NCBI RefSeq assembly: GCF_910593785.1
Contig: NZ_CAJVAP010000009.1
Span: forward strand, 1-64,000
Source: Leucobacter soli
GTDB lineage: Bacteria > Actinomycetota > Actinomycetes > Actinomycetales > Microbacteriaceae
Direction: 5' to 3'
Length of the DNA stretch: 64,000 bases
Part shown: positions 1-64,000 of the stretch, piece by piece
Layout: each line of letters begins with the position of its first letter
How positions within the stretch are numbered: position 1 is the stretch's first letter
Program-made: the position numbers and the translations under genes
The notes under the pieces: generated by a model
What the model was told of the DNA's origin: nothing
Databases searched by the model: none
The model's input: the letters and a program-made list of their open reading frames with translations, nothing else

Positions 1-1443
1 CCCCAGCCCCGCCCGTCCCGCACCCGTAGCCTGCTCGGCATGAGCGTGGCCGCCCTGGTCGCGGTGACCGCTCTGCACTTCGCCCCGGCGACGGCCACCG
101 CCGCCACCGCCGGCACGGAGCTGCTGCCCAACGCGAACTTCTCGAAGGGCACGAGCGGCTGGTCCACCACGAGCTCCAACCAGACGCTCCGCGTCATCAA
201 CACGAGCAGCGGCAAAGTGGCTCACCTCAAGGTGAAGAAGTCCGGCAACGCCGTGCTCAACGATGTCCCGAACTCCGTTACCGGCGTCGCCAAGGGCACC
301 TCTTACAAGGTGACCGCCAAGGTGCGCACCACCATCCCGAAGGCGGCCGGCGTCAAGGGCAAGGTGAGCGTGCGCGAGCTCGTGGCCAAGTCCGCCGTGA
401 AGACCACTCAGAAGAGCTTCACGCTCTCGAACAAGAATTGGAGGACCGTGTCGTTCACGGTCACCGCGACCCGCTCCGGGTCCAGCCTCGACGTCCGCAC
501 GACGGCGACGAAGCTCCACAAGAGCAAGAACCTGCAGGTCAAGAGCGTCTCGGTGAAGACCGTCGCGTCGACCACGGGCTCGGACAGCTCCGACTCCGCG
601 ACCTGCTCCACACGGAGCCTGCCCAAGGGCACCGCGTTCGGCACGAGCATCTCGCCCGGCACCTACGGCACTCACCAGAAGGCCGTCGACCACGTCGACG
701 GGGTCTTCGGCACGACGGTCGACACCATCCGCGTGTTCGACGGCGGCATGGTGTTCCCCTGGAGTCACTCGCGCACCAAGATGATCGCCGGCCGCGACCT
801 CATCATGTCGTTCCGCCCGATGCCGCAGGACGTGCTCGCGGGCAAGTACGACAAGGAGTTCAAGACCTGGTTCCAGCAGGCGCCGAAGAACGTCACGATC
901 TACTGGAGCTACATCCACGAGCCCGAGCCGCTGATCGATCAGGGCAAGTTCACGGCGGCCCAGTACCGCAAGGCCTGGCAGCGGATCGACGCGATCGCGG
1001 ACTCGGTCTGCCGCAGCAACATGTATCCGACCCTCATCCTGACCGGGTGGACGGCGAGTTCCGGATCCAAGCGGGACTGGCGGGACTACTACCCGGGCTC
1101 GAAGGTGATCGAGGTCATGGCGTTCGACCCCTACAACGGGGTGCACGAGCCGGATCGGGACTACTACGCGACACCGGAGAGTCTCTTCGGCTCGGTCCGC
1201 GCGGTCGCGAAGGAGGCTGGCAAGCCGTGGGCGATCGCCGAGACCGGCTCGCGGGTGATCCCGAGCGATCAGAGCCCGAAGGGCGAGAAGCGGGCCAAGT
1301 GGCTGACGTCGCTCGCGAAGTACAGCCGCGACAACGGCGCCGTCTTCGTGACCTACTTCCACTCCACGCGCGATGGCGAGTGGCGGCTCCTCGACAAGCC
1401 CTCCGCCGACGCCTGGAAGGCGGCGATCCTGAGTTCGCCCTGA
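1..1443 (+). CDS. Secreted GH26-like glycoside hydrolase with N-terminal carbohydrate-binding-like domain (5' partial)
   Basis: Probable secreted beta-glycanase (mannanase-like GH26). Residue numbers count from the ATG at 40. The frame is open to base 1, and the residues before that ATG are basic (SRTRSLLG) and precede a hydrophobic stretch ending in ATATAATA. I therefore infer that the real start and signal-peptide n-region lie upstream of the window. Residues 25-180 form a beta-rich, Thr/Ser/Lys-rich module resembling CBM4/9-type domains. Residues 200-467 look like a GH26 TIM barrel: YIHEPEP places the likely acid/base at Glu294, and IAETGS the likely nucleophile at Glu401. It sits at the head of a polysaccharide locus and may trim or release the polymer. 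A 15-bp hairpin follows it. The family call rests on motifs only. Confidence 0.75.
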   Translation, partial: PQPRPSRTRSLLGMSVAALVAVTALHFAPATATAATAGTELLPNANFSKGTSGWSTTSSNQTLRVINTSSGKVAHLKVKKSGNAVLNDVPNSVTGVAKGTSYKVTAKVRTTIPKAAGVKGKVSVRELVAKSAVKTTQKSFTLSNKNWRTVSFTVTATRSGSSLDVRTTATKLHKSKNLQVKSVSVKTVASTTGSDSSDSATCSTRSLPKGTAFGTSISPGTYGTHQKAVDHVDGVFGTTVDTIRVFDGGMVFPWSHSRTKMIAGRDLIMSFRPMPQDVLAGKYDKEFKTWFQQAPKNVTIYWSYIHEPEPLIDQGKFTAAQYRKAWQRIDAIADSVCRSNMYPTLILTGWTASSGSKRDWRDYYPGSKVIEVMAFDPYNGVHEPDRDYYATPESLFGSVRAVAKEAGKPWAIAETGSRVIPSDQSPKGEKRAKWLTSLAKYSRDNGAVFVTYFHSTRDGEWRLLDKPSADAWKAAILSSP

Positions 1444-1460
1444 TCCCCTGACGAATCCAT

Positions 1461-1503
1461 CGGTGCATCCGATCCGGCCGCAGCGCTAGGATCGGATGCA
1501 CCG
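1461..1503 (+). terminator. Strong hairpin terminator after the glycosidase gene
   Basis: A perfect 15-bp inverted repeat (1461-1475 and 1489-1503, arm CGGTGCATCCGATCC) surrounds a 13-nt loop, 17 nt after the stop codon. No U tract follows, which is usual in high-GC actinobacteria. A TAGGAT sequence at 1487-1492 overlaps the 3' arm and could be a -10 box for the next gene. Confidence 0.6.
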
Positions 1504-1535
1504 CGGGGTTCCAGCTCAGGGGGGGAGCGACGACG

Positions 1536-2879
1536 ATGACCACGAATGCATCGGCTCAGCCCGGGATCGATATCCGTCGATACTGGGACATCCTCGTCTC
1601 GCGCTGGCGCCTGGTCATCGCCATCGCCCTGCTCGGTCTCCTGGCCGCAGGCGCCTATCTCTTCATCGTCCCGCCCACGTATACCGCCGTCACGACGCTC
1701 TCGGTCTATCCGCTGACCACCGAGCGCTATGCGCCCAACCGCAACATCGGCAACCTGGTCGACATGGACGCCGAGGCGGTGATGGCTTCGTCGTTCACCG
1801 TCGCCGAGGTCGCCGCCGAGTCGACGGACGGCGGCTGGACCGCCGCCGAGCTGCGCGGCGGCACCACGGCCGTGGCCGGGGCCGGCAGCACGACGCTGAC
1901 GATACGCGTCGTGGGCCCGAGCGAGGCGCTCGCCCGCACCGGCGCGGCGGCCATGGCGGAGGCGTACCTGCAGATGCGCTCGGACGAAGCCGCCGACAGC
2001 ATCGACAGCATTGTCGAGAGCGATCGCGAGCGGATCAACGAGCACCGTCAGCAGCTCACCGACGCTCTGGAGCGGCTCGCGGCCGCCGAGCCCGGGAGCA
2101 CCGCCGCCGCCGAAGCCGCCGCGGACCAGCAGATCCTCAACCTGCAGATCTCGTCGCTGCTCACCCGGATCAGTTCGCTCGAGGGCATCGACACGACCGG
2201 CGGCATTATCCTCAATCCCGCATCGATGACGGCGATCACGGTCAAGCCGCCGCGCACCACCACGCTGGCCACCGGGCTCGCCGGAGGGCTGCTGCTGGGC
2301 ATCATCGCGGCATTCGTCACGCACTCGCGGCGCAAGGTCGTGCGCTCCGGCTACGATCTCAGCCGCGCGCTCGAAGTCGAGACGCTGGGGAAGCTGCCCA
2401 CCATCGGCGGCGGAGGCGTCGGAGCGAGCGCGGGCGTCGAGCATTCGGACGTCGAGCGCGCAGCCGGCGGAGACGAGGCGCTCGCGACGGCCGCGCAGCG
2501 CCTGCTCCGTCAGGCGGCATTGCGCGATGCCCGCACCATCACGATCGTCGTCGACGCCGAGGAGTCCGCCGCGGCGGATCTCGTCGACCGGCTGGCGCGG
2601 GAGATGGGCGACATCGACGCGCCGGTCGCGGTGGTCTCGCGACCCGGGGAGCGGCCGACGAGCCGCGCCGCGTACGTGCTGCTGCCGATCACCGCCGCCG
2701 CGACGCACGCGGAACGACTGCGCGCGCTGCGGGTGAGCGATGTCGCGGTGCTCGTGCCGAAGCTCGGCGAGACCCGCCTCGCCGAGGTCCGCGCACTGGG
2801 GCGCGAATCCGAGCAGATGGGGGCGCCGCTCATCGGCGTGCTGCTCCTCGCCGCCGAGAGCCGGGGCAAACGAGGCTGA
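1536..2879 (+). CDS. Wzz-type polysaccharide co-polymerase (chain-length determinant-like)
   Basis: Membrane protein predicted to control polysaccharide chain length or export. An N-terminal cytoplasmic stretch (IDIRRYWDILVSRW) leads into TM1 at about residues 30-50. A periplasm-facing Wzz-like region follows, with an alpha-helical segment around residues 150-215, then TM2 (ATGLAGGLLLGIIAAFVT, about 245-265). The remaining ~180 residues are cytoplasmic. They resemble the tyrosine-kinase-like tail of actinobacterial co-polymerases, but I see no Walker A motif, so kinase activity is unlikely. The ATG follows a G-rich Shine-Dalgarno sequence. It is the first of a co-directional run with the sulfotransferase and kinase-like genes. 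Confidence 0.75.
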   Translation: MTTNASAQPGIDIRRYWDILVSRWRLVIAIALLGLLAAGAYLFIVPPTYTAVTTLSVYPLTTERYAPNRNIGNLVDMDAEAVMASSFTVAEVAAESTDGGWTAAELRGGTTAVAGAGSTTLTIRVVGPSEALARTGAAAMAEAYLQMRSDEAADSIDSIVESDRERINEHRQQLTDALERLAAAEPGSTAAAEAAADQQILNLQISSLLTRISSLEGIDTTGGIILNPASMTAITVKPPRTTTLATGLAGGLLLGIIAAFVTHSRRKVVRSGYDLSRALEVETLGKLPTIGGGGVGASAGVEHSDVERAAGGDEALATAAQRLLRQAALRDARTITIVVDAEESAAADLVDRLAREMGDIDAPVAVVSRPGERPTSRAAYVLLPITAAATHAERLRALRVSDVAVLVPKLGETRLAEVRALGRESEQMGAPLIGVLLLAAESRGKRG

Positions 2880-2921
2880 CACGCGGGCCGACGGGACGCG
2901 CGATCACGAAGGGGTGTCGAC

Positions 2922-3812
2922 ATGGGAGTCGTTCGGAAGGTCAAGGATCGGTCGCCGCGCTGGATCCGCGATTCGGCGGATCAGGCGACACGACGGTACG
3001 GGCTGCTCACCAGCGGGGCTCGGACGCTCCCGGACTATCTGATCACCGGGACGAAGCGGGGCGGCACCACCTCCCTGTACAACTACCTGCTGCGCCATCC
3101 GGGCGTCATGCGCATGTTCCCCGGGTCGCGCGACCTCAAGAGCACCGACTACTTCTTCCGCCGCGGGCGGAGCGAGGCCTGGTACCGCTCGCACTTCCCC
3201 ACCACCGGGGAGCGCCGCCGCGCGGCGCAGGATCTCGGCTACGCGCCGGTCTGCGGGGAGGCATCGCCCTACTACTGCTGGGATCCGCGGGTCGCCCCCT
3301 TCGTCCGAGAGGTGGCGCCGGAGGTGCGGGCGATCCTGCTGATCCGGGATCCGGTGCGGCGAGCCTGGTCCCACTACCAGGAGCGCGTGCAGAACGGGGT
3401 CGAGCCGCTCGGGTTCTCCGACGCGCTCCGGGCGGAGGAGGATCGCATCGGCGAGGAGCGCACCCGCATGCTCGCCGACCCCGAGTACTACAGCCCCGCC
3501 TTCGACTGGTACGCCTACCGCGCGCGGGGCGAGTACCTCCCCCAGATCGAGAACTGGCTCTCGCACTTCTCACGAGACCGGCTGCTCGTGGTCCGCTCCG
3601 AGGATCTCTACGGCGACACGCAGGCGACCTTCGACCGCGTCTGCGCCTTTCTCGGCCTGCCGACCGTCGAGATGTCGACGCGGAAGACCTTCAACGCGAC
3701 GTGGCGCACCCGGGACGACGTCCCCGACGACGCCCGCGAGTCGCTGAGCGAGCACTACGAGAGCCACAACGCGCGGCTCGAGGAGTTCCTCGGGGAGAGG
3801 CTGGGCTGGTGA
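2922..3812 (+). CDS. Sulfotransferase domain protein
   Basis: Predicted PAPS-dependent carbohydrate sulfotransferase (296 aa). The 5'-phosphosulfate-binding loop is ITGTKRGGTTSL at about residues 42-53. The 3'-phosphate-binding region is LIRDPVRRAWSHYQ at about 144-157, with the typical Arg/Ser pair. The C-terminal part (LSEHYESHNARLEEFLG) matches the usual family ending. There is no signal peptide, so it acts in the cytoplasm on lipid- or nucleotide-linked sugar. The next gene starts at a GTG overlapping its stop (GTGA), so the two are probably translationally coupled. A second, different sulfotransferase lies at 8285. Confidence 0.85.
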   Translation: MGVVRKVKDRSPRWIRDSADQATRRYGLLTSGARTLPDYLITGTKRGGTTSLYNYLLRHPGVMRMFPGSRDLKSTDYFFRRGRSEAWYRSHFPTTGERRRAAQDLGYAPVCGEASPYYCWDPRVAPFVREVAPEVRAILLIRDPVRRAWSHYQERVQNGVEPLGFSDALRAEEDRIGEERTRMLADPEYYSPAFDWYAYRARGEYLPQIENWLSHFSRDRLLVVRSEDLYGDTQATFDRVCAFLGLPTVEMSTRKTFNATWRTRDDVPDDARESLSEHYESHNARLEEFLGERLGW

Positions 3813-5164
3813 CCGCCGGCCGCGATGGTGCTCGCGGCGACGATACTCGCGGCGCCGGCGACTGCGGTCGTCTCGCGGCCGCGGAGATCGCGCTGGTGGC
3901 CGAGCAGCTGTGGCCCGGCTGTGCCCGGCCCGACTTCCGGGCCGTCGCGGGACCGGCGGGGACGACCGGATGGGTCGAAGTGGAGCGGCACGCGGTCCTG
4001 GAGCGCGGTGGGCGCATCGAACTGATCCTGCCCGCGCGCCGCACGGTCGCCGCGCGCGGCCTCGCCGCCTACGCCCGGCTCCGTCCGATGCGGCTCCGGC
4101 TCGGTCGCGCCGCCCTCGCCGCCGCCCTGGCCGCAGGCATCGTCCGCCCCCGCGCCTACATCGCGCTGGAGGCGCGGGCCGGGGGGCAGGATGGCGGAGC
4201 CCACGCCGGCGGCGCCGGCGGCGCCCGCGACGAGACCGTCGTCGGGCAGTTGCGCGCGGCGTTCGGCGCGGAGACCGACGTGCTCGTGCACGTGCGGCGC
4301 ACGGCCAACCGCAAAGCACTGCTCCAGGTGCTGGACGCCTCCGGGCGCACGCTGGGGTTCGCCAAGGCGGCGCGGGATCCCGCGTCGTCGGCCGGGATCC
4401 GGACCGAGCTCGCAGCGCTCACCGAGCTCGCGGCGCTCAACGACAGCGATGGCGATGGCAATGGCGACAGCCGGTCGCCTTGCGTCCGCACGCCCCGGGT
4501 ACTGCTGCAGGGATCGAGCGCCGGGCTGCCCTTCGTGATGACGGAACCGCTGCCGCGGGGTATTCGAGCGGTCGGCCGGGCCGGTTCGGATGCGCCGTCG
4601 ATCGCGGAGTTCGCCGCCCTCGCTCCGGTCGCCCGCTGGGCCCGCCCCGCGGAGAGCGGGCATCTCGCCCGCCTCCGTTCGCGGTCCGAGGATCCGGGGA
4701 TCGCCCGGCTCGAGCAGAGCGAGCTGCGGCAGAGGCTCGACGAACTGCTCCGGTGCGTCGAGGCGGAACCGGATCCCGCGCCCATCGCTCGCCGGTGGCA
4801 CGGCGACTTCGCCTTCTGGAACGTCGGGCGCACGCGCGACGGGCGTCTCTGGTGCTGGGACTTCGAGAACGTCGACCGCGACGCTCTCGCCGGCCTCGAC
4901 GCGATCCACTGGCACGCGAGCCGGCGGCGGCACGCTCGGGGAGCGGCCGGTGTCGCGGAGCGCGCCGGGATCCTCGCCGACGCGGCGGCCGTGCTGAGCG
5001 CCTTCGGCGCCGGCGGGGCGCGGGCGCGCGTCGTCCTCTACCGCGTCTACGTCGCGGAGGTCGCCGCGCGCGTGCTCGAGGCGGCCGCGAACGACGGCTG
5101 GGCCCGCGTCTGGTGCGCGCCGGCCGAGCTCGCGCGCCTCCTCGACGCGGCGCTCGCCGACTGA
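3809..5164 (+). CDS. APH/choline-kinase-fold protein of the polysaccharide locus
   Basis: Protein of 451 aa with a phosphotransferase (aminoglycoside-phosphotransferase-like) C-terminal half. The catalytic loop HGDFAFWN is at residues 331-338 and the metal-binding Asp is Asp351 (WDFEN). The N-terminal ~150 residues are poorly conserved and Ala/Arg-rich. Around 180-215 the sequence HVRRTANRKALLQVLDASG has the look of the small kinase lobe. The GTG start at 3809 overlaps the upstream stop. It could phosphorylate a sugar or another small molecule, but the substrate cannot be read from the sequence. Bona fide antibiotic resistance is unlikely in this setting. Confidence 0.65.
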   Translation: MTAGRDGARGDDTRGAGDCGRLAAAEIALVAEQLWPGCARPDFRAVAGPAGTTGWVEVERHAVLERGGRIELILPARRTVAARGLAAYARLRPMRLRLGRAALAAALAAGIVRPRAYIALEARAGGQDGGAHAGGAGGARDETVVGQLRAAFGAETDVLVHVRRTANRKALLQVLDASGRTLGFAKAARDPASSAGIRTELAALTELAALNDSDGDGNGDSRSPCVRTPRVLLQGSSAGLPFVMTEPLPRGIRAVGRAGSDAPSIAEFAALAPVARWARPAESGHLARLRSRSEDPGIARLEQSELRQRLDELLRCVEAEPDPAPIARRWHGDFAFWNVGRTRDGRLWCWDFENVDRDALAGLDAIHWHASRRRHARGAAGVAERAGILADAAAVLSAFGAGGARARVVLYRVYVAEVAARVLEAAANDGWARVWCAPAELARLLDAALAD

Positions 5165-5177
5165 GCGGGGTCCCCGC
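5165..5177. terminator. Short palindrome between convergent genes
   Basis: GCGGGG-T-CCCCGC lies between two convergent stop codons in a 29-bp gap and could serve both directions. It is small and has no U tract. Confidence 0.3.
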
Positions 5178-5193
5178 CCGCCGCGCCCGGTGC

Positions 5194-6111
5194 TCAGATC
5201 CCGCGGCCCAGCCGCTGGATCGTCTTCGCGACCCACTCCGGCGACATGAGCCGCAGCGAGATGCCGAGGGCGAGCCAGGCCTTGATCTGCCTCGGATCCC
5301 GGGTCACCGAGTCCCGCACCCAGCCGCGCGCCGCCTTCGCATCGCCGTTCGCCGCGCGCGCGAAGGCGATCTGACCGGCGAGCCGGGCGTGCGCCCTGCG
5401 GTCGCGCGCGAACCCCTCATGCGTGCGGAAGAGGTACTCCAAGCCCTCGGCGTAGGCGCCCCACTTGCCGAAGAAGTAGGAGTTCTGGCTCCACGTCACC
5501 GAGACGAGCGGCTCGTTGACGACCGCGATCCGGCCGGCTCGAGACGTCCGCAGAAGCAGGTCGTAGTCCTCGCCGTAGCTCCCCGGCAGCTCCTCGTCGA
5601 CCATACCGATCACCCCCAGCAACGCCGCCCGCCGGAACACGAAGGTGCTCGAATGCAGCCCCGGCAGCCGATCGCGCAACAGTTCGGCGTGCGTCACCGG
5701 ATCGACCGGCACCAGCCGCTCGTACTGGTTCTCGCCGTCGTCGAGCACCATCGCCGTGCCGACCAGGAGCGCGTCCGGATCGGCCGCGAACCGTTCCATC
5801 TGCGCGCGCAGCTTGCCGCTCCGCCACCAGTCGTCGTCGTCGAGGAAGGCGACGAAGTCGTGCGCGGCGGCGAGGATCCCCGTATTGCGTCCGCCGGCGA
5901 GACCCCGGCTCCGCTCGTTCGACACCGCGACGACGGTGCGCCCCGAGGGCACCTCGACTTCGGGCAGGTAGGGCTCCTCGGCGTCGAACACGATGATCAC
6001 CTGGATCTCGCCGACGTAGTCCTGCTGCAGGACGCTCTCGAGCGCTCGCCGCATCTGCTCGGGGCGATGATGCGTGGGGATGACCGCGGTCACCGGGGGC
6101 ATCGTTGCCAT
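5194..6111 (-). CDS. Family 2 glycosyltransferase
   Basis: Inverting GT-A glycosyltransferase of 305 aa. The N-terminal nucleotide-sugar fold begins VTAVIPTHHRPEQMRRAL. NERSRGLAGGRNTGI at 65-79 is typical of GT2, and the acidic DDDDWW at 91-96 contains the DXD-like metal site. SYGEDYDLLLR around 175-185 is the ED-type catalytic-base motif. The C-terminal ~80 residues are helical and may hold a TPR-like segment. No membrane segment is evident. The ATG at 6111 follows GAGGAG. It is the only gene of the polysaccharide locus on the minus strand and diverges from the membrane-anchored protein at 6226. Confidence 0.88.
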   Translation of the reverse strand: MATMPPVTAVIPTHHRPEQMRRALESVLQQDYVGEIQVIIVFDAEEPYLPEVEVPSGRTVVAVSNERSRGLAGGRNTGILAAAHDFVAFLDDDDWWRSGKLRAQMERFAADPDALLVGTAMVLDDGENQYERLVPVDPVTHAELLRDRLPGLHSSTFVFRRAALLGVIGMVDEELPGSYGEDYDLLLRTSRAGRIAVVNEPLVSVTWSQNSYFFGKWGAYAEGLEYLFRTHEGFARDRRAHARLAGQIAFARAANGDAKAARGWVRDSVTRDPRQIKAWLALGISLRLMSPEWVAKTIQRLGRGI

Positions 6112-6150
6112 ACCGACTCCTCACTGCCTCTTCACCTGCAAGGATCAGCA

Positions 6151-6158
6151 AGTATAGT
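6151..6158. promoter_or_regulatory. Back-to-back -10 boxes between divergent genes
   Basis: TATACT on the minus strand (6156 down to 6151) and TATAGT on the plus strand (6153-6158) overlap in the only AT-rich patch of the 114-bp divergent gap. Convincing -35 boxes are not visible. Confidence 0.35.
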
Positions 6159-6225
6159 GGGCATAGATCCGTCGGCCGTCGCAACGACGCGGAACACGGC
6201 ACGCGGGTCGAGGTTTGGGGGACCG

Positions 6226-6813
6226 ATGAAGCGCCGCCTGTGGATCTGGATTTCCGCCGCTGCCATCCTCGCCGCGGTCGCAGCGATCGTCGTGATCGCG
6301 CTCGCCATGAACTCGGCGCCCACCGCTCCGCCGGTCACCCCGCCGACCGCGGCCGCTCCCGATCCGTCGCCCGTGCCCGAGCCGGCCTCGACGGCGAGTC
6401 CCGACGAACTGGGCGACGACGTGGAGGCGCTCATCGCGCCGTTCATCGCCGCCGAGGCCGCCTCGCGGTCGGATCCGTCGACCCCGCTCGCGTTCGAGGA
6501 CGTGGCCGCGGGCGACGCGCTCGAGGATCTGAAGCTCGACGCCTTCGAGTTCTCGGAGAACGGCATGGTCCAGTCCGGCGCGCCGACGGTCGTGAGTGCC
6601 GAGGTCGAGGACTACGACGCCGACGCCTCGCCTCCGACCGCCGTCGTCCGGCTCTGCCTCGACTTCTCGAAGGTCGACATCCAGGCCCCCGACGGCCAGT
6701 CGGTGAAGTCGAGCGACGCCCCGCAGCGGGTGCCGTCGCTGCTGACGCTGCAGTCGATCGAGGGACGCTGGCTCGTGACGGCGCGCAGCTACCCGGACGA
6801 GTCGAGCTGCTGA
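6226..6813 (+). CDS. Membrane-anchored hypothetical protein
   Basis: Protein of 195 aa, not recognised. A single N-terminal anchor (KRRLWIW then a ~22-residue Ala/Ile/Val helix) is followed by a Pro/Ala/Thr-rich linker (residues 31-60) and an acidic extracytoplasmic domain. That domain resembles the small mixed alpha/beta lipoprotein-like domains common in Gram-positive bacteria. Two cysteines occur (in VVRLCLDFSK and at the C-terminus), perhaps forming a disulfide. The ATG at 6226 has GGGGGA upstream. Its position between a glycosyltransferase and a polymerase gene suggests an envelope role, but no function can be assigned. Confidence 0.7.
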   Translation: MKRRLWIWISAAAILAAVAAIVVIALAMNSAPTAPPVTPPTAAAPDPSPVPEPASTASPDELGDDVEALIAPFIAAEAASRSDPSTPLAFEDVAAGDALEDLKLDAFEFSENGMVQSGAPTVVSAEVEDYDADASPPTAVVRLCLDFSKVDIQAPDGQSVKSSDAPQRVPSLLTLQSIEGRWLVTARSYPDESSC

Positions 6814-6914
6814 CCGTGCGCCGCAGGAAGCGCGGATCGATCCGGGACGGTGGGCGATGTCAGGTGAACCGCATCAGCTGAGCGTCACCGCCCGGGTGCG
6901 CTGAGGAGGTGGAC

Positions 6915-8288
6915 GTGGCCGGAGTCGCTGCCCACGCACCCGCGGGTGCGCCGCCCGGGCTCCTGCGCGCCGGCGACCGCCTCCCATCGTGGCCGTTCAC
7001 CCTCGCATTCGCAGGCTTCCCGCTCTGGTGGTTCCTCGGCATCGTCGACTTCATCTGGATCCCCATGGCCGTCGTCATGGTGCTCTACCTGGTCCGCACC
7101 CGCGCGACCCTGACGCCCCGCGGCACCGGGGTCTGGCTGCTCTTCCTCGTCTGGGCGGGCTGCTCGGTCATCCAGCTCACGGCGGCGGGCCAGCTGCTGG
7201 TCTTCGGCTACCGCTACGCGATCTACCTCGCCTGCACGGTGCTCCTCGTCTACCTCTTCAACAACCGGCGCACGTTGACCGACCGCTTCGTGTCGGGCGT
7301 GCTCACCATCTGGTGGCTCATCACGGTGCTCGGCGGCGCGGCCGCGATGCTGCTGCCCACCGCCGTGTTCCGCACACCGCTCAGCATGATCCTGCCGGGA
7401 TCGCTGCTCGGCAACCCCTGGATCAACCACATGGTGATCCGCCGCTTCAACCAGTTCAACCCCGACTCCTACTTCGAACTCGACCCGCGGCCCAGCGCAC
7501 CGTTCCTCTACACGAACAACTGGGGCAACGTGTACTCGCTGCTCATCCCCTTCGTGCTCATCCATCTCATGCACATCCGGGGTACGAAGCGCTTCTGGCT
7601 GCTCTCCGCTGCGCTCGTCCTCTCGGCGGTCCCGGCGATCGTCACCCTCAACCGGGGCATGTTCATCGGGCTGGGGATCGCCGCCGTCTACGCCGCGTTC
7701 CGCTTCGCGCTGCTGCGGGATCTGCGCGCGATCCTGGCGCTCGCGACGGTCGCCGCCATCGGGGTCGGCGTGTGGACGCTGCTGCCGACTGAGGACAGCC
7801 TGGCGGCGCGCACCGAGAGCCGCAGCACCGTCGATCGGGCGACGCTCTACGTGCAGGCGGTCGAGGCGGTCCGGGACTCCCCGATACTCGGCTACGGCCG
7901 GACGATCGAGGGAGAGGACATCCGCGACCCCGTCGGCACCCAGGGCCAGTTCTGGATGGTGCTCGTGTCGCACGGCGTCGGGGCGACCGTGCTGTTCATG
8001 GGTTGGTTCCTGCTCGCATTCGTGCTGTCGCTCCGGCGGCGGGACCCCTGCGGCCTCGCCGCGAATACGGTGCTGCTCGTCGGCACGATTGAGTTCACCT
8101 ACTACGGGGCGATCCCGTACGGGCTGCCGATCATGATGATCGCCGCCGCGCTCGCGCTGCGCGGTCCGGTGAATGCGCCGGAGGATGCGCCGGTGGATGC
8201 GGGGGTCGACGCGCGGATCGACGCGCCGGCGACCGGCGCACGGTCGGCCGCCGGGAGTCGGGCGGTCGGGACGAAGGGGGAGGCATGA
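6915..8288 (+). CDS. O-antigen polymerase/ligase-like membrane protein (Wzy-like)
   Basis: Integral membrane protein of 457 aa with about 10-12 hydrophobic helices. The large loop after the middle helices contains the region NQFNPDSYFELDPRPSAPF. GRTIEGEDIRDPVGTQGQFWMV near 325-350 resembles the Wzy_C/O-antigen-ligase signature in which His and Arg residues polymerise or transfer the glycan. I chose GTG 6915 because AGGAGG (6904-6909) sits 5 nt upstream; GTG 6909 is the alternative. The last 50 residues are a low-complexity Ala/Asp/Gly-rich tail. Its stop overlaps the next start (ATGA). It probably polymerises the repeat units flipped by the Wzx-type protein at 18826. Confidence 0.78.
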   Translation: MAGVAAHAPAGAPPGLLRAGDRLPSWPFTLAFAGFPLWWFLGIVDFIWIPMAVVMVLYLVRTRATLTPRGTGVWLLFLVWAGCSVIQLTAAGQLLVFGYRYAIYLACTVLLVYLFNNRRTLTDRFVSGVLTIWWLITVLGGAAAMLLPTAVFRTPLSMILPGSLLGNPWINHMVIRRFNQFNPDSYFELDPRPSAPFLYTNNWGNVYSLLIPFVLIHLMHIRGTKRFWLLSAALVLSAVPAIVTLNRGMFIGLGIAAVYAAFRFALLRDLRAILALATVAAIGVGVWTLLPTEDSLAARTESRSTVDRATLYVQAVEAVRDSPILGYGRTIEGEDIRDPVGTQGQFWMVLVSHGVGATVLFMGWFLLAFVLSLRRRDPCGLAANTVLLVGTIEFTYYGAIPYGLPIMMIAAALALRGPVNAPEDAPVDAGVDARIDAPATGARSAAGSRAVGTKGEA

Positions 8289-9232
8289 CGCAGGGGGGCG
8301 GTGCGACGGTGCTGTTCATCGGCGGATGGGGGCGAAGCGGATCGACGCTGCTCGAATGCCTGCTGTCGGAGCTCGACGGCGTGACCGTGCTCGGCGAGGT
8401 CGTGCACCTCTGGGAGCGCGGACTGCGGGAGGGCGAGCGCTGCGCCTGCGGCAGCCCCTTCCCGGAGTGCCCGTTCTGGTCCGAGGTGGGCGACGTCGCG
8501 TTCGGCGGCTGGGCCAACGTCGACCCCGACCGGCTCGCTGTGCTGAAGCAGGCCGTCGACCGGCAGCGCCGGGTGATCCATACCGCCCGCAGGCGATTGC
8601 CCCGCGGCATCGCGCCGCTCGTCCACGAGTACGCCTCCTACTACCGGCGGGTCTACGACGCGGCGCGGCGCGTGACCGGCGCCCGCGTCCTGGTCGATTC
8701 CAGCAAGGAGATCCCGACGGCGCTCGCCGTCGGCCACGACCCGCAGGTGGACCTCCGGGTCGCGCACATCGTGCGGGACAGCCGGGGCGTCGCCTTCAGC
8801 TGGGCGAAGACGGTCGAGCGGCCGGAATCGCCGGAGGGCGACCTGATGACGCGATACTCGCCGGCGAAGAGCACGGCGTACTGGATCTCGGGGAACCTGC
8901 TCCCGGAGGGCCTCCGGTACCGGAGGATCCCGACATCCCGCCTCCGCTACGAGGACCTGGTCGCGCGGCCGCAGGCGACGGTCGCCGGCCTCTGGCGGGA
9001 GCTCGGGCTCCCCGGGGTCGCCGACCTCCCGATGACCGGCCCGAACGAGGTGCACCTCCACGGCACCCACTCCGTCGCCGGCAACCCGATGCGGTTCCGG
9101 CGCGGCCGGACGGTGCTCCGCGCCGATGTGCAGTGGCAGACGAGTCTGACGCGCCGGGACCGCCGACTGGTGACCGCGATGAGCCTGCCCATGCTGTGGC
9201 GATTCGGCTACCCGATCCGCGGGCGGGGGTGA
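8285..9232 (+). CDS. Sulfotransferase family protein
   Basis: Second predicted PAPS-dependent sulfotransferase (315 aa). The phosphosulfate loop is FIGGWGRSGSTLLECLL at about residues 12-28. The 3'-phosphate site is HIVRDSRGVAFSW at about 160-172. CACGSPFPECPFW at 54-66 carries three cysteines found in a subgroup of bacterial sulfotransferases. The start overlaps the polymerase stop (ATGA), and its stop overlaps or lies next to the next start, so the three genes form one translational unit. It differs from the enzyme at 2922, so the polymer may be sulfated at two positions. Confidence 0.82.
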   Translation: MTQGGGATVLFIGGWGRSGSTLLECLLSELDGVTVLGEVVHLWERGLREGERCACGSPFPECPFWSEVGDVAFGGWANVDPDRLAVLKQAVDRQRRVIHTARRRLPRGIAPLVHEYASYYRRVYDAARRVTGARVLVDSSKEIPTALAVGHDPQVDLRVAHIVRDSRGVAFSWAKTVERPESPEGDLMTRYSPAKSTAYWISGNLLPEGLRYRRIPTSRLRYEDLVARPQATVAGLWRELGLPGVADLPMTGPNEVHLHGTHSVAGNPMRFRRGRTVLRADVQWQTSLTRRDRRLVTAMSLPMLWRFGYPIRGRG

Positions 9233-9237
9233 GCGCG

Positions 9238-10176
9238 ATGACGAAGACCCTCCTCGTCGCCTCCGCCGGCGGCCATCTCGACGAACTGATGATCCACATC
9301 CGCAGGCTCGGCATCGACGAGCGGCAGGCCGTCTGGGTGACGAGCCCGACGGCGCAGACCGAGTCGCTGCTCGACGGTCGGGACGTCATCTGGGCGCCGC
9401 GCGTGGGGTCGGGCGAGGTCGGCAAGGCCGTGCGGGGCGTGCCGGCCGCGCTCGACATCCATCGTCGCGTCAGGCCGGATCTGGTCGTCAGCACGGGCGC
9501 GCTGTTCTCGACGCCGCACCTGCTCGCGGCCGCGCTCATGGGCTGCGAGACCTGGTTCATCGACAGCGCGACCCGCGTCGCCGGCCCGTCGTCCACGGGA
9601 CGCTTCGCCCGGCGCTTCACGCGGGCGAGACTCTTCGCCCAGGGCGAGGGGTGGGGGGATCCGGCCTGGGAGCGGGTGCCGAGCGTGTTCGACGCCTTCG
9701 AATCGACAGCGGCACCGGCGGACGGAGCGCCGGTGCTGGATCGCGTGACGGTGAGTCTCGGCTCCGAGCTCTGGCCCTTCCCGCGCGCCGTCGACCGCAT
9801 CCGCGAGCTGCTCCCCGGAGCCGAGATCACCTGGCAGGTCGGGGTCACGGAGTACCCCGACGGCGAGGGCCTCCTGCCGCAGTGGGTGCCCGCCGACGAG
9901 CTGCGGGCGGCCATCCGCGTCTCAGACCTCGTCGTGATGCATGCGGGGGTCGGCTCGGTGCTCGTGGCGCTCGATGAGGGCAAGGTCCCCGTGATCCTGC
10001 CCCGGAGGATGCGCCACGGCGAGATGGTGGACGACCACCAGACCGAGGTCGCGGCGGTGCTCGCCGAACGGGGCCTCGCGATCAGCGTCGACCCCGACGA
10101 ACTCGACCGCGCGCACCTCGAGCGCGCCGCCGGGCTGCGGGCGCGGCGGCGCGCCGAATTCGAGAAACAGGGGTGA
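9238..10176 (+). CDS. Fused Alg14-Alg13-like (PssD-PssE) glycosyltransferase
   Basis: Protein of 312 aa joining two halves that are usually separate. Residues 1-150 (LLVASAGGHLDEL, TGALFSTPH) match the Alg14/PssD membrane-recruiting subunit. Residues 165-312 (VTVSLGSELWPF, LPQWVPADELRAAIRVSDLVV, HAGVGSVLVALDEGKVPVILPRR) match the Alg13/PssE/MurG-type catalytic GT-B half. It is predicted to transfer a sugar from a nucleotide donor onto a lipid-linked intermediate at the membrane. ATG 9238 was chosen for its Alg14-like beginning. An in-frame GTG at 9229 overlapping the upstream stop (GTGA) is the alternative. Confidence 0.8.
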   Translation: MTKTLLVASAGGHLDELMIHIRRLGIDERQAVWVTSPTAQTESLLDGRDVIWAPRVGSGEVGKAVRGVPAALDIHRRVRPDLVVSTGALFSTPHLLAAALMGCETWFIDSATRVAGPSSTGRFARRFTRARLFAQGEGWGDPAWERVPSVFDAFESTAAPADGAPVLDRVTVSLGSELWPFPRAVDRIRELLPGAEITWQVGVTEYPDGEGLLPQWVPADELRAAIRVSDLVVMHAGVGSVLVALDEGKVPVILPRRMRHGEMVDDHQTEVAAVLAERGLAISVDPDELDRAHLERAAGLRARRRAEFEKQG

Positions 10177-10252
10177 TGGTAGTGTTCCGGACACAGCATC
10201 GCGGGCATCGCCGCCCGCGGCTCGAGGGTTCTCTGCAGGACGGAGGGGCATC

Positions 10253-11413
10253 ATGATTCGTCTCGCCGTGGTGGGCGTCGGCAAGATGGGGCTGTCGCAC
10301 CTGTCGATCCTGGGCGCGCACCCGCAGGTGCGGATCGAGGCCGTCTGCGACACGAGCGGCTACCTGCTCGACGTGCTCGGGAAGTACACGGGCGTCACCG
10401 GATACTCGGACTACGAGAAGATGCTGGAACGCGCGGATCTCGACGCCGTGGTCATCGCGACGCCGACGCGGGCGCACGCCACCATGGTGCGCGCTGCGCT
10501 GGAGCGGGGACTCCACGTCTTCTGCGAGAAGCCGCTGACGCTGCGCTCGGAGGACTCCGAGGCGCTCGCCCGCCTCGCGGAGGAGCGCGGCCTCCACTGC
10601 CAGGTCGGGTATCACAACCGCTTCGTCGCCGCGTTCTCCGAGGTCAAGAGGCTCCTCGAACTCGGCGCCATCGGAGAGGTCACGCACGCGTTGGCCGAGG
10701 CGTACGGCCCGGTCGTGCTGCGGCCGAAGGGCGGCACCTGGCGCTCCCGCAGCGCCGAGGGCGGCGGTTGCCTCTACGACTACGCCGCGCACCCGCTCGA
10801 CCTGCTCGCCTGGTATCTCGGCGAGCCGCGGGCCGTGGGCGGCACGGTGATGGGCCGGATCTTCTCGGCCGATACCGAGGACGAGGTCTACTCCACCCTC
10901 TTCTACCCCGGAGGCGCCTCGGCGCAGCTCTCGGTGAACTGGTCGGACGAGTCGTTCCGCAAGATGACGACGCGGATCACGCTGACCGGCACGGCCGGCA
11001 GGATCGTCGTGGATCGTCAGGAATGCCAGGTCTACCTGCGCGACACCGCGGTGCCGCCCGAGGGATACCACCACGGCTGGAACGTCCGGTACACGACCGA
11101 GCTCACGCCGCCGGTCTGGTTCTACCTGCGCGGCGAGGAGTACAGCGCCGAGTGGGCCTACTTCGTCGACGCCGTCGCGGGAGAACCCGCCGACGGTGCT
11201 GCGGCGGGCGTGAACTCGTTCGCGTCGGCCGCCGTCACCGACCGGGTGATCGAGATGCTCGTCGCCGACGCCGCCGTTCCGTGCGGGGTGGCTGCGGCGT
11301 CGGGCACAGGAGCGTCGGGTGCAGGGGTGTCGGGTGCTGCGGGTGCGGGTCCGGGGAGCCGCGGAGCCCGGAAGCGTGCGTTCTGGAGTCTCGGAAAGCT
11401 GAGAGGGGAGTGA
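10253..11413 (+). CDS. Gfo/Idh/MocA family oxidoreductase
   Basis: NAD(P)-dependent sugar dehydrogenase of 386 aa. The Rossmann motif GVGKMGLSHL is at 8-17, and the signature CEKPLTL at 91-97 contains the conserved Glu-Lys-Pro catalytic motif. The C-terminal domain continues to about residue 335 (GGGCLYDYAAHPLDLLAW carries the His found in this family). The last ~50 residues are a Gly/Ala/Ser-rich tail with no domain. It could oxidise or rearrange a nucleotide sugar for the polysaccharide. The next gene overlaps or abuts it, so the two probably act together. Confidence 0.85.
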   Translation: MIRLAVVGVGKMGLSHLSILGAHPQVRIEAVCDTSGYLLDVLGKYTGVTGYSDYEKMLERADLDAVVIATPTRAHATMVRAALERGLHVFCEKPLTLRSEDSEALARLAEERGLHCQVGYHNRFVAAFSEVKRLLELGAIGEVTHALAEAYGPVVLRPKGGTWRSRSAEGGGCLYDYAAHPLDLLAWYLGEPRAVGGTVMGRIFSADTEDEVYSTLFYPGGASAQLSVNWSDESFRKMTTRITLTGTAGRIVVDRQECQVYLRDTAVPPEGYHHGWNVRYTTELTPPVWFYLRGEEYSAEWAYFVDAVAGEPADGAAAGVNSFASAAVTDRVIEMLVADAAVPCGVAAASGTGASGAGVSGAAGAGPGSRGARKRAFWSLGKLRGE

Positions 11414-11418
11414 CGAAG

Positions 11419-12318
11419 GTGACCACCACGACCGGACTCGATCGGCTGCTCTTCGGAGACAACCAGTTCTTCGGCGTCAACCACATGTCGGAGGAGAAGG
11501 CGCGGGCCCAGGCGGTGCGCTTCCAAGACCTCTCGGCGATGATGGATGTCCTCGACGCGGCTCAGGCCGAGGGGATCCACTCCTTCATGTGCACCACCCA
11601 CGAGCGGATCGCCGAGGTCGCCGACCGGGTGCGCGCCGACCGGGTGCGCTACGCGTCGTTCGCGTTCCTCCCCTGCATGCCCTACGCGCACAAGTACGCG
11701 AATGCGATGACCGAGCTCGGGCCGCTCGGCGCGCTGAAGTCGTTCCTGCCTGCGGACCAGAGCCTGGTCGGCCTCGCCCTCCAGGGCGGCGCGGCCGTCG
11801 CCAAGAAGGACGTGGAGAGCCTCATCCGCATGCTGATCGACGCCGAGATGACGATGTTCGACGGCGTGCCGACGCCGGTCGTGTTCCTCCAGAACGTCGT
11901 CGTCGATCTGCTGCTGGGGCTCGGCTTCGACGACGCGTTCACCGTGTTCGCCGAGCACGTCCGGTCCCGGTACGGAGCCGAGCCCGGGTTCATCACTATG
12001 AATCTGCCGCGCCTGCTCGACGCGCTCGACCGGGTCGGTCTCGAGCGCCCGCTCGTCTGCAGCAACCTGAACAAGCTGGGCTTCCGCATGAGCGGCGGAG
12101 CGGAGGAGTACGAGCGGGCTCTCGCGGAGCGGGACTTCCGCGCCGTCGCGATGTCCGTCTACGCTTCGGGCGCGATTCCGCCTCGCGAGGCGTTCGACTG
12201 GGTGGTCGCGCATCCGCGGATCGAATCGGTGGTCTTCGGCGCGTCGAGCGCCGCGAACATCCGCGGGACGATCCGCGCGGCACGGGAGGCCGGATTCCTC
12301 CCCGAAGGTCGTGCGTAA
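11419..12318 (+). CDS. Uncharacterised TIM-barrel-like (aldo/keto reductase-like) protein
   Basis: Protein of 299 aa, not confidently recognised. It begins TTGLDRLLFGDNQFFGVNHMS and ends with VVFGASSAANIRGTIRAA, which resembles the C-terminal cofactor-side segment of aldo/keto reductases. Strand-helix periodicity fits a TIM barrel, but I do not see the full Asp-Tyr-Lys-His tetrad in order. GTG 11419 was preferred because GGGGAG lies 8 nt upstream; GTG 11410, overlapping the dehydrogenase stop, is the alternative. Tight coupling to a Gfo/Idh/MocA gene suggests a shared sugar substrate (inference). Confidence 0.6.
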   Translation: MTTTTGLDRLLFGDNQFFGVNHMSEEKARAQAVRFQDLSAMMDVLDAAQAEGIHSFMCTTHERIAEVADRVRADRVRYASFAFLPCMPYAHKYANAMTELGPLGALKSFLPADQSLVGLALQGGAAVAKKDVESLIRMLIDAEMTMFDGVPTPVVFLQNVVVDLLLGLGFDDAFTVFAEHVRSRYGAEPGFITMNLPRLLDALDRVGLERPLVCSNLNKLGFRMSGGAEEYERALAERDFRAVAMSVYASGAIPPREAFDWVVAHPRIESVVFGASSAANIRGTIRAAREAGFLPEGRA

Positions 12319-12448
12319 TGATTGCTTATTTCCCTCTGGCGCCGTGACCTCGCGTGCGAGGATCCGTCGCAGGACCAGTCTTCGGCCTGGGATCACAAAG
12401 CGGTGACGGCCTCCCCTCCGGGACGGTCCCAAACCTGGGGGGTTTGAT

Positions 12449-15400
12449 ATGTCGATGCGGCATTCGGGAATTCGTCGGCTACTCGCCATCGCCACTGCCT
12501 TCACGGTCGCACTGGCTCTCCCGTTCCCGACGGAGCCCGCCGCACAGGCGGCCGAGCCGCCGGTCGCGCAGACGCTCGCCGACGACTTCCCCTGGCTGGA
12601 TCCGGACCGGTTCACCGGCCTCACGTCGGATACGGCCGCGGCGTCGTGTTGGGAGATCAAGCAGTTCCATCCGAGCTCGCCGAGCGGCGTCTACTGGCTG
12701 CTGACCCCGTCTATGGACGCCCCCGCCCAGTTCTGGTGCGACCAGGTGACCGATGGCGGCGGGTGGGTCAAGGTCGGCCAGGGCCGCCAGGGATGGGAGT
12801 ACAACGCCGTCGGGCGCGGCAACCCCTCGACGCTGCTCACCGGCACCCCGGCCGCCGACTCGATCACCACGCAGCTGCCGACCGCGACCGTCGACCAGCT
12901 GCTCGACGGCAAGAGCGTCACGGAGCTCGCCGACGGCGTCCGCGTGCGCCGCGCGCTCAATACGGCCGGCAGCTCGTGGCAGGAGGTGCGCTTCCGCACG
13001 AACAAGCCCTCCGGATGGTTCTGGACGTTCGGCGCCGGCTGGCCGCTGACGAACTGGCGGGTGGGCACCTCGACGGGCAACGGATCTACTTCGTCGAGCT
13101 TCGGCTCGGGGACGTCGACGCTGCGCGTCGACACGAGCATCGGCACGAACCACAGCTACACCTGGGGCTTCTCGTACGGCAACGGGGTGACCGGCACGAC
13201 CGCCGCAGGGAGTTACCTCTGGACGCCGACCAACGGGCAGGGCGGCGCGCGCCCCTTCGCCGAGGTCTATGTGCGCCCCGAGGTGTCGAACGGCGAGGCG
13301 GCCTACCCGCGGATCCCGAACTCCGGCACTCCGGTGAAGGAGCTCGAAGCCGTCCCCAGCTCGGGCGCGCTCTCCAACCCGTGGGGCGTCACCGGCATCG
13401 CGGGCGCCGTCCAGCGCGAGGGCGACGTCGAGGTGCAGGACATGGTCGCCATCGGCAACACCATGTTCGTCGGCGGCAACTTCCGCTACGCGCAGCAGTC
13501 CGAGTCGGGCGCCGGGCAGGTCTCCCAGCCGTTCCTCGCCGCGTTCAACGCGACGACCGGCCAGTTCGTGACCTCCTTCCGGCCGACGCTGAACGAGGCG
13601 GTGCTTGCGCTCGCGGCCACCCCGAACGGCAACCTCGCTGTCGGCGGAAAGTTCACCTCGGTGAACGGCACGGCCGTGACCGGATTCGCCGTGCTGAACC
13701 CGTCGACCGGCGCCCTCGTCGGCTCACGCCCCACGATCACCAGCAACTCGACGCCCGGCTCGATCCGCGTCGAGACGATCACCGTCAGCGGCGACAGCCT
13801 CTACCTCGGCGGCGCCTTCACCAACACGACGGGCCCGACCGGGCCATCCCGCTACACCCGCAACGTGGCACGCATCGACGCGAACACGATGATGCCGGTC
13901 GTCGACTGGCGCCCCGAGGTCAACGGCACCGTGCTCGACTCCGATCTCGCGCCCGACGGATCGAAGGTGTACTTCTCCGGATTCTTCTCCCGCGTCGGGA
14001 CGGACGACGCCACGAGCGTCGCGGCGCTGCCGGTCGCCACTCCCGCGGCGCTCGACCCGGTGCCGTGGAATCCGACCTGGTCGAGCACGGGCATGTTCTA
14101 TCAGCGCTCGATCGTGCGGCACGGCGACCGAATCTACGTCGGGGGATCCGAGCACTCGATGTTCGCGTTCGACGCCTCCACCTACGAGCGGCTGACCACG
14201 CACATCACCAACCCGAAGGGCGACTTCCAGACGCTCCTCGCGGCAGGCGACTTCCTCTACGGCGGCTCGCACTCGAACTGGTTCATCTACGAAGGCGCGA
14301 CCCTCTGGCCGAGCGTCGGCACCGCGTGGTCCCGCGCCGACACCATGGGGTGGATGAACGCCTGGCGGATGGACGGCCGCTCCTCCTCGGTGAGCACCTT
14401 CAGCCCCGTGATGAACTCCCGGCTCGGATCCGGCGGCTGGGCTTCGGCCGCAGCGCCCGACGGCACGATCTGGACGGGCGGCGACTTCACGCGCGCGCGC
14501 CTCTCCAACGGGAGCTCCGGGTGGACCGGCGCCTTCGTCCGCTTCGGACTGAGCGACAGCACGGCGCCGAACACGCCGGTGAACCTCCGCACGACCGCGG
14601 TCACCTCCACCACCGTGAGCCTGGCCTGGGGTGCGCCCTCCGGCGGTCTCGGCGGCGGCGCGTACCAGGTCCTGCGCGACAACCGCGTGATCGCGACGAC
14701 CACCTCCACGAGCATCACCGTCCCCCTGGACGGGGAGCGGCGCTACTTCGTCCGCGCCGCAGACTCCACCGGCAACGTGAGCGCGAGCAGCCCGGTGCTG
14801 ACCGTGCCCGGCGGCAATCAGGCGCCGGTCGCCGACATCCGGCACACCGTCTCCGGCCTCGATGTCGCCTTCGACGGCACCGGCTCCACGGACGACGGAT
14901 CGATCGCGGCGTACTACTGGAGCTTCGGCGACGGCGCCACGGCGACCGGGGCCGAGGCCGCGCACACCTACTTCGCGGGCGGCACCTATGCGATCCGGCT
15001 CACCGTCGTGGATAACGACGGCATCGCGACCACCGCCGCGTACACGCTCGACCTCCCGCAGCCGCGGCCGGCCGATGCATACGGCGGCCTCATCTTCGAC
15101 GACCATCCGCTGACCTTCTGGCGCCTCGACGAGACGAGCGGCACGCTCGCGGCGGACAGCGCCACCGGCACCCGCATGGGAACCTACCAGCAGGGCGTCA
15201 CCAAGAACGTCGCCGGGATCCCGGCTTCGAAAGCCGCAGCCTCCTTCGACGGCAGCAACGACGTGGTCGTCGCGAACGACATCATGCAGGGCCCGAACAC
15301 CTTCTCGGTCGAGGTCTGGTTCAACACCACGACGAATCGAGGGGGCAAGCTGATCGGCTTCGGCAACGCCGCCTCCGGCACCTCCACGTCGTACGATCGC

Positions 15401-18400
15401 CACATCTACATGCAGAACGACGGCAAGCTCGTCTTCGGCGTGTACTCCGGGGCGGAGTTCAAGATCACCTCGCCGGGCTCCTACAACAACGGTCAGTGGC
15501 ACCACGCGGTCGGCACGATCTCGCCCAACGGCATGAGATTCTACGTCGACGGGGTGCTCATGGGCACGCACACGCAGGCCATCGCCGAGGACTACGCCGG
15601 CTACTGGCGAGTGGGCGGCGACACCACCTGGGGGTCGACGTCGGCCTACCTCAACGGTCGCCTCGACGAGGCCGCGGTCTACGACTACCCGCTCGACGCG
15701 GATCAGGTCCGGGACCACTACCAGGCCGGGCTGGAGCTGCCGAACCAGGCGCCCATCGCGAACTTCTCGCATACGGCCGACCACCTGACCGTGTCGTTCG
15801 ACGGCTCCGCCTCGATCGACCTCGACGGGACGATCGAACGGATCGAGTGGGACTTCGGGGACGGCAGCGACACCGTCGAGGGCGCGCTCGTGACGCACGA
15901 GTACGCGGCGGCGGGCAGCTACACGGTCACCCTGACCGTCACCGACGACGACGGCGAAGCGACGGCGCTGCAGCGGGTCATCGACGTCCTGGCGCCGCCG
16001 AACCAGGCGCCCACCGCCGCCTTCTCCTACGATGTCGATTCCCTCGACGTGGACTTCGACGCGTCGGCGTCGTTCGATGCCGACGGCGACATCGAGAGCT
16101 GGGAGTGGACCTTCGGCGACGGATCGTCGGGCTCGGGCGAGACCGTCAGCCACCACTACGCGGCCGCCGGCGATTTCACCGTTCAGCTGACGGTGACCGA
16201 CGACGACGGCGACACGGCCACGGCCACGCAAAGCGTCACCGTCGAGGAGCCCCCGAACCAGGCGCCCCTCGTGCAGTTCGACTTCACCGCCGAGTTCCTC
16301 GCCGTCGACTTCGACGGCACGGCGACGACCGATCCCGACGGCAGCATCGCCTCCGTCAGCTGGGACTTCGACGACGGGTCGCCGGTGGTGAGCGGCGGAC
16401 AGGCTGCGCTGACGCAGCAGCACACCTTCGCACAGGGCGGCACCTACGCGGTCACTCTGACCGTGACCGACGACGACGGCGCTTCGGCGACGGCGACCCG
16501 CTCCGTGACGGTCGCCCCTGAGCCGCCGAACGCACCGCCCGTCGCGAGCTTCTCGTACACCGCGGCCTTCCTCGACGTGACCTTCGACGGATCCGACTCC
16601 TCCGACGCGGACGGCGACGTCGTCTCGTGGAAGTGGGACTTCGGAGACGACTCCGACGACGTCGAACGCGACGTCCCGGGCGTCGAGCACAGCTACGCGG
16701 AGGCGGGCAACTACCTCGTCACCCTCACCGTGACCGACGACGACGGAGCCGAGAACTCGGTGACCAAGACCGTCACCGTCTCCGAGGAGGCGGTCAACGC
16801 GCCGCCGATCGCGGACTTCGGGTACACGGCGACCCACCTCGCCGTCGAGCTCGATGCCTCGGCCTCCACCGACACCGACGGCAGCGTCGTCAGCTGGCAG
16901 TGGAACCTGGGCGATGGCACCTCGGCCACCGGCGAGACGGTTCCGCACACCTACGGTGCGGCCGGCGACTACCTCGTCACCCTGACCGTGACCGACGACG
17001 ACGGGGCGAGCGCCTCGACGGCCCGCACCGTCACCGTGACGGCCGCGCCGAACACGCCGCCCGTGGCAGCCTTCGACTTCGGCACGAACGGGCTGCAGGC
17101 CTCGTTCGACGCATCCGACTCCGCGGACCTCGAAGGGCCCATCGCCTCCTGGGCATGGACCTTCGGCGACGGCGACACGGGCGCCGGCGAGACGACCTCG
17201 CACACCTACGACGCGGCGGGATCCTACGTGGTGACGCTCACCGTCACCGACGCCGATGGCGCCCAGGCCGCGCTCACCAAGACCGTGACGGTGTCCGAGG
17301 GCCCGGCGGTGCCGACGACGCGGGAGGTCGTGTCGGTCGGGACGTCGTGGGCGTACCTGTACGGGGTGAACGCGCCGCCGAGCGATTGGGCGCAGGTCGG
17401 GTTCAACCCGTCGGGGTGGTCGACCGGTGCGGGGCCGATCGGGTACGGGTCGACGCTGGTGGCGACGAATCTGAACCCGGTGGCGAACACGGCGGATCGG
17501 CCGCGGGCGGTGTACTTCCGTTCGACGTTCGATGTGGAGGACGCCTCGAAGGTCGTGTCGCTGGATCTGTCGGCGATCGGCGATGACGGCGTGGTCGTCT
17601 ACGTGAACGGCGTCGAGGTCGGGCGGAACAATATGCGCGACGGCGAGGTCACCTATCTGACCTACGCGCCCTTGGCGCGTCGGGTGACGGTGGCGCAGAA
17701 CGACATGCTGACGGTCGAGGTGCCGCGGAATCTGCTGGTGAGCGGGACGAACGTGATCGCGGCCGAGACGCATGTGAACTTCCGGGCGACGCCGGATGTG
17801 ACGTTCTGGGCGACAGCCGCACTCACCGAGCTCTCCGGACCGGCCGCGCCGAACGAGGCGCCGCAGGCGGTGTTCGACTACCTGGCGACGAACCTGGACG
17901 TCGCGTTCGACGGCTCGGGCTCCTCCGACGAGGACGGCACCATCGCCTCCTGGGCGTGGAGCTTCGGCGACGGGAGCACCGGATCGGGGGCGCTGGCATC
18001 GCACGCCTACACGGTGGCCGGCGACTACGACGTGACGCTCACGGTCACCGACGACCGCGGCGGGACGGGCACCTCGACGCAACGGGTGACCGTCACCGCG
18101 CCGACCGGTGTGCCGACGACGCGGGAGGTCGTGTCGGTCGGGACGTCGTGGGCGTACCTGTACGGGGTGAACGCGCCGCCGAGCGATTGGGCGCAGGTCG
18201 GGTTCAACCCGTCGGGGTGGTCGACCGGTGCGGGGCCGATCGGGTACGGGTCGACGCTGGTGGCGACGAATCTGAACCCGGTGGCGAACACGGCGGATCG
18301 GCCGCGGGCGGTGTACTTCCGTTCGACGTTCGATGTGGAGGACGCCTCGAAGGTCGTGTCGCTGGATCTGTCGGCGATCGGCGATGACGGCGTGGTCGTC

Positions 18401-18640
18401 TACGTGAACGGCGTCGAGGTCGGGCGGAACAATATGCGCGACGGCGAGGTCACCTATCTGACCTACGCGCCCTTGGCGCGTCGGGTGACGGTGGCGCAGA
18501 ACGACATGCTGACGGTCGAGGTGCCGCGGAATCTGCTGGTGAGCGGGACGAACGTGATCGCGGCCGAGACGCATGTGAACTTCCGGGCGACGCCGGATGT
18601 GACGTTCTGGGCGACAGCCGCACTCACCGAGTTGCAATGA
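12449..18640 (+). CDS. Giant secreted multidomain protein: fibrinogen-like, propeller, LamG, eight PKD domains and duplicated C-terminal module
   Basis: Secreted protein of 2063 aa. A signal peptide occupies about residues 1-35 (ending EPAAQAAE). Domains in order: fibrinogen C-terminal-like (65-280, starting CWEIKQFHPSSPSGVYWL with WCDQVTDGGGWVKV); a propeller-like repeat region (about 320-700, recurring VGGNF/VGGKF/LGGAF motifs); FnIII-like (705-790); PKD1 (790-870); LamG/concanavalin-like (875-1095); PKD2-PKD7 (about 1098-1620, recurring WDFGDGS and VTLTVTDDDG); a 174-aa module (1621-1794); PKD8; and the same module again (1888-2061). The modules look like beta-sandwich domains and end the protein. 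There is no membrane anchor or sorting signal, so it is probably released or bound to surface glycan. A carbohydrate-binding or matrix role is inferred from the domains and context. Confidence 0.85.
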   Translation: MSMRHSGIRRLLAIATAFTVALALPFPTEPAAQAAEPPVAQTLADDFPWLDPDRFTGLTSDTAAASCWEIKQFHPSSPSGVYWLLTPSMDAPAQFWCDQVTDGGGWVKVGQGRQGWEYNAVGRGNPSTLLTGTPAADSITTQLPTATVDQLLDGKSVTELADGVRVRRALNTAGSSWQEVRFRTNKPSGWFWTFGAGWPLTNWRVGTSTGNGSTSSSFGSGTSTLRVDTSIGTNHSYTWGFSYGNGVTGTTAAGSYLWTPTNGQGGARPFAEVYVRPEVSNGEAAYPRIPNSGTPVKELEAVPSSGALSNPWGVTGIAGAVQREGDVEVQDMVAIGNTMFVGGNFRYAQQSESGAGQVSQPFLAAFNATTGQFVTSFRPTLNEAVLALAATPNGNLAVGGKFTSVNGTAVTGFAVLNPSTGALVGSRPTITSNSTPGSIRVETITVSGDSLYLGGAFTNTTGPTGPSRYTRNVARIDANTMMPVVDWRPEVNGTVLDSDLAPDGSKVYFSGFFSRVGTDDATSVAALPVATPAALDPVPWNPTWSSTGMFYQRSIVRHGDRIYVGGSEHSMFAFDASTYERLTTHITNPKGDFQTLLAAGDFLYGGSHSNWFIYEGATLWPSVGTAWSRADTMGWMNAWRMDGRSSSVSTFSPVMNSRLGSGGWASAAAPDGTIWTGGDFTRARLSNGSSGWTGAFVRFGLSDSTAPNTPVNLRTTAVTSTTVSLAWGAPSGGLGGGAYQVLRDNRVIATTTSTSITVPLDGERRYFVRAADSTGNVSASSPVLTVPGGNQAPVADIRHTVSGLDVAFDGTGSTDDGSIAAYYWSFGDGATATGAEAAHTYFAGGTYAIRLTVVDNDGIATTAAYTLDLPQPRPADAYGGLIFDDHPLTFWRLDETSGTLAADSATGTRMGTYQQGVTKNVAGIPASKAAASFDGSNDVVVANDIMQGPNTFSVEVWFNTTTNRGGKLIGFGNAASGTSTSYDRHIYMQNDGKLVFGVYSGAEFKITSPGSYNNGQWHHAVGTISPNGMRFYVDGVLMGTHTQAIAEDYAGYWRVGGDTTWGSTSAYLNGRLDEAAVYDYPLDADQVRDHYQAGLELPNQAPIANFSHTADHLTVSFDGSASIDLDGTIERIEWDFGDGSDTVEGALVTHEYAAAGSYTVTLTVTDDDGEATALQRVIDVLAPPNQAPTAAFSYDVDSLDVDFDASASFDADGDIESWEWTFGDGSSGSGETVSHHYAAAGDFTVQLTVTDDDGDTATATQSVTVEEPPNQAPLVQFDFTAEFLAVDFDGTATTDPDGSIASVSWDFDDGSPVVSGGQAALTQQHTFAQGGTYAVTLTVTDDDGASATATRSVTVAPEPPNAPPVASFSYTAAFLDVTFDGSDSSDADGDVVSWKWDFGDDSDDVERDVPGVEHSYAEAGNYLVTLTVTDDDGAENSVTKTVTVSEEAVNAPPIADFGYTATHLAVELDASASTDTDGSVVSWQWNLGDGTSATGETVPHTYGAAGDYLVTLTVTDDDGASASTARTVTVTAAPNTPPVAAFDFGTNGLQASFDASDSADLEGPIASWAWTFGDGDTGAGETTSHTYDAAGSYVVTLTVTDADGAQAALTKTVTVSEGPAVPTTREVVSVGTSWAYLYGVNAPPSDWAQVGFNPSGWSTGAGPIGYGSTLVATNLNPVANTADRPRAVYFRSTFDVEDASKVVSLDLSAIGDDGVVVYVNGVEVGRNNMRDGEVTYLTYAPLARRVTVAQNDMLTVEVPRNLLVSGTNVIAAETHVNFRATPDVTFWATAALTELSGPAAPNEAPQAVFDYLATNLDVAFDGSGSSDEDGTIASWAWSFGDGSTGSGALASHAYTVAGDYDVTLTVTDDRGGTGTSTQRVTVTAPTGVPTTREVVSVGTSWAYLYGVNAPPSDWAQVGFNPSGWSTGAGPIGYGSTLVATNLNPVANTADRPRAVYFRSTFDVEDASKVVSLDLSAIGDDGVVVYVNGVEVGRNNMRDGEVTYLTYAPLARRVTVAQNDMLTVEVPRNLLVSGTNVIAAETHVNFRATPDVTFWATAALTELQ
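17309..17830 (+). repeat. 522-bp perfect intragenic repeat, copy A
   Basis: Encodes residues 1621-1794 of the PKD protein. By eye it is identical base for base to 18110-18631, an exact 801-bp (267-codon) offset. It prefers G-ending codons (acg, ggg, gtg), whereas the flanking PKD domains prefer C-ending ones. Confidence 0.95.
18110..18631 (+). repeat. 522-bp perfect intragenic repeat, copy B
   Basis: Second copy, encoding residues 1888-2061. It is separated from copy A by 279 bp holding the eighth PKD domain. Only two residues (Leu-Gln) follow before the stop. Confidence 0.95.
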
Positions 18641-18705
18641 GCGTCGGGCTGCGCCGACCACCGGGCAGGACCGGGTAGCGGGCAGTACCGAGAGAGACGG
18701 GCGGG

Positions 18706-18731
18706 CCGGATCCGCCGGGGGGCGGATCCGG
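18706..18731 (+). terminator. Hairpin after the PKD-protein gene
   Basis: Perfect 11-bp stem (CCGGATCCGCC / GGCGGATCCGG) with a GGGG loop, 66 bp after the stop codon and ahead of the flippase gene. There is no U tract. Confidence 0.5.
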
Positions 18732-18825
18732 ATCCTCCGCCGTACGCTCCGCCCGCTCGCTATGATCGGCGAGTAACGGGAGGCGGCCTCCGGCCGCCCG
18801 CCGCGGGCCACGGGGAGGTGGGGTC

Positions 18826-20304
18826 GTGAGCAGTGCACTGGGCGACGCCGCACGGAGTTCCGGGCTGAGCTTCGTCGGTTCGCTGACGAGCGCGCTCGCG
18901 GGCTTCGCGCTGTCGATCGTGCTGGCGCGGATGCTGGGGCCCGAGGGCAGCGGCGTCGTGTTCCAGCTGATCTCAGTGTTCATGATCACCGGCGCCGTGG
19001 CGAAGCTCGGGCTCGACACGACGGCCGTCTGGCTGCTGCCCCGCCTCGCCGCGGACGGCGGCGGGGACGTGCGGCGCGCGGCGGGGATCCTGCTCTGGGG
19101 CTCTCTCTTCGGCGGCGTGCTCGCCGGCCTGATCCTGCTCGCCATCGCTCCGCTCGTCGGGGGCGGATCCCACGACCTTCTCGTGCTCGTCCGCGCGGCG
19201 GCCGTCTTCCTGCCGCTGTTCACGCTGTCGACGGTCGCACTGGCCGTCACGCGCGGGCTGGGCGGCGTGCGCGACTACGTGCTGATCGGATCGATCGGGC
19301 TGCCCGTCGGTCGGCTGGTCGCGATCGCGGCCGCGCTGGCGGTCTCGGCGACGGCGCTCGTCGCCGGAGGGGCCTGGCTGCTCGTGCTGCTCGTCGCCGC
19401 GATCCTCGCGCTCCTCGCGTCCGCGCGCGTCACCCGGCCGTTCGCCTCCCCAGGTGGCGGGACCTCGCGGGAGCTGCGCCGACGCATCGCGGCGTTCAGC
19501 GCGCCGCGGACCCTCTCGGCGGGCATCGAGCAGTCGCTCGTCTGGCTCGACGTGCTGATCGTGGGCCTGATCGCCGGCCCTGCGGCGGCGGGCGTCTACG
19601 GCGTGGTCTCCCGGCTGGTGCAGTCGGGCACGATCCCGTCGACCTCGATGCGGATCGTCGTCGCGCCCCTCTTCTCGAAGATGCTGCACCAGGATCGGCG
19701 GGAGGAGCTGGACGAGCTCTACACCCGTACCGCGCAGTGGATCGTGCTCTTCAGCACACCGATCTACGTGGTGCTGGCGATCCTCGGCGAGCCGATCCTC
19801 CGCATCTTCGGCGACGGCTTCGCGACGGGGGCGCTCGCGCTGGCCGTCATGTGCATCGGAGCCGTCGTGTCGGCCTGCACGGGGAACGTGCAGGCACTGC
19901 TGCTGATGAGCGGACGGAGCGGCTGGGCGGCGATCAACAAGGTCGTGGTCCTCGCCGTCATCGTCGGGCTGCTGCTGCTGCTGGTGCCGCCGTACGGGAT
20001 CCTGGGAGCGGCGATCGCCTCCACCGTCGCGGTGAGCCTGGACGCGATCCTCGCGTCGATCCAGATCCGCATCGGCGTCGGCCTGCGCTCCAACCTCGCG
20101 GCCGTGCTCCTCGCGGTGCTCGTCGCCGGCGCCGCAGCGGCCGTGCCGGCCTTCGCGGCGCGCGCGCTGCTCGGCGGGGCGCTGATCGCGCTCGTCGTCG
20201 GCCTGGCCGGCGCCCTGATCGTCTGGGCCGCCGCGCTCGTCCTCACCCGCCGCCGCTTCGCTCTCGACCGGGCGCTCGCGCTGATCCGGCGCCGGCGCGG
20301 ATAG
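18826..20304 (+). CDS. Polysaccharide flippase (Wzx/MATE-like)
   Basis: Lipid-linked oligosaccharide flippase of 492 aa with about 12-14 hydrophobic helices. The start (SSGLSFVGSLTSALAGFALSIVLARMLGPEGSGVVFQL) is the classic Polysacc_synt beginning, with the conserved LGPEGxG turn. The C-terminal half alternates short loops and helices. The GTG at 18826 has GGGGAGGTGG upstream. It lies at the downstream end of the polysaccharide locus and is expected to move the repeat unit across the membrane for the Wzy-like polymerase at 6915. Confidence 0.85.
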   Translation: MSSALGDAARSSGLSFVGSLTSALAGFALSIVLARMLGPEGSGVVFQLISVFMITGAVAKLGLDTTAVWLLPRLAADGGGDVRRAAGILLWGSLFGGVLAGLILLAIAPLVGGGSHDLLVLVRAAAVFLPLFTLSTVALAVTRGLGGVRDYVLIGSIGLPVGRLVAIAAALAVSATALVAGGAWLLVLLVAAILALLASARVTRPFASPGGGTSRELRRRIAAFSAPRTLSAGIEQSLVWLDVLIVGLIAGPAAAGVYGVVSRLVQSGTIPSTSMRIVVAPLFSKMLHQDRREELDELYTRTAQWIVLFSTPIYVVLAILGEPILRIFGDGFATGALALAVMCIGAVVSACTGNVQALLLMSGRSGWAAINKVVVLAVIVGLLLLLVPPYGILGAAIASTVAVSLDAILASIQIRIGVGLRSNLAAVLLAVLVAGAAAAVPAFAARALLGGALIALVVGLAGALIVWAAALVLTRRRFALDRALALIRRRRG

Positions 20305-20347
20305 CGCGTCGGCCCCCGGTCCTTCAGAGTCTGCGCGGCCGCCGGCG

Positions 20348-21532
20348 TCAGCGCCGGGCGAGCAGGTTGAAGATCCCCGAGAGCACCGCGGCGGCCGCGA
20401 TGATGACGGCCATCGGCAGCGCGGTGCCCTCGCCCCAGAGTCCCACGAGCGGCGCGGCGGTGCCGCCCAGCGCGAACTGGGCCGTGCCGAGCAGCGCGGA
20501 TCCCGAGCCGCGGGCGTGGCCCGCCCGCATGAGCGCGAGCGTGCTGGAGTTCGACATGGTCAGCGCCGTGCCGCAGCCGAGCGCGAACGCGCAGGCGATG
20601 AACGACGCGATCGTGAGCGTGCCGGTGATGACGAAGGCGAGCATCCCGAGCGCACCGACGAGCAGGACCACCGAGCCGATCGCGAGCATGCGGGCCGGAC
20701 CGACCCGGGGGCCGAGCCGTGCGTTGACCAGGTTCGTCGCGATGAAGGCCGTGGCGCCGGCGGTGAACGCGAACGCGTAGGCCACCGGGGACATGCCAAG
20801 CACCTGCTGGCCGACGAAGGGCGAGGCGGAGACGTAGGAGATCATGGCGGTGAACCCCAGCGCGTAGGCGAGCAGCAGCAGGACGAACACGCGGTCGCGC
20901 AGCAGGCCGCCGAACGGTCGGAGCGTCGAGCGGAGGCCGCGCGAGAGGCGCTTCTCGCGGGGCAGCGACTCCGGCACCCCGCGCCAGGCCGTCAGGAGCA
21001 TCGACGCCGCGATCACGGCGAGCGCGGCCAGCACCCCGCGCCACCCCCAGAGCTCGTGCGCGAGACTGCCGACGGGCGGCGCGACCAGCGGCGCGACGCC
21101 TACGACCATCGCGATCAGGCTGAGCGCCTTGACCGCGTTCTCGCCCCGGCTCAGATCGGCCGCGATCGCCCGGGCGAGCACGATGCCGGCCGCGCCGGAG
21201 ATGCCCTGGACGAGTCGCAGCGCGATCAGTACCTCGATGGTGGGGGAGAAGACCGTCGCGACGCTGGCCGTGGTGAAGACGGCCGTACCCGCGATTAGGA
21301 CCGGCCGCCTGCCGAGCGAGTCGGAGAGCGGACCAAGCACCAGCTGCCCCGCGCCGAGGCCGAAGAAGAAGAGCGAGAGCGTCAGCTGGACGCGCGACGG
21401 CGAGGTCTGCAGGTCGGCGGCGATGCTCGGGATCGAGGAGAGGTAGAGGTCCGTGGCGAGCGCGCTGGTAGCGGCGAGCAGGCCGAGTGCGGCGAGGAGC
21501 CCGGCGGTGAGTCGCGGCTGGGCGGTGGGCAC
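20348..21532 (-). CDS. Bcr/CflA family multidrug efflux MFS transporter
   Basis: 12-helix major facilitator of about 394 aa. TDLYLSSIPSIAADLQTSPSRVQLTLSLFFFGLGAGQLVLGPLSD matches the Bcr/CflA TM1-TM2 region, and GPLSDSLGRRPVL is the MFS motif A. GTG 21532 was preferred because GAGGAG lies just upstream. An in-frame GTG at 21544 would add four residues (MRSA). It diverges from lysS and converges with the flippase gene. Drug or metabolite export is inferred from the family. Confidence 0.85.
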   Translation of the reverse strand: MPTAQPRLTAGLLAALGLLAATSALATDLYLSSIPSIAADLQTSPSRVQLTLSLFFFGLGAGQLVLGPLSDSLGRRPVLIAGTAVFTTASVATVFSPTIEVLIALRLVQGISGAAGIVLARAIAADLSRGENAVKALSLIAMVVGVAPLVAPPVGSLAHELWGWRGVLAALAVIAASMLLTAWRGVPESLPREKRLSRGLRSTLRPFGGLLRDRVFVLLLLAYALGFTAMISYVSASPFVGQQVLGMSPVAYAFAFTAGATAFIATNLVNARLGPRVGPARMLAIGSVVLLVGALGMLAFVITGTLTIASFIACAFALGCGTALTMSNSSTLALMRAGHARGSGSALLGTAQFALGGTAAPLVGLWGEGTALPMAVIIAAAAVLSGIFNLLARR

Positions 21533-21657
21533 GGCACTCCTCACGGATCGGTTCTTCTGCGATTATGAGCGTACCGCTTGTGCTTGGCCGTCCAGCGCAG
21601 CGATGCCCGACTGCAGTGCACGGTGCCGGCGCGCGGCACAGGCCATCGCGGCGAAGT

Positions 21658-21663
21658 TAGACT
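21658..21663 (+). promoter_or_regulatory. Probable -10 box of lysS
   Basis: TAGACT, 55 nt before the lysS start in the 186-bp divergent gap. No clear -35 box is seen. Confidence 0.35.
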
Positions 21664-21718
21664 GGATCGATATGTCCGAACGCGGCACCAGCGCGTGAAC
21701 ACCGGAGGATCCCACCCC

Positions 21719-23257
<1,539 letters not shown>

Positions 23258-23260
<3 letters not shown>

Positions 23261-23284
23261 CGGTTCGTCCTTGTCGAACCGTCA
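23258..23284 (+). terminator. lysS terminator
   Basis: Perfect 10-bp stem TGACGGTTCG / CGAACCGTCA with a 7-nt loop. The lysS stop codon is the first three bases of the stem. Confidence 0.65.
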
Positions 23285-23373
23285 TCCTGCGCGGAGACGC
23301 GCAGCGACGGAGTCGCAGGATCCCGCCCCTCGCATGAGAACCGGCGATCCGCCTGCGGCAGACGCAGGATGAC
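23281..23373. repeat. Palindromic intergenic repeat element (REP/MITE-like)
   Basis: A 93-bp segment bounded by the inverted ends GTCATCCTGCG (23281-23291) and CGCAGGATGAC (23363-23373). A further internal CGCAGGATC copy lies at about 23312-23320. The layout resembles the dispersed GTCATCCTG-type palindromes seen in many bacterial genomes. It overlaps the lysS hairpin by four bases. Confidence 0.55.
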
Positions 23374-23382
23374 GAGCACGAT

Positions 23383-24597
23383 GTGAGCGGAATGGAACTT
23401 GACCCGCGGGCTGCGGCTGGCAGCCCCCTCTATCGGCGGGCGCTCGTCGCTCTCTTCGGGGCCGGTGTCGCGACGTTCGCGCTCGTCTACTCGCCGCAGG
23501 CGCTCCTGCCCGACATCGCGCGGGAGTTCGCCATGAGCGCGAGCGCATCGTCGTTCGCCATCGGAGCGACCACGCTCGGGTTGGCCGCCGGCATGCTGGC
23601 CTGGGCGAAGGTCGGAGAACGCGTCGGCCGAGTGTGGGCGATGCGCTGGGCCATGGTGCTCGCCGTCGCGGTGGGGCTCATCACGCCGTTCTCGCCGGGA
23701 TTCGCCTCACTGGTCGTGATGCGCTTCATCGAGGGGCTGATGCTCGCGGGGCTGCCGGCCATCGCGGTGACCGCGCTGGCCGAGACGGTGGCGCCGCTCG
23801 CTCTCGGCAGCGCGGTCGGCGCATTCATCGCGGGGAATACGATCGGCGGGCTTTCGGGTCGTATTATCGCGGCCACGACCGCCGAGTACTTCGGCTGGCA
23901 CGGTGGGCTCTTCTGCGTTGCTCTCCTCGCTCTCGCGGGGGCCGTGCTGTTCCTCATCCTCATGCCGGGGCCGGTCGTTCCGGCGGCGAGAAGTCTGCCG
24001 GTATTCCGTGCGCTGATCGAGAATCTGCGTACTCCCGCCGTGGCCGTCATGGTGGCGCAGGCATTCCTGCTGATGGGCGGATTCGTCGCAGCCTACAACT
24101 ACCTGGCGTTCCGTCTGCAGGCCGAGCCGTTCGGGCTCAGCCCGGCGCAGGTGTCGTGGCTGTTTCTCGCCTACCTCGCTGGTGCAGCGGCCTCGCGCGG
24201 CGTGTGGCTGCTGGTGCGCACGGCGCCGCCGACCGGTGTGCTGCTCGGTGGCCTGGCGACGATGCTGCTCGGGCTTGGCGTCACCCTGCTGCCGTGGCTC
24301 CTCGCCATCATCGTGGGCCTCGTGCTGTTCACGGTCGGCTTCTTCGGCGCGCACTCGGTCGCGCTCACGCTCGCGAGCCGACGGGCGGGCGACGGCGGTC
24401 GCAGTGTCGCCCCCTCGCTCTACAACCTCGCCTACTATGCCGGATCGACGCTGTTCGGCTGGGTCGGCGGGCTGGCCTTCGCGGCCGCCGGCTGGGGCGG
24501 TGCGGTGGCCATGGTCGCGGGGCTCGCGCTCGTCGCGGGCGGGCTCGTGTGGCTCGATGCGATGCGCCGGGGCGGCCTGCGGGCGGCCGACGGGTAG
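23383..24597 (+). CDS. MFS transporter (YnfM-like)
   Basis: 12-helix major facilitator of 404 aa. YSPQALLPDIAREFAMSASASSFAIGATTLGLAAGMLAWAKVGERVGR shows the TM1-TM2 region and a motif-A-like loop typical of the YnfM/arabinose-efflux group. Helices are evenly spread, with a central loop near residue 200. The GTG at 23383 was used. ATG 23392 is possible, and neither has a strong Shine-Dalgarno sequence. The substrate is unknown. It is separated from lysS by the terminator and the palindromic element. Confidence 0.8.
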   Translation: MSGMELDPRAAAGSPLYRRALVALFGAGVATFALVYSPQALLPDIAREFAMSASASSFAIGATTLGLAAGMLAWAKVGERVGRVWAMRWAMVLAVAVGLITPFSPGFASLVVMRFIEGLMLAGLPAIAVTALAETVAPLALGSAVGAFIAGNTIGGLSGRIIAATTAEYFGWHGGLFCVALLALAGAVLFLILMPGPVVPAARSLPVFRALIENLRTPAVAVMVAQAFLLMGGFVAAYNYLAFRLQAEPFGLSPAQVSWLFLAYLAGAAASRGVWLLVRTAPPTGVLLGGLATMLLGLGVTLLPWLLAIIVGLVLFTVGFFGAHSVALTLASRRAGDGGRSVAPSLYNLAYYAGSTLFGWVGGLAFAAAGWGGAVAMVAGLALVAGGLVWLDAMRRGGLRAADG

Positions 24598-24630
24598 GCC
24601 GCGGTCCGCCGGGAGCGCCGAGCGGCGGCG

Positions 24631-25749
24631 TCAGAGCAGGTGCCCGCCCCCGCTGACCTTCATCCGGTTCACGAGCGCCTTCACGTCCTGGGCGTGCGCC
24701 TTCGACGTGACGAGCAGCACGTCCGCCGTGTCCACGACGACGACGTCGGTCATCCCGACGAGCGCCACCAGCCGGTCGCTCTCGGAGACGACGATGCCGC
24801 TCGAGGCGTCCGAGAGCACCTGGGCGCCGTCGCCGAGCACGGCGAGGTCTCCCTTGCGGCCCCGGGTCAGCAGGTCGGCGATCGAGGCGAAGTCGCCCAC
24901 GTCGTCCCAGTCGAAGTGCGCGGCGACGCAGACCATCTTGCCGGATGCGGCGGCGGGCTCGGCGACGCTGTAGTCGACCGCGATCTTCGGCAGGCCCGAC
25001 CAGAGGCGCTCGCGCGCGACGGCGGCCTTCTTCGTGCCCCAGACCGAGGCGATCTCGCGAAGGGCGGCGACGAGCCCGGGTTCTGCGAGGGCCATCTGGT
25101 CGAGCAGCACGCTCGCCCGCGCGATGAACATGCCGGCGTTCCAGAGGTGCCCGCCCTGCTGCAGGTAGGCGCCCGCGGTCGCCTCGTCGGGCTTCTCCAC
25201 GAACTTCTCGACGTCGTAGACGTCGAACGGGGCGAGGTCGGTGCGCCCGGTGCCGCACTTGATGTAGCCGAAGCCGGTCGCCGGGTGGGTGGGGTGGATC
25301 CCGATCGTCGCGATGTATCCCTGATCGGCCGCCTGCACCGCCGTCTTCACGGCGCGCTGGAAGAGCACGTTCCCGCGGATCACGTGATCGGCGGCGAAGG
25401 AGCCGAGGATGGCCTCGGGGTCGCGCTGCTCGAGGATCGCCGCAGCCAGGCCGATGGCGGCGGAGGAGTCCTTCGGCTCGCTCTCGGTCACCAGGTTCTC
25501 GGGGAGGAGGCCGGGCAGCTGCTCGACCACGGACTCCCGGTGGGCGTTGCCGGTCACGACCATGATCCGCTCGGGCGGTGCGATCGGCATGAGCCGGTTC
25601 CAGGTGGCGCGCAGGAGGGAGTCTCCGCCGCCCGTGAGGTCGAGCAGGAACTTGGGCGCCGCGGCCCGGGAGAGAGGCCAGAGGCGCGAGCCGACGCCGC
25701 CGGCCGGGATCACGCAGGTGAAGCGGTCGATCGCCGCGATTTCCGTCAT
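24631..25749 (-). CDS. manC: Mannose-1-phosphate guanylyltransferase
   Basis: Makes GDP-mannose from mannose-1-phosphate and GTP (372 aa). The nucleotidyltransferase signature PAGGVGSRLWPLSR with the catalytic Lys in APKFL lies at about residues 14-33. FVEKPDE and GHLWNAGMFI are typical sugar-binding segments. The cupin isomerase domain of bifunctional enzymes is absent. ATG 25749 was chosen because the protein should begin just before the Rossmann-like strand; upstream in-frame codons encode a Pro/Asp/Arg-rich stretch. It could supply the polysaccharide locus together with the phosphohexomutase at 40250. Confidence 0.9.
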   Translation of the reverse strand: MTEIAAIDRFTCVIPAGGVGSRLWPLSRAAAPKFLLDLTGGGDSLLRATWNRLMPIAPPERIMVVTGNAHRESVVEQLPGLLPENLVTESEPKDSSAAIGLAAAILEQRDPEAILGSFAADHVIRGNVLFQRAVKTAVQAADQGYIATIGIHPTHPATGFGYIKCGTGRTDLAPFDVYDVEKFVEKPDEATAGAYLQQGGHLWNAGMFIARASVLLDQMALAEPGLVAALREIASVWGTKKAAVARERLWSGLPKIAVDYSVAEPAAASGKMVCVAAHFDWDDVGDFASIADLLTRGRKGDLAVLGDGAQVLSDASSGIVVSESDRLVALVGMTDVVVVDTADVLLVTSKAHAQDVKALVNRMKVSGGGHLL

Positions 25750-25874
25750 GGCCTCCACCCTAACCGGCGGGGGACCGGACGGGTCGTCGGGATCGGTGGG
25801 ACACCGCTTCCGCGGCACGGCGGAACCGCCCATTCATCAGATGTACGCCGGTCAAGAGGCCGGTGGATTGGTGC

Positions 25875-25902
25875 CATAATGGCTGTGGGCGTGTTCACAG
25901 CC
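25875..25902 (+). promoter_or_regulatory. Putative sdh promoter -10 box with adjacent palindrome
   Basis: CATAAT (25875-25880) is followed directly by the inverted repeat GGCTGTG-N8-CACAGCC (25881-25902), which would cover the transcription start. This leaves a ~85-nt leader before sdhC. No clear -35 box is seen. Confidence 0.4.
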
Positions 25903-25972
25903 AAGCCGTGTACCGCCCGTCGCAGCGAAGGCCGGCGAATCCCGGCGATGCCGACTCTAGGAGGGTGTGCCC

Positions 25973-26392
25973 GTGTCAGCACAAACAGCCGAGGCCGTGC
26001 CCCCGGCCGCGAAGAAGAAGAGCGGCCCCGGCGGCACGCTCTACCGCGGCAACGAGGGCATGTGGTCGTGGGTCCTGCACCGCATCACCGGCGTGGCGAT
26101 CTTCTTCTTCCTGCTCGTCCACGTGCTCGACACGGCGATGATCCGGGTCAGCCCCGAGGCGTACAACGCCGTCATGGGCACCTACAAGAACCCGATCATG
26201 GGCCTCGGCGAGACCGTGCTCGTCGGCGCCATCGCCTTCCACGCGCTCAACGGTCTGCGACTGATCCTGGTCGATTACTGGAGCAAGGGCACCAAGTACC
26301 AGCGAGCGATGTTCTGGATCGTCATCGCGCTCTGGGTGGTCGTGATGCTGGGCTTCACCCCGCGTCACCTGATGAACGTGTTCGGGCACTGA
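25973..26392 (+). CDS. sdhC: Succinate dehydrogenase cytochrome b556 subunit
   Basis: Membrane anchor of complex II (139 aa, three TM helices). The signature WSWVLHRITGVAIFFFLLVHVLDT carries the conserved Ser/Arg/His quinone- and heme-side residues. A later helix carries FHALNGLRLILVDY with another candidate heme-ligand His. GTG 25973 was chosen because AGGAGGG (25959-25965) is 7 nt upstream; GTG 25967 is too close to it. First gene of sdhCDAB. Confidence 0.95.
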   Translation: MSAQTAEAVPPAAKKKSGPGGTLYRGNEGMWSWVLHRITGVAIFFFLLVHVLDTAMIRVSPEAYNAVMGTYKNPIMGLGETVLVGAIAFHALNGLRLILVDYWSKGTKYQRAMFWIVIALWVVVMLGFTPRHLMNVFGH

Positions 26393-26405
26393 GGGGGAGC
26401 GGACG

Positions 26406-26846
26406 ATGACGACGATAGAGGCTCCCCGCACTCAGGCTCCGGCCAAGAAGCGCACCAACTGGGAGAAGTGGGGCTGGGTCTACATGCGCGTCTCCGGCGT
26501 GCTGCTGGTCGTGCTGATCTTCGGCCACCTCTTCTCGAACCTGATGGTCGGCGACGGCATCTCGGCGATCGACTTCGGCTTCGTGGGCGGCAAGCTCGCC
26601 AACCCGTTCTGGAAGGTCTGGGACGTCCTGCTGCTCTGGCTCGCGCTCATCCACGGCGCCAACGGCATGCGGACGATCGTGAACGACTACGTCGACCGAC
26701 CCGGTGTGGCGAAGGGCCTCAAGGTCGCGCTCTTCCTCGCCGCCGCCCTGCTGATCCTGCTCGGCACGCTCGTGGTCTTCACCTTCGATCCCTGCCCCGC
26801 GGGAGCCGATCCCGACCTCCTCGCCTCGTTCTGCACGGCGTCCTAA
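26406..26846 (+). CDS. sdhD: Succinate dehydrogenase hydrophobic membrane anchor subunit
   Basis: Second anchor subunit (146 aa, three TM helices). It has [14 protein letters not shown] after TM1 and [15 protein letters not shown], the usual His/Asn-Gly pattern of actinobacterial SdhD. It starts 14 nt after sdhC with GGGGGAGCGG upstream. It anchors the flavoprotein and iron-sulfur subunits and helps bind quinone and heme. Confidence 0.93.
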
Positions 26847-26868
26847 GCTCGAACGGAGAATCAGTCTC

Positions 26869-28701
26869 GTGACCATCAACACCCATGAGGGCGAGGAAGT
26901 CACCGTCAAGGACGGCGTGACCTACCACCAGTTCGACGTCGTGATAGTCGGCGCCGGCGGCGCGGGCATGCGCGCCGCCATCGAGGCGGGTCCGAAGGCC
27001 AAGACGGCGGTCATCACCAAGCTCTACCCCACCCGCTCGCACACGGGCGCGGCGCAGGGCGGCATGGCCGCGGCACTCGCGAATGTCGAGGACGACAACT
27101 GGGAATGGCACACCTTCGACACGGTCAAGGGCGGCGACTACCTCGTCGACCAGGATGCCGCCGAGATCCTCGCGAAGGAGGCCATCGACGCGGTCATCGA
27201 CCTCGAGAACATGGGTCTGCCGTTTAACCGGACGCCCGAGGGCAAGATCGACCAGCGCCGCTTCGGCGGTCACACGCGCGACCACGGCAAGGCACCGGTG
27301 CGCCGGGCGTGCTACGCGGCCGACCGCACGGGGCACATGATCCTGCAGACGCTGTTCCAGAACTGCGTCAAGCTGGGCGTGAACTTCTTCAACGAGTACT
27401 ACGTGCTCGATCTCGTGATGACCGGCGAGGGCAAGGACCGCAAGCCCGCCGGGGTCGTGGCCTACGATCTCGCGACCGGGGAGCTGCACGTCTTCCAGGC
27501 CAAGTCGATCGTCTTCGCGACCGGCGGTTTCGGCAAGATCTTCAAGACCACCTCGAACGCGCACACGCTGACCGGGGACGGCGTCGGCATCGTGTGGCGC
27601 AAGGGACTGCCGCTTGAGGACATGGAGTTCTACCAGTTCCATCCGACCGGTCTCGCGGGGCTCGGCATCCTGCTGACCGAGGGCGCGCGCGGCGAGGGAG
27701 CGATCCTGCGCAACGCCAGCGGCGAGCGCTTCATGGAGCGGTACGCGCCCACGATCAAGGACCTGGCGCCGCGCGACATCGTCGCCCGTTGCATGGTGCA
27801 GGAGGTGCTCGACGGCCGCGGCGCCGGCCCGCACAAGGACTACGTCTACCTCGACTGCACCCACCTGGGCGCCGAGGTGCTCGAGACGAAGCTCCCCGAC
27901 ATCACCGAGTTCGCCCGCACCTACCTGGGCGTAGACCCGGTCACCGAGCCCGTGCCGGTGTTCCCGACCGCGCACTACGCGATGGGCGGTATCCCGACGA
28001 ACAACGACGCCGAAGTGCTGATGGACAACGAGACGGTGGTCCCCGGCCTCTACGCCGCGGGCGAGTGCGCCTGCGTGTCGGTGCACGGCTCCAACCGCCT
28101 CGGCACGAACTCGCTGCTCGACATCAACGTCTTCGGCAAGCGCTCGGGCAACAACGCCGCCGACTACGCCAAGGACGCCTCGTTCGTCGACCTGCCCGCC
28201 GACCCGGCGAAGGAGATCCGCGAGCTCGTCGAGCGCTTCCGCACCGGCACCGGCACCGAGCGCGTGGCCGACATCCGCAAGGAGCTGCAGGACGCGATGG
28301 ACCGAGGCGCCCAGGTGTTCCGCACCGAGGAGTCGCTGACCGAGGTGCTCGGGGTGATCCACGATCTGCGCGTGCGCTACCAGGACGTCGGAGTTCAGGA
28401 TCGCGGCAAGCGCTTCAACACCGACCTGCTCGAGGCCATCGAGCTGGGCTTCCTGCTCGACCTCGCCGAGGTGCTCGTCTTCGCCGCGCGCAACCGCAAG
28501 GAGAGCCGCGGCGGGCACATGCGCGACGACTTCCCGAACCGGGACGACGAGAACTACATGAAGCACACCATGGCGTACCTGAGCGGGGACCCCCATTCGG
28601 CGGATCCCGAAGATCACATCAGGCTCGACTGGAAGCCCGTCGTCATGACGAAGAACGAGCAGGGCGAGTTGCGATACCCGCCGCTGGAGAGGAAGTACTA
28701 G
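26869..28701 (+). CDS. sdhA: Succinate dehydrogenase flavoprotein subunit
   Basis: Catalytic subunit of complex II (610 aa), oxidising succinate to fumarate. FAD site [14 protein letters not shown] is near residues 24-37. [15 protein letters not shown] contains the His that covalently binds FAD. The substrate-side segment is [22 protein letters not shown], and the C-terminal signature is [13 protein letters not shown]. Length and ending ([10 protein letters not shown]) are normal. GTG start, 22 nt after sdhD. Confidence 0.97.
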
Positions 28702-28704
28702 GCG

Positions 28705-29493
28705 ATGAGCACCGCTACCACGGACACCGTCACCTCCGAAGGCCCCGGCACGCCTGCCGAGGAGGCGGGTCTCCAGCCCTTCAACGTCACCCTGCTGGTC
28801 CGCCGCTACGACCCCGAGACGGGCCGAGAGGCGTACTGGGAGGACTTCGACGTCGCGATGTACCCGACCGACCGCGTCCTCGATGCGCTGCACCGCATCA
28901 AGTGGGATCAGGACGGGACGCTGTCCTTCCGCCGCTCGTGCGCGCACGGCATCTGCGGATCGGACGCGATGCGGATCAACGGCAAGAACCGGCTCGCCTG
29001 CAAGACGCTGATCAAGGACCTCGACATCTCGAAGCCGATCTACGTCGAGGCGATCAAGGGTCTGCCGCTCGAGAAGGATCTGATCGTCGACATGGAGCCG
29101 TTCTTCGCGGCGTACCGTGCCGTCAATCCGTTCCTTATGGCGGAATCGGCGCCGCCGGCACCCGGCAAGGAGCGCCTGCAGTCGGCCGAGGATCGCGAGC
29201 GCTTCGACGACACCACCAAGTGCATCCTGTGCGCGGCGTGCACCACCTCGTGTCCCGTCTTCTGGACCGACGGCCAGTACTTCGGCCCCGCGGCGATCGT
29301 CAACGCGCACCGCTTCATCTTCGACTCGCGCGACGACAACGCGCAGGTGCGCCTCGACATCCTGAACGACACGGAGGGCGTGTGGCGCTGCCGCACCACC
29401 TTCAACTGCACCGACGCCTGCCCGCGCGGCATCCAGGTCACCCAGGCCATCGCCGAGGTGAAGGCCGCGATCCGCACCGGCCGGACGAACTGA
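28705..29493 (+). CDS. sdhB: Succinate dehydrogenase iron-sulfur subunit
   Basis: Electron-transfer subunit (262 aa). The [2Fe-2S] cysteines lie in SCAHGICGSDAM and NRLAC. The [4Fe-4S] site is CILCAACTTSCPV. CRTTFNCTDACPRGI supplies the [3Fe-4S] cluster and the last ligand. It starts 3 nt after the sdhA stop, so it is translationally coupled. The first ~25 residues are an Ala/Thr/Glu-rich extension. Confidence 0.97.
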   Translation: MSTATTDTVTSEGPGTPAEEAGLQPFNVTLLVRRYDPETGREAYWEDFDVAMYPTDRVLDALHRIKWDQDGTLSFRRSCAHGICGSDAMRINGKNRLACKTLIKDLDISKPIYVEAIKGLPLEKDLIVDMEPFFAAYRAVNPFLMAESAPPAPGKERLQSAEDRERFDDTTKCILCAACTTSCPVFWTDGQYFGPAAIVNAHRFIFDSRDDNAQVRLDILNDTEGVWRCRTTFNCTDACPRGIQVTQAIAEVKAAIRTGRTN

Positions 29494-29516
29494 CGGCGAA
29501 GCGGTCTCCCGCACTC

Positions 29517-29522
29517 TAGACT
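29517..29522 (+). promoter_or_regulatory. -10 box of an apparently leaderless yihY-like gene
   Basis: TAGACT ends 7 nt before the ATG at 29530, so transcription would start at or next to the start codon. No Shine-Dalgarno sequence is present. Confidence 0.4.
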
Positions 29523-29529
29523 CGTCAGC

Positions 29530-30444
29530 ATGACGGACCGGCGCCTCCCCGAGCTTCTCGGGGAGGCGCGATCCTTGTGGCAGCGTCTGCAGCGATTGCG
29601 GCCCTGGCGCGCCTGGTCGCACCTCACCGATGTCGGCGGCAGCGTCCTCTCCGCCGGAATGAGCTACCAGGCGGTGTTCGCCGTGTTCGCGGCGCTCTGG
29701 GTGGGCTTCGGGGTCTTCGGGACCTGGCTGCGCGGGAACGACGAGCTGCTCGAAAGCCTGGTCGAGCAGATCAACCGGATCGTACCCGGGCTGCTCGGCG
29801 ACGACGGAGTGGTCTCGGTCGCTACGCTCCTCGGGCATCGCAGTCTCGACTGGACGAGTGCGGTCGCCGCGGTCTCGCTGCTCTGGGTCACGATCACCTG
29901 GTTCACCGGTACGCGGCGGGCGATCCGCATCATCTTCGGCCTCGAGGTGAAACAGTATCGCAACGCAGTGCTGCTGAAACTCCGCGACCTGCTGCTGGCG
30001 CTGATCTTCCTGGCCGCGCTGGTCGTCTCCGCGGCGCTCACCGTGCTCAGCACCAACATCACCGAGCTCCTGTTCGACTGGCTGGGCGTCGGCCCCGACA
30101 ACTGGCTGCTCAGCGGCCTCGGCGTCACGCTGCGCTATTCGGCGCTGTTCCTCTTCGACGTGCTCATCCTGTTCGCGATCCACTGGCTCCTCGCCGAGAT
30201 CCGCATTCCCGTCTGGGCGCTGCTGCGCGGATGCGTGCTCGGCGGTGCCGCGCTCTTCGGGCTGAAGATCCTCGGTGCGGCACTCCTCGGCGGTGCCTCG
30301 AGCAACCCGCTGCTCGCCTCGTTCGCGGTCATCGTGGGTCTGCTGATCTGGTTCAACCTGGTCTGCCGTTCGCTGCTGCTGACCGCCGCCTGGATCGCCA
30401 CGGGTCAGGATCGCACGCTGGGCGCGCCCGAGGCGACCGCCTGA
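29530..30444 (+). CDS. YihY/BrkB-like integral membrane protein
   Basis: Membrane protein of 304 aa with six hydrophobic helices. GGSVLSAGMSYQAVFAVFAALWVGFGVFG is the typical first helix (the SAGMSYxxxF motif). Later features are GTRRAIRIIFG, ALLRGCVLGGAALFGLKILG and VIVGLLIWFNLVCRSLLLTAAWIA, all usual for the family. Biochemical function is unsettled; the old RNase BN assignment was withdrawn. It follows sdhB by 36 nt but has its own likely promoter. It converges with the sigma-factor fusion gene, whose stop is 3 nt away. Confidence 0.88.
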   Translation: MTDRRLPELLGEARSLWQRLQRLRPWRAWSHLTDVGGSVLSAGMSYQAVFAVFAALWVGFGVFGTWLRGNDELLESLVEQINRIVPGLLGDDGVVSVATLLGHRSLDWTSAVAAVSLLWVTITWFTGTRRAIRIIFGLEVKQYRNAVLLKLRDLLLALIFLAALVVSAALTVLSTNITELLFDWLGVGPDNWLLSGLGVTLRYSALFLFDVLILFAIHWLLAEIRIPVWALLRGCVLGGAALFGLKILGAALLGGASSNPLLASFAVIVGLLIWFNLVCRSLLLTAAWIATGQDRTLGAPEATA

Positions 30445-30447
30445 CCG

Positions 30448-32223
30448 TCAGCCGGTCGTGCCGCCGCAGGCGCTATCCGGGTCGATCCCGGTCCACGGCG
30501 ACTGACGGCCGTCGGGAGTCACCAGCCGGATCTCGATGAACGTGTCGCCGACGGCGAGCCCGGGAAACTCGATCGCCCACTGCGGGAGAAGGTCGGGGCT
30601 GAACCCCCACCAGCCGGGGCTCGGCACGGGGTCGGTGCCGGTGAAGAAGCCGAAGTCGAACGAGTTGCCGTACGGATCGGCGAAGACGCCGTCGGAGAAG
30701 ACATTGCCGGGCTCGACGCCCTCGAGCGCCGGATCGTAGAGCGGATGGAACAGTTCCACGGGCGCGCCGTTCGGCGCGGTCGCGCGGAGGCGGATCAGAC
30801 CGTACTCGTTCGCCTCGCCGAGCAGGATGGAGCTCTCGCCCGCGAACGAGCAGACGTACCCCGGGGTCAGCGACGGATCTGCTTCGTCGACGGGCGGCTC
30901 CGGCTCGCTCGGGCCGCCGTTCGAATCGTCGTCGCCGTCGTCCTCTCCGCCGTCGCCGTTGTCGCCGTTGTCTCCGTTGTTGTCGTTGTCGTCGTCGTCG
31001 TCGTCCGTGCCGTTGTCGTCGCGGCGCTCGCGATGGCCTGCGGCGCCCTCGTCATCGTCTGGATCGTCCTCGGAGTCGGCGGCGGGCTCCGGGTCCGTCG
31101 CCGTCCGATGGGTCCGCAGCATCGCGGTCTCGATGTCGAGGTCGTCGATCGGTTCATCCGAGGCGACGAGGCGCTCGTCCGCAGCCGCGGCCGGGGAACC
31201 GATCGCGGGGTCCGGGGCCACCAGGTTCGAGACGACGAGAGCGATGACTCCGGCCACGGCCGCAGCAGCGGCCACGGTGCCGGTCAGGACGGCCGCGGTC
31301 GCGACTCCGCCCGCCGCGGCGCCGGTTCCGATCCCCGCGCCGGCGGTCATCGCGCCGCTGCCTGCCGTCGTGCCGCCGCCGCCGGCGGATCCCGCTCCTG
31401 ACGCGGTCCCGGCCCCGGCGCCCGCTGCGGCTCCGGCCTCGAGTCCCAGACGGGAGAAGAGCGCGGCGGTGCCGGATCCGCCGAGGAACAGGCCGGCCAG
31501 GATGAGTCCGAGGCGTCGGTTGAGCGTCGCGGACTCGGCGGCGGCTGCGGCGCAGTTCGAGCAGTCGCCCAGGTGGGCCTCCACGTTGCGCGCGGCCCGC
31601 GCCGTGAGCTTGCCGCGCTGGAAGCGCTGCAGATGATCCAGCGTCGTGCGGCACTCGGCTGCGCTCAGCTCGCGGTTGACGTGCGCGCCGACCCAGGCCG
31701 AGCGCAGAGCGTCCTTCGCCCTCACGGCGAGCGCAGAGGTCGCATTGGGAGACAGCCCGATGAGACGCGCAGCCTCTCGCGGGGCCAAGCCCTCGACCTC
31801 GGTGTACCAGAGCACGGCCTGCCAGCGTTCGTCGAGCCCGGCGAACGCCTCCGCGACCGCGTTCAGGTCGAACGCGTTGTCCTCCCAGGGCCCGGCTTCG
31901 TGGAGGTCGGGGATCTGGTCGAGCTCGTCGGAAGGGCGCTCCCGCGATCGGAACTGATCGGCCGCGATCGTCCGGATCACCTGATAGAGGTAGGGGCGGA
32001 AAGCGCCGCGCGGGCCGCGGCCGTCGATGACGAGTTCGAAGATCTTGAGATAGGCGGCCGACACCAGGTCGTCCGGGTCGAGGCTCGGGGCGAGTCCGCG
32101 TGCGGCCGCCATCGCGGCGCCTCGATGGCGATCCCAGAGCAGCGAGAACGCATCGGTGCTCCCGTCGCGGCATGCGTCGAGCAGCTCACCGTCGGATGAC
32201 GCACCCCATCGTCTCTTCGGCAC
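30448..32223 (-). CDS. Single-chain ECF sigma factor / zinc-finger anti-sigma / membrane / ectodomain protein
   Basis: Protein of 591 aa. Sigma region 2 (about 15-95: DAFSLLWDRH, DPDDLVSAAYLKIFELV, FRPYLYQVIRTIAADQFRSR) and region 4 (about 130-185: LDERWQAVLWYTEVEGLAPREAARLIGLS) form an ECF sigma factor. A zinc-finger anti-sigma motif follows: His217-x3-Cys221-x2-Cys224. Then come a hydrophobic stretch, a Gly/Ala linker, a TM helix (about 308-335), a very acidic Asp/Asn/Gly linker (380-435) and an extracytoplasmic domain (450-591) with two cysteines (Cys458, Cys586). GTG 32223 was chosen because GGGAGGA is 6-7 nt upstream; ATG 32244 is possible. It diverges from a giant surface-protein gene, its likely target. 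Confidence 0.82.
   Translation of the reverse strand: MPKRRWGASSDGELLDACRDGSTDAFSLLWDRHRGAAMAAARGLAPSLDPDDLVSAAYLKIFELVIDGRGPRGAFRPYLYQVIRTIAADQFRSRERPSDELDQIPDLHEAGPWEDNAFDLNAVAEAFAGLDERWQAVLWYTEVEGLAPREAARLIGLSPNATSALAVRAKDALRSAWVGAHVNRELSAAECRTTLDHLQRFQRGKLTARAARNVEAHLGDCSNCAAAAAESATLNRRLGLILAGLFLGGSGTAALFSRLGLEAGAAAGAGAGTASGAGSAGGGGTTAGSGAMTAGAGIGTGAAAGGVATAAVLTGTVAAAAAVAGVIALVVSNLVAPDPAIGSPAAAADERLVASDEPIDDLDIETAMLRTHRTATDPEPAADSEDDPDDDEGAAGHRERRDDNGTDDDDDDNDNNGDNGDNGDGGEDDGDDDSNGGPSEPEPPVDEADPSLTPGYVCSFAGESSILLGEANEYGLIRLRATAPNGAPVELFHPLYDPALEGVEPGNVFSDGVFADPYGNSFDFGFFTGTDPVPSPGWWGFSPDLLPQWAIEFPGLAVGDTFIEIRLVTPDGRQSPWTGIDPDSACGGTTG
30924..31020. repeat. Trinucleotide-rich tract encoding the acidic linker
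   Basis: Dense GTC/GTT/GCC triplets, including six consecutive GTC at 30988-31005, encode Asp/Asn/Gly runs in the sigma-fusion protein. Being triplet-based, length changes would keep the frame. Confidence 0.7.
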
Positions 32224-32430
32224 TGCGAGTCCTCCCAAACTCATCTCGTACCCGTGCCCGACACTCCGCCGTGAAGCGTGTACCGAGCGTGCCGGCCCTG
32301 ACCGGCGAATCCCCAAGCATCCATTATGCGGTATTCGACCTGCGATGCCGATTCGGCCGAAGAAAACGGCAAGGCATCGAAGAATTCTCAGAACGCGCGT
32401 CACGATTCGCAGTGCGCACCGTGTTATCGG

Positions 32431-32487
32431 GTGCCCGGCCTCTGCGCGGAATCCCCCAAGGAGTACCCATGCGCAGGGGCCGGGTAC
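32431..32487 (+). promoter_or_regulatory. Long leader hairpin upstream of the giant surface-protein gene
   Basis: Arms 32431-32447 and 32471-32487 can form a 17-bp stem (two G-U pairs) around a 23-nt loop, 41 nt before the ATG at 32529. The rest of the 305-bp divergent gap (32224-32528) holds a relatively AT-rich patch at 32310-32400 and no gene I can support. Confidence 0.4.
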
Positions 32488-32528
32488 GATCCGCCGGTCT
32501 CGGCAGGGTCCGCATTCGGGGAGGAATC

Positions 32529-35500
32529 ATGGGGAACAATCGTCATATCGTCGGCATGCGCTCGGTGCGCGGAGCACACCGTGCGTTCGGCCGTGCGATC
32601 GTCCGCACCGTGGCGGGAGCGCTCTCGGTGCTGCTCGTCGGCTCGGCGATGGCGCTCGGCGCCGGAGTCGCACCGGTCCGCGCGATGGAGGGCGCCACGC
32701 TGCAACTGGTGAAGAAGGTCGACGGACAGAAGGAGCGCCTGGACCTCAGCCCTGGCGACACCGTCGAGTACCGCATCGACTTCAGTGTCGAGGACGAGGA
32801 CGCCGATTCCCCCGTCACCATCGTGGACCGACTGCCCGCGGAGTTCGCCGGCTGGAGGATCAGCAACCTGACGGCCACGGTCGGCGGTTCGACGACCGGC
32901 GTCACCCTGGAGCTCCCCGGCGTCGTCGATCCGGGCCCGGCTTCGCCGTCACCGGCCGAGGGCACGCTCGGCGCCGACGCCGGCGACCTCACGATCACGG
33001 TCGGGGTCGCCCTTCCGGTGCAGGCGGGAGAGGGGAACGCGAGCGGACTCGGGATGTCGACGGGCAAGCAGGGCGTGCTCCGCTACCGTCTGACCGTTCC
33101 CGAGGGCATCTCGCCGCTCGACCCGGCCCTCGACCGCCCGCTCGTGAACACCGCCACCTTCTCCGCGAAGTCGGGAGCACAGGATCTCAGCACCGAGGAC
33201 ACGGCGACCATCTCGATCGAGGTTCCGATCGAGGCCGATGTCGAACCGCGCAAGACCTGGGCGCCGGCCGGGCAGGACTTCCAACCGGGCCGGAGCTCCC
33301 AGCTCGTCATCGGCGCCGTGCAGGCCTCGAACGTGGACGCCTCCCGCCTGAGCCTGCAGGATCCCGCCGATCCCGCGCTTGCCCCTGACGGCGCGACGGC
33401 GCTGCACGCCGACAACCCGTTCAACTACGTCGACTTCGCCGGCTTCGCCTCCCCGAGCGACCCGACGACGAACCTGCCCGCCGGGGCGACCGCTGCCGCC
33501 GTGCAGGTGTACCGTCTCGCCGACGGCGCCTGGAACTGGGCGGACTGGGACGCCGCGATCCCGAACGACCGGATCGCCGGCGTGCGCACGAGCTACACCG
33601 GAGCCATCCCGCCGGGGACCGAGGCCTCGCAGGGCTTCGCCGTGGAGCAGCGGGCGACGCATCGCTCGACCGGCGAGAGCCTCTCCGCCGGCTACGAGAT
33701 CGAGAACGACGTCCGCGCCACCGTGGAGGTCGCCGATCATCCCGCCGTCTCGAAGGAGACCGAAGCACCGTTCGCGGTCGGCGCCGAACGCATCGAGGTC
33801 GACGCCCAGAAGCGCTTCTACGCGCTGCCCGACGGCGACGAGACCGCCAACCTGACGGGGATCACCGCGGGCGACTCGGTCGGGGTCGTGCTGCGCGCGA
33901 TCAACCGCGAGGCACCGCGGAGCACCGTGCTCGACCGTCTGATCGTCAAGGAGCCCGGAGCGGGCTCGGATGCGCGCTTCTTCGGCGCCGACCTCGTCTT
34001 CGACGGCTTCGGCGACGATACGAGCGCGATCTGGCCGACCGGTGCGACGCAGGCGGAGGTGACCTGGGAGCACCCGGGCGGGCCCACCACGGTCGCTGTA
34101 CCGGAAGGCGATCCGCTTCCCGCGGCCCCGGCCGGCGCGACCGGTTTCGAGATCGCGTTCACCGGAGCCATCGAACCCGGCGCGTACAGCGAGATCCGCT
34201 ACGAGCTGCGCTCGAACCCGGCCGAGACCTTCGTCCCGGCCGGTGGAACCGCCGGCCCGTTCGTCAATGCGATCGACGTGGTCGGCGAGCGCGCCGGGCT
34301 GGACCCCGACGATGCGGGTGCGAGCGCCACCGTCTCGTACGTCGCCCCCCGGATCGACGTTGAGATCGACAAGCGGGTGGGCCCGGGCACGGTGCTGCCC
34401 GGCCAGACGGTGATCGTGCAGCTCGACACCGAGGTCTCGACCGCGGGCGGGCGGACCAAGCCGACCAGGATCGTGGTCGAGGACGTCATGCCCGAGGCGC
34501 CCGCCGGAGCCGGAACGTTCTGGGACGCCTTCGACGCGAAGCAGATCCTGCCCCCCATCAGCCGCCCGACCAACGGCGGCGAACAGGCGACGCTGACCAT
34601 CGAGCGACGCGGCGCGAGCGGCGCCTGGCACGTGCTGGCGACCGACCCCGACGAGAACGCCGCGATCGACGTGCCGACCGGCACGACCGGCCTGCGCTTC
34701 GTCTACGAGAACACGGCGGGCCTCTCGCAGGCGACGTACGTGAAGCCGAACATCTCGTTCACGGCGCGTACGCACACCCGGACCGCGGGGGAGCCGACCT
34801 CCGGCACCTTCGACAGCCCGGTGCGCTACGAGAACACGGCGACGGCCACGGGCACGGGCGAGCTCGACTCCCGCGTCGTCACCGGTTCCGACGAGGATCG
34901 CATCGACGTCGGCATCCGCGGCACCGAGGGCGGCACGGGCCCCGGCCCGGGCGGCGTCTGGGCGGCGAAGCAGTGGGCGCACGACTACCTGACCTCGCAG
35001 TCGGGCGCGACCTCCTCGACGGTCCAGTCGTGGGCCGTCGCCAGGGACGGATACCGGACGGTCGAGCTGCAGGACCCTGCGAGCCCGTCGGCGACCGGAG
35101 CCGGCACGGTGTTCGAGGCCTTCGACCTGACGCACATCCGACCGATCGGCTATGAGGCCCCGGCAGGCAGCGGGACGATCGATCCGCTGCTGCGGTGGGA
35201 CACCGTCGCGGCCGTGGAGCTCTGGGACGGAACGAGCTGGAACCCGGTCTCCCCGCCCGCCGGCGGCTGGATGGGAGCGAACGGTTTCGTCGGACACGAG
35301 TTGACCGCATCGCAGCGCGCCAGCGCGCTCGGCGTGCGCCTGGTGGTCGAGGAGAACACAGCCGCACGGCAGGCCGCGCACGACCCGCAGGATCCGGACC
35401 TCACCGCGCCCGAGCCGGGCAGCGGCGTGACGGCCTCGGCGGACACCCGCTCGTTCCGCCTCGACTGGCAGTTGCGCGACACGGCCCGCACGGCCGACGG

Positions 35501-38500
35501 CTCGCTCAAGTGGGTCAAGGAGACGGGCACCGCGTTCAACTGCGGTGCCGCAGCCGACGGCTGCGTCGACAACACGTTCGGGGTCGTCGCTCACCCCGAG
35601 ACTGGTGAGCCGGTGCGCGCCGGCGGCAACGACACCATCCAGCTCGTAGACGGGACGACGAACGTCGGTCTGGGCAAGCTGGTGCGCCCGCTGCCGACGA
35701 GCGGCTCCACCCCCTCCGCCGACAGCATCGGCCTCGTCGCGCCGAACCCCGGCGAGCTGGAGCAGGCCGACTACCCCCGCGCGCGCTACACACTGACGGC
35801 GAGGAACTCCTCGACGCAGCCGCAGGGGTCGCGCGGGGCCATGAAGCTCGGCAAGATCCGCGTCACCGACACGTCGACCGCCTGCGGGGCGACCTGTCCG
35901 CTCCCCGCCTCGACCCTCGACTTCGCGTCGTCGCCGTTCGCGGGCCGCGACTTCGCGAACGAGGTCGCGAGCATCGACGGGAACCACTTCGACGAGTTCG
36001 ACCTGACCGGCGTGGGCTTCGGCACCCTGCCCGGCTACATCGACGCCGCCGAGAGCACCGTAGAGCTGTGGCTCTACGACGGCACGCCGTCGGGCACGAC
36101 CCGGGTCTTCACCCTGCAGCAGGCGATCTCGGAGGCCGAGGCCTTCGTCGACGCGCTGCCGAACGCCATCGGGATCGCGGTGACCTACTCGGGCACCGAC
36201 CCCGGGCTGAACGGCAACCGGATCCTGGTGGGCGACGACCTCGTCATGCACCTCGACGTGCGGCTGCGCGCCACGGAGCGACTGAGCGGCCGTCCCGTGC
36301 AGGGCGGCGAGTCGGGCAGCGCCGTGAACGTGCCGAACACGGCGCTGGCGCGCGGATGGGACGCCGTCGTCGACCCGTCGACGCAGCCGACCGACACCGA
36401 CGGGGCGAACATCGAGCTCACCCAGGCGCGCGTGCGCGTCGGGCTCGAGAAGTCGATCTCGGTCGATCACGGCGACTCGAGCGATCGGACGATCCTCGAG
36501 ACCGACCCGCAGGCGCCCGTGAACGTGCGGTTGACCGCCGATCCGGACGGGTCGACCGCGCCGCTCGACACGCTGCGGATCGAGGATCGCACCGCGTCGT
36601 TCTGGGACCGTTTCGCGTTCGTCTCGTTCGGCACGCCGACGCATCCGACGGATGCGGATTCGGCGCGGCTCGAGGTGATCGTCGACGGGGACTGGGAGGT
36701 CTTCGCCGACTACACCGGCGACCTCGACGAGATCCGGGGCGTGAGGGCGACATTCTCGCGGACCACGGGCAACGGCCTGTTCCCGCAGGGCGCCACGTCG
36801 TGGAACGCATCGTGGGGCACCGCGACGCTGCCGTTCACGGTCGTGCTGCGCGACGACGCCGCCGTCGACTGGAGCGACGACCAGGAGGAGAACCTGGCGA
36901 CCGCATTCGCCGAGAACGAAGAGTACGGCGAGGCGGAGGCCGAAGACGACGACCGGGTCGTCTTCTCACCCGGCACGAACGCGATCGAGGTGATCAAACG
37001 GGCGCCGAACGACACCGGCGATCACCGCATCGATCCGCTCGTGAGCCTGCCCTGGCGACTCGTGTTCACCAACACCGGAACCGGCTATCTGCCGGTCACG
37101 AAGGTGACCGACGCCCTGCCCGCGGCCCTCGACTGGGACGGAGAGCAGCCGACGGTGAACGTGACGCCCGGCGACTCGGGCAGCGGCTTGGGCGAGGACC
37201 CGAGCATCGAACTGAGCGCCGACGGGCGAAACCTGGTCTTCGCGTGGCCGGCCGGGCAGCGGATGCACCCGGGCGAGCGGGTGGAGGTCGAGCTCGGCCT
37301 CATCCTGCAGCCGGTGGGCGCCGGCCAGCGCGCCACCAACGGGCTGATCGTCGAGACCGGCGTGCCGCTCGACACCTGCACGCAACCCAGGACGCACGGA
37401 CAGGATCCGCAGGCCCCGACCGCCGAGAACCTCTGCACGAACAACAACTTCGTGGAGCCCGAGGCCGGCACGGTCATCGGCGCGCGGAAGACGGTCAACG
37501 GGGAGCCCGCCGAGACGCTCGGCGAGCACCTGGTCTCGGGCGCGCTCGACGTGCGCACCGACGAGGAGTGCGCGGCGGGCAACTTCCTGCCCATCGGCTC
37601 GGACTACACGCGCAACCCCTGCGCCTCGTACACGGCCGTCGGCGCGACCGACACCTGGAAGCTCGAGAACATGAACGTCGGCACCAACGCGCTCTCGCGC
37701 ATGACGATCGTGGACATGCTGCCGAACCCGGGCGACAAGATGCTCGCCGGCGGCGCCGCGCGCACCTCGACGTTCCGGCCCGTGCTCGTCGATCCCTCCG
37801 CCATCCGCCTCACGGGTCTGCCCGACGGCGCGGTCTACACGGTGGAAGTCACGACGAACCCCGCCGCCTGCGTGGGTGCGGGCTCCGGCTCGCTCTGGCT
37901 GGCCGACCCCGAGTGCTCGGACACGACGGCGAACCCCGCCAACATCTGGACGCTGCTCGACGACTACACCGGCGAGATCCGCGACATCGTGGGGCTCCGA
38001 TTCAAGGTCGACATGACCGCGAACGCCCTGCCGCCCGCGGGCAGCGTCGTCGTCGAGTTCGAGACCGTGAACCGCGTCATCGACCAGTCCGACGCCGGCC
38101 TGCAGCCGACGCTCGAGCAGTTCGCGGAGCGCCAGTTCGCCTGGAACCAGAACGGCCTGATCGCCTGGGACACGGCGGGCAACCGCGTCAACCTGCCGAA
38201 GGCCCCCCAGCGCGCGGGCGTCACCGTCAAGACCGGCTCGCTGGTCGTGACGAAGCAGGTGCAGGGCGAGGGCGCGGACAACGCTCCCGACGAGTTCCCC
38301 GTCGAACTCGTGTGCACCGTGCCGAGCGGTGCCGCCGATCCTGCGCGGGTGCCGCTCGACATGGGCGAGCACGCGACCCTGTCGGTGCCGAAGAACGGCT
38401 CGGTCACGGTGGACGGCATCCCCGTCGGCGCGGACTGCACGGCACGCGAGACCGGCGAGGTCGGCGCGCACGGCGAGGTCGGGCGTTCGATCGAGACGGC

Positions 38501-39125
38501 TCCGGGGGTGGCGCCCGCCACCGACGGCCTTTCGGCCGACATCCGGATCCGGGTGCTGCCGGGGGACGCCGCGACCGAACTGAAGCTCTCGAACACCTAC
38601 ACGCTCGGCGAACTGGTGATCGAGAAGAGCCTGGCGAGCGGCGACGAGCACGAGCTCGACCCCGAGCTGGCGAAGAAGAGCTTCGAGTTCGAGCTCGTCT
38701 GCCCGGTGGCCGGGACCGGTGAGGATGTACGCCGCGTCTTCTCGCTCCGGGCAGGAGAGCGGCACGGCGAAGCCGGCCTGCCCGTGGGCGCGGTCTGCAC
38801 ACTGACCGAGACCGGCACCGGCGGTGCGGCAGAGACGACGATCACGGTCGGCGGCGACGAGACCGACGGCACGAGCCGCGACGACATATCGATCGCCGAA
38901 TCGGGCGGCCACGTGCTGGTCACGAACCTCTTCCCCGGCGTCTTGTCGGAGAACGAGGAGGATCACGACGACAGCGGGATCGACAGCGACGATCTCGAGC
39001 GGACCGGTGCGCAGGACGGCCTGCTTCTCGCCGCGACCGGACTCGCACTCCTGGCGCTCGGCACGATCGCGGTCGGTGCCGCCCTGAGCCGCCGATCGCG
39101 TGCCACGGGCACGAGCGGGTCGTAG
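32529..39125 (+). CDS. Giant LPxTG-like cell-surface protein with DUF11/isopeptide-type repeats
   Basis: Cell-surface protein of 2198 aa. A signal peptide occupies about 1-55 (FGRAIVRTVAGALSVLLVG, then VRAMEG). A series of beta-sandwich, DUF11-like repeats begins TLQLVKKVDGQKERLDLSPGD. Others begin near nt 33790, 34350, 36430 and 36980, each with a Lys near the start and a DRLP/DVMP/DALP turn; such repeats often form isopeptide bonds. Two SpaA/DUF5979-like domains follow (nt 38240-38600 and 38605-38930; LVVTKQVQG, LVIEKSLASG, with paired Cys). The C-terminus has LERTG (2156-2160), a TM helix and SRRSR, resembling a sortase signal. ATG 32529 has GGGGAGGAA upstream. Probably an adhesin or fibre. 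Confidence 0.82.
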   Translation: MGNNRHIVGMRSVRGAHRAFGRAIVRTVAGALSVLLVGSAMALGAGVAPVRAMEGATLQLVKKVDGQKERLDLSPGDTVEYRIDFSVEDEDADSPVTIVDRLPAEFAGWRISNLTATVGGSTTGVTLELPGVVDPGPASPSPAEGTLGADAGDLTITVGVALPVQAGEGNASGLGMSTGKQGVLRYRLTVPEGISPLDPALDRPLVNTATFSAKSGAQDLSTEDTATISIEVPIEADVEPRKTWAPAGQDFQPGRSSQLVIGAVQASNVDASRLSLQDPADPALAPDGATALHADNPFNYVDFAGFASPSDPTTNLPAGATAAAVQVYRLADGAWNWADWDAAIPNDRIAGVRTSYTGAIPPGTEASQGFAVEQRATHRSTGESLSAGYEIENDVRATVEVADHPAVSKETEAPFAVGAERIEVDAQKRFYALPDGDETANLTGITAGDSVGVVLRAINREAPRSTVLDRLIVKEPGAGSDARFFGADLVFDGFGDDTSAIWPTGATQAEVTWEHPGGPTTVAVPEGDPLPAAPAGATGFEIAFTGAIEPGAYSEIRYELRSNPAETFVPAGGTAGPFVNAIDVVGERAGLDPDDAGASATVSYVAPRIDVEIDKRVGPGTVLPGQTVIVQLDTEVSTAGGRTKPTRIVVEDVMPEAPAGAGTFWDAFDAKQILPPISRPTNGGEQATLTIERRGASGAWHVLATDPDENAAIDVPTGTTGLRFVYENTAGLSQATYVKPNISFTARTHTRTAGEPTSGTFDSPVRYENTATATGTGELDSRVVTGSDEDRIDVGIRGTEGGTGPGPGGVWAAKQWAHDYLTSQSGATSSTVQSWAVARDGYRTVELQDPASPSATGAGTVFEAFDLTHIRPIGYEAPAGSGTIDPLLRWDTVAAVELWDGTSWNPVSPPAGGWMGANGFVGHELTASQRASALGVRLVVEENTAARQAAHDPQDPDLTAPEPGSGVTASADTRSFRLDWQLRDTARTADGSLKWVKETGTAFNCGAAADGCVDNTFGVVAHPETGEPVRAGGNDTIQLVDGTTNVGLGKLVRPLPTSGSTPSADSIGLVAPNPGELEQADYPRARYTLTARNSSTQPQGSRGAMKLGKIRVTDTSTACGATCPLPASTLDFASSPFAGRDFANEVASIDGNHFDEFDLTGVGFGTLPGYIDAAESTVELWLYDGTPSGTTRVFTLQQAISEAEAFVDALPNAIGIAVTYSGTDPGLNGNRILVGDDLVMHLDVRLRATERLSGRPVQGGESGSAVNVPNTALARGWDAVVDPSTQPTDTDGANIELTQARVRVGLEKSISVDHGDSSDRTILETDPQAPVNVRLTADPDGSTAPLDTLRIEDRTASFWDRFAFVSFGTPTHPTDADSARLEVIVDGDWEVFADYTGDLDEIRGVRATFSRTTGNGLFPQGATSWNASWGTATLPFTVVLRDDAAVDWSDDQEENLATAFAENEEYGEAEAEDDDRVVFSPGTNAIEVIKRAPNDTGDHRIDPLVSLPWRLVFTNTGTGYLPVTKVTDALPAALDWDGEQPTVNVTPGDSGSGLGEDPSIELSADGRNLVFAWPAGQRMHPGERVEVELGLILQPVGAGQRATNGLIVETGVPLDTCTQPRTHGQDPQAPTAENLCTNNNFVEPEAGTVIGARKTVNGEPAETLGEHLVSGALDVRTDEECAAGNFLPIGSDYTRNPCASYTAVGATDTWKLENMNVGTNALSRMTIVDMLPNPGDKMLAGGAARTSTFRPVLVDPSAIRLTGLPDGAVYTVEVTTNPAACVGAGSGSLWLADPECSDTTANPANIWTLLDDYTGEIRDIVGLRFKVDMTANALPPAGSVVVEFETVNRVIDQSDAGLQPTLEQFAERQFAWNQNGLIAWDTAGNRVNLPKAPQRAGVTVKTGSLVVTKQVQGEGADNAPDEFPVELVCTVPSGAADPARVPLDMGEHATLSVPKNGSVTVDGIPVGADCTARETGEVGAHGEVGRSIETAPGVAPATDGLSADIRIRVLPGDAATELKLSNTYTLGELVIEKSLASGDEHELDPELAKKSFEFELVCPVAGTGEDVRRVFSLRAGERHGEAGLPVGAVCTLTETGTGGAAETTITVGGDETDGTSRDDISIAESGGHVLVTNLFPGVLSENEEDHDDSGIDSDDLERTGAQDGLLLAATGLALLALGTIAVGAALSRRSRATGTSGS

Positions 39126-39136
39126 AAAAGAGGTGG

Positions 39137-39177
39137 GGGATTCCGGCCCATCACTCCCCCCTATGGGCCGGAATCCC
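39137..39177 (+). terminator. Terminator of the giant surface-protein gene
   Basis: Perfect 14-bp stem (39137-39150 GGGATTCCGGCCCA and 39164-39177) with a 13-nt loop, 12 bp after the stop codon. Strongest hairpin of the convergent gap. Confidence 0.75.
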
Positions 39178-39179
39178 TC

Positions 39180-39196
39180 TCCGCACTTCGTGCGGA
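39180..39196. terminator. Small hairpin following the main terminator
   Basis: TCCGCAC-TTC-GTGCGGA, 7-bp perfect stem, 2 nt after the previous hairpin. Confidence 0.4.
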
Positions 39197-39240
39197 TGAG
39201 TCGTACAAAGTGCGCGATGCGGCCTGCGGGCCGCGTCTAC

Positions 39241-39282
39241 CGGCGGGTCACCGCGCGGCGAGTCCTGCGCGGTGACCCGCCG
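39241..39282 (-). terminator. Hairpin serving the minus-strand nnrD/pgm unit
   Basis: Perfect 16-bp stem (39241-39256 and 39267-39282) with a 10-nt loop, about 50 bp beyond the nnrD stop on the minus strand. Confidence 0.6.
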
Positions 39283-39284
39283 GT

Positions 39285-39332
39285 CTGCGCCTTCGCGGGC
39301 CTGCGTTTTCGCGGGTCTGCGCCTCTGCGGGC
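39285..39332. repeat. Three 16-bp degenerate tandem units
   Basis: CTGCGCCTTCGCGGGC, CTGCGTTTTCGCGGGT and CTGCGCCTCTGCGGGC lie head to tail, ending at the base before the nnrD stop codon. Confidence 0.6.
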
Positions 39333-40253
39333 TCAGGGGAGCAACGCGGCGATCGTCTCGGGCAGCGCTCGGGCGACATCGAGCGCGGCTATCGGGGCAC
39401 GGCCGTCCTGGCTCGCCCGGCACGCGGCGGCGGCGTGCAGCACTGCGGCGCTCGCGGCGAGCGGGCCGAAGCGCTCGGGATCCTCCCGCAGCTCGGCCGC
39501 GTGCGTCGCGGCGAGCGCGCCGAGGATGCCGGCGAGCACGTCGCCGGTGCCGGCGGTGGCGAGCCAGGGCGTCGCCGGGCCGGCGGCGGCGCAGAAGCCG
39601 CCGGGGGTCGCGACGAGGGTGACGGATCCCTTGAGCAGGATGGTCGAGCCGAGCCGCTCGGCGAGCGCGGACGCCGCCCGGGGAAGGGCGTGCTGCGGCA
39701 GCTCGGTCTCCGGCTCCACGGCCCGCCACAGTGCGCGGAACTCGCCCAGATGCGGGGTCGCGACGATGGGCGCGACCCGATCCCGTGCCGCAGCGAGTAC
39801 TTCCGGTGCGGCGAGTTCGAGCAGCGCGCCCGCGTCGACCACGACGGGGGCGCCGGCGGCGAACACGGCGCGCAGCGTCTCGCGCTCGGCGAAGGACCGC
39901 CGAGCCGCGTCCGTGCCCGACCCCACGAGCCAGGCGTCGCAGCGCGCCCCCATCGCTGAGCGGCCTTCCGCGAACACGGTCTCGGGGCGCGCGGCCAGCA
40001 CGGCCGCCGCCGGGGCGGGCAGGCCGAGCGCGGGCGCCTCGTCATCGATCGGCGGCACGTACCGGACCATGCCGAGCCCCGTCCGCCAGGCCGCCTCCAC
40101 GCCGAGCACCGCGGCGCCGGGGTAGGCCGCCGAACCGGTGCGCACGGCGAGCACGCCGCGTCGGTACTTGTCGGAGTCGGGCCCCGGCCTCGCGATGTTC
40201 GCGGCCGCCCGGGCGGTACTCCACTGCTGCGGTTCGCTCATCGCCTTGCTCAT
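39333..40253 (-). CDS. nnrD: ADP-dependent NAD(P)H-hydrate dehydratase
   Basis: Metabolite-repair enzyme (306 aa) that dehydrates damaged NAD(P)HX back to NAD(P)H using ADP. Ribokinase-like fold with DKYRRGVLAVRTGS near the N-terminus, LVGSGTD, ATPHLGEF (TPHxGE) and TAGTGDVLAGILGAL (the GTGDxLxG anion-hole/catalytic Asp motif). The NnrE epimerase domain found in fusion proteins is absent. ATG 40253 overlaps the upstream mutase stop (ATGA), so the two are coupled. Confidence 0.9.
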   Translation of the reverse strand: MSKAMSEPQQWSTARAAANIARPGPDSDKYRRGVLAVRTGSAAYPGAAVLGVEAAWRTGLGMVRYVPPIDDEAPALGLPAPAAAVLAARPETVFAEGRSAMGARCDAWLVGSGTDAARRSFAERETLRAVFAAGAPVVVDAGALLELAAPEVLAAARDRVAPIVATPHLGEFRALWRAVEPETELPQHALPRAASALAERLGSTILLKGSVTLVATPGGFCAAAGPATPWLATAGTGDVLAGILGALAATHAAELREDPERFGPLAASAAVLHAAAACRASQDGRAPIAALDVARALPETIAALLP

Positions 40254-42199
40254 GGCCTCGCTCCTGCCGCCTCGGGCCCGGCGCCGTCGAGGTAGGCGCG
40301 CACGGCGACCTCGATCTGCCCGAGGGCGGCGGCGGTCGCGCTTCGCCGCTCCGCCACCGTTCCGCGGTCGCTGAACGCGTCGAGGTAGACCTTGAGCTTC
40401 GGCTCGGTGCCGCTCGGCCGGATCATCACGCGCGAACCGTCGGCGAGATCGTAGGCGAGCACGTTCGCGCGGACGGGGGCCAGGCCTGGCCGCCGGAAAT
40501 CGCGCACCTGCTCGACCGCTCGGCCGGCGAAGCCGCGCGGCGCGTTGGCCCTCACCCATGCGGAGAGCGCCTCGACATCGGCGACCCGCTCGCGCCGCAG
40601 CACGATCTGCGCGCTGGCGAAGTGGCCGAACCGCTCGCTCGCCTCGTCGAGCAGATCCCACACCGTCCGGCCGCCGGCGTACAACTCGCAGGCCATCGCG
40701 AGCGCCTCCGCCGCGGCCGAGATGCCGTCCTTGTCGCCCACGACCTCGGGGTCGGTGAGGTAGCCCAGCGCCTCCTCGAATCCGAACAGCAGACCGGGCA
40801 CGCGGGAGACCCATTTGAAGCCGGAGAGGGTCTCGGCGTGATCCAGCCCGTGCGCGCGGGCGACCGCGCCCAGCGCCGGTGAGCTCACGATCGTGTTGGC
40901 CAGCGTGCCGCGGGGCGCACGGCCCTCGCGCTCGGCCGCCGCCCGCTCGCGTTCGGCGATGCGCCAGCCGAGCAGCAGGCCGAGCTCGTTGCCGCTCAGG
41001 CGGCGGTAGCCTCCGGGTGCGTCGGGATGAGATGCGGCGAGCGCCAGCCGATCGGCGTCGGGATCGTGCGCCAGCACGTAGTCGGCGCCGCGCTCGCGGG
41101 CGAGGGCGAAGGCCAGGTCGAGCGCGTCGGGCTCCTCGGGGTTCGGGTAGTCGACCGTGGGGAAGCGGCCGTCGGGCCGATCCTGCTCGGCGACGGGGAT
41201 CACCCCGGGCAGCCCCGCCAGCGCGAAGACGCGCCGTGCGGTCTGGCCGCCGACGCCGTGCATCGCCGTGTAGACGACCGTCGGTGTCGGTGTCGGTGTC
41301 GGTGCCGTACCCCGGGGCGCCGCGAGTGCCGGGGCTCCGGGGCCTCCGACGGCGCGCGCCGTCGCCGCGACGTAGGCGTCGAGGAGTTCGGCGCCGGCCA
41401 CGCGAAGGCGTTCCGAACGCGGGGGGAGCGCGCCCTGCTCGCCGAGCACGCGCTCGATCCATCCGGCGATCTCCCGATCCTGCGGCGGGGCGACCGGCCG
41501 ACCGCCGCCGGCGTTCCCGTCGCTGCGGGTGCTGCTCCCGTCGCCCTCGCTGCTGCCGTCTTCCCCGAGGTAGACCTTGTAGCCGTTGTCGCCCGGGGGA
41601 TTGTGGCTGGCGGTGATCATCACTCCGGCGGCGGCACCGAGGCGTCGTACGGCGAAGGCGAGGACCGGCGTCGGTGCCGACTCCGGGAGCAGGAGCACGT
41701 CGAGCCCGGCGCCGGCGAACGTCTCGGCGGCATCGCGGGCGAATACGTCGCTGTTCAGGCGCCCGTCGAAGCCGACGACCACGGTCGGCGGTTCCGACGA
41801 GGTGCCGTGCGGATCCCGATCGGTTCGCGGACCCGGGGCGGCGTGCGCCGGCGCCGATGCCGTGGTCCGTGCGTTCATCTGCCGATCCGGCTGCTCCGAT
41901 TGTTCCTGCTGCGCTCGCCGCGCGAGCAGGAAGGCCGCCAGGCCGGCGCTGGTCTGCGCGACGACGAGCCGGTTCATGCGGCGCGGCCCGGCGCCCATCA
42001 GGGCTCGGAGCCCGGCCGTGCCGAACTTGAGCCGCCCGGCGAAGGCATCGCGCAGGCGGGTCTCGGCCGCGGGGTCGCCGGCATCCGCGAGGCGCAGCAG
42101 CTGCTCGGCCTCGGCGCGGGTATCGGGGTCGGGGTCGATGGCGATCCATGCCCGCACCTGCGCCTCGAGCGCGTCGGTATTGGGGGGACCGTCTGTCAT
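40250..42199 (-). CDS. Phospho-sugar mutase (phosphoglucomutase/phosphomannomutase)
   Basis: Enzyme of 649 aa interconverting hexose 1- and 6-phosphates. It has an N-terminal GRLKFGTAGLRALMGAGPRRMN, the catalytic phosphoserine loop VMITASHNPPGDNGYKVY, the Mg2+ loop HDPDADRLALA, the sugar-specificity loop FGFEEALGYL, and the phosphate-binding RPSGTEPKLKVYL. It is longer than usual (about 550-580 aa) because of low-complexity inserts, one of Pro-Thr repeats (nt 41280-41310). ATG 42199 begins MTDGPPNTDALEAQV. It could give mannose-1-P for ManC or glucose-1-P; this cannot be decided from the sequence. Confidence 0.9.
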   Translation of the reverse strand: MTDGPPNTDALEAQVRAWIAIDPDPDTRAEAEQLLRLADAGDPAAETRLRDAFAGRLKFGTAGLRALMGAGPRRMNRLVVAQTSAGLAAFLLARRAQQEQSEQPDRQMNARTTASAPAHAAPGPRTDRDPHGTSSEPPTVVVGFDGRLNSDVFARDAAETFAGAGLDVLLLPESAPTPVLAFAVRRLGAAAGVMITASHNPPGDNGYKVYLGEDGSSEGDGSSTRSDGNAGGGRPVAPPQDREIAGWIERVLGEQGALPPRSERLRVAGAELLDAYVAATARAVGGPGAPALAAPRGTAPTPTPTPTVVYTAMHGVGGQTARRVFALAGLPGVIPVAEQDRPDGRFPTVDYPNPEEPDALDLAFALARERGADYVLAHDPDADRLALAASHPDAPGGYRRLSGNELGLLLGWRIAERERAAAEREGRAPRGTLANTIVSSPALGAVARAHGLDHAETLSGFKWVSRVPGLLFGFEEALGYLTDPEVVGDKDGISAAAEALAMACELYAGGRTVWDLLDEASERFGHFASAQIVLRRERVADVEALSAWVRANAPRGFAGRAVEQVRDFRRPGLAPVRANVLAYDLADGSRVMIRPSGTEPKLKVYLDAFSDRGTVAERRSATAAALGQIEVAVRAYLDGAGPEAAGARP

Positions 42200-42350
42200 T
42201 CCCACAACGTACCACCTCGCCGGATCGGGAGGCCCCGCCCCGCCCGCCCCTGTTGCCGTCGTCCGCCTTCCCGATTGTCGGACCCGCTCGCGTCGCGTCT
42301 GGGAGGGCTCCACCGGCCGGCTTCCGGCCCGCCAGTGGGGCGCGGAGGCG

Positions 42351-42641
42351 TCAGGCGAGCGAGAGGAAGAGCTTCTCCAGCTCTTCGGGGTCGAGCTCGT
42401 CGTCGGGGTTGGCGAGGCACTCCCTGAGCGCGGTGGAGACGACCAGGAAGCCGGCGCGATCGATCGCCTTCGACACCGCACTCAGCTGCTGCACCACGTC
42501 GCGGCAGTGCGCGTCGCCCTCCACCGCGGTGATCACGGCGGCGAGCTGGCCGTGGGCGCGGCGCAGGCGGTTGACGATCTTGCGCTTGGCTGCGGGATCG
42601 TGATCGAGGGCAGTGGGCGCGGCGCCGATCGATTCGCTCAT
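42351..42641 (-). CDS. CsoR/CstR-family repressor, persulfide-sensor type
   Basis: Small helical DNA-binding repressor (96 aa). IVNRLRRAHGQLAAVITAVEGDAHCRDVVQQL is the family core. Cys46 and Cys75 are 29 residues apart, as in the persulfide sensor CstR (Cys31/Cys60). The position of the copper-ligand His of CsoR is Ala71 here, so copper sensing is unlikely. It diverges from the rhodanese/persulfide genes across two palindromic operators and is expected to release DNA when the cysteines are crosslinked by reactive sulfur species. Confidence 0.85.
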   Translation of the reverse strand: MSESIGAAPTALDHDPAAKRKIVNRLRRAHGQLAAVITAVEGDAHCRDVVQQLSAVSKAIDRAGFLVVSTALRECLANPDDELDPEELEKLFLSLA

Positions 42642-42677
42642 GTCGGGCTCCTTCTGTCGCTTCTTCCACGGTCGGAC

Positions 42678-42708
42678 TTGACATCCATAATACCCCATGG
42701 GGTATAGT
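42678..42708 (+). promoter_or_regulatory. Promoter of the reactive-sulfur operon
   Basis: -35 TTGACA (42678-42683), 19-bp spacer, -10 TATAGT (42703-42708). Operator 1 lies in the spacer and overlaps the -10 box, so repressor binding would block RNA polymerase. Confidence 0.6.
42690..42705. promoter_or_regulatory. CsoR/CstR-type operator 1
   Basis: Perfect palindrome ATACCCCATGGGGTAT, of the C-tract/G-tract type bound by CsoR-family repressors. Confidence 0.8.
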
Positions 42709-42722
42709 TCCGAGTAGATCAA

Positions 42723-42740
42723 AATACCCCATGGGGTATT
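42723..42740. promoter_or_regulatory. CsoR/CstR-type operator 2
   Basis: Perfect palindrome AATACCCCATGGGGTATT, centred 34 bp from operator 1 (about three helical turns) and 55 bp before the first small gene. Confidence 0.8.
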
Positions 42741-42794
42741 AACTCCAGTTCTGCTGGATCCCACCTGCCGAGACACGAACACGAGGAGCCGCTC

Positions 42795-42989
42795 ATGTGC
42801 CGAGCGACCAGATGCCGCACCTGCAACAAGACCACCTGGGCCGGTTGCGGCCAGCACGTCGCCATGGTGAAGGCGAGCGTGCCGGCCTCCCAGTGGTGCA
42901 ACGGCAAGCACACCCCGGCCCAGCTCAAGGCCGCCGAAGAGGCGAAGGCCGAGCGCGGCGGCTTCTTCGCCCGCCTGTTCGGCCGCTGA
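42795..42989 (+). CDS. Small cysteine-rich protein (64 aa)
   Basis: First gene of the reactive-sulfur operon. The N-terminal half MCRATRCRTCNKTTWAGCGQH has five cysteines, with C-x2-C then GCGxH, suggesting a zinc ribbon or thiol-reactive site. A further Cys-Asn-Gly-Lys-His follows near residue 35. The C-terminal half is a charged helix (AAEEAKAERGGFFARLFGR) that may be amphipathic and membrane-associated. It shares the CxxCxKxTWxGCGxH motif with the proteins at 43068 and 46098. Function unknown; a sulfur-carrier or metal-binding role is speculation. Confidence 0.75.
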   Translation: MCRATRCRTCNKTTWAGCGQHVAMVKASVPASQWCNGKHTPAQLKAAEEAKAERGGFFARLFGR

Positions 42990-43067
42990 GCAGCTCCCGC
43001 ATCGCCGAATCGAAACCGATACCCGCGTTCGGGGCCGAGCCCCGTCGACCCGAGAGGACCGAGCACC

Positions 43068-43187
43068 ATGTGCGCACGAATCACCTGCCCCACCTGCGGC
43101 AAGCCCACCTGGGCCGGCTGCGGCAATCACATAGAGGAGGCGCTCCGGGGCGTGCCCGAGGACGAGCGCTGCCACTGCGACGCGTAG
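43068..43187 (+). CDS. Tiny cysteine-rich protein (39 aa), copy 1
   Basis: Begins MCARITCPTCGKPTWAGCGN and ends RCHCDA. Six cysteines in 39 residues: Cys2, C-x2-C at 7/10, GCG at 18, and CHC near the end. GAGAGGACCGAGCACC precedes the ATG. It lies between the 64-aa protein and the CstB-like gene. The homologue at 46098 is easily alignable, which supports real translation. Function unknown. Confidence 0.72.
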   Translation: MCARITCPTCGKPTWAGCGNHIEEALRGVPEDERCHCDA

Positions 43188-43215
43188 ACACGTACGACCC
43201 GAGAGGAACGAAACC

Positions 43216-44685
43216 ATGCTGCTGGAACGCATCTACGACGAGGATCTCGCACAGGCGAGCTATGTGATCGGCTGCCAGGCGAAGGGCCTCGCCCTCGTCG
43301 TCGACCCGCGCCGCGACATCCAGGTCTACCTGGATATCGCGGAGAAGAACGGCATGACGATCGCGGGCGTCACCGAGACCCACATCCACGCCGACTACCT
43401 CTCGGGTACGCGCGAGCTCGCGGCCCGCACGGGCGCGACGATCTACGTATCGGATGAGGGCGGCCCCGACTGGACGTACTCCGACGCGTTCGACGGCGCC
43501 GAATCGGGCAGCGCCGAATCGGGCCCCGCCGTGCGCATGAAGCACGGCCATCGCATCGAGCTCGGCAACATTACGGTCGAGGCGGTGCACACTCCCGGTC
43601 ACACCCCTGAGCACCTGTCGTTCCTCGTGACCGACGGCGCGCAGGCGAGCGACCCCGGCTTCATGCTCACCGGTGACTTCGTGTTCGTCGGCGATCTCGG
43701 CAGGCCCGATCTGCTCGATGAGGCCGCGGGCTTCGTCGATACCCGGTTCAAAGGCGCGAAGGATCTCTTCGCGAGCCTGCGCGACCGGTTCCTGACGCTG
43801 CCCGACTACGTGCAGGTGCTGCCCGCGCACGGGTCGGGATCGGCCTGCGGCAAGTCGCTCGGAGCGATCCCTGCCACGACGGTCGGCTACGAGCGCGCCT
43901 TCTCGTGGTGGGGCCCCTATCTCGCGAACGACGACGAGCAGGGCTTCGTCGATGAGCTGCTCAGCGGTCAGCCCGATGCCCACGCCTACTTCGGCCGCAT
44001 GAAGCTGCAGAACAAGGTCGGGCCGGCCGTGCTCGGCGATCACGCCGAGCTCATCGAGTACACGGCCGACGAGTTGCGCGCCGAGCTCGCCCACGACAAC
44101 GTCGTCTTCGTCGATACCCGCCACCACAGCGAGGTCCACGAGGGCACCGTCGCGCGCTCGCTCAACATTCCGGGCGCCGAGAAGGCCGCGAACTACGGCG
44201 GGTGGGTCTACAACCCCGAGGTCGAGCATCGTGCGCTCGTGCTGCTCGCCGCCTCGCGCGAGGAGGCCGAAGAGCTGCGCGACCACCTGATCCGCGTGGG
44301 AATCGACACCGTCCGCGGCTACATCGCCTCGCTCGACGGGCTCGAGCTCGTGCGCCCGCAGCTCGTGAACCCCGATGATCTCGACGGCTTCGCGCGCTCG
44401 CTGCTGCTCGACGTGCGCAACCGCACCGAGTACGCGGAGGGGCATCTGCCCGGCGCTGAGCAGCTCTCCGGCGGCCGCGTGCTGTGGAACCTCGACCGGC
44501 TGCCCGCTCCGGACGCCGGCACGATCGTGAGCTACTGCCAGAGCGGGGTTCGGAACAGCGTGGCTGCGAGTGCGCTGCGCCGCGAGGGCTACGACGTGGC
44601 CGAGCTCGACGGCAGCTACCTCGGCTGGGCGTCGCGCCCGGGCAACGCACCCGTGGTCGGCGAGCCCGAGCCCGCCGCGGTCTGA
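43216..44685 (+). CDS. MBL-fold persulfide dioxygenase fused to rhodanese domains (CstB-like)
   Basis: Protein of 489 aa predicted to oxidise low-molecular-weight persulfides and handle sulfane sulfur. Residues 1-255 form an ETHE1-like metallo-beta-lactamase fold: ETHIHADYLSG, HTPGHTPEHLSF and LTGDFVFVGDLGRPDLL give the His/His/Asp iron ligands. Residues 270-375 form a rhodanese-like domain without the catalytic Cys (the loop reads LLAASREE). Residues 385-485 form an active rhodanese with SYCQSGVRNSV. Second domain order and length match CstB-type fusions. GAGAGGAACGAAACC precedes the ATG. Confidence 0.9.
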   Translation: MLLERIYDEDLAQASYVIGCQAKGLALVVDPRRDIQVYLDIAEKNGMTIAGVTETHIHADYLSGTRELAARTGATIYVSDEGGPDWTYSDAFDGAESGSAESGPAVRMKHGHRIELGNITVEAVHTPGHTPEHLSFLVTDGAQASDPGFMLTGDFVFVGDLGRPDLLDEAAGFVDTRFKGAKDLFASLRDRFLTLPDYVQVLPAHGSGSACGKSLGAIPATTVGYERAFSWWGPYLANDDEQGFVDELLSGQPDAHAYFGRMKLQNKVGPAVLGDHAELIEYTADELRAELAHDNVVFVDTRHHSEVHEGTVARSLNIPGAEKAANYGGWVYNPEVEHRALVLLAASREEAEELRDHLIRVGIDTVRGYIASLDGLELVRPQLVNPDDLDGFARSLLLDVRNRTEYAEGHLPGAEQLSGGRVLWNLDRLPAPDAGTIVSYCQSGVRNSVAASALRREGYDVAELDGSYLGWASRPGNAPVVGEPEPAAV

Positions 44686-44703
44686 AACCCTGAAAGGATC
44701 CGC

Positions 44704-45552
44704 ATGGAACCCGCGATCATCGTCGGGCTGGCGCTCGCCGTGCTCGTCGGCGTCTCCCTGGGCCTGCTGGGCGGGGGCGGATCGATTCTCACCGTGCCGA
44801 TCCTCACCTATGTCATCGGCATGGACTCGCGCGAGGCGATCGCCGCGTCGCTCTTCATCGTGGGCGCGACGAGCGCGGTGAGCGTGCTCGCCCACGCCCG
44901 CGCGGGGCGGGTGCGGTGGCGCACGGGGCTGATCTTCGGGGCCGCCGGTATGGCGGGCGCCTTCGCCGGCGGCATCGCGGGCGGGTACATTCCTGGCCCG
45001 GTGCTCATGGTGCTGTTCGCCGGAATGATGGTCGCGACCGCGACGGCGATGATCAGGGGCCGGCGGGCGAAGGCGCCGGTGGCCGCCGGAGCGGGCGCAG
45101 ACTCGCATGGTAGCGGATCCGCTACCGCCGAGGCCGGCGCCGCCACCGGTATCGACGGCGAGGCCCGGCCCGGCCTGCCGATGAGGCGAATCGTGCTCGA
45201 CGGCTTCCTCGTCGGCCTGGCGACGGGACTCGTGGGCGCCGGTGGCGGGTTCCTGATCGTGCCGGCGCTCACCCTGCTCGGCGGCCTGCCGATGGCTATC
45301 GCGGTCGGCACTTCGCTGCTCGTCATCGCCATGAAGTCGGCCGCCGGTCTCGCCGGCTACCTGTTCTCGGTGCAGCTCGACTGGCCGATCGTGCTCGGCT
45401 TCACGGCCGCCGCCGTCGCGGGCTCGTTCCTCGGAGTGCGGCTCGCGGGCCTGGTGCCCGAACGGGCGCTGCGCCGCGGCTTCGGCTTCTTCGTGCTCGC
45501 GATGGGCGCGTTCGTGCTCGTGCAGGAGCTGCCGAAGCTGATCCCCACCTGA
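44704..45552 (+). CDS. TauE/SafE family sulfite/sulfur-compound exporter
   Basis: Membrane protein of 282 aa with about eight helices in two related halves, each beginning with a Gly-rich loop (GLLGGGGSILTVPIL and GLVGAGGGFLIVPALTLLGG). This is the TauE/SafE signature. The central cytoplasmic loop (about residues 120-160) is low complexity. It starts 18 nt after the CstB-like gene. Probably exports sulfite or thiosulfate made by the dioxygenase (inference from context). Confidence 0.87.
   Translation: MEPAIIVGLALAVLVGVSLGLLGGGGSILTVPILTYVIGMDSREAIAASLFIVGATSAVSVLAHARAGRVRWRTGLIFGAAGMAGAFAGGIAGGYIPGPVLMVLFAGMMVATATAMIRGRRAKAPVAAGAGADSHGSGSATAEAGAATGIDGEARPGLPMRRIVLDGFLVGLATGLVGAGGGFLIVPALTLLGGLPMAIAVGTSLLVIAMKSAAGLAGYLFSVQLDWPIVLGFTAAAVAGSFLGVRLAGLVPERALRRGFGFFVLAMGAFVLVQELPKLIPT
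45109..45126. repeat. 18-bp perfect palindrome within the exporter gene
   Basis: GGTAGCGGATCCGCTACC lies in the part encoding the low-complexity loop of the TauE/SafE protein. Confidence 0.6.
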
Positions 45553-45621
45553 TCCCGTGCGCCGAGTACGGCTCGGCGCAACGACCTGCCCGACCCGATC
45601 CCCCGACGAAAGGAACCACCC

Positions 45622-46008
45622 GTGTCACGTAAGAAGTTCTCCCCGCTGCGCGCAGCGATCCTGCCCGCGGCCGCCGCAGCGCTCGCGCTCGGCCTCGCCT
45701 CGTGCTCGCCGGCAGCACCAGCCTCGATCGAAGTCGCCCCCGACGCGATCCTGCTCGACGTGCGCACCGCAGCCGAATTCGCCGAGGGGCACCTCGACGG
45801 CGCCGAACAGCTCGACTTCAACGGCGGCGAGGTCGCGGCCGCGATCCCGGGTCTCGATCCCGACGCCGAGTACCTGGTCTACTGCCGTTCGGGCAACCGT
45901 TCGGGCCAGGCGATCGCCCTGATGGAGCAGGCCGGCTTCTCGAAACTGACGAACCTCGGCTCGCTCGAGCAGGCGGCCGCGGCCACCGGCATCGAGATCG
46001 TGCGCTGA
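45622..46008 (+). CDS. Rhodanese-like lipoprotein
   Basis: Predicted lipoprotein of 128 aa: basic n-region, hydrophobic helix and lipobox LASC (lipidated Cys about residue 28). A single rhodanese domain follows (LLDVRTAAEFAEGHLDGA; catalytic loop VYCRSGNRSGQA with active Cys), facing the outside. GAAAGGAACCACCC precedes the GTG start. It would handle sulfane sulfur at the cell surface, complementing the cytoplasmic CstB-like enzyme. Confidence 0.88.
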   Translation: MSRKKFSPLRAAILPAAAAALALGLASCSPAAPASIEVAPDAILLDVRTAAEFAEGHLDGAEQLDFNGGEVAAAIPGLDPDAEYLVYCRSGNRSGQAIALMEQAGFSKLTNLGSLEQAAAATGIEIVR

Positions 46009-46097
46009 GCGGCGCGCACGCGGCGTCGTACGCGGCGCTAGTGGAGTTGTGGCATACGATGACTCTGACGAACAAGTCACGACGAAGGGATCGCGCC

Positions 46098-46217
46098 ATG
46101 TGCGTGCGGATCAGCTGCGGCGACTGCGGCAAGCCCACCTGGGAGGGCTGCGGCCTGCACATCGAGGAGGCGCTCGGCGGCGTCGCGGAGGTCGATCGCT
46201 GCCACTGCGAGCGCTGA
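46098..46217 (+). CDS. Tiny cysteine-rich protein (39 aa), copy 2
   Basis: Begins MCVRISCGDCGKPTWEGCGL, continues HIEEALGGV and ends CHCER. It aligns over its whole length with the 39-aa protein at 43068, with all six Cys, the Lys-Pro-Thr-Trp and the His conserved. It closes the operon, 89 bp after the rhodanese lipoprotein. The stop codon lies within a short tandem repeat. Function unknown. Confidence 0.72.
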   Translation: MCVRISCGDCGKPTWEGCGLHIEEALGGVAEVDRCHCER

Positions 46218-46254
46218 CTCGATCGCTGACTCGATCGCTGACGCTGACGCTGAC
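46213..46254. repeat. Short tandem repeat over the stop codon
   Basis: GCTGACTCGATC twice (46213-46236), then GCTGAC three times (46237-46254). It contains the stop codon of the 46098 gene. Confidence 0.8.
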
Positions 46255-46281
46255 GCGGGCGCTGCCGTAGCGGCCGGGGTG

Positions 46282-46863
46282 TCAGAGCTCCGCGAGCAGA
46301 CCCTTCCAGTGCGCGCGCCACTCCTCGATACGCTCGCCGTCGGCGAGGCCCTCGTGGCTGACTCCGAGCGTGGTCTTCGCCGAGTCCTTCGCATTCGGCG
46401 TGCCCGAGACCTCGATCCTGCCCGCTCCTTCGAGATCGAAGCGGTAGAAGGTGCGTTTCTCGGTGCGGGAGTCGCGTGCGCCGGTGACGGCGTGCCCGAG
46501 GTGCTCGGCGACCTGCCCGTGCGCGGACACCCACGCCGAGACGGCCGCGTCGCGGTCGAGCGTCAGGGTGCGGCTCGCGCTGACCCGGAAGGTGCCGCTC
46601 GAGGACTGTCCCGGGACGCGCAGACCGGTGTGCTGCTCGTACGCGATCGCCACGGCCTGCGCCCACCAGTCGGGGTTGGTGAGGCCCTCGCGCATCGCCG
46701 CGCGGGCGATCCGCGCGATCTCCGCGTGTCCGAGCTGCGCAGCGCCGTGGGAGTCGAAATGAGTGAGCCACTCGTTCCAGGCCAGCCCCGTGGCCCGCTC
46801 GATGGCCGCGATGCTCTCGCCTCTGGTCCGGTTGCCTCTCCCGTTCGGCGCGCCGTCGCTCAT
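46282..46863 (-). CDS. DUF4287-like plus SRPBCC-like protein
   Basis: Cytoplasmic protein of 193 aa with two parts. Residues 15-85 (ATGLAWNEWLTHFDSHGA, LGHAEIARIAR, NPDWWAQAVAIAYEQHTGLRVPGQ) resemble DUF4287. Residues 86-193 (SGTFRVSASRTL, TFYRFDLEGAGRIEVSGTPN, VSHEGLADGERIEEWRAHWKGLLAEL) look like the C-terminal part of an SRPBCC/AHSA1-type ligand-binding domain. Such two-part proteins are common in Actinobacteria, without known function. Convergent with the sulfur operon. Confidence 0.7.
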   Translation of the reverse strand: MSDGAPNGRGNRTRGESIAAIERATGLAWNEWLTHFDSHGAAQLGHAEIARIARAAMREGLTNPDWWAQAVAIAYEQHTGLRVPGQSSSGTFRVSASRTLTLDRDAAVSAWVSAHGQVAEHLGHAVTGARDSRTEKRTFYRFDLEGAGRIEVSGTPNAKDSAKTTLGVSHEGLADGERIEEWRAHWKGLLAEL

Positions 46864-46889
46864 GGCGCAATCCTATGGCACCGGGTCGC

Positions 46890-46976
46890 TCAGAGCTCGA
46901 AGGTGCGCGAGTGATCCCACGGCTCGGCGCAGCCGGCGCCGTCGGAGAGACCGGCGAGCAGCGTCCCCGTGAGGCC
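46890..46976 (-). pseudogene. Remnant of a Nudix hydrolase gene (3' end only)
   Basis: The minus strand encodes a C-terminal fragment ending CAEPWDHSRTFEL and a stop. It matches the last 28 residues of the intact Nudix protein at 53098 (ending WAEPWDRSRLFEV) at 18 of 28 positions. No Nudix box or other upstream part is present; a palindromic element begins 22 bp further on. Confidence 0.6.
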
Positions 46977-46998
46977 CCGTGCGATGCGCCCGTTTCGC

Positions 46999-47061
46999 GC
47001 GCAAGTGCGCAGTTGCGCCGGGTGCGATCGTCCTGCACCCACCACGACTGCGCACTTGCGC
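46999..47061. repeat. Nested palindromic intergenic element
   Basis: Outer perfect 15-bp inverted repeat (46999-47013 and 47047-47061, arm GCGCAAGTGCGCAGT) encloses an inner GGGTGC/GCACCC stem (47020-47025 and 47035-47040). It lies just beyond the stop of the permease gene and could also act as its terminator. Confidence 0.6.
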
Positions 47062-47074
47062 CGCGGGAAGGGGA

Positions 47075-48499
47075 TCAGCCGATGCCCGACATCTCCTCCG
47101 TGTGGGTGTGGCCGATCCGCGCGAGCACCTCGGGGCGGTTCGCCTTGATCCACCAGAAGCGGAGGAACGCCGCCAGCATCGTCGCGAGGAAGATGTAGGG
47201 GATCACGTTGAACGGGAACGCCGGTACAGGCCACACGTTCGCGATGAACACGTACGCCATGGCGACGACGGCGACCACCGCGCAGAGCCAGACCATGCCG
47301 TTCGGGATGCCGTGGCGGCGGGTGTAGACGACACCGGCGATGGCGACGAGCGCGTAGGCGACCATGTAGCCGTAGGTGCCGTAGGTGTCGACCCAGACGA
47401 CGATGTCCATCGGATGGGTGCCCGCGATCAGCAGGATCACGTCGAGGATGATCGCCGCGGCGCCCGCCACGAGCAGCACGCGGTGCGGGGTGAGGTGGGT
47501 CTCGTGGGTGCGGCCGAAGCGCTCAGGGGCGACGCCCTCCTTGCCCATCACGTAGATGATGCGACCGACGACGTTGAGCGGGGCGACGACCACGGCGAAG
47601 AACGACGCGGCGACGCCGAACACGAGGATCGGCGCGAACCAGCCGGGCATGCCGATGCGGTCGTTGATGGCCTGCAGCGGGCTTGCGACCTCGCCGAGCT
47701 CGTCGCCGAGCACGGCGATCTGCGTGTAGGCGGAGAAGACGTAGAGCACGCCGACGAAGAGGGCGCTCCACATGATGGCCCGGGGGATCGCGGTCTTCGG
47801 GTTGCGCGCCTCGCGGCCGAGGGCGTCGGCCGACGAGAAGCCGACGAAGCCGAGGATGCCGAGCACCATACCGGCGGCGATCCCCTGGAACGGCACGCCC
47901 TCGAGCGAGAACTGCGTGGGATCCCAGGCGTCCGGCCCGAGCCAGACGAGCGAGGTGATGAGCAGGACGGTGATGATGAACACCGAGATCAGCTCGAGCA
48001 CGAGCGACACCCGCGCCGACATGCGGATGCCGATGATCGTGAAGAACGTCGCGAGGCCGCCCAGCAGGACGGTGAGGATGACGAGCCAGACGGTTCCGGT
48101 GGCGGGGATGCCGAACAGCTGCAGCAGGTCGGAGAAGTAGGAGGCCGCGCCGCCGAGCGAACCGGCTGCGATGCCCCAGGAGCCGATGAGCAGCGCGACG
48201 CCGGCGGCGAACGCGCCCGTCGGGCCGAGTCCCTTCGACACGTAGGTGTAGAGGGATCCTGCGGAGGGGTGGCGCCGGGCGAACATCGACACGATGTAGC
48301 CGACGCAGAGGATCACGATCGTGGCGAGCGCGAACGCGTACATGGTGCCGTTGCCGGCGCCCAGGAAGATGGCCGCCGCGGTGAACGCGATGACGGCGCT
48401 CGGGGCGATGCTGGCCAGGGCCTGCGCCGCGAGCTCGGGGCCCGACATGACCCCTTCGCGAAGGCCCTTGTCGACCTTCGTCTCAACTGTCTGACTCAA
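47075..48499 (-). CDS. APC superfamily amino acid/amine permease
   Basis: Transporter of 474 aa with about 12 helices. ALASIAPSAVIAFTAAAIFLGAGNG is the TM1 region, and GFSSADALGREARNPKTAIPRAI carries the conserved Glu-Ala-x-x-Pro-x-x-x-I-P motif of the family. The start is a TTG at 48499 with AAGGAGAG upstream. It lies 49 bp after the alcohol dehydrogenase gene on the same strand, probably one operon, with a PucR-type regulator divergent upstream. Substrate not determinable. Confidence 0.85.
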   Translation of the reverse strand: MSQTVETKVDKGLREGVMSGPELAAQALASIAPSAVIAFTAAAIFLGAGNGTMYAFALATIVILCVGYIVSMFARRHPSAGSLYTYVSKGLGPTGAFAAGVALLIGSWGIAAGSLGGAASYFSDLLQLFGIPATGTVWLVILTVLLGGLATFFTIIGIRMSARVSLVLELISVFIITVLLITSLVWLGPDAWDPTQFSLEGVPFQGIAAGMVLGILGFVGFSSADALGREARNPKTAIPRAIMWSALFVGVLYVFSAYTQIAVLGDELGEVASPLQAINDRIGMPGWFAPILVFGVAASFFAVVVAPLNVVGRIIYVMGKEGVAPERFGRTHETHLTPHRVLLVAGAAAIILDVILLIAGTHPMDIVVWVDTYGTYGYMVAYALVAIAGVVYTRRHGIPNGMVWLCAVVAVVAMAYVFIANVWPVPAFPFNVIPYIFLATMLAAFLRFWWIKANRPEVLARIGHTHTEEMSGIG

Positions 48500-48548
48500 T
48501 GTTCTCTCCTTCGAGTGAGCTGGTGGATGGTGTGCCGAACGTGCGGTG

Positions 48549-49673
48549 TCAGGGGATGAGGAGGGTGCGCAGCACGCCGCCGGCCTCGAGATCGGCGAGA
48601 GCCTCCGCCGCCTCGTCGAGCGGGCGGCGGCCCGAGATCAGCGGATCGATCTTCAGCTGCCCGTCCATGTAGCGATCGACCAGGGCGGGGATGTCGATCG
48701 ACGGGCGCACGGAGCCGTAGTTCGAACCGAGGATCCGCTGGTCGGCCTCGGCGAGCACCAGGGGCTCGAACGAGGCCTTGGCGCCGGTCGGGGGCAGCCC
48801 GACGATCACCGCGGCGCCGCCCAGTCCGAGCATGCGGATCGCCTGCTCGGTGGTGACGGTGCGGCCGATCGCGTCGAAGGCGTAGTCGACGCCGTCGGGG
48901 ATCAGCTCGAGCAGCTGCTCCACGGCGTCGCGCTCGGAGGCATCGATGCGATCGGTCGCACCGAACTGCAGCGCCATGTCGGTCTTCTCGGGCACCACGT
49001 CGATCGCGACGATCCGTTCGGCGCCGGCGAGCTTGGCGCCCTGCACCACGTTCAGGCCGACGCCGCCGCAGCCGATCACCGCGACGGTGGAGCCCGGCTC
49101 GACCGCGGCGGTGTTGAGCACGGCGCCCACACCGGTCGCCACGGCGCAGCCGACGACGGCGATCACGTCGAGCGGGGCGTCGTCGCGCACCTTGATCGCG
49201 CCGGAGGCGGGCACGACGACCTCCTCCGCGTAGGAGGAGACGCCGAGGTAGTGGTGGAGCGGTTCGGCGGTGCTCGGCTCGCCGCCGTCCGCGGCGGGGA
49301 GGCTCAGCCGGGAGGTGCCGTCGAAGAGGACGCCCTTGGGCGCCACGACCGTGGCGACCTTCTGGCAGCGGGCCTCATGGCCCTGGAGGCAGTAGCGGCA
49401 CTCGCCGCAGGGCGGCACCCAGCTCAGCACGACGTGGTCGCCCACGGCCAGCGAGGTGACGCCCTCGCCGAGCTCGACCACGACGCCGGACCCCTCGTGG
49501 CCCATCACCATCGGTGCGGGGGCGTCCCATTCGCCGCGCTTCACGTGCAGGTCGGAGTGGCAGACGCCGGCAGCGGCGATCTTGACGCGGACCTCGCCGG
49601 CACGGGGCGCGGCGAGCTCGACTTCGGCGACCGAGACGCGGGTCTCGGGGTCCCGGAATACGACGGCTTTCAT
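48549..49673 (-). CDS. Zinc-dependent alcohol dehydrogenase
   Basis: Medium-chain NAD(P)-dependent dehydrogenase of 374 aa. Catalytic-zinc ligands Cys38 and His59 (GHE) are in place; the structural-zinc lobe is Cys89-x2-Cys92-x2-Cys95-x7-Cys103. The nucleotide-binding site is VIGCGGVGLNVVQGAKLAGAERIVAIDV. It resembles class III/long-chain alcohol dehydrogenases. ATG 49673 follows GAGGAAGC; GTG 49685 would add four residues. With the adjoining permease it may degrade an imported amine or alcohol (inference). Confidence 0.88.
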   Translation of the reverse strand: MKAVVFRDPETRVSVAEVELAAPRAGEVRVKIAAAGVCHSDLHVKRGEWDAPAPMVMGHEGSGVVVELGEGVTSLAVGDHVVLSWVPPCGECRYCLQGHEARCQKVATVVAPKGVLFDGTSRLSLPAADGGEPSTAEPLHHYLGVSSYAEEVVVPASGAIKVRDDAPLDVIAVVGCAVATGVGAVLNTAAVEPGSTVAVIGCGGVGLNVVQGAKLAGAERIVAIDVVPEKTDMALQFGATDRIDASERDAVEQLLELIPDGVDYAFDAIGRTVTTEQAIRMLGLGGAAVIVGLPPTGAKASFEPLVLAEADQRILGSNYGSVRPSIDIPALVDRYMDGQLKIDPLISGRRPLDEAAEALADLEAGGVLRTLLIP

Positions 49674-49766
49674 GTGCTTCCTCACTCCTGTTCAGGCGTG
49701 CGCGGAGCGGACGGCTGCGCGCGGGTGCTATCGGAGATGGTAGAGAGGAGCGACCCGGTCTGTCAC

Positions 49767-49812
49767 TGTACCAATGCGTGAAGTACTCGCGTCAAGATCA
49801 ATGATCGGTACA
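49767..49812. promoter_or_regulatory. Possible operator in the divergent pucR/alcohol dehydrogenase gap
   Basis: Inverted hexamers TGTACC (49767-49772) and GGTACA (49807-49812) are spaced 34 bp apart. TACACT (49809-49814), 6 nt before the ATG at 49821, could be a -10 box of a leaderless regulator gene. Confidence 0.35.
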
Positions 49813-49820
49813 CTTCAGGC

Positions 49821-51389
49821 ATGACCCTCGACCTCGCCGCCGTCGTACGCGCGGTCGGCGGCGAGTGCCTCGCGCACCGGATGCCGCCGCACACCCCTGT
49901 CGACGGGATCGCCCCGTTGAGCGAGTTCGTGGTCGTCGGCAGCCCGGAATTCGCCACCCTGATCACCGGGCCGGTCGCCGAGCTGCGCGCCCGGCTGGAG
50001 AGCGGCGGCGGTGCGGCGGAGGTCACGGCGCGCGGGGTCTTCGTGAGCGAGCGCGACGATCCCGCACTCCGCGAGCTGCTCGCCGCCCAGCGGATGACCG
50101 CGATCCTCGGCACCGCCGTCGCCGGCGCCGCACTGCACGCGCGCCTCGCCGCGATGATCGCCGAGGATCAGGCCGCGGCCGACCGGCTCGTCACCGAGGG
50201 CACCAAGGTGCTCACGCAGGTGGCCAGACGCGGCGGCATCACCGCGGTCATCGCCGAGCTCGCGCACCGGATCGACGGCTGGGCCGTGCTCCTCGACGCG
50301 CACGGCCAGCTGATCGCGAGCGCGGGCGCCGGCAGACTGCATATCGACGACGCGACCGCGGTCGCGCTCGGGCGCCCCGTCCGCGTCCGCCATCCCGGCC
50401 TGCAGACGCACCAAGTCGGATCCGATCGCGACCTCGCCGGCTACTTCGTCATCGCCTCGCGCACGAGCGTCACCAGCCGCAACCGGGATCTCGCGTCGCA
50501 GGCGGCGGCCCTCTTCGATCTGCTCCTGCGCACCCGCGACCCGTCCCTCACCGAGCGCCTCGGCCGCACCGCACTGCTCGACATCCTGCTCGCCGGCGGC
50601 GCCACGGCGGCCGAACTGCTCCGCCGCTGGGACGTGCGCGAGACCGACCTGACCGCGTTCGAGTTCGGAGCCCGGACGCGCGCCGTCGATCTCGAGCGCA
50701 TGATCGTGCGCTGGTTCGACGAGCTCGGCCTCGAGCACGTGTTCGTCCGGGAGCCGGACCGCGTGCGCGGCTTCCTGCCCGACGAGTACGTCGAGGAGCT
50801 CGTCACCCGCGTCAGCGCCGTCACCCCGCTCGGCAGCGGATCGGTGCATCTCGGCCTCGGCCTCCCGGCCCCCGCCGAGCGGCTCCGGCGCAGCGCGATC
50901 CAGGCCAGGCAGGCGCTCGACTCCGCGATGATGGATGGCCGCACCGTGCTGCGGTACGCCGAGCTGCCCACGATCGGCCTGGTCCTCGCCGGGATGACGG
51001 GCGATGGCACGGCGCAGCTGGCGGGCGCGCTCGACCCGCTGCGCGATCCGGCCGGCGCGCACGGCGGGCTCACGGAGACCCTGTACGTGTTCCTCGCCGA
51101 GCACGGCGGGCACCGGTCGAGTGCGGCCCGACTGGGCATCCACCGGCAGACCCTGGCCTCGCGGCTGCACCGCATCGAGCAGCTGACCGGCCTGTCAATG
51201 CTGCGCCCAGACGATCGCGCGACGGCCTGGCTCGCCCTGCGCGCGCTCGGGCACGGGGAGCCGCCGGCGACGGAACGGAAGGGCGCGGTGCGCGCCGGCG
51301 AGGCCGGCGGGACCGCCGAGGCGGCCGATGCGGGAGGCGTCGCGGGCGCGTTTCCGGCGCTCGAGCCGGTGCGCCGCGTGCTTGAATAG
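49821..51389 (+). CDS. PucR/CdaR-family transcriptional regulator
   Basis: Regulator of 522 aa. The N-terminal PucR-type sensory domain (about 1-120) is followed by a GGDEF-like CdaR domain (about 280-400, GSVHLGLGLPAPAERLRRSAIQARQAL). The C-terminal helix-turn-helix is LYVFLAEHGGHRSSAARLGIHRQTLASRLHRIEQLTGL. The last ~50 residues are a Gly/Ala-rich tail. It diverges from the alcohol dehydrogenase/permease pair and probably controls it. Confidence 0.87.
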   Translation: MTLDLAAVVRAVGGECLAHRMPPHTPVDGIAPLSEFVVVGSPEFATLITGPVAELRARLESGGGAAEVTARGVFVSERDDPALRELLAAQRMTAILGTAVAGAALHARLAAMIAEDQAAADRLVTEGTKVLTQVARRGGITAVIAELAHRIDGWAVLLDAHGQLIASAGAGRLHIDDATAVALGRPVRVRHPGLQTHQVGSDRDLAGYFVIASRTSVTSRNRDLASQAAALFDLLLRTRDPSLTERLGRTALLDILLAGGATAAELLRRWDVRETDLTAFEFGARTRAVDLERMIVRWFDELGLEHVFVREPDRVRGFLPDEYVEELVTRVSAVTPLGSGSVHLGLGLPAPAERLRRSAIQARQALDSAMMDGRTVLRYAELPTIGLVLAGMTGDGTAQLAGALDPLRDPAGAHGGLTETLYVFLAEHGGHRSSAARLGIHRQTLASRLHRIEQLTGLSMLRPDDRATAWLALRALGHGEPPATERKGAVRAGEAGGTAEAADAGGVAGAFPALEPVRRVLE

Positions 51390-51393
51390 CGGC

Positions 51394-53070
51394 ATGAGCG
51401 AAGCAGCCGATCTCCGTGCTCCGCACGATCCGAGCGATCTGCGAGATCCGCGCGATCCGCGCGAGGCCCGCGAGCATCCGGAGGTCGAGCGCTCGCAGCA
51501 TCGAGTGGCCGAGAGCGAGGACGTGCCGGGCGGGATCGGTCGGGCGGCGAACGAGGAGTTCCGGGTCGACCTCGAACGGATCCGATTCTCGCCCTACTTC
51601 GGGCGGCTCTCCGCGGTGACCCAGGTCGTTCCGCAGACCGGGGTCGGCCCCGTCATGCACAACCGGCTGACGCACTCCCTCAAGGTGAGCGCGGTCGCGC
51701 GCGTCATCGCGACGAACCTGGCCGCGCAGGCGGCACGGCACGAGGCGTATGTGCGGGGGGAGGCTGTCGAGGACGACGCGACCGGGGCCATCGTATCCCG
51801 CCTGGGCGGCTGCGACAGCACGGTGGCGCAGGCCGCGGCCCACGCGCACGATCTCGGACATCCTCCGTTCGGGCACCTCGGTGAGCGAGTGCTCGACCGG
51901 ATCGCGCGGGAGCGCCTCGGGCTTGCCGAGGGCTTCGAAGGCAATGCCCAGACCTTCCGGATCCTGACCGCGCTCGATACGCTCGGCCGCGACTTCCCCG
52001 GCCTCAACCTCACAGCGGCGACGCGCAGCTCGGTGCTGAAGTACCCGTGGACACGGGGCGAATGGGTGGGCGTCGACGCGGTGCGCGCACCGGTCGAGGA
52101 TCGCCCCCGCGGTGTGGGCCTCGATCCGGAGAACGGCGCCGAGAAGTTCTCCGCCTACGCGGTCGATGCGGAGCAGATGGAGGAGGCCCGTGCGGCGTTC
52201 CCCGCCATCGGCGAGGGGGCGCAGACCGTCGAGTGCGCGGTCATGGACCTCGCCGACGACATCGCCTACGCCGTGCACGACCTCGACGACTTCACCCGCG
52301 CGGGCGTGCTGCAGCAGGCGGCCGTGGCGCGTGAGCTGCAGGCCTGGTCGGCCGACGCCGCCGACCTCGACGCGGCCCCGCGCAGCGCGCTGGAGGCGGA
52401 GTGGCGCCGCCCCGGTCGTTCGCTCGAGCTGCTGTGGCGGCGGCTGCGGACCAAGGACGGCTGGATCGCCGACCGCGACGTGTTCGGATCCGCCGTGCAG
52501 CGCGTCTCGGACGAGCTCGCCGACGAGCTGCTCGCGGCCCCCTACGACGGCGGTATCGCGAGCGAGCGGGCGGTGTCCGACTTCACGCGGCGCTGGATCG
52601 AGCGGCTCCGATCCTCCATCGTGGTCGAGGATGATCCGCATCTGCGAGGCGGGCACGTGCGACTCGGCCGGCAGGCCTGGCACGAGGTTGCCGTCCTCAA
52701 ATTCGTGCACGCGCATTTCGTGCTCGAACGGCCGAACCTGGCCCAGGCGCAGCGCGGGCAGGCGCGCGTGCTCGAAGAGCTGGTGCTCGGGTACGAGGCC
52801 TGGCTCACCGACCCGTACGACGCGCAGCGCGCCCCGCGCGGCCTGCTGGAGTGGGTCGAGGAGTCGACGGAGCAGCTCTTCCGATTGCAGTCCGAGCGGC
52901 CGGAGCTGGTGCACGGAGACATCTCGGAGGCCGGCCTCGTGCGGCAGGGGCGGGCCCGGGCGATCCTCGACTTCGTCTCGTCGTTCACCGACCAGCAGGC
53001 GGTCTCGAGCTTCGCCGCGATGACTCGGGGCGCACTCGCGCCGGACGTTCCCGGCGTGTTCGACCTCTAA
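51394..53070 (+). CDS. dgt: Deoxyguanosinetriphosphate triphosphohydrolase-like protein
   Basis: HD-domain dNTPase of 558 aa hydrolysing dGTP to deoxyguanosine and triphosphate. Metal-site motifs: HNRLTHSLKV (His94), AHAHDLGHPPFGH (His152-Asp153) and MDLADDIAYAVHDLDDF (the later Asp). RLSAVTQVVP is the usual substrate-loop start. The first ~45 residues are a variable extension with repeated Asp-Pro/Arg-Asp units, encoded by gatccgcgcgatccgc-type repeats. It starts 4 nt after pucR. Confidence 0.88.
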   Translation: MSEAADLRAPHDPSDLRDPRDPREAREHPEVERSQHRVAESEDVPGGIGRAANEEFRVDLERIRFSPYFGRLSAVTQVVPQTGVGPVMHNRLTHSLKVSAVARVIATNLAAQAARHEAYVRGEAVEDDATGAIVSRLGGCDSTVAQAAAHAHDLGHPPFGHLGERVLDRIARERLGLAEGFEGNAQTFRILTALDTLGRDFPGLNLTAATRSSVLKYPWTRGEWVGVDAVRAPVEDRPRGVGLDPENGAEKFSAYAVDAEQMEEARAAFPAIGEGAQTVECAVMDLADDIAYAVHDLDDFTRAGVLQQAAVARELQAWSADAADLDAAPRSALEAEWRRPGRSLELLWRRLRTKDGWIADRDVFGSAVQRVSDELADELLAAPYDGGIASERAVSDFTRRWIERLRSSIVVEDDPHLRGGHVRLGRQAWHEVAVLKFVHAHFVLERPNLAQAQRGQARVLEELVLGYEAWLTDPYDAQRAPRGLLEWVEESTEQLFRLQSERPELVHGDISEAGLVRQGRARAILDFVSSFTDQQAVSSFAAMTRGALAPDVPGVFDL

Positions 53071-53097
53071 CAGGAGAAGCCGTGATCGGGGTCGTGC

Positions 53098-53787
53098 TCA
53101 GACCTCGAAGAGTCGCGAGCGGTCCCACGGCTCGGCCCAGCCGAGCCCGTCGAAGAGGCTCGAGAGCAGCATCCCTGTGAAACCCCAGACGAGATGCTCG
53201 CCGAAGCGGGGGCTCAGCCGGAACGCCGCTCCGCGATGCGTGACCGGGCCGCGCCGCAGCACCGAGGTGCCCCGGGCTGCGGGATCGAGTAGTTCGGCGA
53301 CGGGCACGCGCATCACCTCGACCGACTCGCTGTGATCCGCCGCGATCTCGCTGGGCAGACGCCACCAGCCGACGACCGGCGTGACGAGGTTGCTGCTCAC
53401 CGGGATGTGCAGCTGCGTCAGCTCGCCGAGGATCTCGACGCCCCGCGGGTCCAGACCCGTCTCCTCCGAGGCTTCGCGCAGGGCGGTCGCAGAGGAGTCC
53501 CGATCCTCCGCCTCGACCCCGCCGCCCGGGAAGGCGATCTGCCCCGGATGGTGCCGCATCGTGTCGGATCGTCGGGTCAGCAGCACGTCGAGCTCCCGCG
53601 GCGCGGCGAGGCCGTCGCCCGTTCGGGCGGGCACCGCGTCGAGCTCGCCGAAGAGGATCAGCACTGCCGAGCGTCGCAGTGCGAGGTCGCCGGGATCGCC
53701 CTGTGGGATGAAGTCGATCCCGACCCCGCGCTCCAGGGCCGACGCGAGCTGCGCTCGCGCCTCGGCCGTTCCTCCTGCTGCAGTCAC
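53098..53787 (-). CDS. Nudix hydrolase (CoA pyrophosphatase-like)
   Basis: Protein of 229 aa in the NudL/CoAse group. HHPGQIAFPGGGVEAEDRDSSATALREASEETGL combines the UPF0035-type HPGQ(I/V)AFPGG segment with the Nudix box (G-x5-E-x7-REAxEETGL), which binds Mg2+ for diphosphate cleavage. It ends WAEPWDRSRLFEV, which is also the part left in the remnant at 46890. GTG 53787 has TAGCCT ending 6 nt upstream, suggesting a leaderless mRNA. Confidence 0.88.
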   Translation of the reverse strand: MTAAGGTAEARAQLASALERGVGIDFIPQGDPGDLALRRSAVLILFGELDAVPARTGDGLAAPRELDVLLTRRSDTMRHHPGQIAFPGGGVEAEDRDSSATALREASEETGLDPRGVEILGELTQLHIPVSSNLVTPVVGWWRLPSEIAADHSESVEVMRVPVAELLDPAARGTSVLRRGPVTHRGAAFRLSPRFGEHLVWGFTGMLLSSLFDGLGWAEPWDRSRLFEV

Positions 53788-53821
53788 GCTCCCAGGCTAC
53801 TCCGCGCCGATCGGCGCGTGT

Positions 53822-54181
53822 TCAGCTGTCCGCGAGCAGATCGGCGATGCCCTCCGGCACCCGCTGAGACCGAGCCCAGGGCTGCAGCTCACGCCGCTCC
53901 ACGCGCTTGGCGCGCTTCGTCTGCTCGGCCCGCACCTGGGAAAGGACGGCGATCACGGCCGCACGCTCCTCATCGCTGACGCCGCGCGTGATGAAGCGGA
54001 ACTCGTCGTCGTGCAGCGCGTCGTCGACCGGGCCGGCCTCCTGCCGCCTGGCCGCATCGCGGGCGGCGGCATCCGGTGGCGGTACGGCCTCGGCGAGCTC
54101 CTCGGCGACCGCGTCGCTGATGCCGCGATCCACGATCGCATCGAAGATCGGCGTGCCGGCGCCCTGACTCGGCTCATTCAT
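53822..54181 (-). CDS. accE: Acyl-CoA carboxylase epsilon-like subunit
   Basis: Small protein of 119 aa. The C-terminal half (EFRFITRGVSDEERAAVIAVLSQV, then ELQPWARSQRVP) fits the AccE/PccE epsilon subunit that stabilises actinobacterial acyl-CoA carboxylase complexes. The N-terminal half is Ala/Asp/Glu-rich. It lies 29 bp downstream of the beta-subunit gene on the same strand, the standard arrangement. Confidence 0.8.
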   Translation of the reverse strand: MNEPSQGAGTPIFDAIVDRGISDAVAEELAEAVPPPDAAARDAARRQEAGPVDDALHDDEFRFITRGVSDEERAAVIAVLSQVRAEQTKRAKRVERRELQPWARSQRVPEGIADLLADS

Positions 54182-54210
54182 CGTGGGCCTCGATTCTTCA
54201 CCAACTGACG

Positions 54211-55845
54211 TCACAGCGGAATGTTGCCGTGCTTCTTGGCAGGCAGTTCGTCGCGCTTGCCGCGCAAGCCGCGCAGCGCCTTGATCACGGCGAGGCGGGT
54301 GCCAGCCGGTTCGAGCACGTTGTCGATCTCGCCGCGCTCCGCCGCGAGGAAGGGCGAGGTCACGTCGGCGGTGTACTTCGCCGTCAGCGACGCGCGCAGC
54401 GCCTCGACGTCCTCGCCGCGCTCGGCAGCGGCCGCGAGCTCCTTGCGGTAGAGGATGTTCACGGCGCCCGCGCCGCCCATCACCGCGATCTCCGCCGTCG
54501 GCCAGGCGATGTTGAAGTCGGCGCCCATCTGCTTCGACCCCATCACGATGTACGCGCCGCCGTAGGCCTTGCGGGTGATGATCGTGACGAGCGGCACGGT
54601 CGCCTCGGCGTAGGCGTAGAGCAGCTTCGCGCCGCGACGGATCACGCCCTGGAACTCCTGGTCGGTGCCGGGCAGGTATCCGGGCACGTCGACGAGGGTG
54701 AGGATGGGGATCGAGAACGCGTCGCAGAAGCGCACGAAGCGCGCGGCCTTCTCGCTCGCGTCGATGTTGAGCGTGCCGGCCATCTGCGCGGGCTGGTTCG
54801 CGATGATCCCGACCGTGCGGCCTTCGACGCGGCCGAAGCCGATCAGCATGTTGGGCGCGAAGAGCGGCTGCACCTCGAGGAAGTCGCCGCCGTCGAGGAT
54901 GCCCTCGATGACGAGCTTCATGTCGTACGGCTGATTGGGACTGTCGGGGATCACGCCGTTGAGCCTGCGATCGGCGTCGGTGATCTCGAGCGCGGTGTCG
55001 CTGTCGTAGATCGGGGATTCGGCGAGGTTGTTGTCGGGCAGGAACCCGATCAGCGCGCGGGCGTAGTCGAGCGCGTCGAGCTCGTCGCTCGCGAGGTAGT
55101 GCGAGACGCCGCTCGTCTTGTTGTGCGTCAGCGCGCCGCCGAGCTCCTCGAAGCCGACCTCCTCGCCGGTGACCGTCTTGATGACATCGGGGCCGGTGAC
55201 GAACATGTGGCTGGTCTTGTCGACCATGATCACGAAGTCGGTGAGCGCGGGCGAGTAGACGGCGCCGCCGGCCGACGGGCCCATCACGATCGAGATCTGC
55301 GGGATCACGCCGGAGCACTTGGTGTTGAGCCGGAAGATGCTCGCGTACTTCGAGAGGGCGACGACGCCCTCCTGGATGCGGGCTCCGCCCGAGTCCAGGA
55401 TGCCGAGGATCGGGGCGCCGATCCGGAGCGCGAACTCCATGGCCTTGACGATCTTCTCACCGGCGACCTCGCCGAGCGAGCCGCCGAACGTGGTGAAGTC
55501 CTGCGAATAGACGACGACCTGGCGGCCGTGGATCGTGCCGGACCCGGTGACGACGGAGTCGCCGAACGGGCGGCTCTGCTCCATGCCGAAGCCGTGGCTG
55601 CGGTGGCGGACGTACTTGTCGAACTCGACGAAGGACCCGGGATCGAGCAGGGCGGCCACGCGTTCGCGCGCCGTCATCTTGCCGCGCGGGTGCTGCTTGG
55701 CTGCTGCTGCGGCGTCGCGGTCGCCCACGGCCTCCTGATACTTCCGGCGATGATCGGTGATCTTCGCCGCCGTCGTGGGCACGGGTGCGCTCTCGGCGCT
55801 GCTCTCGGCGCCGGGTACGGGGGTCTGTGCGGTCTCTGCGGTCAC
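54211..55845 (-). CDS. accD: Acyl-CoA carboxylase carboxyltransferase (beta) subunit
   Basis: Carboxyltransferase of 544 aa (AccD/PccB type) that moves CO2 from biotin to acetyl- or propionyl-CoA. N-terminal crotonase fold: [34 protein letters not shown] (oxyanion hole) and [17 protein letters not shown]-terminal fold: [23 protein letters not shown] and [15 protein letters not shown]. An ~35-residue Ala/Glu/Pro-rich N-terminal extension precedes the core. GTG start with TAGGCT 7 nt upstream, apparently leaderless. Divergent from birA, which would biotinylate the partner alpha subunit (not in the window). Confidence 0.93.
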
Positions 55846-55852
55846 GAGAGCC

Positions 55853-55858
55853 AGCCTA
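55853..55858 (-). promoter_or_regulatory. -10 box of leaderless accD
   Basis: TAGGCT on the minus strand, 7 nt before the GTG start of accD. Confidence 0.45.
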
Positions 55859-55971
55859 GCGCGGTGCTGATACCGAACCTCGTAGGCTTTCGATAAAGAA
55901 GACGGAGCTTCTCTTGTGAGATTCCCACTGAGGCCGGCGCTCGATACGGCTGCGCAGGGAGGCCGGACGAG

Positions 55972-55977
55972 TAGGCT
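55972..55977 (+). promoter_or_regulatory. -10 box of leaderless birA
   Basis: TAGGCT, 8 nt before the GTG start of birA, mirroring the accD promoter on the other strand of the same 140-bp gap. Confidence 0.45.
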
Positions 55978-55985
55978 GGGCCCTT

Positions 55986-56882
55986 GTGAAGCTGCCCCGA
56001 ACGCGCGAACTGCTGCCCCGTGTCGACTGGCTGGAGAGCATCGGGTCGACCAACGCCGCGCTGCGCGAGCTGCTGGAGCGCGAAGGATCCGCGCTGCCGC
56101 ACGGCGCGCTGCTCGCGACGGCGGATCAGACAGCGGGACGCGGCCGCCAGGGCCGCGACTGGACGACCCCTCCGGGCACCGCGCTGGCCATGTCGATCCT
56201 CGTGCGCGGCACCGGGGCAGGTGCTGGTGCTGGTGCTGGTGGTGTTCGTTCCGTTGGGGGTGCTACGGCTCCGGACGCGCTGAGCGCGAGCTGGCTGCCG
56301 CTGCTCGCCGGTTCCGCCGTCGTCGCCGCGCTGCAGCCGTTCTTCGGGCCGGGGCACCGGGTGGGGACGAAATGGCCGAACGACGTGCATGTCCGCGACG
56401 AGGCCGACGCCGAAGCGGGGCGACCGGGGTCGAAGCTCTGCGGGATCCTCTGCGAGCTGGTGCCGATCGGCGGCGGCGAGCCGCCCGCGGTGATCGTCGG
56501 AGCGGGCATCAACCTGCTGATCCCGGAGTGGGAGCTGCCGAGCGAGCGGGCGACCTCGCTGCTGGCCGCCGACGCCGAGGTCCCCGAGATCGCGACGCTC
56601 GACGAACCCGGCGGCCCCGAATTGGCCGACCGCGTGCTCTCCGCCGTCGCCGGCGAACTGCTGCACCTGGTCGAGCTGGCGCGGACCGACCCCGGCGCCG
56701 CTCGGACCCGCGTGCTGCGCCACTCCCTGACGCTCGGCACCGAGGTGCGGGTGCACCTGCCCGGGGGAGAGATCGTCGACGGACGCGCGGTCGCGCTCGA
56801 CGAGGGCGGCGAGCTGATCGTCGACCTGCCCACCGGCGGGCAGCTGACGGTCAGCGCGGCTGACGTCGAGCACCTGCGCTGA
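55986..56882 (+). CDS. birA: Biotin--[acetyl-CoA-carboxylase] ligase
   Basis: Biotin protein ligase of 298 aa (no N-terminal DNA-binding domain). It has [22 protein letters not shown] (biotin/AMP loop), [11 protein letters not shown] (the KWPNDV motif) and a C-terminal SH3-like domain ([29 protein letters not shown]). A Gly/Ala-repeat insert at residues 76-95, encoded by ggtgct repeats, sits in a surface loop. Divergent from accD. Confidence 0.92.
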
Positions 56883-56901
56883 CCCCTGCGCCCGGCCCGG
56901 C

Positions 56902-56966
56902 GTCGGAGATCTGCCGTCCGTCAGGGATTCTCGCGAAATCCGGCTGACGGACTGCAGATTTCTGAC
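56902..56966. repeat. Nested palindromic intergenic element
   Basis: Outer arms 56902-56924 and 56944-56966 pair at 20 of 23 positions (core CCGTCAG / CTGACGG). The loop contains an inner GGATT/AATCC stem around a TCGCGA core. It begins 20 bp after the birA stop and could also terminate it. Confidence 0.55.
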
Positions 56967-56997
56967 CGAGCGCCGGCGGTGGCCGCGGCGAGCTCGG

Positions 56998-57018
56998 GAC
57001 GAGAGCGATGCTCTCGTC
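56998..57018. repeat. Hairpin repeat unit 1 (AGCGATGCT core)
   Basis: GACGAGAGC-GAT-GCTCTCGTC, perfect 9-bp stem with a GAT loop, followed by TAT. Paralogous to 57083-57097. Confidence 0.55.
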
Positions 57019-57082
57019 TATCCTCGCTCCAGCCTTCGCTGCGCTTTGTGGCCGGCGGCAGTGGCCGCCGCGACCGCGTGTC

Positions 57083-57097
57083 GAAAGCGATGCTTTC
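57083..57097. repeat. Hairpin repeat unit 2 (AGCGATGCT core)
   Basis: GAAAGC-GAT-GCTTTC, perfect 6-bp stem with the same GAT loop, followed by TCCTAT. It is flanked by an outer GCGACCGCG / GCGCGGTCGC pairing and lies against the permease 3' end. Confidence 0.55.
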
Positions 57098-57099
57098 TC

Positions 57100-58524
57100 C
57101 TATGCGCGGTCGCCCTCCAGCGGGAACTCGTCGGCGAGGGCATCGATCTGCTCCGTGGTCGGATCCTGCTCCGAGAAGTCCATCTTCGGGACCGGGCGCC
57201 GGAACCCACCGGTCACGATCGCGATGATGCCGATGCCGACGACGATCCAGATCGCACCGACCAGCCAGGTGGTCGGCTCGAGGGAGGTCCACAGCCAGAT
57301 CGTCAGCGCGAAACCGATCAGCGGCATCACCAGATACCGCACCACCCGCCAGAAGCCGAACGACTCGCGGCGCCCGCCCTTCGGGAACACGTAGGTGCGG
57401 ATCACCGAGAGGTTCACCATCGCGAACGCGGCGAGGGCGCCGAAGCTGATCATGAACGCGACCACGTCGAGCGAGAGGAACAGGGCCGACAGCGCGAAGA
57501 ACGACACCACGCAGGCGGCGACGACCGGGGTGCCGTAGCGGCGGTGCAGGCGCGAGAGCGGCTTCGGCAGCATCCCGTCGCGGCCCATCGCGTAGAGGAT
57601 GCGGGAGACCGAGACCTGGCCGGTCATGCCGGATCCGAACGCGCCGACCACGTAGACGGCGACGAAGAAGGCGGTGAACGCCTCGCCGCCGATGTTGTTC
57701 ATCACGGTGACACCGGCGGCTTCGATCTCGGCATCCGAGAGCGCGGTCCAGTCGGGGTGGTACGCGATCGCGCCGGCCCACGCGACCAGGATGAAGAAGA
57801 AACCGCCGACGAGCGTCGAGAGCAGGATCGCGCGTGGAATGTCCTTGCGGGGCCGTTTCGCCTCCTCCGACAGCGTCGACACCGCGTCGAAACCGAGGAA
57901 CGAGAGCGCGAGGATCGCCGCACCGGAGGCGACCGCGCCGATGCCGCCCTCGCCGAAGGTGAAGGGCTCGATCAGGTTCACCTCCATGTCCCCGCCGAGG
58001 GCGAACTTGAAGGCGAGCACCATGAAGACGATCACGAGAATCACCGAGAGCGCGATGATCGCCATGTTCACCTTGTTCACGAGCGTGATGCCGAGCACGT
58101 TGAAGAGCAGCACCAGCAGCAGCGCCACGAGGGTGAACACCCATACCGGGATCGCGGGGAACTGCGTGTTCAGGTAGATGCCGATGAGCATGAAATTGAT
58201 CATCGGGATGAACAGGTAGTCGAGCAGCATCACCCATCCGGTGAGGAAGCCGGCGGTCCCGCCGAAACTCTGCTGCGTGTAGGTGTACGCGGATCCCGCG
58301 ACCGGGTAACGGCGCACCATCGCACCGTAGCTGGCCGCGGTGAAGAGCATCGCGATGACCGCGAGCACGTAGGCGGCCGGCAGATGCCCGTCGGTGACCT
58401 GGTTGACGATGCCGTAGGTGGTGAAGACCGTGATCACGGTCATGTAGGTGACACCGAAGAAGGTGAGTCCGGTAAGGCCGAGTGCTCGGCGCAGATGCGG
58501 CTGCTGATCAGTGGGATTCGACAC
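57100..58524 (-). CDS. APC superfamily amino acid permease
   Basis: Transporter of 474 aa with about 12 helices. TFFGVTYMTVITVFTTYGIVNQVTDGHLPAAY is the TM1 region, and GFDAVSTLSEEAKRPRKDIPRAILLSTLV is the conserved family loop. The C-terminal cytoplasmic tail is acidic. GTG 58524 with AAGGAG upstream. It lies 99 bp downstream of the amidohydrolase gene on the same strand, suggesting a shared pathway for an amine- or amide-type substrate. Confidence 0.85.
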   Translation of the reverse strand: MSNPTDQQPHLRRALGLTGLTFFGVTYMTVITVFTTYGIVNQVTDGHLPAAYVLAVIAMLFTAASYGAMVRRYPVAGSAYTYTQQSFGGTAGFLTGWVMLLDYLFIPMINFMLIGIYLNTQFPAIPVWVFTLVALLLVLLFNVLGITLVNKVNMAIIALSVILVIVFMVLAFKFALGGDMEVNLIEPFTFGEGGIGAVASGAAILALSFLGFDAVSTLSEEAKRPRKDIPRAILLSTLVGGFFFILVAWAGAIAYHPDWTALSDAEIEAAGVTVMNNIGGEAFTAFFVAVYVVGAFGSGMTGQVSVSRILYAMGRDGMLPKPLSRLHRRYGTPVVAACVVSFFALSALFLSLDVVAFMISFGALAAFAMVNLSVIRTYVFPKGGRRESFGFWRVVRYLVMPLIGFALTIWLWTSLEPTTWLVGAIWIVVGIGIIAIVTGGFRRPVPKMDFSEQDPTTEQIDALADEFPLEGDRA

Positions 58525-58623
58525 GGGAGCTCCTTAGAACGGTCCTGATGCGATGGTACGCCCGACCTCCGCGCACGTGGACGTCGAATCCGCGAGTCGC
58601 GAGTCTCGATTCGCGCTGCCGGC

Positions 58624-60240
58624 TCAGTGGATCCGTTCGCCGGCGAGCCAGGTGCCCCGCACCGCGACCTCCGGGATGGCGTTCGGGTCGACGGTCAGCG
58701 GATCGGCGGAGAGCCAGGCAGCGTCGGCGACCATGCCGATCTCGAGCGTGCCCCGTTCGGGCGCGAGCGCCTGGCGGGAGGTGCCGGTCGTGTAGGCGGC
58801 GAGGGCGGCACCGGGGGTGATCCGCTCCTCCGGCAGCCAGGCCTCCGCAGTCGGCTCGAGGTGGCTGTGCCGGGTCACCGCCGTAGCCATCGCGGGGCGC
58901 CAGTCCTTGGTGGTGACCGGCCAGTCGCTGCCGAACGAGACGGTGCCCCCGCTGTGCAGGACCGATCCGATCAGGTACTGCCAGCCTTCGCGCTCCTTCC
59001 CGATGTGCGGGATGGTGAGCGCTTCCATCACCGGGTCGCACTGCGCCCAGTAGGGCTCGAAGTTCGCGATCACCCCGAGTTCGGCGAAGCGCTCGGCGTC
59101 GCCGGGGGCGAGCATCGCGACATGCGCGATGACGTTGCTGCGCTCGCGCGGCGGGTTTTGCGCCTCCACGGCGCCGAGTGCGTCGAGGGCCGTGCGATTC
59201 GCGCGGTCGCCGATCGCGTGCAGGTGCAGCTGGAAGCCGCTCGCGTCGAAGGCGAGCGCGGCGGCGTGGAGCTCTTCGGCGCTCCAATTGGGCAGGCCGC
59301 GCTCGTCCGGGCGATCCGCGTAGGGGTCGATGAGGGCGGCCGTGTGGTTCTCGATGACGCCGTCGACGAAGAACTTGATGGTCTCGGCGCTCAGCCTCGG
59401 GTGGGCCAGTTCGCGGATGCTCGCGCGCAGCCGGGCGAACTCGGCGACCTGCTCGCGCCAGGTGAACGGGTCGGCGCGGAAGGCGAGGTTCACCCGGGTG
59501 CGCAGGCGGTCGGCCGCGGCGGCCGCGAGATAGGTCGTCACGTCGCGGGGATCCACCCATGCGTCCTGCACCCAGGTCGTGCCCTGCTCGGCGTAAGCCT
59601 GCGTGGCCGACTCGATCGCGGCGACGCGATCCTCCAGGGAGAAGGGCGGTACGACCTCGGCGAGGAAGTCGTTCGCGGCGGCTTCCTGCAGCGTGCCGAG
59701 CGGAGTCCCGTCCTCTCGACGGACGATGCGGCCGAGTTCCGGATCCGGGGTGTCCGCGGTGATCCCTCCGGCAGCGAGCGCCGCGGAGTTCACCCAGGCG
59801 GTGTGGTAGTCCCAGGCGCGCAGGATCGTCGGGACGTCGCCGGTCACGGCATCGAGCCAGCGTGCGTCGAAGAGCCCGCCGGGTGCGAAGGTCGCGTCGT
59901 AGCTGCCCCCGACAATCCATTCGGCTTCGGGATGCTCACGCCGCCAGGCTCCCACCGCGGCGATGATGCCGTCCAGATCCTCCGCGTCGCGCACCTGCGG
60001 ACCCATGGACTCGAGCCCTCCGAGCACCGGATGCGCGTGGCCCTCGCCGAGCCCGGGGATCAGGGTGCCGCCGGCGAGGTCGACGATCTGCGAGCCCGGA
60101 CGTTCCGCAAGCGCCGTTGCTTCGGGGCCGTGGGCCACGACGCGGTCGCCTTCGAAGGCGATCGCGTTGCTCGTGACCGTCCGTCCGTCGCGTCGAGCTT
60201 CGACGACGATGGTTCCGCCGGTGAAAACCGTGGTGCTCAT
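58624..60240 (-). CDS. YtcJ-like metal-dependent amidohydrolase
   Basis: Enzyme of 538 aa in the amidohydrolase_3/YtcJ group. The N-terminal part ends in the metal-binding GHAHPVLGGLE. WDYHTAWVNSAAL, FFVDGVIENHTAALIDPY and QLHLHAIGDRANRTALDAL supply further metal-site His and Asp residues. The ending LSADPLTVDPNAIPEVAVRGTWLAGERI is typical. ATG 60240 begins MSTTVFTGGTIV. Substrate unknown (N-substituted amides are usual in the family). Divergent from the PotD-like gene. Confidence 0.87.
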   Translation of the reverse strand: MSTTVFTGGTIVVEARRDGRTVTSNAIAFEGDRVVAHGPEATALAERPGSQIVDLAGGTLIPGLGEGHAHPVLGGLESMGPQVRDAEDLDGIIAAVGAWRREHPEAEWIVGGSYDATFAPGGLFDARWLDAVTGDVPTILRAWDYHTAWVNSAALAAGGITADTPDPELGRIVRREDGTPLGTLQEAAANDFLAEVVPPFSLEDRVAAIESATQAYAEQGTTWVQDAWVDPRDVTTYLAAAAADRLRTRVNLAFRADPFTWREQVAEFARLRASIRELAHPRLSAETIKFFVDGVIENHTAALIDPYADRPDERGLPNWSAEELHAAALAFDASGFQLHLHAIGDRANRTALDALGAVEAQNPPRERSNVIAHVAMLAPGDAERFAELGVIANFEPYWAQCDPVMEALTIPHIGKEREGWQYLIGSVLHSGGTVSFGSDWPVTTKDWRPAMATAVTRHSHLEPTAEAWLPEERITPGAALAAYTTGTSRQALAPERGTLEIGMVADAAWLSADPLTVDPNAIPEVAVRGTWLAGERIH

Positions 60241-60464
60241 CTCAGGCTCCGATCTGCAAGCGGCACGGTGGCTCGGCCTGCCACGGCTCGATTCTACGAC
60301 TGCCGCAGGCATCGTCGCAGGTGCCGTCGTGAGCGCGTGCGCCGATCCGGGACATCGAATGTACAGAAGTATGAAGCATCTCATCGGATCTTTACCGCAG
60401 GACGATGGTTCGGCCCGCGGGCGGCGACTACGGTGGGGGCACCCGCAAATCAAAGGAGATTTCT

Positions 60465-61592
60465 GTGAAGCACAAGAGACTGACCGTCGCGGCCCTCGGC
60501 GCAGCGAGTGCGCTGATGCTGGCCGCGTGCTCCGGCGGTGGCACGTCCGCGCCGATCCCCCCGCTCACCGACCCGGTCGCCGGCGAGGTCGCCGAGGGCG
60601 TGCTGCAGGGCGTCACCCTCACCTACGCTGCCGACGGCGGCACGACGCAGGAGGCGCAGATGAACGCCTTCTTCAAGCCGTTCGCGGACGCGTCCGGTGC
60701 GACGGTCAACGAGGATTCGCCGCAGACGCTGGCCAAGATCCAGGCGCAGGTCGACACCGGCAGCTACCAGTGGGATTTCGTCTCATCGTACGGAGACCAG
60801 ATCTCTCGCGAGTGCGGCGTGCTCTTCTAGAAGCTCGACCAGTCGAAGCTCGACCTGTCGAACGTCCCCGAGAGCCTCCTGGACGCCACCGAGTGCGGCG
60901 TGCCCTCGATCGCCTACGCGATGATGATCACCTACAACACCGACACGTTCGGCGACAACGGCCCGCAGTCGTGGGCCGACTTCTACGACACCGCGAAGTT
61001 CCCGGGCACCCGGGCGCTGAACAGCGGCGACGGTCAGATCGACGGTTCGATCGTGCAGGGCGCGGCGATCGCAGCCGGGTGGGATCCGGCGTCCGAGCCG
61101 TTCTCGGCCGAATGGGCCAACAAGGGGCTCGATAAGATCGAGTCGATCAAGGGCGACATCGTGTTCTACGCCACCGGCGCGCAGGCGCAGCAAATGCTCG
61201 AGTCGGGCGAGGCCAAGGTCGGCGGCGTGTGGAACGGCCGCGCGCTCGCCGCAGAGCGCAACGGCGCTCAGATCCAGGCCGTCTGGACCGACTGGATCTC
61301 GATCGTCGACTACTTCGCGATCATCAAGGGGTCTCCGAACGCCGAGGCCGCCTACTACGCGATCAACTACGCGTACGGCGCGGCGCAGCAGAACCAGTGG
61401 ACCGAGGAGAGCGGCTACTCGCCCATCAACACCCAGTCCGCGCCCGATGTCGACGAGTTGACCTCGAGCTACATCACGACGACGGCCGAGCGCGAGGCGA
61501 CGTCGGTCGCGCTCGACCTGCCCTTCTGGGCCGACGCCGACGGGGTGGCCCCGCTGCAGGATCGCTGGGCCGGAATCGTCGCAGGCGCCTGA
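60465..61592 (+). pseudogene. Polyamine-type ABC transporter substrate-binding lipoprotein gene with in-frame amber stop
   Basis: One continuous reading frame of 375 codons interrupted once by TAG at 60828-60830. The first part (121 aa) has a signal peptide and lipobox LAAC, then GVTLTYAADGGTTQEAQMNAFFKPF, the beginning of a PotD-like solute-binding fold. After the stop the same frame continues KLDQSKLDLSNVPESLL, then PSIAYAMMITYNTDTFGDN, IKGDIVFYATGAQAQQMLESGE and the normal C-terminus. Reading the stop as GAG (Glu) would restore a smooth family match. GTG 60465 has AAAGGAGAT upstream. It heads the operon with two permeases and an ATPase. Confidence 0.85.
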
Positions 61593-61636
61593 TCGGCGAC
61601 CCGGGTTCCCGACCCTTCGAGGTGAAAGACGGATCG

Positions 61637-62575
61637 ATGTCATCAGGACCTGATACCACGCAGTTCTCGGAACTCTCCACGCGCGCGATACGGACGGCCG
61701 GCGGGTCGAAGAAGCCGGCCAGGGCGGGCTCGAAGGCGGGCGGCATGCTGCTGCTCGCGCTGCTGCCGGCGTTCGTCGTGCTCGCGGCCTTCTACTTCTA
61801 TCCGATGCTGACGGTGCTCGTCGAGGCCTTCACGCATCCCCAGCCCGGCCTGCAGAACTTCGAGTGGTTCTTCGCACAGCCGGTCAATCTCGCCGTGCTC
61901 TGGCGCACGCTGTTCATCAGCTTCTGGGTGATGATCATCTGCGTGATCCTCGCCTTCCCCTTCGCCTTCTTCATGACGGTGGTGAAGCCGACGACGCGCA
62001 ACCTGCTCATGCTGATCGTGCTGATCCCCTTCTGGACGAGCATGGTGGTGCGCACCTTCGCCTGGGTCGTGCTGCTGCAGGACAGCGGTCCGATCGGCCA
62101 GTTCGTGGCGCTGTTCGGTGTCGAAGAGCTCGGCATCATGCGCACGCCGACCGCGGTGCTGATCGGTATGGCGCAGGTGCTGCTGCCATTCGTCGTGCTG
62201 CCGATCTACGCAACGATGTCGCGGATCGATTCGCGGCTGCTCACCGCCGCGATCAGCCTCGGTGCACGGCCATCGAAGGCCTTCGTCTCGATCTATCTGC
62301 CGCTCAGCCTGCCGGGCGTCGCCTCGGGCGCGCTGCTGTGCTTCGTGATGGCGCTCGGCTTCTACATCACACCGGCCATGCTCGGCAGCTCGCAGGACGC
62401 GTTCCTCTCCACGCTCATCCAGGGCCAGGTGCAGGGCCTCGCGCAATGGGGCCACGGCGCGGTCATCGGCTTCGTGCTCCTCTTCGTGACGCTCCTGATT
62501 CTCGGCGTCGCCCAGTACATCGGCAAGAAGACCGGCAGCTCGGTGCAGGACATGGTCGGAGGGAGCAAAGCATGA
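61637..62575 (+). CDS. ABC transporter permease (PotB-like)
   Basis: Inner-membrane permease of 312 aa with about six helices. The EAA-like loop is AAISLGARPSKAFVSIYLPLSLPGVASG, which contacts the ATPase. TM1 follows a ~35-residue Ser/Lys-rich N-terminal stretch. ATG 61637 was used, with GTGAAAGACGG upstream. It starts 44 bp after the substrate-binding gene, and its stop overlaps the next start (ATGA). Spermidine/putrescine-type uptake is inferred from similarity. Confidence 0.9.
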   Translation: MSSGPDTTQFSELSTRAIRTAGGSKKPARAGSKAGGMLLLALLPAFVVLAAFYFYPMLTVLVEAFTHPQPGLQNFEWFFAQPVNLAVLWRTLFISFWVMIICVILAFPFAFFMTVVKPTTRNLLMLIVLIPFWTSMVVRTFAWVVLLQDSGPIGQFVALFGVEELGIMRTPTAVLIGMAQVLLPFVVLPIYATMSRIDSRLLTAAISLGARPSKAFVSIYLPLSLPGVASGALLCFVMALGFYITPAMLGSSQDAFLSTLIQGQVQGLAQWGHGAVIGFVLLFVTLLILGVAQYIGKKTGSSVQDMVGGSKA

Positions 62576-63384
62576 ACACCGTCCGCCCACTCACCAAGGG
62601 GCTCCTCACCGTGGTCGCGGTCGTCATCGCGATCTGGCTCATCGCGCCGATGTTCGCGGTGTTCCCGATCTCGTTCGCGGCCGACGCGAGCTTCCAGTTC
62701 CCTCCGAAGGAATGGTCGACCCGCTGGTACGAGTCGTTCTTCACCAATCCCCGGTGGCTCCAGGCGCTCGGCAACTCCGCCGCCATCGCCCTGTTCGCGG
62801 CGACCCTCGCGACGGTGCTGGGAACGCTCGCCGCGCTCGCGATCAACCGGTCGAAGAGCCGGCTCGCGGGCCTCGCGCAGACCCTGATGCTCACGCCGAT
62901 GATCGTTCCCGCGATCATCGTCGGCGCCGGCGTCTACACGTTCTTCCTGCGCACAGGACTCGCCGGCACGATGTTCGGCTTCGTGATGGTGCACGTCACC
63001 CTCGCGCTCCCGCTCGTGGTGATCGCGGTGAACGCGAGCCTCTCGGGCTACGATCGGAGCCTGGAGCTCGCCGCCGCGAGTCTCGGGGCCGGCCGGCTGA
63101 AGACGTTCTTCACCGTGACCGTGCCGCTCATCGCACCGGGCGTCGCTGCCGGCGCCGTCTTCGCCTTCGTGACGAGCTTCGACGAGGTCATCGTCTCGCA
63201 GTTCATGGTGAGCCCGTCGCTGCAGACGCTTCCCATGATGATGTACACGAGCGTCACGCGCACGACGGATCCGACGATCGCGGCGGCCGCCTCGCTCATC
63301 CTGGCGACCGTGATCCTCGCCTTCCTCTTCTACCAGTTCGTGGTCGTGCCGCTCTCGCGCCGAGGCCGCAAGAGCGCCGGATGA
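62572..63384 (+). CDS. ABC transporter permease (PotC-like)
   Basis: Second permease (270 aa, about six helices). The EAA loop is LELAAASLGAGRLKTFFTVTVPLIAPGVAAG. FPPKEWSTRWYESFFTNPRWL after TM1 is typical of the PotC group. ATG 62572 overlaps the preceding stop. It would form the heterodimeric channel with the PotB-like protein. Confidence 0.91.
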   Translation: MNTVRPLTKGLLTVVAVVIAIWLIAPMFAVFPISFAADASFQFPPKEWSTRWYESFFTNPRWLQALGNSAAIALFAATLATVLGTLAALAINRSKSRLAGLAQTLMLTPMIVPAIIVGAGVYTFFLRTGLAGTMFGFVMVHVTLALPLVVIAVNASLSGYDRSLELAAASLGAGRLKTFFTVTVPLIAPGVAAGAVFAFVTSFDEVIVSQFMVSPSLQTLPMMMYTSVTRTTDPTIAAAASLILATVILAFLFYQFVVVPLSRRGRKSAG

Positions 63385-63431
63385 TCCCGGCCCACGACAC
63401 TCGACCGCACCTGAGACCTAAGGACCCAGTC

Positions 63432-64000
63432 ATGACCGACGATACGATCCTCAACCTTCGTCTACTCTCGAAGTCGTACGGCGAGGCCGTCGCGCTCAAC
63501 GAGATCGACCTCGCCGTGCAGCGGGGCGAGTTCCTCACCTTCCTCGGCCCCTCGGGCTCGGGCAAGACGACCACGCTGAACCTGATCGCGGGCTTCATCG
63601 AGCCGAGCACCGGCACCATGCAGCTGAACGACCAGCCGCTCGAGAAGCTGAAGGCGCACGAGCGCAACCTCGGCGTCGTCTTCCAGCACTACGCGCTCTT
63701 CCCGCACATGACGGTCGCCGACAACGTCGAGTATCCGTTGAAGCAGCGCAAGGTGCCGAAGGAGGAGCGGAAGCGCCGCGTCGCCGAGGCGCTGGAGATG
63801 GTGCGTCTCTCGGAGTACGCGGATCGGTACCCGAGGCAGCTCTCGGGCGGCCAGCAGCAGCGCGTCGCGCTCGCTCGCGCCGTCGTCTACGACCCCCCGA
63901 TCCTGCTCATGGACGAGCCGCTCGGCGCTCTCGACAAGAAGCTGCGCGAGTGGCTGCAGATGGAGCTGCGCCGCATCCACCGCGAACTCGGCAGCACGTT
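63432..64000 (+). CDS. ABC transporter ATP-binding protein (PotA-like, 3' partial)
   Basis: First ~189 residues of the ATPase; the gene runs off the window. Walker A is GPSGSGKTTT (about 37-46), Q-loop VVFQHYALFPHMT, signature LSGGQQQRVALARA, Walker B ILLMDEPLGALD. ATG 63432 follows AAGGACCCAGTC and lies 47 bp after the PotC-like gene. The Q-loop and LFPHMTV are typical of PotA/spermidine-type importers. Confidence 0.93.
   Translation, partial: MTDDTILNLRLLSKSYGEAVALNEIDLAVQRGEFLTFLGPSGSGKTTTLNLIAGFIEPSTGTMQLNDQPLEKLKAHERNLGVVFQHYALFPHMTVADNVEYPLKQRKVPKEERKRRVAEALEMVRLSEYADRYPRQLSGGQQQRVALARAVVYDPPILLMDEPLGALDKKLREWLQMELRRIHRELGST

What the first reader, a model, noticed from the sequence alone, without database searches (positions are those of the whole stretch)
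30448..32223. One polypeptide carries an ECF sigma factor, its anti-sigma zinc finger, a membrane helix and an ectodomain
The frame runs unbroken from sigma regions 2 and 4 through a His-x3-Cys-x2-Cys anti-sigma motif, a TM helix, an acidic spacer and a two-cysteine outside domain. ECF factors with C-terminal regulatory extensions are known, but the outside domain is not one I recognise. An outside signal could control transcription without a separate anti-sigma protein, perhaps by cleavage that frees the sigma part.
Basis: partly seen in the sequence, partly recalled or inferred. Interest (0 to 1): 0.7.

Follow-up and report, generated by a model that had tools for sequence, protein, structure and literature searches.

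The report
Membrane-tethered sigma factor controlling surface protein
A bacterial gene-switch protein (sigma factor) is built as one piece with its own inhibitor, a membrane anchor and an outside domain, and a conserved promoter next door suggests that its job is to turn on a large cell-surface protein when something outside is sensed.

Summary
The gene is on the minus strand (32223 to 30448, 591 aa): sigma regions 2 and 4, a C-x25-H-x3-C-x2-C anti-sigma zinc motif, two hydrophobic segments, an acidic spacer and a two-cysteine C-terminal domain. Twenty-five aligned relatives have the same uninterrupted layout, so it is no frameshift. The architecture is known (ECF48/52/53). The outer domain is confidently predicted all-beta, perhaps Ig-like, but matches no family.

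What appears new is the circuit. The host is a Leucobacter. The divergent neighbour is a 2198-aa sortase-anchored surface protein. Its promoter, GCGTCAC-N16-CGTGTTA, has ECF form, is the only exact copy in this genome, and is followed by a covarying 16-bp hairpin. Promoter plus hairpin occurs (E<1e-6) in 28 of 31 Leucobacter genomes with a close sigma orthologue and 0 of 23 without. Eight of 13 intergenic sites without a sigma gene nearby also precede sortase-anchored proteins.

Best reading: a tethered ECF sigma dedicated to surface-protein genes, probably released by proteolysis. That this sigma reads the promoter, its cleavage and its signal are inferred. Outside Leucobacter the surface-gene link is mostly missing.

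The parts
30448..32223 (-). Fused ECF sigma factor / zinc anti-sigma / membrane / outer-domain protein, 591 aa, GTG start at 32223
31669..32202 (-). Sigma part (about residues 8-185): region 2 at 29-96, region 4 at 121-173
   Evidence: Pfam and NCBIfam; model helices
31549..31653 (-). Anti-sigma zinc domain zf-HC2 (residues 191-225), C191-x25-H217-x3-C221-x2-C224
   Evidence: conservation
31456..31512 (-). Hydrophobic segment 1 (residues 238-256), continuing the anti-sigma helix; may not cross the membrane
31219..31275 (-). Hydrophobic segment 2 (residues 317-335), the likelier transmembrane helix; predicted helix 316-334
30451..30888 (-). Outer domain (residues 446-591), all-beta, with invariant C458 and C586
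32397..32426 (+). ECF-like promoter GCGTCAC-N16-CGTGTTA reading towards the surface gene; the only exact copy in the genome, and the only site of the shorter pattern at up to one mismatch
32431..32487 (+). Conserved hairpin at the expected 5' end of the surface-gene mRNA; 13 of 16 consensus pairs have changes on both sides
32529..39125 (+). Divergent surface protein, 2198 aa: N-terminal hydrophobic segment, two DUF5979 stretches, C-terminal LAATG + hydrophobic segment + basic tail (sortase-type anchor)

Best explanation
The protein is a one-polypeptide ECF signalling system of the ECF52/53 type. The zinc anti-sigma domain, joined straight to region 4, holds the sigma part inactive at the membrane; a flexible Ala/Gly stretch, a membrane helix and a long acidic spacer carry a small, probably disulfide-bearing beta domain outside. 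A signal on the outer domain frees the sigma part, probably by cleavage in or near the membrane. The freed sigma recognises GCGTCAC-N16-CGTGTTA and switches on the divergent giant surface protein, whose mRNA starts with a stable hairpin; in some relatives it also reaches a few unlinked sortase-anchored proteins. Shown here: architecture, conservation, the promoter-like element and hairpin, their co-occurrence with the sigma, and the kind of genes downstream. Inferred: that this sigma reads this promoter (about 0.75), that the outer domain is outside (about 0.85), that release is proteolytic (about 0.5). The signal is unknown.
For: Domains and motif conservation. A gene with a sortase-type anchor lies within two genes and 3.5 kb at 19 of 29 Leucobacter orthologue loci (window included) and at 20 of 30 more distant family loci, against 9 of 257 control genes. 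The promoter has ECF form: -35 GTCAC and -10 CGTS; the ECF41 promoter is TGTCACA-n16-CGTC (passages of PMC3426412). The exact pattern gives 24 sites in 54 Leucobacter genomes against 3 for its reversed control, and one in this genome. Promoter-plus-hairpin model: E<1e-6 in 28 genomes, all among the 31 with a close orthologue (best E<1e-68), 0 of 23 others; Fisher p 2e-12. Of 13 intergenic sites without a sigma family gene nearby, 8 lie upstream of sortase-anchored proteins. In G035, which lacks a close orthologue, the model found a promoter followed by a surface gene and then a divergent fused sigma gene. Big_6 domains in 8 of 36 aligned members and the invariant cysteine pair support an external tail. 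One Peptidase_M50 and four sortase genes are in the genome.
Against: In other genera the sigma mostly has no surface gene nearby (7 of 58 loci do) and lacks the promoter (0 of 58 strict). In five Leucobacter loci (L046-L049, L051) the element faces thymidine phosphorylase, in L042 BrkB, in L043 a lipoprotein-like gene, in L031 no co-directional gene for 3 kb, and in L197 it lies beside a divergent sigma with no gene behind it. The distant family loci lack this promoter (0 of 30 strict), so a general pairing rule needs other promoters there. Among the 31 orthologue genomes G047 and G029 have only weak sites (3.4e-4, 1.7e-4) and G049 none. The model was trained on many of the same loci, which it finds by construction, and the E<1e-68 limit was set after seeing the values (there is a gap between 5.2e-69 and 3.4e-56). 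Two hydrophobic segments would put the C-terminus inside if both cross. No transcript, binding or cleavage data exist here.
Confidence: 0.7

Rival explanations
1. The promoter and hairpin belong to another regulator; the fused sigma is only a neighbour and controls other genes such as its own or envelope genes elsewhere.
For: The element persists where the surface gene is gone. Relatives outside Leucobacter mostly lack both promoter and surface gene.
Against: Co-occurrence with the close sigma orthologue, 28 of 31 against 0 of 23; ECF-type form; the G035 promoter-surface-sigma arrangement.
Confidence: 0.2
2. Release is not by cleavage: the zinc domain lets go of sigma by a change of shape or zinc loss, with the whole protein staying at the membrane.
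For: Zinc anti-sigma domains can act as redox switches (passage of PMC8999054). The SCO4117 authors mention conformational change as well (passage of PMC5826349).
Against: Membrane-fused IutY is released by proteolysis (PMC8999054 passage); a Peptidase_M50 gene is present, though such genes occur in all 14 control genomes.
Confidence: 0.3
3. Both hydrophobic segments cross the membrane, so the acidic spacer and beta domain are cytoplasmic and the sensor is the Ala/Gly-rich loop.
For: Two hydrophobic segments in 29 of 29 Leucobacter orthologues at a lowered threshold; a review speaks of one to two helices.
Against: Ig-like, NPCBM and ricin-lectin tails in relatives; invariant cysteine pair; segment 1 is weaker and its helix breaks after residue 246 in a low-confidence model; strongly acidic stretch after segment 2.
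Confidence: 0.15
4. Two genes joined by a frameshift or assembly error.
For: None found.
Against: Same continuous layout in 25 aligned relatives and long uninterrupted frames in relatives of other genera.
Confidence: 0.01

Closest known systems
ECF52 (SCO4117 of Streptomyces coelicolor)
   Same: Sigma 2/4, zf-HC2, membrane segment, long low-complexity spacer and external domain on one chain (passages of PMC5826349).
   Different: No NPCBM in the window protein; spacer acidic instead of proline-rich; the likely target here is a local surface gene, while SCO4117 is described as pleiotropic; the SCO4117 motif CSGYN-17bp-SRHA differs from GCGTCAC-N16-CGTGTTA.
ECF53 and ECF48 (fused anti-sigma groups of Actinobacteria)
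   Same: Zinc domain and one to two transmembrane helices fused to the sigma (passage of PMC8999054).
ECF41 sigma factors
   Same: C-terminal regulatory extension; a single neighbouring target; -35 TGTCACA and -10 CGTC, sharing GTCAC and CGT (passages of PMC3426412).
   Different: The ECF41 extension is a soluble SnoaL-like domain with no zinc finger or membrane part (partly a passage of PMC8999054, partly recalled).
SigI/RsgI of Clostridium thermocellum
   Same: Several paralogous tethered sigma systems sensing outside substrates and steering extracellular proteins, with RseP and ClpXP steps (abstract of PMC12203970).
   Different: Sigma and anti-sigma are separate proteins; SigI is not an ECF sigma (recalled).
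IutY of Pseudomonas putida (ECF243)
   Same: Sigma and anti-sigma in one membrane protein, freed by Prc and RseP (passage of PMC8999054).
   Different: Iron-starvation cell-surface signalling of a Gram-negative.

Membership tests
ECF sigma factors | Regions 2 and 4 only | tested here: met
   (r4 below its cut-off), TIGR02937 over cut-off, r4 in 35 of 36 aligned members
Zinc-binding anti-sigma (ZAS) domain | C/H-x~25-H-x3-C-x2-C (spacing recalled) | tested here: met
   zf-HC2 over cut-off; H217, C221, C224 invariant, C191 nearly
ECF52 | Zinc finger plus membrane segment fused to sigma | tested here: met
ECF52 | Carbohydrate-binding (NPCBM) C-terminal domain | tested here: not met
   no NPCBM in the window protein, present in L212 and L213
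ECF52 | Proline-rich extension | tested here: not met
   spacer is Asp/Glu-rich here, although proline-rich in several orthologues
ECF53 | Fused zinc domain with one to two TM helices | tested here: met
ECF53 | Placement in the ECF53 clade by sigma sequence | not testable with these tools
   no ECF group models or named reference sequences; two classification papers asked for by DOI are not held
Sortase-anchored surface protein (neighbour) | N-terminal signal, C-terminal LPxTG-like motif, hydrophobic stretch, basic tail | tested here: met
   N-terminal hydrophobic segment; LAATG + hydrophobic stretch + basic tail by regular expression; four sortases in the genome
Bacterial Ig-like outer domain | Sequence or fold match to a bacterial Ig family | tested here: inconclusive
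   no Pfam hit; all-beta model pLDDT 90; best Foldseek hits mostly immunoglobulin chains but E>=0.019

The most novel reading that the evidence does not exclude
Fused ECF sigma/anti-sigma proteins of Microbacteriaceae form a set of self-contained surface-coat switches: each paralogue senses the envelope or a neighbour through its own outer domain and turns on its own sortase-anchored protein from a private promoter, here with a built-in 5' mRNA hairpin. With 13 or more family members in some genomes (13 being the number scored per genome) this would be a modular system for choosing the cell surface without separate anti-sigma proteins.
Probability: 0.35. Interest if true: 0.75.

Novelty: new variant of a known kind. 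Interest (0 to 1): 0.58.

Why it matters
Fused sigma/anti-sigma proteins of actinobacteria are listed in reviews, but in the passages I read only one ECF52 member had been characterised and its promoter motif was called theoretical. Here sequence alone gives a candidate promoter, a candidate target and a short list of further targets, testable with one reporter and one purified sigma domain. If true, it would show how some actinobacteria choose which giant surface proteins to display, and it is a compact, one-gene switch from outside signal to promoter. The hairpin at the predicted mRNA start is a further, unexplained and testable element.

Tried and rejected
Frameshift or two-gene artefact: rejected. 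Shared domain between the outer domain and the surface protein (a sensor that mimics its target): hhalign gave probability 0.5%. Known RNA family for the hairpin: none in Rfam up to E 1. Solved-structure relatives of the outer domain by sequence: none up to E 10; Foldseek hits not significant. Same promoter upstream of the sigma gene elsewhere: strict form 19 of 29 in Leucobacter, 0 of 58 in other genera, 0 of 30 at distant family loci, control 1 of 324; a looser form is uninformative (19, 3, 1, and 29 of 324). Papers linking fused ECF sigmas to sortase substrates: none seen in the listings; only open-licence PMC papers are held.

Limits: gene calls come from my own codon-usage script, not a standard gene finder, and can miss or cut genes (for example in L052, L191 and L260); anchors come from a regular expression; loci of one genus are not independent. 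The 22 Leucobacter loci (14 of 22 with an anchor nearby) largely repeat the genomes and were not added to the counts. Names thymidine phosphorylase and SdhA/SdhB were checked by Pfam on one protein each, BrkB; NAD(P)H-hydrate, ptsI and other neighbour names are by eye. The list of 31 orthologue genomes was typed from the best_E column into.

Full report
What is there. The reported gene is real and lies on the minus strand, 32223 to 30448, 591 aa, with a GTG start behind GGAGG. It encodes sigma region 2 (29-96), region 4 (121-173), zf-HC2 (191-225), two hydrophobic segments (238-256, 317-335) separated by an Ala/Gly-rich stretch, an Asp/Glu-rich spacer and a C-terminal domain with two cysteines. 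TIGR02937 (ECF sigma) passes its cut-off. The zinc motif is C191-x25-H217-x3-C221-x2-C224; the last three are invariant in all 26 aligned sequences and C191 in at least 90%; C458 and C586 of the outer domain are invariant. At least two orthologues (L085, L086) carry the outer domain twice, each copy with its own cysteine pair.

Relatives. Of 100 related genomes, 74 have a match at E<=0.001, many with several places; 13 places, the number scored per genome, is reached in three, so real numbers may be higher. A scan of named genomes gave 80 loci; the closest 22 are all Leucobacter, and some are the same contigs as genomes listed as 'same genus', so the window is from Leucobacter. In a sample of the class 47 of 148 genomes match at E<=1e-15. 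Outer domains differ widely: Big_6 in 8 and Big_13 in 5 of 36 aligned members; NPCBM (2), I-set Ig with ricin-type lectin (1) and Big_6 (1) among nine further relatives. This looks like a common sensor chassis with exchangeable outer domains.

Outer domain. Twenty sequences gave a model of residues 446-591 with mean pLDDT 90 and pTM 0.84, beta strands with short helices. Foldseek against the PDB listed mostly immunoglobulin chains, none significant (best E 0.019; query TM-scores 0.30-0.44 in the 50 rows shown). I call it possibly Ig-like. The full-length model is poor overall (pLDDT 68, pTM 0.39); it shows helix 222-246 running out of the zinc domain and a separate helix 316-334. I lean to one crossing, at 317-335, with the tail outside; this is not proven.

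Neighbourhood. In Leucobacter the gene often sits by the succinate dehydrogenase genes and BrkB: a gene of the SdhB cluster within five genes at 18 of 29 loci, of the BrkB cluster at 17 of 29. On its other side, divergent, is usually a large gene. In the window this is a 2198-aa protein with two DUF5979 stretches and a LAATG-type sorting signal. A gene with such an anchor lies within two genes and 3.5 kb at 19 of 29 orthologue loci (window included, 46-100% identity), at 20 of 30 more distant family loci (30-44% identity, Leucobacter and other genera of the order), but at 7 of 58 loci of other genera from the named scan. Among genes of 22 control stretches, 3 of 257 carry an anchor and 9 of 257 have one that near. 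Orthologue loci share ancestry, so these fractions are not independent observations.

Promoter and hairpin. The intergenic region holds a block conserved across Leucobacter. Read towards the surface gene it is GCGTCAC-N16-CGTGTTA (32397-32426), with CGTC in place of CGTG in some relatives. The form matches ECF promoters; the ECF41 consensus is TGTCACA-n16-CGTC (passages of PMC3426412). A hairpin of 16 consensus pairs follows where the mRNA should start: 13 of 16 pairs have changes on both sides, 93% of cells pair against 33-52% when slid, and 0 of 500 shuffles reached the covariation score (12 of 500 reached the number of pair types). The 17 sequences are related, so these controls are not probabilities. 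Rfam has no match up to E 1.

Specificity. The pattern CGTCACGAT-N14-GTGTTA with up to one mismatch gave 33 sites in 54 genomes, against 4 for the reversed pattern, and one in this genome. Seven of the 33 lie inside predicted genes and were set aside (in L199, L200, L201, L203, L204 twice, L205). The exact pattern GCGTCAY-N16-CGTSTTA gave 24 sites against 3. A covariance model of promoter plus hairpin, built from 25 sequences, gave 43 sites at E<=0.01 in 33 of 54 genomes, with filters that lose weak matches. Sites with E<1e-6 occur in 28 genomes, all among the 31 with a close orthologue (best E<1e-68); 0 of 23 other genomes have one (Fisher p 2e-12). Most orthologue loci were in the training set, so the informative parts are the absence elsewhere and the sites not used in training.

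Unlinked targets. Thirteen intergenic sites have no sigma family gene in the stretch fetched around them: nine from the model (G016:552091, the only one of them used in training; G023:C128; G018:C96; G004:95855; G004:911656; G042:C95:15032; G004:3247224; G042:C116; G024) and four from the pattern alone (G018:C54, G021:C17, G042:C96, G045:C6). Eight lie within a few hundred bases upstream of a sortase-anchored protein: 1382 (G016), 1373 (G023), 667 (G018:C96), 752 and 726 (G004), an open frame of 1451 codons (G042:C95), 531 (G018:C54) and 517 aa (G021:C17). G004:3247224, G042:C116, G042:C96 and G045:C6 do not; G024 is unclear, with secreted-protein-like frames in pieces downstream. At the sigma loci of G016, G023 and G004 no surface gene is adjacent (L051, L047, L043), so there the promoter is found with a surface gene elsewhere as well as beside the sigma. 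In G035, without a close orthologue, a weak site (E 0.003) precedes a surface frame of 626 codons with LATTG and, directly behind it, a fused sigma/zinc/membrane gene: an independent copy of the same logic.

Exceptions. The element faces thymidine phosphorylase in L046-L049 and L051, a lipoprotein-like gene in L043, BrkB in L042, and in L031 no co-directional gene for 3 kb; in L197 it lies beside a divergent sigma gene with no gene behind it; L052 is unclear. Some may be remnants after loss of the surface gene: in L037 the phosphorylase lies directly behind the surface gene in the same direction. In G029 the weak site is about 6 kb from the sigma, before a long frame without an anchor. Strict promoter matches upstream of the sigma gene are absent at the distant family loci (0 of 30) and in other genera (0 of 58).

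Mechanism. The anti-sigma zinc domain is taken to mask the sigma part; a signal at the outer domain leads to release, by analogy with IutY and the model proposed for ECF48/52/53 (passages) and for SCO4117 (passages). The genome has one Peptidase_M50 gene, which is near-universal and so only permissive. The freed sigma then drives the surface gene. A 5' hairpin could protect the long mRNA or set translation; this is speculation.

Known or new. The architecture is known. Streptomyces-like relatives with NPCBM show that the window protein belongs to the same broad group as ECF52, but it lacks the NPCBM and proline-rich features, and placement in ECF52 or ECF53 by sequence could not be tested. I saw no report of a surface-protein target, this promoter or the hairpin in the listings. 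Hence: new variant of a known kind.

Noticed in passing
window 32431-32487 (+): Covarying hairpin at the predicted 5' end of the surface-gene mRNA, with an in-frame ATG at 32469 and AAGGAG inside it; it could control translation. No Rfam match up to E 1.
   Followed up: partly
L046-L049, L051, L042: The same promoter and hairpin face thymidine phosphorylase or BrkB instead of a surface gene, so those genes may have come under the sigma's control.
   Followed up: partly
L260 8682-12494: In another genome of the genus a related promoter is followed by a surface gene and then by a divergent fused sigma gene, as in an operon.
   Followed up: yes
L065 and L068: Fused sigma proteins of 1356 and 1321 aa with very long outer parts.
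   Followed up: no
L067, L070, L176, L179, L188: Fused sigma paralogues near LPLTG-anchored genes, by eye possibly pilins, suggesting control of sortase-assembled pili.
   Followed up: no
L093, L094, L097, L099, L105, L106 and others of L093-L150: In other genera a family member sits next to an SdhB-like gene (by eye) without a surface gene; its role there is open.
   Followed up: no
L038, L039, L042, L077: Orthologues whose outer domain is lost or replaced by proline-rich or frameshifted-looking tails.
   Followed up: no
L206 96-1226 (-): Second sigma/zinc/membrane gene in the window's own genome (376 aa) with only a short acidic tail and no outer domain.
   Followed up: partly
L254 about 5125-9430: Long frame whose last residues look like read-through of a sequencing adaptor (recalled), so the contig may be misassembled there.
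   Followed up: no
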